Shown here piece after piece: positions 1 to 8,858 of a DNA stretch of 8,858 bases. How positions within the stretch are numbered: position 1 is the stretch's first letter; the number at the start of each line of letters is the position of its first letter. Origin of the DNA: Chloroflexota bacterium (lineage in GTDB: Bacteria; Chloroflexota; Anaerolineae; J102); the NCBI GenBank assembly GCA_013152695.1, contig JAADFV010000042.1:1-8858 (forward strand), in the 5' to 3' direction. Under the pieces are notes generated by a model. That model was not told the DNA's origin and did not search any database. It saw only the letters and a program-made list of their open reading frames with translations. A program made the position numbers and the translations under genes.

Positions 1-26
1 CACAAATTACATCAGAGGAACTAAAA

Positions 27-767
27 ATGAGTTCAAAACGACGAAAAAAGCGACCTCAATCAAGAAAACGGAGTTCGCAAATCCAGAATACGGAAAAAAG
101 ATGGTACGAATCAACAGCGATAAAACTGCTCGCTTCCCTCTTCGTGGTAGTAGCAGTTGTTGCCCTCCTGGCCTTTTTTACACAGAAAGACAATGACGAA
201 GCACAATCATCCGAACCCGTAGACCAGCCCGTAGAGATAATGTTGGACAGGAGTATCGGTCCCGAAGATGCTGCGGTCGTGGTCACGGAGTATGGCGACT
301 TTCAGTGACCGTATTGCCGGCAATTTGCCACCGGCGCGGCGCGTCGGCTCAAACAAGAGTATGTCGATACCAACAAAATCCGCTTTACCTTCCGTCATTT
401 CGCCTTCATTGGCGACGAGTCCCGCTGGGCGGCAGAGGCATCTGAATGTGCCAACGAGCAGGACCGGTTTTGGGACTACTATGATAAGCTATTCGAGGAA
501 CAGGCGGGAGAGAATGTGGGCGCCTACAGCAAAGACAACCTGAAACGTTTTGCAGCCGACATCGGTCTCGACACGGAACAATTCAATCAATGCCTGGATT
601 CAGGTAAGTACAGTGACAAAGTTCGTCAGGAAACGCTGGAAGGCAAGCAGAAAGGCGTACGTGGCACGCCCACCCTCCTGATCAATGGCCAACTCATCGA
701 AGGTGGTGCCGACTACCGCCGACTGAGTGCTGCCATCGAAGCAGAATTAAGCAAGCTGAAGAAATGA
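27..767 (+). CDS. Membrane-anchored DsbA-like selenoprotein (UPYC active site, in-frame TGA at 306-308)
   Basis: Predicted 246-residue thiol-disulfide oxidoreductase of the DsbA/BdbD (Thioredoxin_4) type. ATG 27 is preceded by AGAGGAA (14-20) at 6 nt. Residues 1-30 are Lys/Arg-rich and residues 34-51 form one hydrophobic segment, so the thioredoxin domain should lie outside the membrane. The domain begins VVVTEYGDFQ, then TGA (codon 94), then PYCRQFA. Family members have Cys at that point (FQCPYC), so TGA replaces the nucleophilic cysteine and is best read as selenocysteine 94, with resolving Cys97. Downstream the frame stays open and family-like: RFTFRHFAFIG, a second Cys pair (Cys141, Cys189) placed as in many relatives, and the cis-proline loop GVRGTPTLLING (Pro215). 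It ends at TGA 765-767. A SECIS-like hairpin follows the recoded codon. SelA/SelB/tRNA-Sec are not in the window. The alternative is a one-base nonsense mutation or sequencing error. Confidence 0.85.
324..353 (+). promoter_or_regulatory. Candidate bacterial SECIS element
   Basis: Inside the coding sequence just after the in-frame TGA. A 7-bp stem pairs 331-337 with 341-347 (one G-U) and closes a 3-nt loop GGC (338-340). A lower helix UUUG (324-327) with CAAA (350-353) can add 4 bp across a small internal loop. Known bacterial SECIS elements have a short apical loop with a G in its first two positions, roughly 16-37 nt after the UGA. Here the loop has GG and starts after 29 intervening nt. The geometry is seen by hand pairing; the function is inferred. 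A competing hairpin at 315-336 can also be drawn. Confidence 0.6.
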
Positions 768-800
768 CCGGAGTTTGGTGCAACCCTGTCTGATCACGAT

Positions 801-828
801 TTGACAACATCCTCAAAAAGTGTATAAT
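801..828 (+). promoter_or_regulatory. Sigma70-type promoter of the sulfur-assimilation leader
   Basis: A perfect -35 TTGACA (801-806) and a perfect -10 TATAAT (823-828) are separated by 16 bp. Transcription should begin near 834-837, about 45 nt before the first leader ORF. It is the only strong forward promoter seen between the selenoprotein gene and the sulfite reductase gene, so it probably serves the whole leader and operon. Confidence 0.85.
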
Positions 829-832
829 GCAC

Positions 833-843
833 CATACAGTATG
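833..843. promoter_or_regulatory. Short palindrome across the predicted transcription start
   Basis: CATAC-A-GTATG is a perfect 5-bp inverted repeat centred on the expected start of transcription from the 801-828 promoter. The position suits a repressor operator, but the arms are short and no regulator for it is encoded nearby. Confidence 0.3.
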
Positions 844-878
844 CTCCTGCCTCAGCAAGAGCAAAAGGATTTACTCAA

Positions 879-983
879 GTGTCAGTATCACTCAAGCACT
901 TACAAGCGCGTATCGAACTGAATGCATTGACCTGCATCTGTCGCCAGCGGGGCGTTAAGCACCGCGGTCGTCAGACAGGTTAA
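879..983 (+). CDS. Cys-codon leader peptide 1 of the sulfur-assimilation operon
   Basis: A 34-codon ORF starting at GTG 879, with a good Shine-Dalgarno AAAAGGA (863-869) 9 nt upstream and stop TAA 981-983. It lies about 45 nt after the predicted transcription start, as expected for a leader peptide. Its centre reads ALTCICRQRGVKH, with Cys codons TGC (933-935) and TGT (939-941). The core recurs in the second leader ORF of this transcript. Cys codons early in a leader whose terminator precedes cysteine-biosynthesis genes suggest a ribosome-stalling sensor of Cys-tRNA. The C-terminal half is basic. Cys-codon leader peptides upstream of sulfur genes are known in actinobacteria; I recognise no named family here. 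Translation is inferred from the ribosome-binding site and the conserved core. Confidence 0.65.
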   Translation: MSVSLKHLQARIELNALTCICRQRGVKHRGRQTG

Positions 984-1006
984 TTTTTGCTGAACAAGAA
1001 AGCCAG

Positions 1007-1065
1007 TCGACCCGGTGCCAAGCACTCCCGCTGTATCCAATCATGTTGGAGCGGGGTAGGGTCGA
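1007..1065 (+). other. Three-way-junction RNA fold in leader unit 1
   Basis: Closing helix TCGACCC (1007-1013) with GGGTCGA (1059-1065), 7 bp perfect. First arm GTGC (1015-1018) with GCAC (1022-1025), loop CAA. Second arm CCCGC (1027-1031) with GCGGG (1051-1055), a 4-nt bulge, then TCCAA (1036-1040) with TTGGA (1046-1050) and loop TCATG. I match it to no known riboswitch class. It could be only a spacer fold or a ligand-binding domain. Confidence 0.5.
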
Positions 1066-1076
1066 GGCAGAGTACC

Positions 1077-1104
1077 AAGCCTGGGACCCGTTCCCAGGCT
1101 TTTT
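1077..1104 (+). terminator. Intrinsic terminator, leader unit 1
   Basis: AAGCCTGGGA (1077-1086) pairs perfectly over 10 bp with TCCCAGGCTT (1092-1101) around the loop CCCGT. A run of five T (1100-1104) overlaps the end of the stem. It lies within the leader, before any large gene, so it acts either as an attenuator or as the end of a small RNA of about 270 nt. Confidence 0.85.
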
Positions 1105-1107
1105 GTA

Positions 1108-1120
1108 TTTCAGAGCTACG
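1108..1120 (+). repeat. 13-bp direct repeat shared by the two leader units, copy 1
   Basis: TTTCAGAGCTACG occurs here, just after terminator 1, and again identically at 1498-1510. A second shared word, CAGTCGACCC, is at 1004-1013 and 1519-1528, followed in both places by a CACTC word. These exact matches support common ancestry of the two leader units, though their order differs. Confidence 0.6.
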
Positions 1121-1192
1121 CTCCCTCCCTTTGCTTTGTATTGTCGCATTATCCTTGTAATTTTGATTCTTGCCGAGAGCACGACCAATGAA

Positions 1193-1248
1193 TTCGCAGC
1201 AGTTAGTAAAAGTGAATAGATTTGACTCATTCACTCCCTTGCTGCGAA
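1193..1248. repeat. Long inverted repeat before leader peptide 2
   Basis: The outer arms TTCGCAGCA (1193-1201) and TGCTGCGAA (1240-1248) are perfect over 9 bp. Nested inner arms AGTGAAT (1211-1217) and ATTCACT (1229-1235) are perfect over 7 bp. It could be an RNA hairpin near the second leader ORF, or a DNA operator. A TTGACT lies in its centre (1222-1227), but no -10 box sits at the right distance. Confidence 0.5.
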
Positions 1249-1262
1249 GTGTGAGACAAACC

Positions 1263-1334
1263 ATGCTGTATTTTCTTCATTGCATTTGTATGAGGCGGGG
1301 ACAACGACACCTCGCCTTCAGTAATCAGGGTTGA
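1263..1334 (+). CDS. Cys-codon leader peptide 2 of the sulfur-assimilation operon
   Basis: A 23-codon ORF from ATG 1263 to TGA 1332-1334. It encodes LHCICMRRGQRH, which matches the first leader peptide in the pattern L-x-C-I-C-x-x-R-G-x-(K/R)-H. Cys codons are TGC (1281-1283) and TGT (1287-1289). Both peptides end in Gly. The ribosome site is weak (GTGAG, 1251-1255). The same frame is open upstream to ATG 1188, which would give 48 residues behind GAGAG (1175-1179), so the start is unsettled. The 5' arm of a strong hairpin begins 6 nt after the second Cys codon, where a stalled ribosome would mask it. Function is inferred from the repeated core and the operon downstream. Confidence 0.55.
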   Translation: MLYFLHCICMRRGQRHLAFSNQG

Positions 1335-1374
1335 TTCTGGGTATCGAAGACGGTGCGAGGTGCGGTGTCCCCGC
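1295..1374 (+). promoter_or_regulatory. Extended hairpin overlapping leader peptide 2
   Basis: GCGGGGACA (1295-1303) pairs perfectly with TGTCCCCGC (1366-1374). After a small internal loop, CACCTCGC (1308-1315) pairs perfectly with GCGAGGTG (1355-1362). The apical part holds a further hairpin, CAG/CTG and AATCA (1323-1327) with TGATT (1332-1336), loop GGGT. The whole is an 80-nt RNA stem whose 5' arm is translated. CCCCG (1369-1373) could alternatively pair with CGGGG (1429-1433). The rest of the leader to 1550 includes another foldable stretch, GACAGG/CCTGTC flanking GGCC/GGCC. Confidence 0.6.
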
Positions 1375-1497
1375 ATGTGGGTCAAGGGCAGGTGAACTGC
1401 AGCTATCCGGTTGTTTAGCTTTTGGCACCGGGGCGCAGACATGGTGATAACGTAACGACAGGCCATTACGGCCGCGTGCATCTCCTGTCTCAGCCTT

Positions 1498-1510
1498 TTT
1501 CAGAGCTACG
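1498..1510 (+). repeat. 13-bp direct repeat shared by the two leader units, copy 2
   Basis: Identical to 1108-1120. It is followed 8 bp later by the second copy of CAGTCGACCC (1519-1528). Confidence 0.6.
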
Positions 1511-1551
1511 GCCGGGCTCAGTCGACCCAAAAACACTCACCTGCTTCCCTG

Positions 1552-1642
1552 TGAGGGATATTCGTCCTCAAGTCACACCACCTCCGTATCTGCGCCACGG
1601 CAGGAAATGGGTGGCACGATGGTTGATTGTCGGCCTGGACGA
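1552..1642 (+). promoter_or_regulatory. Candidate antiterminator region, leader unit 2
   Basis: TCGTCC (1562-1567) can pair with GGACGA (1637-1642), which overlaps the base of the second terminator's 5' arm. The same bases can instead be tied up in the local hairpin TGAGGG (1552-1557) with TCCTCA (1565-1570). This allows two exclusive states, one permitting and one blocking termination. The helices are short and the switch is an inference. Confidence 0.3.
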
Positions 1643-1672
1643 GAGTCTCTCACATGGGACTCTCGTTTTTTT
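1640..1672 (+). terminator. Intrinsic terminator, leader unit 2
   Basis: CGAGAGTC (1640-1647) pairs perfectly with GACTCTCG (1658-1665), extendable by two pairs to a 6-nt loop, followed by seven T (1666-1672). It lies 60 bp before the sulfite reductase start, so operon expression must pass it. That makes it an attenuator unless an unseen promoter lies after it. Confidence 0.85.
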
Positions 1673-1732
1673 GTGGCGCGGATTTCATAACATTCCCAAA
1701 GCATTACCATCAGCAACGATAGGAGACTATTG

Positions 1733-3379
1733 ATGACTAACAACCGTTCACAGAGCGATCCCAGCTGGGATACAGTCCTGAACCGTAATTGTATAGAGCG
1801 ACTGAAGCAGGAAAAGAGTCCGGAAGAGATTTTGAAAGAGCTTCCCCGCCTCATCTCTTGTGGTTACGAGGACATTCCCGAAGAAGACATCGTCCGCATG
1901 CATTGGTGGGGTATCTTCCATGACAAGCCCAAGATTGGCAACTTCTGCATGCGCATCAAAAGCCCCGGTGGCATTTTGCAACCGCACCAGTTGCGCGGCC
2001 TTGCCGAACTATCTCTGCTCTTCGGCCGCAATTACCTCGAGTTCACCACGCGCCAGAGTGTGCAATTGCATTGGTTACGACTGCCCATGCTGCCTAAGAT
2101 TTTCGACCGCGTTCAGGAGTTGGGTCTGACAACCAAAGGGGGGTGTGGTGACACCGTTCGTAACATCACCGGCTGCCCCGTGGCCGGTCTTCATCCCGAC
2201 GAGCTCTTCGACCCGACCCCCCTCCTTCTCGAGGCTTCACGGCTCTTCGATGAGATTCCGGAGTATTCGAATCTGCCACGGAAGCACAAGATTACCATTA
2301 GTGCCTGCCCGCAGTGGTGCTCTGCTCCCGAAATCCATGGTCAGGCCCTCATTGCCACGCAAAAGGACGGGCGGAATGGCTTTGCTCTTTGGATTGGTGG
2401 GGGCCTGGCCTCCACACCCCGCTTAGCCAAACCCCTGGGCGTATTCATCGAACCGCAGGACGCCATCCCTGTATTGCGAGCCGTCCTCGACGAATGGAGC
2501 AGCCAGAAACGCTACCGCCTTAGTCGGGTCAAGGCCCGCATCAAATTCATGATGGACGACTACGGCCCCGAGGCATTTCGGGAGCTGATCGAGGCTCGCC
2601 TGGGCCGAAAACTGGAGGATTTGCCCGAAGAACCGCGTCCCCACCCTTCGGCCACGCACATGAGCCACCTTGGCATTCATCGTCAGAAACAGCCCGGCTT
2701 GTACTTCGTAGGCTTTCCTGTTTTCGCCGGTTCGGTGACAGGACAGCAACTTGTGGCCGTCGCCAATCTTTTGGAATCCTTCAACGGGGATTTCCGCATC
2801 ACCCGGCAACAGAACTTCATTCTCACCGGTATACCGGAGAGTGAGTTGGATCGTGTTTTGGCAGAGATGGCCGAGCTTGGATTTACCCTGGTTACTTCGC
2901 CTCTGCGCGCCAACAGCATCGCCTGCACAGGCAATCCCCACTGTAACTATGCCGTCGTCAACACCAAAGAGGGTTTGCAAGAACTCTTGCAGCATCTGGA
3001 AGAGGTTTTTGGCCCTGTTACCATGCAGCGTTTACAGCTTGGCATCTATCTGGATGGCTGCCCTCACGCCTGTGCCCACCATTGGGTTGGAGATATCGGC
3101 CTTCAGGGCACAACATTGCGCCAGAGTGGCAAAGATGGTGGCAAGGTTGAGGCCTACGACATCTATCTTCGCGGCGGTTTAGGCCGCCAGGCTGCGATCG
3201 CGCGACCGATCATCCGTCGTGTGCCTGCTAGCGAAATGCGCTTTTACGTGGAACGGCTGATTCGTGCTTACCTGGCCGAACAGCAAAATGACGAACCGAT
3301 CCAGACCTTTTTCCACCGGCACAGCAACGAAGAACTCACTGCAATCGCGGCCGGTGAAGGCATTAACTCCCCCACCTGA
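1733..3379 (+). CDS. sir: Siroheme ferredoxin-type sulfite reductase
   Basis: A 548-residue assimilatory reductase of the NirA/Sir family, reducing sulfite to sulfide with six electrons, probably from ferredoxin. It shows the duplicated layout of the family: ferredoxin-like half domain (about 65-130), siroheme/Fe-S domain (about 140-290), and a second copy of each. The four cysteines that bind the [4Fe-4S] cluster and siroheme are visible: CTGNPHC (Cys398, Cys404) and GCPHAC (Cys443, Cys447), i.e. C-x5-C and C-x3-C. Length is normal. ATG 1733 is chosen because AGGAGA (1721-1726) lies 6 nt upstream; a TTG directly before it is less likely. Sequence alone does not separate sulfite from nitrite reductases; the downstream cysH and the Cys-codon leader argue for sulfite. 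It is the first gene of the operon, 60 bp after an attenuator-like terminator. Confidence 0.9.
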   Translation: MTNNRSQSDPSWDTVLNRNCIERLKQEKSPEEILKELPRLISCGYEDIPEEDIVRMHWWGIFHDKPKIGNFCMRIKSPGGILQPHQLRGLAELSLLFGRNYLEFTTRQSVQLHWLRLPMLPKIFDRVQELGLTTKGGCGDTVRNITGCPVAGLHPDELFDPTPLLLEASRLFDEIPEYSNLPRKHKITISACPQWCSAPEIHGQALIATQKDGRNGFALWIGGGLASTPRLAKPLGVFIEPQDAIPVLRAVLDEWSSQKRYRLSRVKARIKFMMDDYGPEAFRELIEARLGRKLEDLPEEPRPHPSATHMSHLGIHRQKQPGLYFVGFPVFAGSVTGQQLVAVANLLESFNGDFRITRQQNFILTGIPESELDRVLAEMAELGFTLVTSPLRANSIACTGNPHCNYAVVNTKEGLQELLQHLEEVFGPVTMQRLQLGIYLDGCPHACAHHWVGDIGLQGTTLRQSGKDGGKVEAYDIYLRGGLGRQAAIARPIIRRVPASEMRFYVERLIRAYLAEQQNDEPIQTFFHRHSNEELTAIAAGEGINSPT

Positions 3380-3411
3380 ACGGAGACTACTCCACAGGAG
3401 GCTAATTACCA

Positions 3412-4278
3412 ATGAACACTGAACATGATTTATTAGATGAATACGAAGCCGGTGAATTGGCTGTCGAATTCGACATAGAATCACCGCAAACGGTCCTCGA
3501 GTGGGTGTTGGCACGCTGGCACCCTCGCATTGCCATCTGCACCAGCTTTCAGGCTGAGGGCATGGTACTCCTGGATATGGCTTGGCGCATCAATCCCGAC
3601 ATACGGGTATTCACCGTGGATACGGGTCGTCTGCCTCAGGAAACCTATGACATCATCGAGGCGGTGCGGGATCGTTACAAGATCAATGTGGAAGTCTATT
3701 TCCCCGACGCCGCTCAAATACAAGCCATGGTACGCCTCTACGGCCCCAATCTTTTCTATAAGTCGATCGAGGCGCGGCTGTTATGCTGCAAGTTACGCAA
3801 AGTTGAGCCCCTAAGGGGGGTATTGGATGAGCTGGATGCCTGGATCACAGGATTGCGACGGGATCAATGGGCCAGTCGCGCCAACATTCGTAAGATCGAA
3901 ATCGATCACGATCATGGTGGCCTGGCTAAAATCAGCCCCCTGGCCGATTGGACCCATGACGAGGTCTGGGATTATATCCGCAGCCACGATGTCCCTTATC
4001 ATAAACTCTACGATCAGGGCTACACCAGCATTGGTTGCCGGCCCTGCACGCGGCTAACCAAGCCGGGTGAAGACCCGCGCGCCGGCCGTTGGTGGTGGGA
4101 AAAGAATGCCCCTAAAGAGTGCGGTATCCATTGCCCCCTCGAGAGCGGCGGTTTCGAACATGAATTGGAGGCTTTGTTGGGGAAGAGGCAGAGTGCTGCC
4201 TTCCCCGAAAGCAATTCTACGGCCAGTGACAGCAAAAATGGTCACACGGAGCGATCTCTTCTCGCTCAGGTGAAGTGA
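3412..4278 (+). CDS. cysH: Adenylylsulfate (APS) reductase, thioredoxin-dependent
   Basis: A 288-residue protein of the CysH family, which reduces activated sulfate to sulfite and so supplies the enzyme encoded upstream. The PP-loop-like segment TSFQAEGMVLLDM is near residues 44-56. The cysteine pairs LLCCKLR (Cys125, Cys126) and IGCRPC (Cys209, Cys212) are the [4Fe-4S] ligands that distinguish APS reductases from the cluster-free PAPS reductases. The catalytic ECGIH motif (Cys237) is present. ATG 3412 follows ACAGGAGG (3394-3401) at 10 nt. The gap to the sulfite reductase gene is 32 bp, and the next gene starts 1 bp after the stop, so the genes are cotranscribed. The C-terminal 45 residues or so are variable and polar. 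ATP sulfurylase is not in the window. Confidence 0.93.
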   Translation: MNTEHDLLDEYEAGELAVEFDIESPQTVLEWVLARWHPRIAICTSFQAEGMVLLDMAWRINPDIRVFTVDTGRLPQETYDIIEAVRDRYKINVEVYFPDAAQIQAMVRLYGPNLFYKSIEARLLCCKLRKVEPLRGVLDELDAWITGLRRDQWASRANIRKIEIDHDHGGLAKISPLADWTHDEVWDYIRSHDVPYHKLYDQGYTSIGCRPCTRLTKPGEDPRAGRWWWEKNAPKECGIHCPLESGGFEHELEALLGKRQSAAFPESNSTASDSKNGHTERSLLAQVK

Positions 4279-4279
4279 T

Positions 4280-4936
4280 ATGTCCTCCTATCCCGTGTGC
4301 CTGAATCTACAAGGCCGCAGTAGCCTCGTCATCGGTGGCGGTGCAGTTGCCGAAGGCAAAATCCAGGCCCTGCTCGCTGCCGGTGCTCAGGTTACTGTTA
4401 TTTCACCCCACCTCAATGACCGTCTTCAACAGTGGGCCGATCAAGGCCGTATCAGCCATGTCGCCAGTACCTACCGGCCCGGTGACCTGGACGGAAGCTT
4501 TTTGGTGATCAGTGCCACCGATAATCCCACTGTGAACGAACATATCTGGCAAGAAGCACACGAGCGGGGCATCCTCATCAATGTGGTGGATGCCCCCGCC
4601 CGTTGCACCTTTACCCTACCCGCCATCGTCCGCCGGGGCGATCTCACCGTAGCCATTGCTACAGGTGGGAAAGCCCCGGCCCTGGCCGTTCGCTTACGGG
4701 AACAGTTAGAAAACCTCATCGGCCAGGAGTACGGCCGGTTTTTGGAATTAGCCGGAGAACTGCGTCTACCCCTGGCCAAACGCTATCCTGACTTCGAGCA
4801 GCGCCGGGCGTTATGGTACCGCTTAGTGGATTCAGACGTGCTCGAATTATTGCGTCGTGGTGATGAAGCAGCAGCCCGGCAGCGGATAGGAGAGATTACG
4901 GGTCTCACCTTGGAGGTCATCGCTCATGATGATTGA
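4280..4936 (+). CDS. sirC: Precorrin-2 dehydrogenase / sirohydrochlorin ferrochelatase (CysG N-domain, Met8 type)
   Basis: A 218-residue protein that carries out the last steps of siroheme synthesis: NAD-dependent oxidation of precorrin-2 to sirohydrochlorin and, in bifunctional members, iron insertion. An N-terminal Rossmann fold shows VIGGGAVAEGK (about residues 17-27). The conserved NVVDAPARCTFTLPAIVRRGDL segment (near 102-122) includes the Asp important for catalysis in this family, followed by IATGGKAPALA. Length fits stand-alone members. The start is 1 bp after the cysH stop, with AGGTGA (4268-4273) as ribosome site inside cysH. It overlaps cobA by 11 bp. Together the two genes equal the enterobacterial CysG fusion, here as separate proteins. 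Whether it also chelates iron cannot be told from the sequence. Confidence 0.88.
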   Translation: MSSYPVCLNLQGRSSLVIGGGAVAEGKIQALLAAGAQVTVISPHLNDRLQQWADQGRISHVASTYRPGDLDGSFLVISATDNPTVNEHIWQEAHERGILINVVDAPARCTFTLPAIVRRGDLTVAIATGGKAPALAVRLREQLENLIGQEYGRFLELAGELRLPLAKRYPDFEQRRALWYRLVDSDVLELLRRGDEAAARQRIGEITGLTLEVIAHDD

Positions 4937-5726
4937 TTACAGAATGGAGCACGGCATGGCAGGCCGCGGCATCGTGTACCTCATCGGCGCCGGTCCAGGC
5001 GATCCCGACCTCATCACCGTACGTGGGCGGGATTGCCTGCGCCAGGCGGATGTCGTTATCTATGATCGTCTTGTCAATGCAGCCCTGCTGGCAGAGGCCC
5101 CGCCGCAGGCCGAGACCATCTACGCCGGTAAGTTACCCGGCAATCATCGCCTGAGCCAGGAGGCCATCAATTACCTTCTCATCGAGAGAGCGCGCGCGGG
5201 CCAGGTGGTAGTACGCCTCAAAGGTGGTGATCCCTTCGTCTTTGGGCGTGGTGGTGAAGAAGCCGCCGCCTGTGCCGCTGCCGGCGTGCGCTGGGAAGTG
5301 GTTCCCGGCGTCTCCAGTGCCGTGAGTGTACCCGCCAGCGCTGGTATTCCCGTGACACACCGCGATATCTCCGGCGTTTTTACGGTGGTTACCGCTCACC
5401 GCGCCCAAGACCGTGAGAAGCTGAATTGGGCGGCATTGGCGCAGATGGAGACGCTGATCGTCTTGATGGGTGTCAAGCGCCTGCCGTATGTCGTGGCCAT
5501 GCTCCTGGGCGAAGGGCGTGCTCCTGACACTCCCGTGGCGATCATCGAACGCGGTACCCAACCTGACGAACGTGTGACCACAGGGACCCTCGCCGATATC
5601 GTGCAGCAGGCCAGTGCCATCGGTGTCCGCTCGCCCGCGACCATCGTTATCGGCGAAGTCGTGCGCTTACGAGAGCAGTTGCTGGGGACATGGGTCTCGC
5701 CCAAAAGTGTGAGTCTTAGTCTGTAA
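4926..5726 (+). CDS. cobA: Uroporphyrinogen-III C-methyltransferase (SUMT)
   Basis: A 266-residue SAM-dependent methyltransferase that converts uroporphyrinogen III to precorrin-2, the substrate of the preceding enzyme. The family signatures are clear: VYLIGAGPGDPDLITVRG near the N-terminus, VVRLKGGDPFVFGRGGEE around residues 96-113, and VPGVSSAVSVPASAGIPVTHR after it. ATG 4926 is favoured because GGAGGT (4912-4917) is 8 nt upstream; Met codons at 4929, 4944 and 4956 are alternatives, and the conserved region begins after residue 14. It overlaps the previous gene by 11 bp, suggesting coupled translation. There is no HemD fusion. It is the last gene of the operon, and no strong terminator follows. 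Confidence 0.93.
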   Translation: MMIDYRMEHGMAGRGIVYLIGAGPGDPDLITVRGRDCLRQADVVIYDRLVNAALLAEAPPQAETIYAGKLPGNHRLSQEAINYLLIERARAGQVVVRLKGGDPFVFGRGGEEAAACAAAGVRWEVVPGVSSAVSVPASAGIPVTHRDISGVFTVVTAHRAQDREKLNWAALAQMETLIVLMGVKRLPYVVAMLLGEGRAPDTPVAIIERGTQPDERVTTGTLADIVQQASAIGVRSPATIVIGEVVRLREQLLGTWVSPKSVSLSL

Positions 5727-5796
5727 GAACACTATTCCGAAAATAGGACACAGATTAGCATCAATGTGGACACGCACACTAGACCAGTAAACCAGG

Positions 5797-5869
5797 AGCC
5801 CAGAAAACCAGGCCGGTTGGAGGCGACGCCATCTTTTCCCGGTTTTCCGGTTTACAGGTTTTCCGGGCT
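5797..5869. repeat. Imperfect inverted repeat with short iterated units in the intergenic gap
   Basis: The left arm AGCCCAGAAAACC (5797-5809) is complementary to GGTTTTCCGGGCT (5857-5869) with one mismatch. GGTTTTCCGG is repeated directly (5841-5850, 5857-5866), and related GTAAACC/GAAAACC words fill the left side. A perfect tandem of GTGCGCA follows (5881-5894). It may act as a transcription barrier after cobA, or be a dispersed palindromic element. No T-run or transposase is seen. Nothing else is recognised between 5727 and 5945. Confidence 0.5.
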
Positions 5870-5945
5870 ACAGATGGTCTGTGCGCAGTGCGCAGGTTAT
5901 TTTCATTATGATGGGTGTGCGTAGCGCGTACCGTGTTGTTGATAT

Positions 5946-5974
5946 TTGACTCAGTAGCAAAAACCGTCTAAAAT
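5946..5974 (+). promoter_or_regulatory. Sigma70-type promoter of the metal-resistance pair
   Basis: TTGACT (5946-5951) and TAAAAT (5969-5974) with a 17-bp spacer, each one base from consensus. It is 44 bp before the ArsR-family gene, with an inverted repeat directly over and after the -10 box. Confidence 0.8.
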
Positions 5975-5992
5975 ATCATTGATTACTGATAT
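5973..5992. promoter_or_regulatory. Probable operator of the ArsR-family repressor
   Basis: ATATCA (5973-5978) and TGATAT (5987-5992) form a 6-8-6 dyad that starts in the -10 box and covers the expected start of transcription. A further ATGATA (6002-6007) matches the left arm again. AT-rich dyads at this position are typical for autoregulated ArsR/SmtB repressors. Confidence 0.55.
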
Positions 5993-6018
5993 GATGATGT
6001 TATGATACGGAGTTTACT

Positions 6019-6402
6019 ATGCTACTTGTTACCGACACCACCACCGGTCTCGCTGTCAAAGCTAAATTTTTTCGTGGTTTCAGCGATCCCTCACGTTTGA
6101 GCATTATCGACGCCCTACGCGCCGGGCCGCTTACCGTAGGTGAAATCACGGAGGCTACCGGCCTTTCCCAATCCAATGTCTCCAATCATTTGGGCTGTTT
6201 ACGGGGTTGTGGTCTGGTAGTGGCCGAACGTGAGGGACGCTACATGACCTACCATCTGAGCGATGATCGCGTCGCTGAGATCCTCGTCCTGGCTGAATCG
6301 TTATTGGCCGATGTGGCGCGTGGCGTTTATGAATGTACACGCTACAACGTTCGTCAGGCCAAACCTTTGGCGCCGGCAGACAACCAGGACACACAATCAT
6401 GA
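6019..6402 (+). CDS. ArsR/SmtB-family metal-sensing repressor, CmtR-like
   Basis: A 127-residue winged-helix repressor. The helix-turn-helix lies around LTVGEITEATGLSQSNVSNHLGCLRGCGLV, and the wing is REGRYMTYHLS. The Cys-x3-Cys of LGCLRGCG (Cys60, Cys64) plus a C-terminal Cys106 correspond in spacing to the Cd(II)/Pb(II) ligands of mycobacterial CmtR (Cys57, Cys61, Cys102). This differs from the ELCVCDL site of CadC and ArsR. Metal binding should release it from the dyad at its own promoter. ATG 6019 follows GGAG (6009-6012) at 6 nt. The stop overlaps the ATPase start as ATGA (6399-6402), so the efflux pump is translated with its sensor. The metal assignment is by analogy, not proven. Confidence 0.87.
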   Translation: MLLVTDTTTGLAVKAKFFRGFSDPSRLSIIDALRAGPLTVGEITEATGLSQSNVSNHLGCLRGCGLVVAEREGRYMTYHLSDDRVAEILVLAESLLADVARGVYECTRYNVRQAKPLAPADNQDTQS

Positions 6403-8585
6403 GCCAAGATTTGCATACTCTGGAATTGCGCCTTGCTAATCTCGATTGTGAGCATGACGCGGCCGCGCTCGAACGGGGATTATCCGGACTCGCAGGCCTG
6501 GACTCGTTGAAAGTCTATCCAAAATCGGCGAAAGTTGTCCTGGTCTATGATGCGAGCATGATTGATGACGCTGGTTTGCGGGAGAAACTAGAAAACCTTG
6601 GCTTTCCTCCCCAGACGGGTTTGAGTCTTCCCGAGCCGCCTCCGCCCTGGCGCAATCCCAAAGTCCTGACATCGCTGGCGTCGGGTGTTCTGCTATTGAC
6701 GGGTTGGTTGTTGAGCCTGGTTGGGTTACCGGAAATGGTCTCGTCTGGGCTTTATCTGCTTTCTCTTCTGGTAGGAGGCTATTATTTTGGTCGCGAAGCT
6801 TTGGAAGAACTGGTTTTCGAGCGGGAAATCGGTATTGAGCTGCTCATGGTCGTGGCGGCAGTGGTGGCAGCATTCATGGGGCAGGCGGCAGAGGGAGCAA
6901 TGTTGGTTTTCCTCTACAGCATTAGCGAAGCGGCCGAAGGCTACACCGAGGAGAAAACCCGTTCCGCGATCAAGGCTCTGATGGAGCTGGCACCCAGAGT
7001 CGCATTAGTGCGACGAGAGGGTATCGAGCAAGAGATTCCTGTGGAAGAGTTAAACGTCGGTGACATTTTCATCGTCAAGCCGGGGCAATCCCTTCCCACA
7101 GATGGCGAAATCATCTCCGGACATTCGAGTGTGAACCAGGCGCCGGTCACAGGCGAGAGCGTTCCCGTAGAAAAAGGCACCGGTGACGTGGTTTTTGCTG
7201 GCAGCATCAACGGTGAGGGCGCCCTGGAGGTACGAGCTACAAAAACGTTTGCCAACAACACGATTGCCCGTATCATTCAGATGGTCGAGGAAGCCCAAGA
7301 GCGCAAAGGCAAGAGTCAGCGCTTCATTGAGCGCTTTGGCAAATGGTATAGTCCGACCGTTTTACTTCTCGGTATCCTCATTGCTATCATTCCTCCCCTA
7401 TTGTGGGCAGCGGAATGGACGACGTGGATCACGCGTGCTACTGTTTTCATTGTCGCCGCCGCTCCTTGTGCCCTGGTGATCTCTATCCCCATCACCTTGG
7501 TGGCAACCCTGGGCACCGGTGCCCGCAATGGTGTACTGATCAAGGGCGGCATCTATGTGGAGGAATTGGCCAAAGTACAGGTAGTGGCCTTAGACAAAAC
7601 CGGCACTATCACCAGCGGAGAACCGGCAGTAACGGATATTTTAATTTCGGAATCCGGATTCGCGAGTGCAAATTTCCCTCTCCCGACCACGGGTCACGAT
7701 CCCCAGACTGTACTCCTCTCACTCGCGGCAGCCGTGGAGAGTCGCAGCGAGCATCCCCTGGCCCGCGCCATCACGCGGGCAGCAGAGCAACGAGAGGTGG
7801 TCGTTCCATCTGTGCGGAATTTTACGGCACTGCGTGGTGCCGGCGCCCATGGGCAGATCAATGGGCAATCGCTCATTGTGGGAAGCCCGGACATGTTTTC
7901 AGAGGTTCTGGCAGGCGAAAACGACTTTCAGAAACAGATCGAGCGCCTTCAGGTTGAGGGTAAAACCGTTGTGCTCGTGGGCCAAGCTTCGCACGATCAC
8001 CCGGCCAGTGTCTCTCGCCCCACCTCTCTTCTCGGCCTCATCGCCATCCGTGACGAAGTGCGTGCCAACGCTCGCCAGGCCATTACCGCGCTTCACGCCA
8101 TCGGCATCAAGCGCGTGGTGATGCTCACAGGGGACAACCAACGTACGGCGCAGGCTATTGCCCAGGAGGTGGGTGTGGATGCCTTCTTTGCCGACCTCAA
8201 GCCAGAAGATAAAGTAGTGAAGGTACGGGAGCTGGCCGAACATTACGGGCACGTAGCCATGGTGGGTGATGGCGTCAACGATGCACCGGCCCTGGCAGAA
8301 GCGACCGTGGGTATAGCGATGGGGGCTGCCGGCACCGACGTGGCCCTGGAAACGGCAGATGTGGCACTCATGGCCGATGATCTCGAAAAACTGGTCTACG
8401 CTCTGCAGTTGGCTCGACGCAACCAGGCGGTGGTGCGGCAAAATCTGTTCCTCTCGGCCGTGGTCATCAGCACCCTCGTGATCGGTGCTGTCGGCGGCGC
8501 CTTCACTTTACCTGTGGCAGTGTTGGGGCACGAACTCAGCGAGTTCGTCGTGATCGGCAGCGGCCTGCGCATGTTACGAACTTGA
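6399..8585 (+). CDS. P1B-type heavy-metal efflux ATPase with APC and HELSE motifs
   Basis: A 728-residue ATP-driven metal exporter of the inner membrane, probably for Cd/Pb/Zn or a related divalent ion. An N-terminal HMA-like domain (about 7-70) has NLDCEHD (Cys17) instead of the usual CxxC. Then come four membrane helices, the actuator domain with TGES (251-254), two helices, the phosphorylation site DKTGT (Asp399), the nucleotide domain with the HP pair (His452-Pro453), GDGVND (623-628) and two last helices. The helix-6 motif is A355-P356-C357, where CPC is usual in Zn/Cd pumps and SPC in P1B-4 pumps. The last helix has GHELSEFVVIGSGLRML (His711-Glu715), recalling the HEGGT/HEGST motif of P1B-4. 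ATG 6399 is chosen for its ATGA overlap with the repressor gene; an in-frame ATG at 6333 lies deep inside that gene. Confidence 0.92.
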   Translation: MSQDLHTLELRLANLDCEHDAAALERGLSGLAGLDSLKVYPKSAKVVLVYDASMIDDAGLREKLENLGFPPQTGLSLPEPPPPWRNPKVLTSLASGVLLLTGWLLSLVGLPEMVSSGLYLLSLLVGGYYFGREALEELVFEREIGIELLMVVAAVVAAFMGQAAEGAMLVFLYSISEAAEGYTEEKTRSAIKALMELAPRVALVRREGIEQEIPVEELNVGDIFIVKPGQSLPTDGEIISGHSSVNQAPVTGESVPVEKGTGDVVFAGSINGEGALEVRATKTFANNTIARIIQMVEEAQERKGKSQRFIERFGKWYSPTVLLLGILIAIIPPLLWAAEWTTWITRATVFIVAAAPCALVISIPITLVATLGTGARNGVLIKGGIYVEELAKVQVVALDKTGTITSGEPAVTDILISESGFASANFPLPTTGHDPQTVLLSLAAAVESRSEHPLARAITRAAEQREVVVPSVRNFTALRGAGAHGQINGQSLIVGSPDMFSEVLAGENDFQKQIERLQVEGKTVVLVGQASHDHPASVSRPTSLLGLIAIRDEVRANARQAITALHAIGIKRVVMLTGDNQRTAQAIAQEVGVDAFFADLKPEDKVVKVRELAEHYGHVAMVGDGVNDAPALAEATVGIAMGAAGTDVALETADVALMADDLEKLVYALQLARRNQAVVRQNLFLSAVVISTLVIGAVGGAFTLPVAVLGHELSEFVVIGSGLRMLRT

Positions 8586-8634
8586 TTTTTATGAGATCGA
8601 GTGCGATAGGGAGGGCCGGAGATGGAAGAAGGCA

Positions 8635-8718
8635 GGAAGCAGGGAGTAGGGAGCTGGAAGGAGGGGGCAAGAAGCAGGAAGCAAGAAGGAAGGAGTAGGG
8701 AGCAAGAAGCAAGGAGCA
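8635..8718. repeat. Degenerate 7-bp tandem repeat, twelve units in register
   Basis: Twelve consecutive heptamers fit the pattern RGRAG(C/T/G)(A/T), with one exception at the fourth position (GGGGGCA): GGAAGCA, GGGAGTA, GGGAGCT, GGAAGGA, GGGGGCA, AGAAGCA, GGAAGCA, AGAAGGA, AGGAGTA, GGGAGCA, AGAAGCA, AGGAGCA. Further purine-rich, weaker units precede it (8621-8634). One strand is almost pure purine. It lies 50 bp after the ATPase gene. Similar short heptameric repeats occur between genes in cyanobacteria and some Chloroflexota. Confidence 0.8.
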
Positions 8719-8720
8719 AA

Positions 8721-8737
8721 GGTGAGTAGTCATCACC
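8721..8737. repeat. Small hairpin after the heptamer array
   Basis: GGTGA (8721-8725) and TCACC (8733-8737) form a 5-bp inverted repeat directly after the array. There is no T-run after it, so it is not a convincing terminator. Nothing firm is seen from here to the end of the window. Confidence 0.3.
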
Positions 8738-8858
8738 TGTCCCACCCGCACGCGCTCGCCACATTCGCGGCCTTTTTGTCTCACTGGAGTTTGGCTTTTT
8801 TGATATCGGAATCAGGGTAGAAATGGTTAGGAAAGCCTCAAATCCTGGCCGCAGCCAA

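Follow-up and report, generated by a model that had tools for sequence, protein, structure and literature searches.

Genetic organization of the locus

The window, i.e. the whole stretch of DNA that was analyzed (8,858 nt), comes from a Caldilineae-like member of the Chloroflexota, and the protein encoded by its sir gene shares 89% identity with those of the related loci L001 and L002, 78% with that of L003 and 76% with that of L004. A promoter and a sulfur operon were distinguished:

801..828, + strand: predicted sigma-70 type promoter (TTGACA-16-TATAAT), matching the consensus at 12 of 12 positions; -35 and -10 alike in L001 and L002
1733..3379, + strand: sir, siroheme-type reductase of the NirA/sulfite reductase family (all NCBIfam models below their cut-offs)
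3412..4278, + strand: cysH, APS/PAPS reductase (TIGR02055 above cut-off)
4280..5726, + strand: siroheme synthase (NAD-binding, CysG-type) and tetrapyrrole methylase

The identification of a sir-type reductase, an APS reductase, a siroheme synthase and a tetrapyrrole methylase bears out an earlier note on this DNA, which had placed a sulfide-making operon behind two leader peptides. Between the promoter and sir lie two short open reading frames:

879..983, + strand: leader ORF1, GTG start (ATG in L002), peptide MSVSLKHLQARIELNALTCICRQRGVKHRGRQTG
933..941, + strand: putative regulatory Cys-Ile-Cys codons of ORF1 (TGC ATC TGT)
1263..1334, + strand: leader ORF2, ATG start, peptide MLYFLHCICMRRGQRHLAFSNQG
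1281..1289, + strand: putative regulatory Cys-Ile-Cys codons of ORF2 (TGC ATT TGT)

Their starts are 384 nt apart, matching the spacing of about 380 nt given earlier, and the open frame of ORF2 extends upstream to a TTG at position 1170. The proposed common core, LxCICxxRGx(K/R)H, is present in both: LTCICRQRGVKH and LHCICMRRGQRH are identical at L, C, I, C, R, G and H, i.e. at 7 of 12 positions. Neither peptide gave a match in Pfam or NCBIfam, and promoter prediction on the + strand revealed no promoter-like site between ORF1 and ORF2. Together, ORF1 and ORF2 give the impression of paired cysteine sensors.

The remainder of the window contains two other modules. Positions 6019-8585, 3' of the sulfur operon, encode an ArsR/SmtB-type regulator (CmtR-like, below the cut-off) followed by a P-type metal ATPase. 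Positions 27-767 carry a DsbA-like thioredoxin gene with an in-frame TGA (306-308) at the expected first Cys of the CPYC motif (DFQ-stop-PYC). With the TGA taken as selenocysteine, its product matches Thioredoxin_4 and DSBA, and SelB scored above the cut-off in three of four related genomes vs. two of 14 controls; the gene possibly encodes a selenoprotein. The Rfam covariance models gave no match above the gathering score in the whole window, and a tRNA scan of the window and of the L001-L004 stretches found no tRNA.

Occurrence of the leader in Chloroflexota and Armatimonadota

The earlier note had named recurrence of the motif in related leaders as a check, and the motif was indeed found in further sir leaders and ahead of other sulfur genes. 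Of 58 sir loci collected, the scan covered the 54 that include a gene start, several of them with little upstream sequence (e.g. L036 and L037). Nine Chloroflexota loci (L001-L004, L011, L025, L029, L031 and L032) have a short ORF encoding C-x-C-x-x-RG ahead of sir, and one Armatimonadota locus (L058) has such an ORF ahead of sat. The remaining 44 of the 54 scanned loci showed no leader, including six of Chloroflexota with none recognizable (L005-L008, L022 and L047); motif matches of L002 at 9404, L024, L046 and L047 were left out of the counts. Searching 150 genomes from the class, 10 of which had sir at E 1e-80, added the sir leaders L162, L108 and L169. One of these genomes (G098) carries, besides a sir gene with a leader, a second, distant sir-like paralogue (L170; 37% identity) without a clear Cys leader.

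Two copies of the element occur in seven of 13 sir leaders (the window, L001, L002, L003, L011, L162 and L169), a count that includes one degenerate copy each in L001 (RR) and L002 (RS); L004, L025, L029, L031, L032 and L108 have a single copy. The RNA strands that follow the cysteine codons (strands A, see below) are alike in both copies (GCGGGGGCA-T-AGCACC-CG in L003), which suggests that the tandem arose by duplication. Locus L169, opened only after the present reading had been formed, fits it: the leader is tandem, the second Cys codon is UGU in both copies, and the strands A and B pair with z of -3.0 and -1.5, the second copy containing a ten-base match (ACGAGGGCGG/CCGCCCTCGT). Having been added last, L169 stands outside the counts of 29, 52 and 85 used here.

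Leaders of the same type precede a range of other genes, 13 representatives of which were profiled (rhodanese, cysM equivalog and NirA models below their cut-offs), the rest being named by likeness: (i) cysK (L094 and L107), (ii) cysteine synthase B-like (cysM) genes (L111 and L129), (iii) rhodanese genes, mercaptopyruvate sulfurtransferase-like (L089-L092, L112, L126, L128 and L194), (iv) sat (L078), (v) ThiF-rhodanese genes (L096, L136, L138, L151, L152, L159 and L185), (vi) genes for NMT1-type ABC binding proteins (L097, L135, L141 and L153), (vii) TusA (L098 and L140), (viii) DUF4395 (L178, L182, L187 and others), (ix) a Cys/Met-metabolism PLP enzyme (L188), and (x) RimK-like ATP-grasp proteins (L192, L195 and L196). 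The leader peptide is also present in L139 and L157, which stand outside these gene groups.

A strict DNA pattern yielded 27 matches in 400 Chloroflexota genomes, eight of them sulfur leaders (in five genomes), and 26 matches in 43 Armatimonadota genomes, 23 of them sulfur leaders; the other 19 Chloroflexota matches and L145, L146 and L147 of Armatimonadota were set aside as not leader-like. Reversed-pattern controls, counted from tables, gave 38 matches in Chloroflexota (vs. 27) and 13 in Armatimonadota (vs. 26), and another Chloroflexota pattern count gave 74 matches vs. 82 for its reversed control. Since the pattern is not enriched over the Chloroflexota controls, the DNA pattern alone proves nothing in that phylum. 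All of 10 additional pattern matches were set aside except those of G425, G428 and G442, as were L093 (contig edge), L099, L102, L103 and L104.

A peptide profile placed a leader at opened loci in 28 of the 43 Armatimonadota genomes; of the 45 places opened, all but L191 fitted (44), with L200 and other unopened rows outside the count. The resulting 56 Armatimonadota elements comprise L171-L190, L192-L199, L201-L216 and 12 derived from the pattern. The Armatimonadota profile was also run against 40 additional genomes, namely nine Chloroflexota that carry leaders, further Chloroflexota and members of other phyla. It gave 25 matches with E values of at most 0.5 (lowest 0.0116), and none of the seven loci opened among these (L217, L218, L219, L221, L225, L227 and L238) was a sulfur leader. 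The profile does not detect the Chloroflexota form of the leader, and its negative result in other phyla covers the Armatimonadota form only.

RNA folding and a model of attenuation

The following RNA elements were predicted in the leader:

947..970, + strand: strand A1 (RG and KH codons of ORF1), complementary to B1 (duplex z -4.5; 14-16 of 17 pairs kept in six related sequences)
1008..1031, + strand: strand B1, pairs with A1 or C1
1050..1068, + strand: strand C1, pairs with B1 or, as an antiterminator, with the 5' arm of T1
1077..1105 (stem 1077-1101), + strand: intrinsic terminator T1 with a T-run (9-10 of 10 stem pairs kept in six related sequences)
1294..1316, + strand: strand A2 (ORF2 codons from RG onwards), complementary to B2 (duplex z -5.9)
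1354..1375, + strand: strand B2, can also self-fold
1637..1674 (predicted 1637-1668), + strand: terminator-like hairpin T2 with a T-run; stem and T-run alike in L002, L003 and L162, imperfect in L001

The hairpins of attenuator 1 are mutually exclusive, A:B together with C:T5' vs. B:C together with T1, and the pairs are kept in the window, L001-L004 and L162 (A:B 14-16 of 17, B:C 9-13 of 13, C:T5' 5-8 of 8, T1 9-10 of 10). The element was folded with imposed ribosome positions and several RNA 3' ends, the front edge of the ribosome being assumed at 15 nt from the P-site codon. With this edge a stall at the first Cys codon exposes strand A from its first base, and a ribosome at the second Cys codon or at the stop codon covers it partly or wholly; the start of strand A lies at an identical distance in 55 of the 56 Armatimonadota elements. 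For RNA ending at 1093, a stall at the first Cys codon gave A:B at 0.87 and the antiterminator at 0.86, and a stall at the second gave A:B at 0.61, B:C at 0.45 and the antiterminator at 0.94. A ribosome at the stop codon gave B:C at 0.89 and the antiterminator at 0.0, and RNA free of ribosomes gave B:C at 0.86. For the shorter RNA ending at 1066 with a stall at the first Cys codon, B:C (0.72) prevailed over A:B (0.17). Once the terminator was complete, T1 reached 0.92 (stop codon), 0.96 (no ribosome), 0.73 (first Cys codon) and 0.96 (second Cys codon), with A:B at only 0.35 for the first Cys codon. The stalled state is thus unstable once T1 is complete, so antitermination would have to be kinetic; among the 29 Chloroflexota elements scanned, the terminator arm mostly remains paired at equilibrium in the stalled state.

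We propose that the leader is composed of two related, cysteine-responsive, ribosome-mediated attenuators in series, a reading to which we assign a probability of about 0.78. Recurrence, the nature of the downstream genes and the layout of attenuator 1 lend in silico support to the tandem cysteine attenuators postulated in the earlier note. The motif, the A:B complementarity and its survival through sequence changes, T1 and the recurrence before sulfur genes are features of the DNA itself; translation, stalling, the response to cysteine and co-transcriptional timing are the parts of the attenuation model that we infer. A ribosome would translate the short Cys-x-Cys ORF, whose ensuing CGG GGN (Arg-Gly) codons would double as strand A. 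With sufficient charged tRNA-Cys, it would reach the stop codon and cover A, so that B pairs with C, T1 forms and the operon is off. With charged tRNA-Cys in short supply, it would stall at the first Cys codon with its front edge just before A; the exposed A would capture B, leaving C free for the 5' arm of T1 and permitting readthrough towards sir-cysH.

Attenuator 2 is less complete, and the A:B pair is the only one of its switch hairpins that was found. An intrinsic terminator had been claimed after each ORF: the claim holds for ORF1, where T1 (1077-1101) is close by, and fails for ORF2, which has no adjoining terminator, the next predicted one (1637-1668, T2) lying about 300 nt past its end. 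Folding and a duplex search for a link between B2 and T2 gave none that was convincing. The missing adjacent terminator could also mean that the output is translational, with A:B and its alternatives exposing or hiding a ribosome binding site, possibly in attenuator 2 and in the Armatimonadota leaders, whose B strands follow close behind the ORF, the stretches read showing no T-runs. We regard such an output as unlikely, as in most of the Chloroflexota leaders scanned the first or only element is followed by T1 or T-runs.

Nucleotide and peptide conservation around the Cys-x-Cys motif

In the earlier note, RG, K/R and H were listed as conserved residues and as a hint that the peptide itself might matter, e.g. 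within the ribosome tunnel. Relatives keep neither K/R nor H, the G after R varies too, and these residues track an RNA pairing strand instead, the CGG-GGN DNA corresponding to strand A, which pairs with the downstream strand B. The stretch encoding KH in the window begins with a stop codon (TAA) in ORF1 of L004 and ORF2 of L003; the L004 stretch TTAAGCACC contains this TAA, and one base fewer in the window gives Lys-His. RG is replaced by RS in ORF1 of L002 and by RR in ORF2 of L001, a stop codon (TAG) ahead of CGGGGG in L094 leaves RG past the stop, and strand A is shifted by one base in L212. In the 56 Armatimonadota leaders, Arg is followed by G (24), R (28), E (3) or K (1), with A:B pairing retained. 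Pairing thus outlasts replacement of that residue (by R, S, E or K), an earlier stop and a frame shift, and B matches the change in several cases; residue or codon and partner change together in GCGGGAG/CTCCCGC (L185), GCGAAGG/CCTTCGC (L190) and GCGGAAG/CTTTCGC (L197, one G-U). The Arg codon is CGG in 79 of 85 elements vs. 33% in nearby genes.

The A:B duplex had z below -2 relative to shuffles in 23 of 29 Chloroflexota elements (not in the other six). In a partner permutation test, which like the others below ignores the kinship of the loci, the Chloroflexota elements had a mean of -36.2 with their own partners vs. a permuted mean of -28.1 (best -31.0), none of 10000 permutations being as good; the same result (0 of 10000) was obtained with 17 representatives. 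Taken singly, 16 of the 29 A strands favor their own partner over the RNA of every other family, and in 13 another pairs equally well or better. The same duplex test on 23 Armatimonadota elements put only two under z -2, as it looked for partners from +40 onwards and these are often nearer; it was redone by 7-base scoring of all 56. Fifty-three of these score at least 6.5 of 7, 26 have perfect Watson-Crick A:B pairing (permuted mean 15.6, maximum 25 in 5000 permutations) and their mean score is 6.71 (permuted maximum 6.63 in 5000 permutations), figures that carry an ascertainment bias: GCGGGG itself had served to find 12 of the 56 and most of the non-sir Chloroflexota elements, and the remaining 44 were retrieved with a profile derived from such peptides, 11 of these 44 being pattern matches too.

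The residues shared beyond the cysteines are most plausibly the imprint of an RNA switch strand on the coding sequence, and not a working peptide. In an arrest peptide, the residues at the stall site would persist while their codons changed synonymously; RG and KH follow the nucleotides, and peptide arrest was rejected as their cause in view of the codons and the compensatory changes. That CICxxRG(K/R)H itself stalls the ribosome from within the tunnel is, more generally, quite improbable: RG is encoded in 26 of the 29 Chloroflexota elements (L094 excluded, as its stop comes first), yet K/R-H is absent in relatives and RG gives way to RS, RR, RE or RK, or falls after the stop, with pairing kept. 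The residues ahead of CIC, variable in Chloroflexota, also speak against arrest; those of Armatimonadota speak for it, Pro-Arg preceding X-CIC in 55 of 56 elements despite synonymous codons (four Pro and four CGN Arg codons). This Pro-Arg, judged from sequence, is a case of selection at the peptide level, located upstream of the cysteines. That two GC-rich leader ORFs resemble each other by chance, for which one could cite the 19 of 27 strict-pattern Chloroflexota matches that are not leaders, is scarcely conceivable given the same position in relatives, the two copies in seven of 13 sir leaders, the permutation tests and the sulfur genes downstream.

The cysteine codons are constrained as well. 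The second is UGU in 85 of 85 elements from two phyla (939-941 and 1287-1289 in the window) and the first is UGC in 61 and UGU in 24, the ratio in sampled genes being 119 UGC to 19 UGU; the middle codon is AUC in 76 of 85. Tentatively, and with more doubt than confidence, the Chloroflexota/Armatimonadota class may be viewed as a ribosome ruler, in which the first Cys codon lies at a near-fixed distance from the switch strand and one or two codons flip the RNA, with the stall tuned by the wobble-read UGU and by the Armatimonadota Pro-Arg, i.e. a hybrid of codon starvation and nascent-peptide control. The near-fixed distance and the invariant UGU give predictions on the stall site that can be tested with reporters. 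Attenuation as proposed here would mean a further cysteine-responsive regulon controlled by RNA, spread over two phyla, and a conserved-looking leader peptide that can be a mere reading of an RNA strand calls for caution in small-protein annotation.

Comparison with known systems

In the enterobacterial trp and his attenuators, alternating hairpins are set by the position of the ribosome and a terminator stands at the end. The leaders described here resemble them in their predicted alternating hairpins and, for attenuator 1, in the presence of a terminator, and in having short ORFs with codons for the amino acid of the pathway; they differ in that amino acid and in the near-fixed distance of strand A after the first Cys codon. 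Searches of the openly accessible literature, mostly at the level of search results, gave no cysteine leader-peptide control for Chloroflexota or Armatimonadota, and this leader class is not described in the accessible parts of PMC1262725, PMC13236596, PMC4833913, PMC9031893, PMC9094748, PMC2965389, PMC8632094, PMC8079986 and PMC1183508.

The uORFC-8-2 motif, according to the available portion of its description (PMC8632094), is a predicted cysteine attenuator located before cysS in Rhodobacterales. It likewise combines a short ORF with two Cys codons, a stem holding them and an intrinsic terminator, and ribosome-mediated attenuation was proposed for it. Its Cys codons are adjacent and mostly UGC, its hosts alphaproteobacteria and its target a tRNA synthetase gene, whereas the present leaders have Cys-x-Cys with UGU as the second codon, precede biosynthesis genes, occur in other phyla and are found in tandem.

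Mycobacterial polycysteine short ORFs confer cysteine-dependent attenuation, as summarized in excerpts of later papers (Canestrari 2020, via PMC9031893, PMC9094748 and PMC13236596), and in the accessible text of PMC1262725 such Cys ORFs were predicted without terminators. They share with the present leaders the short Cys-coding ORF ahead of cysteine genes and attenuation, which is predicted here. As far as these excerpts describe them, they are leaderless, with contiguous Cys codons and no conserved terminator, in contrast to the 5' leader, Cys-x-Cys and T1 of the window, where the predicted promoter ends about 50 nt before the GTG at 879. The mgtCBR operon of Salmonella, in the part of PMC3641672 available, is preceded by tandem attenuators with two leader ORFs answering two different signals (ATP and proline); the window has the same arrangement of two serial ORFs in one leader RNA, here both with the same cysteine signature.
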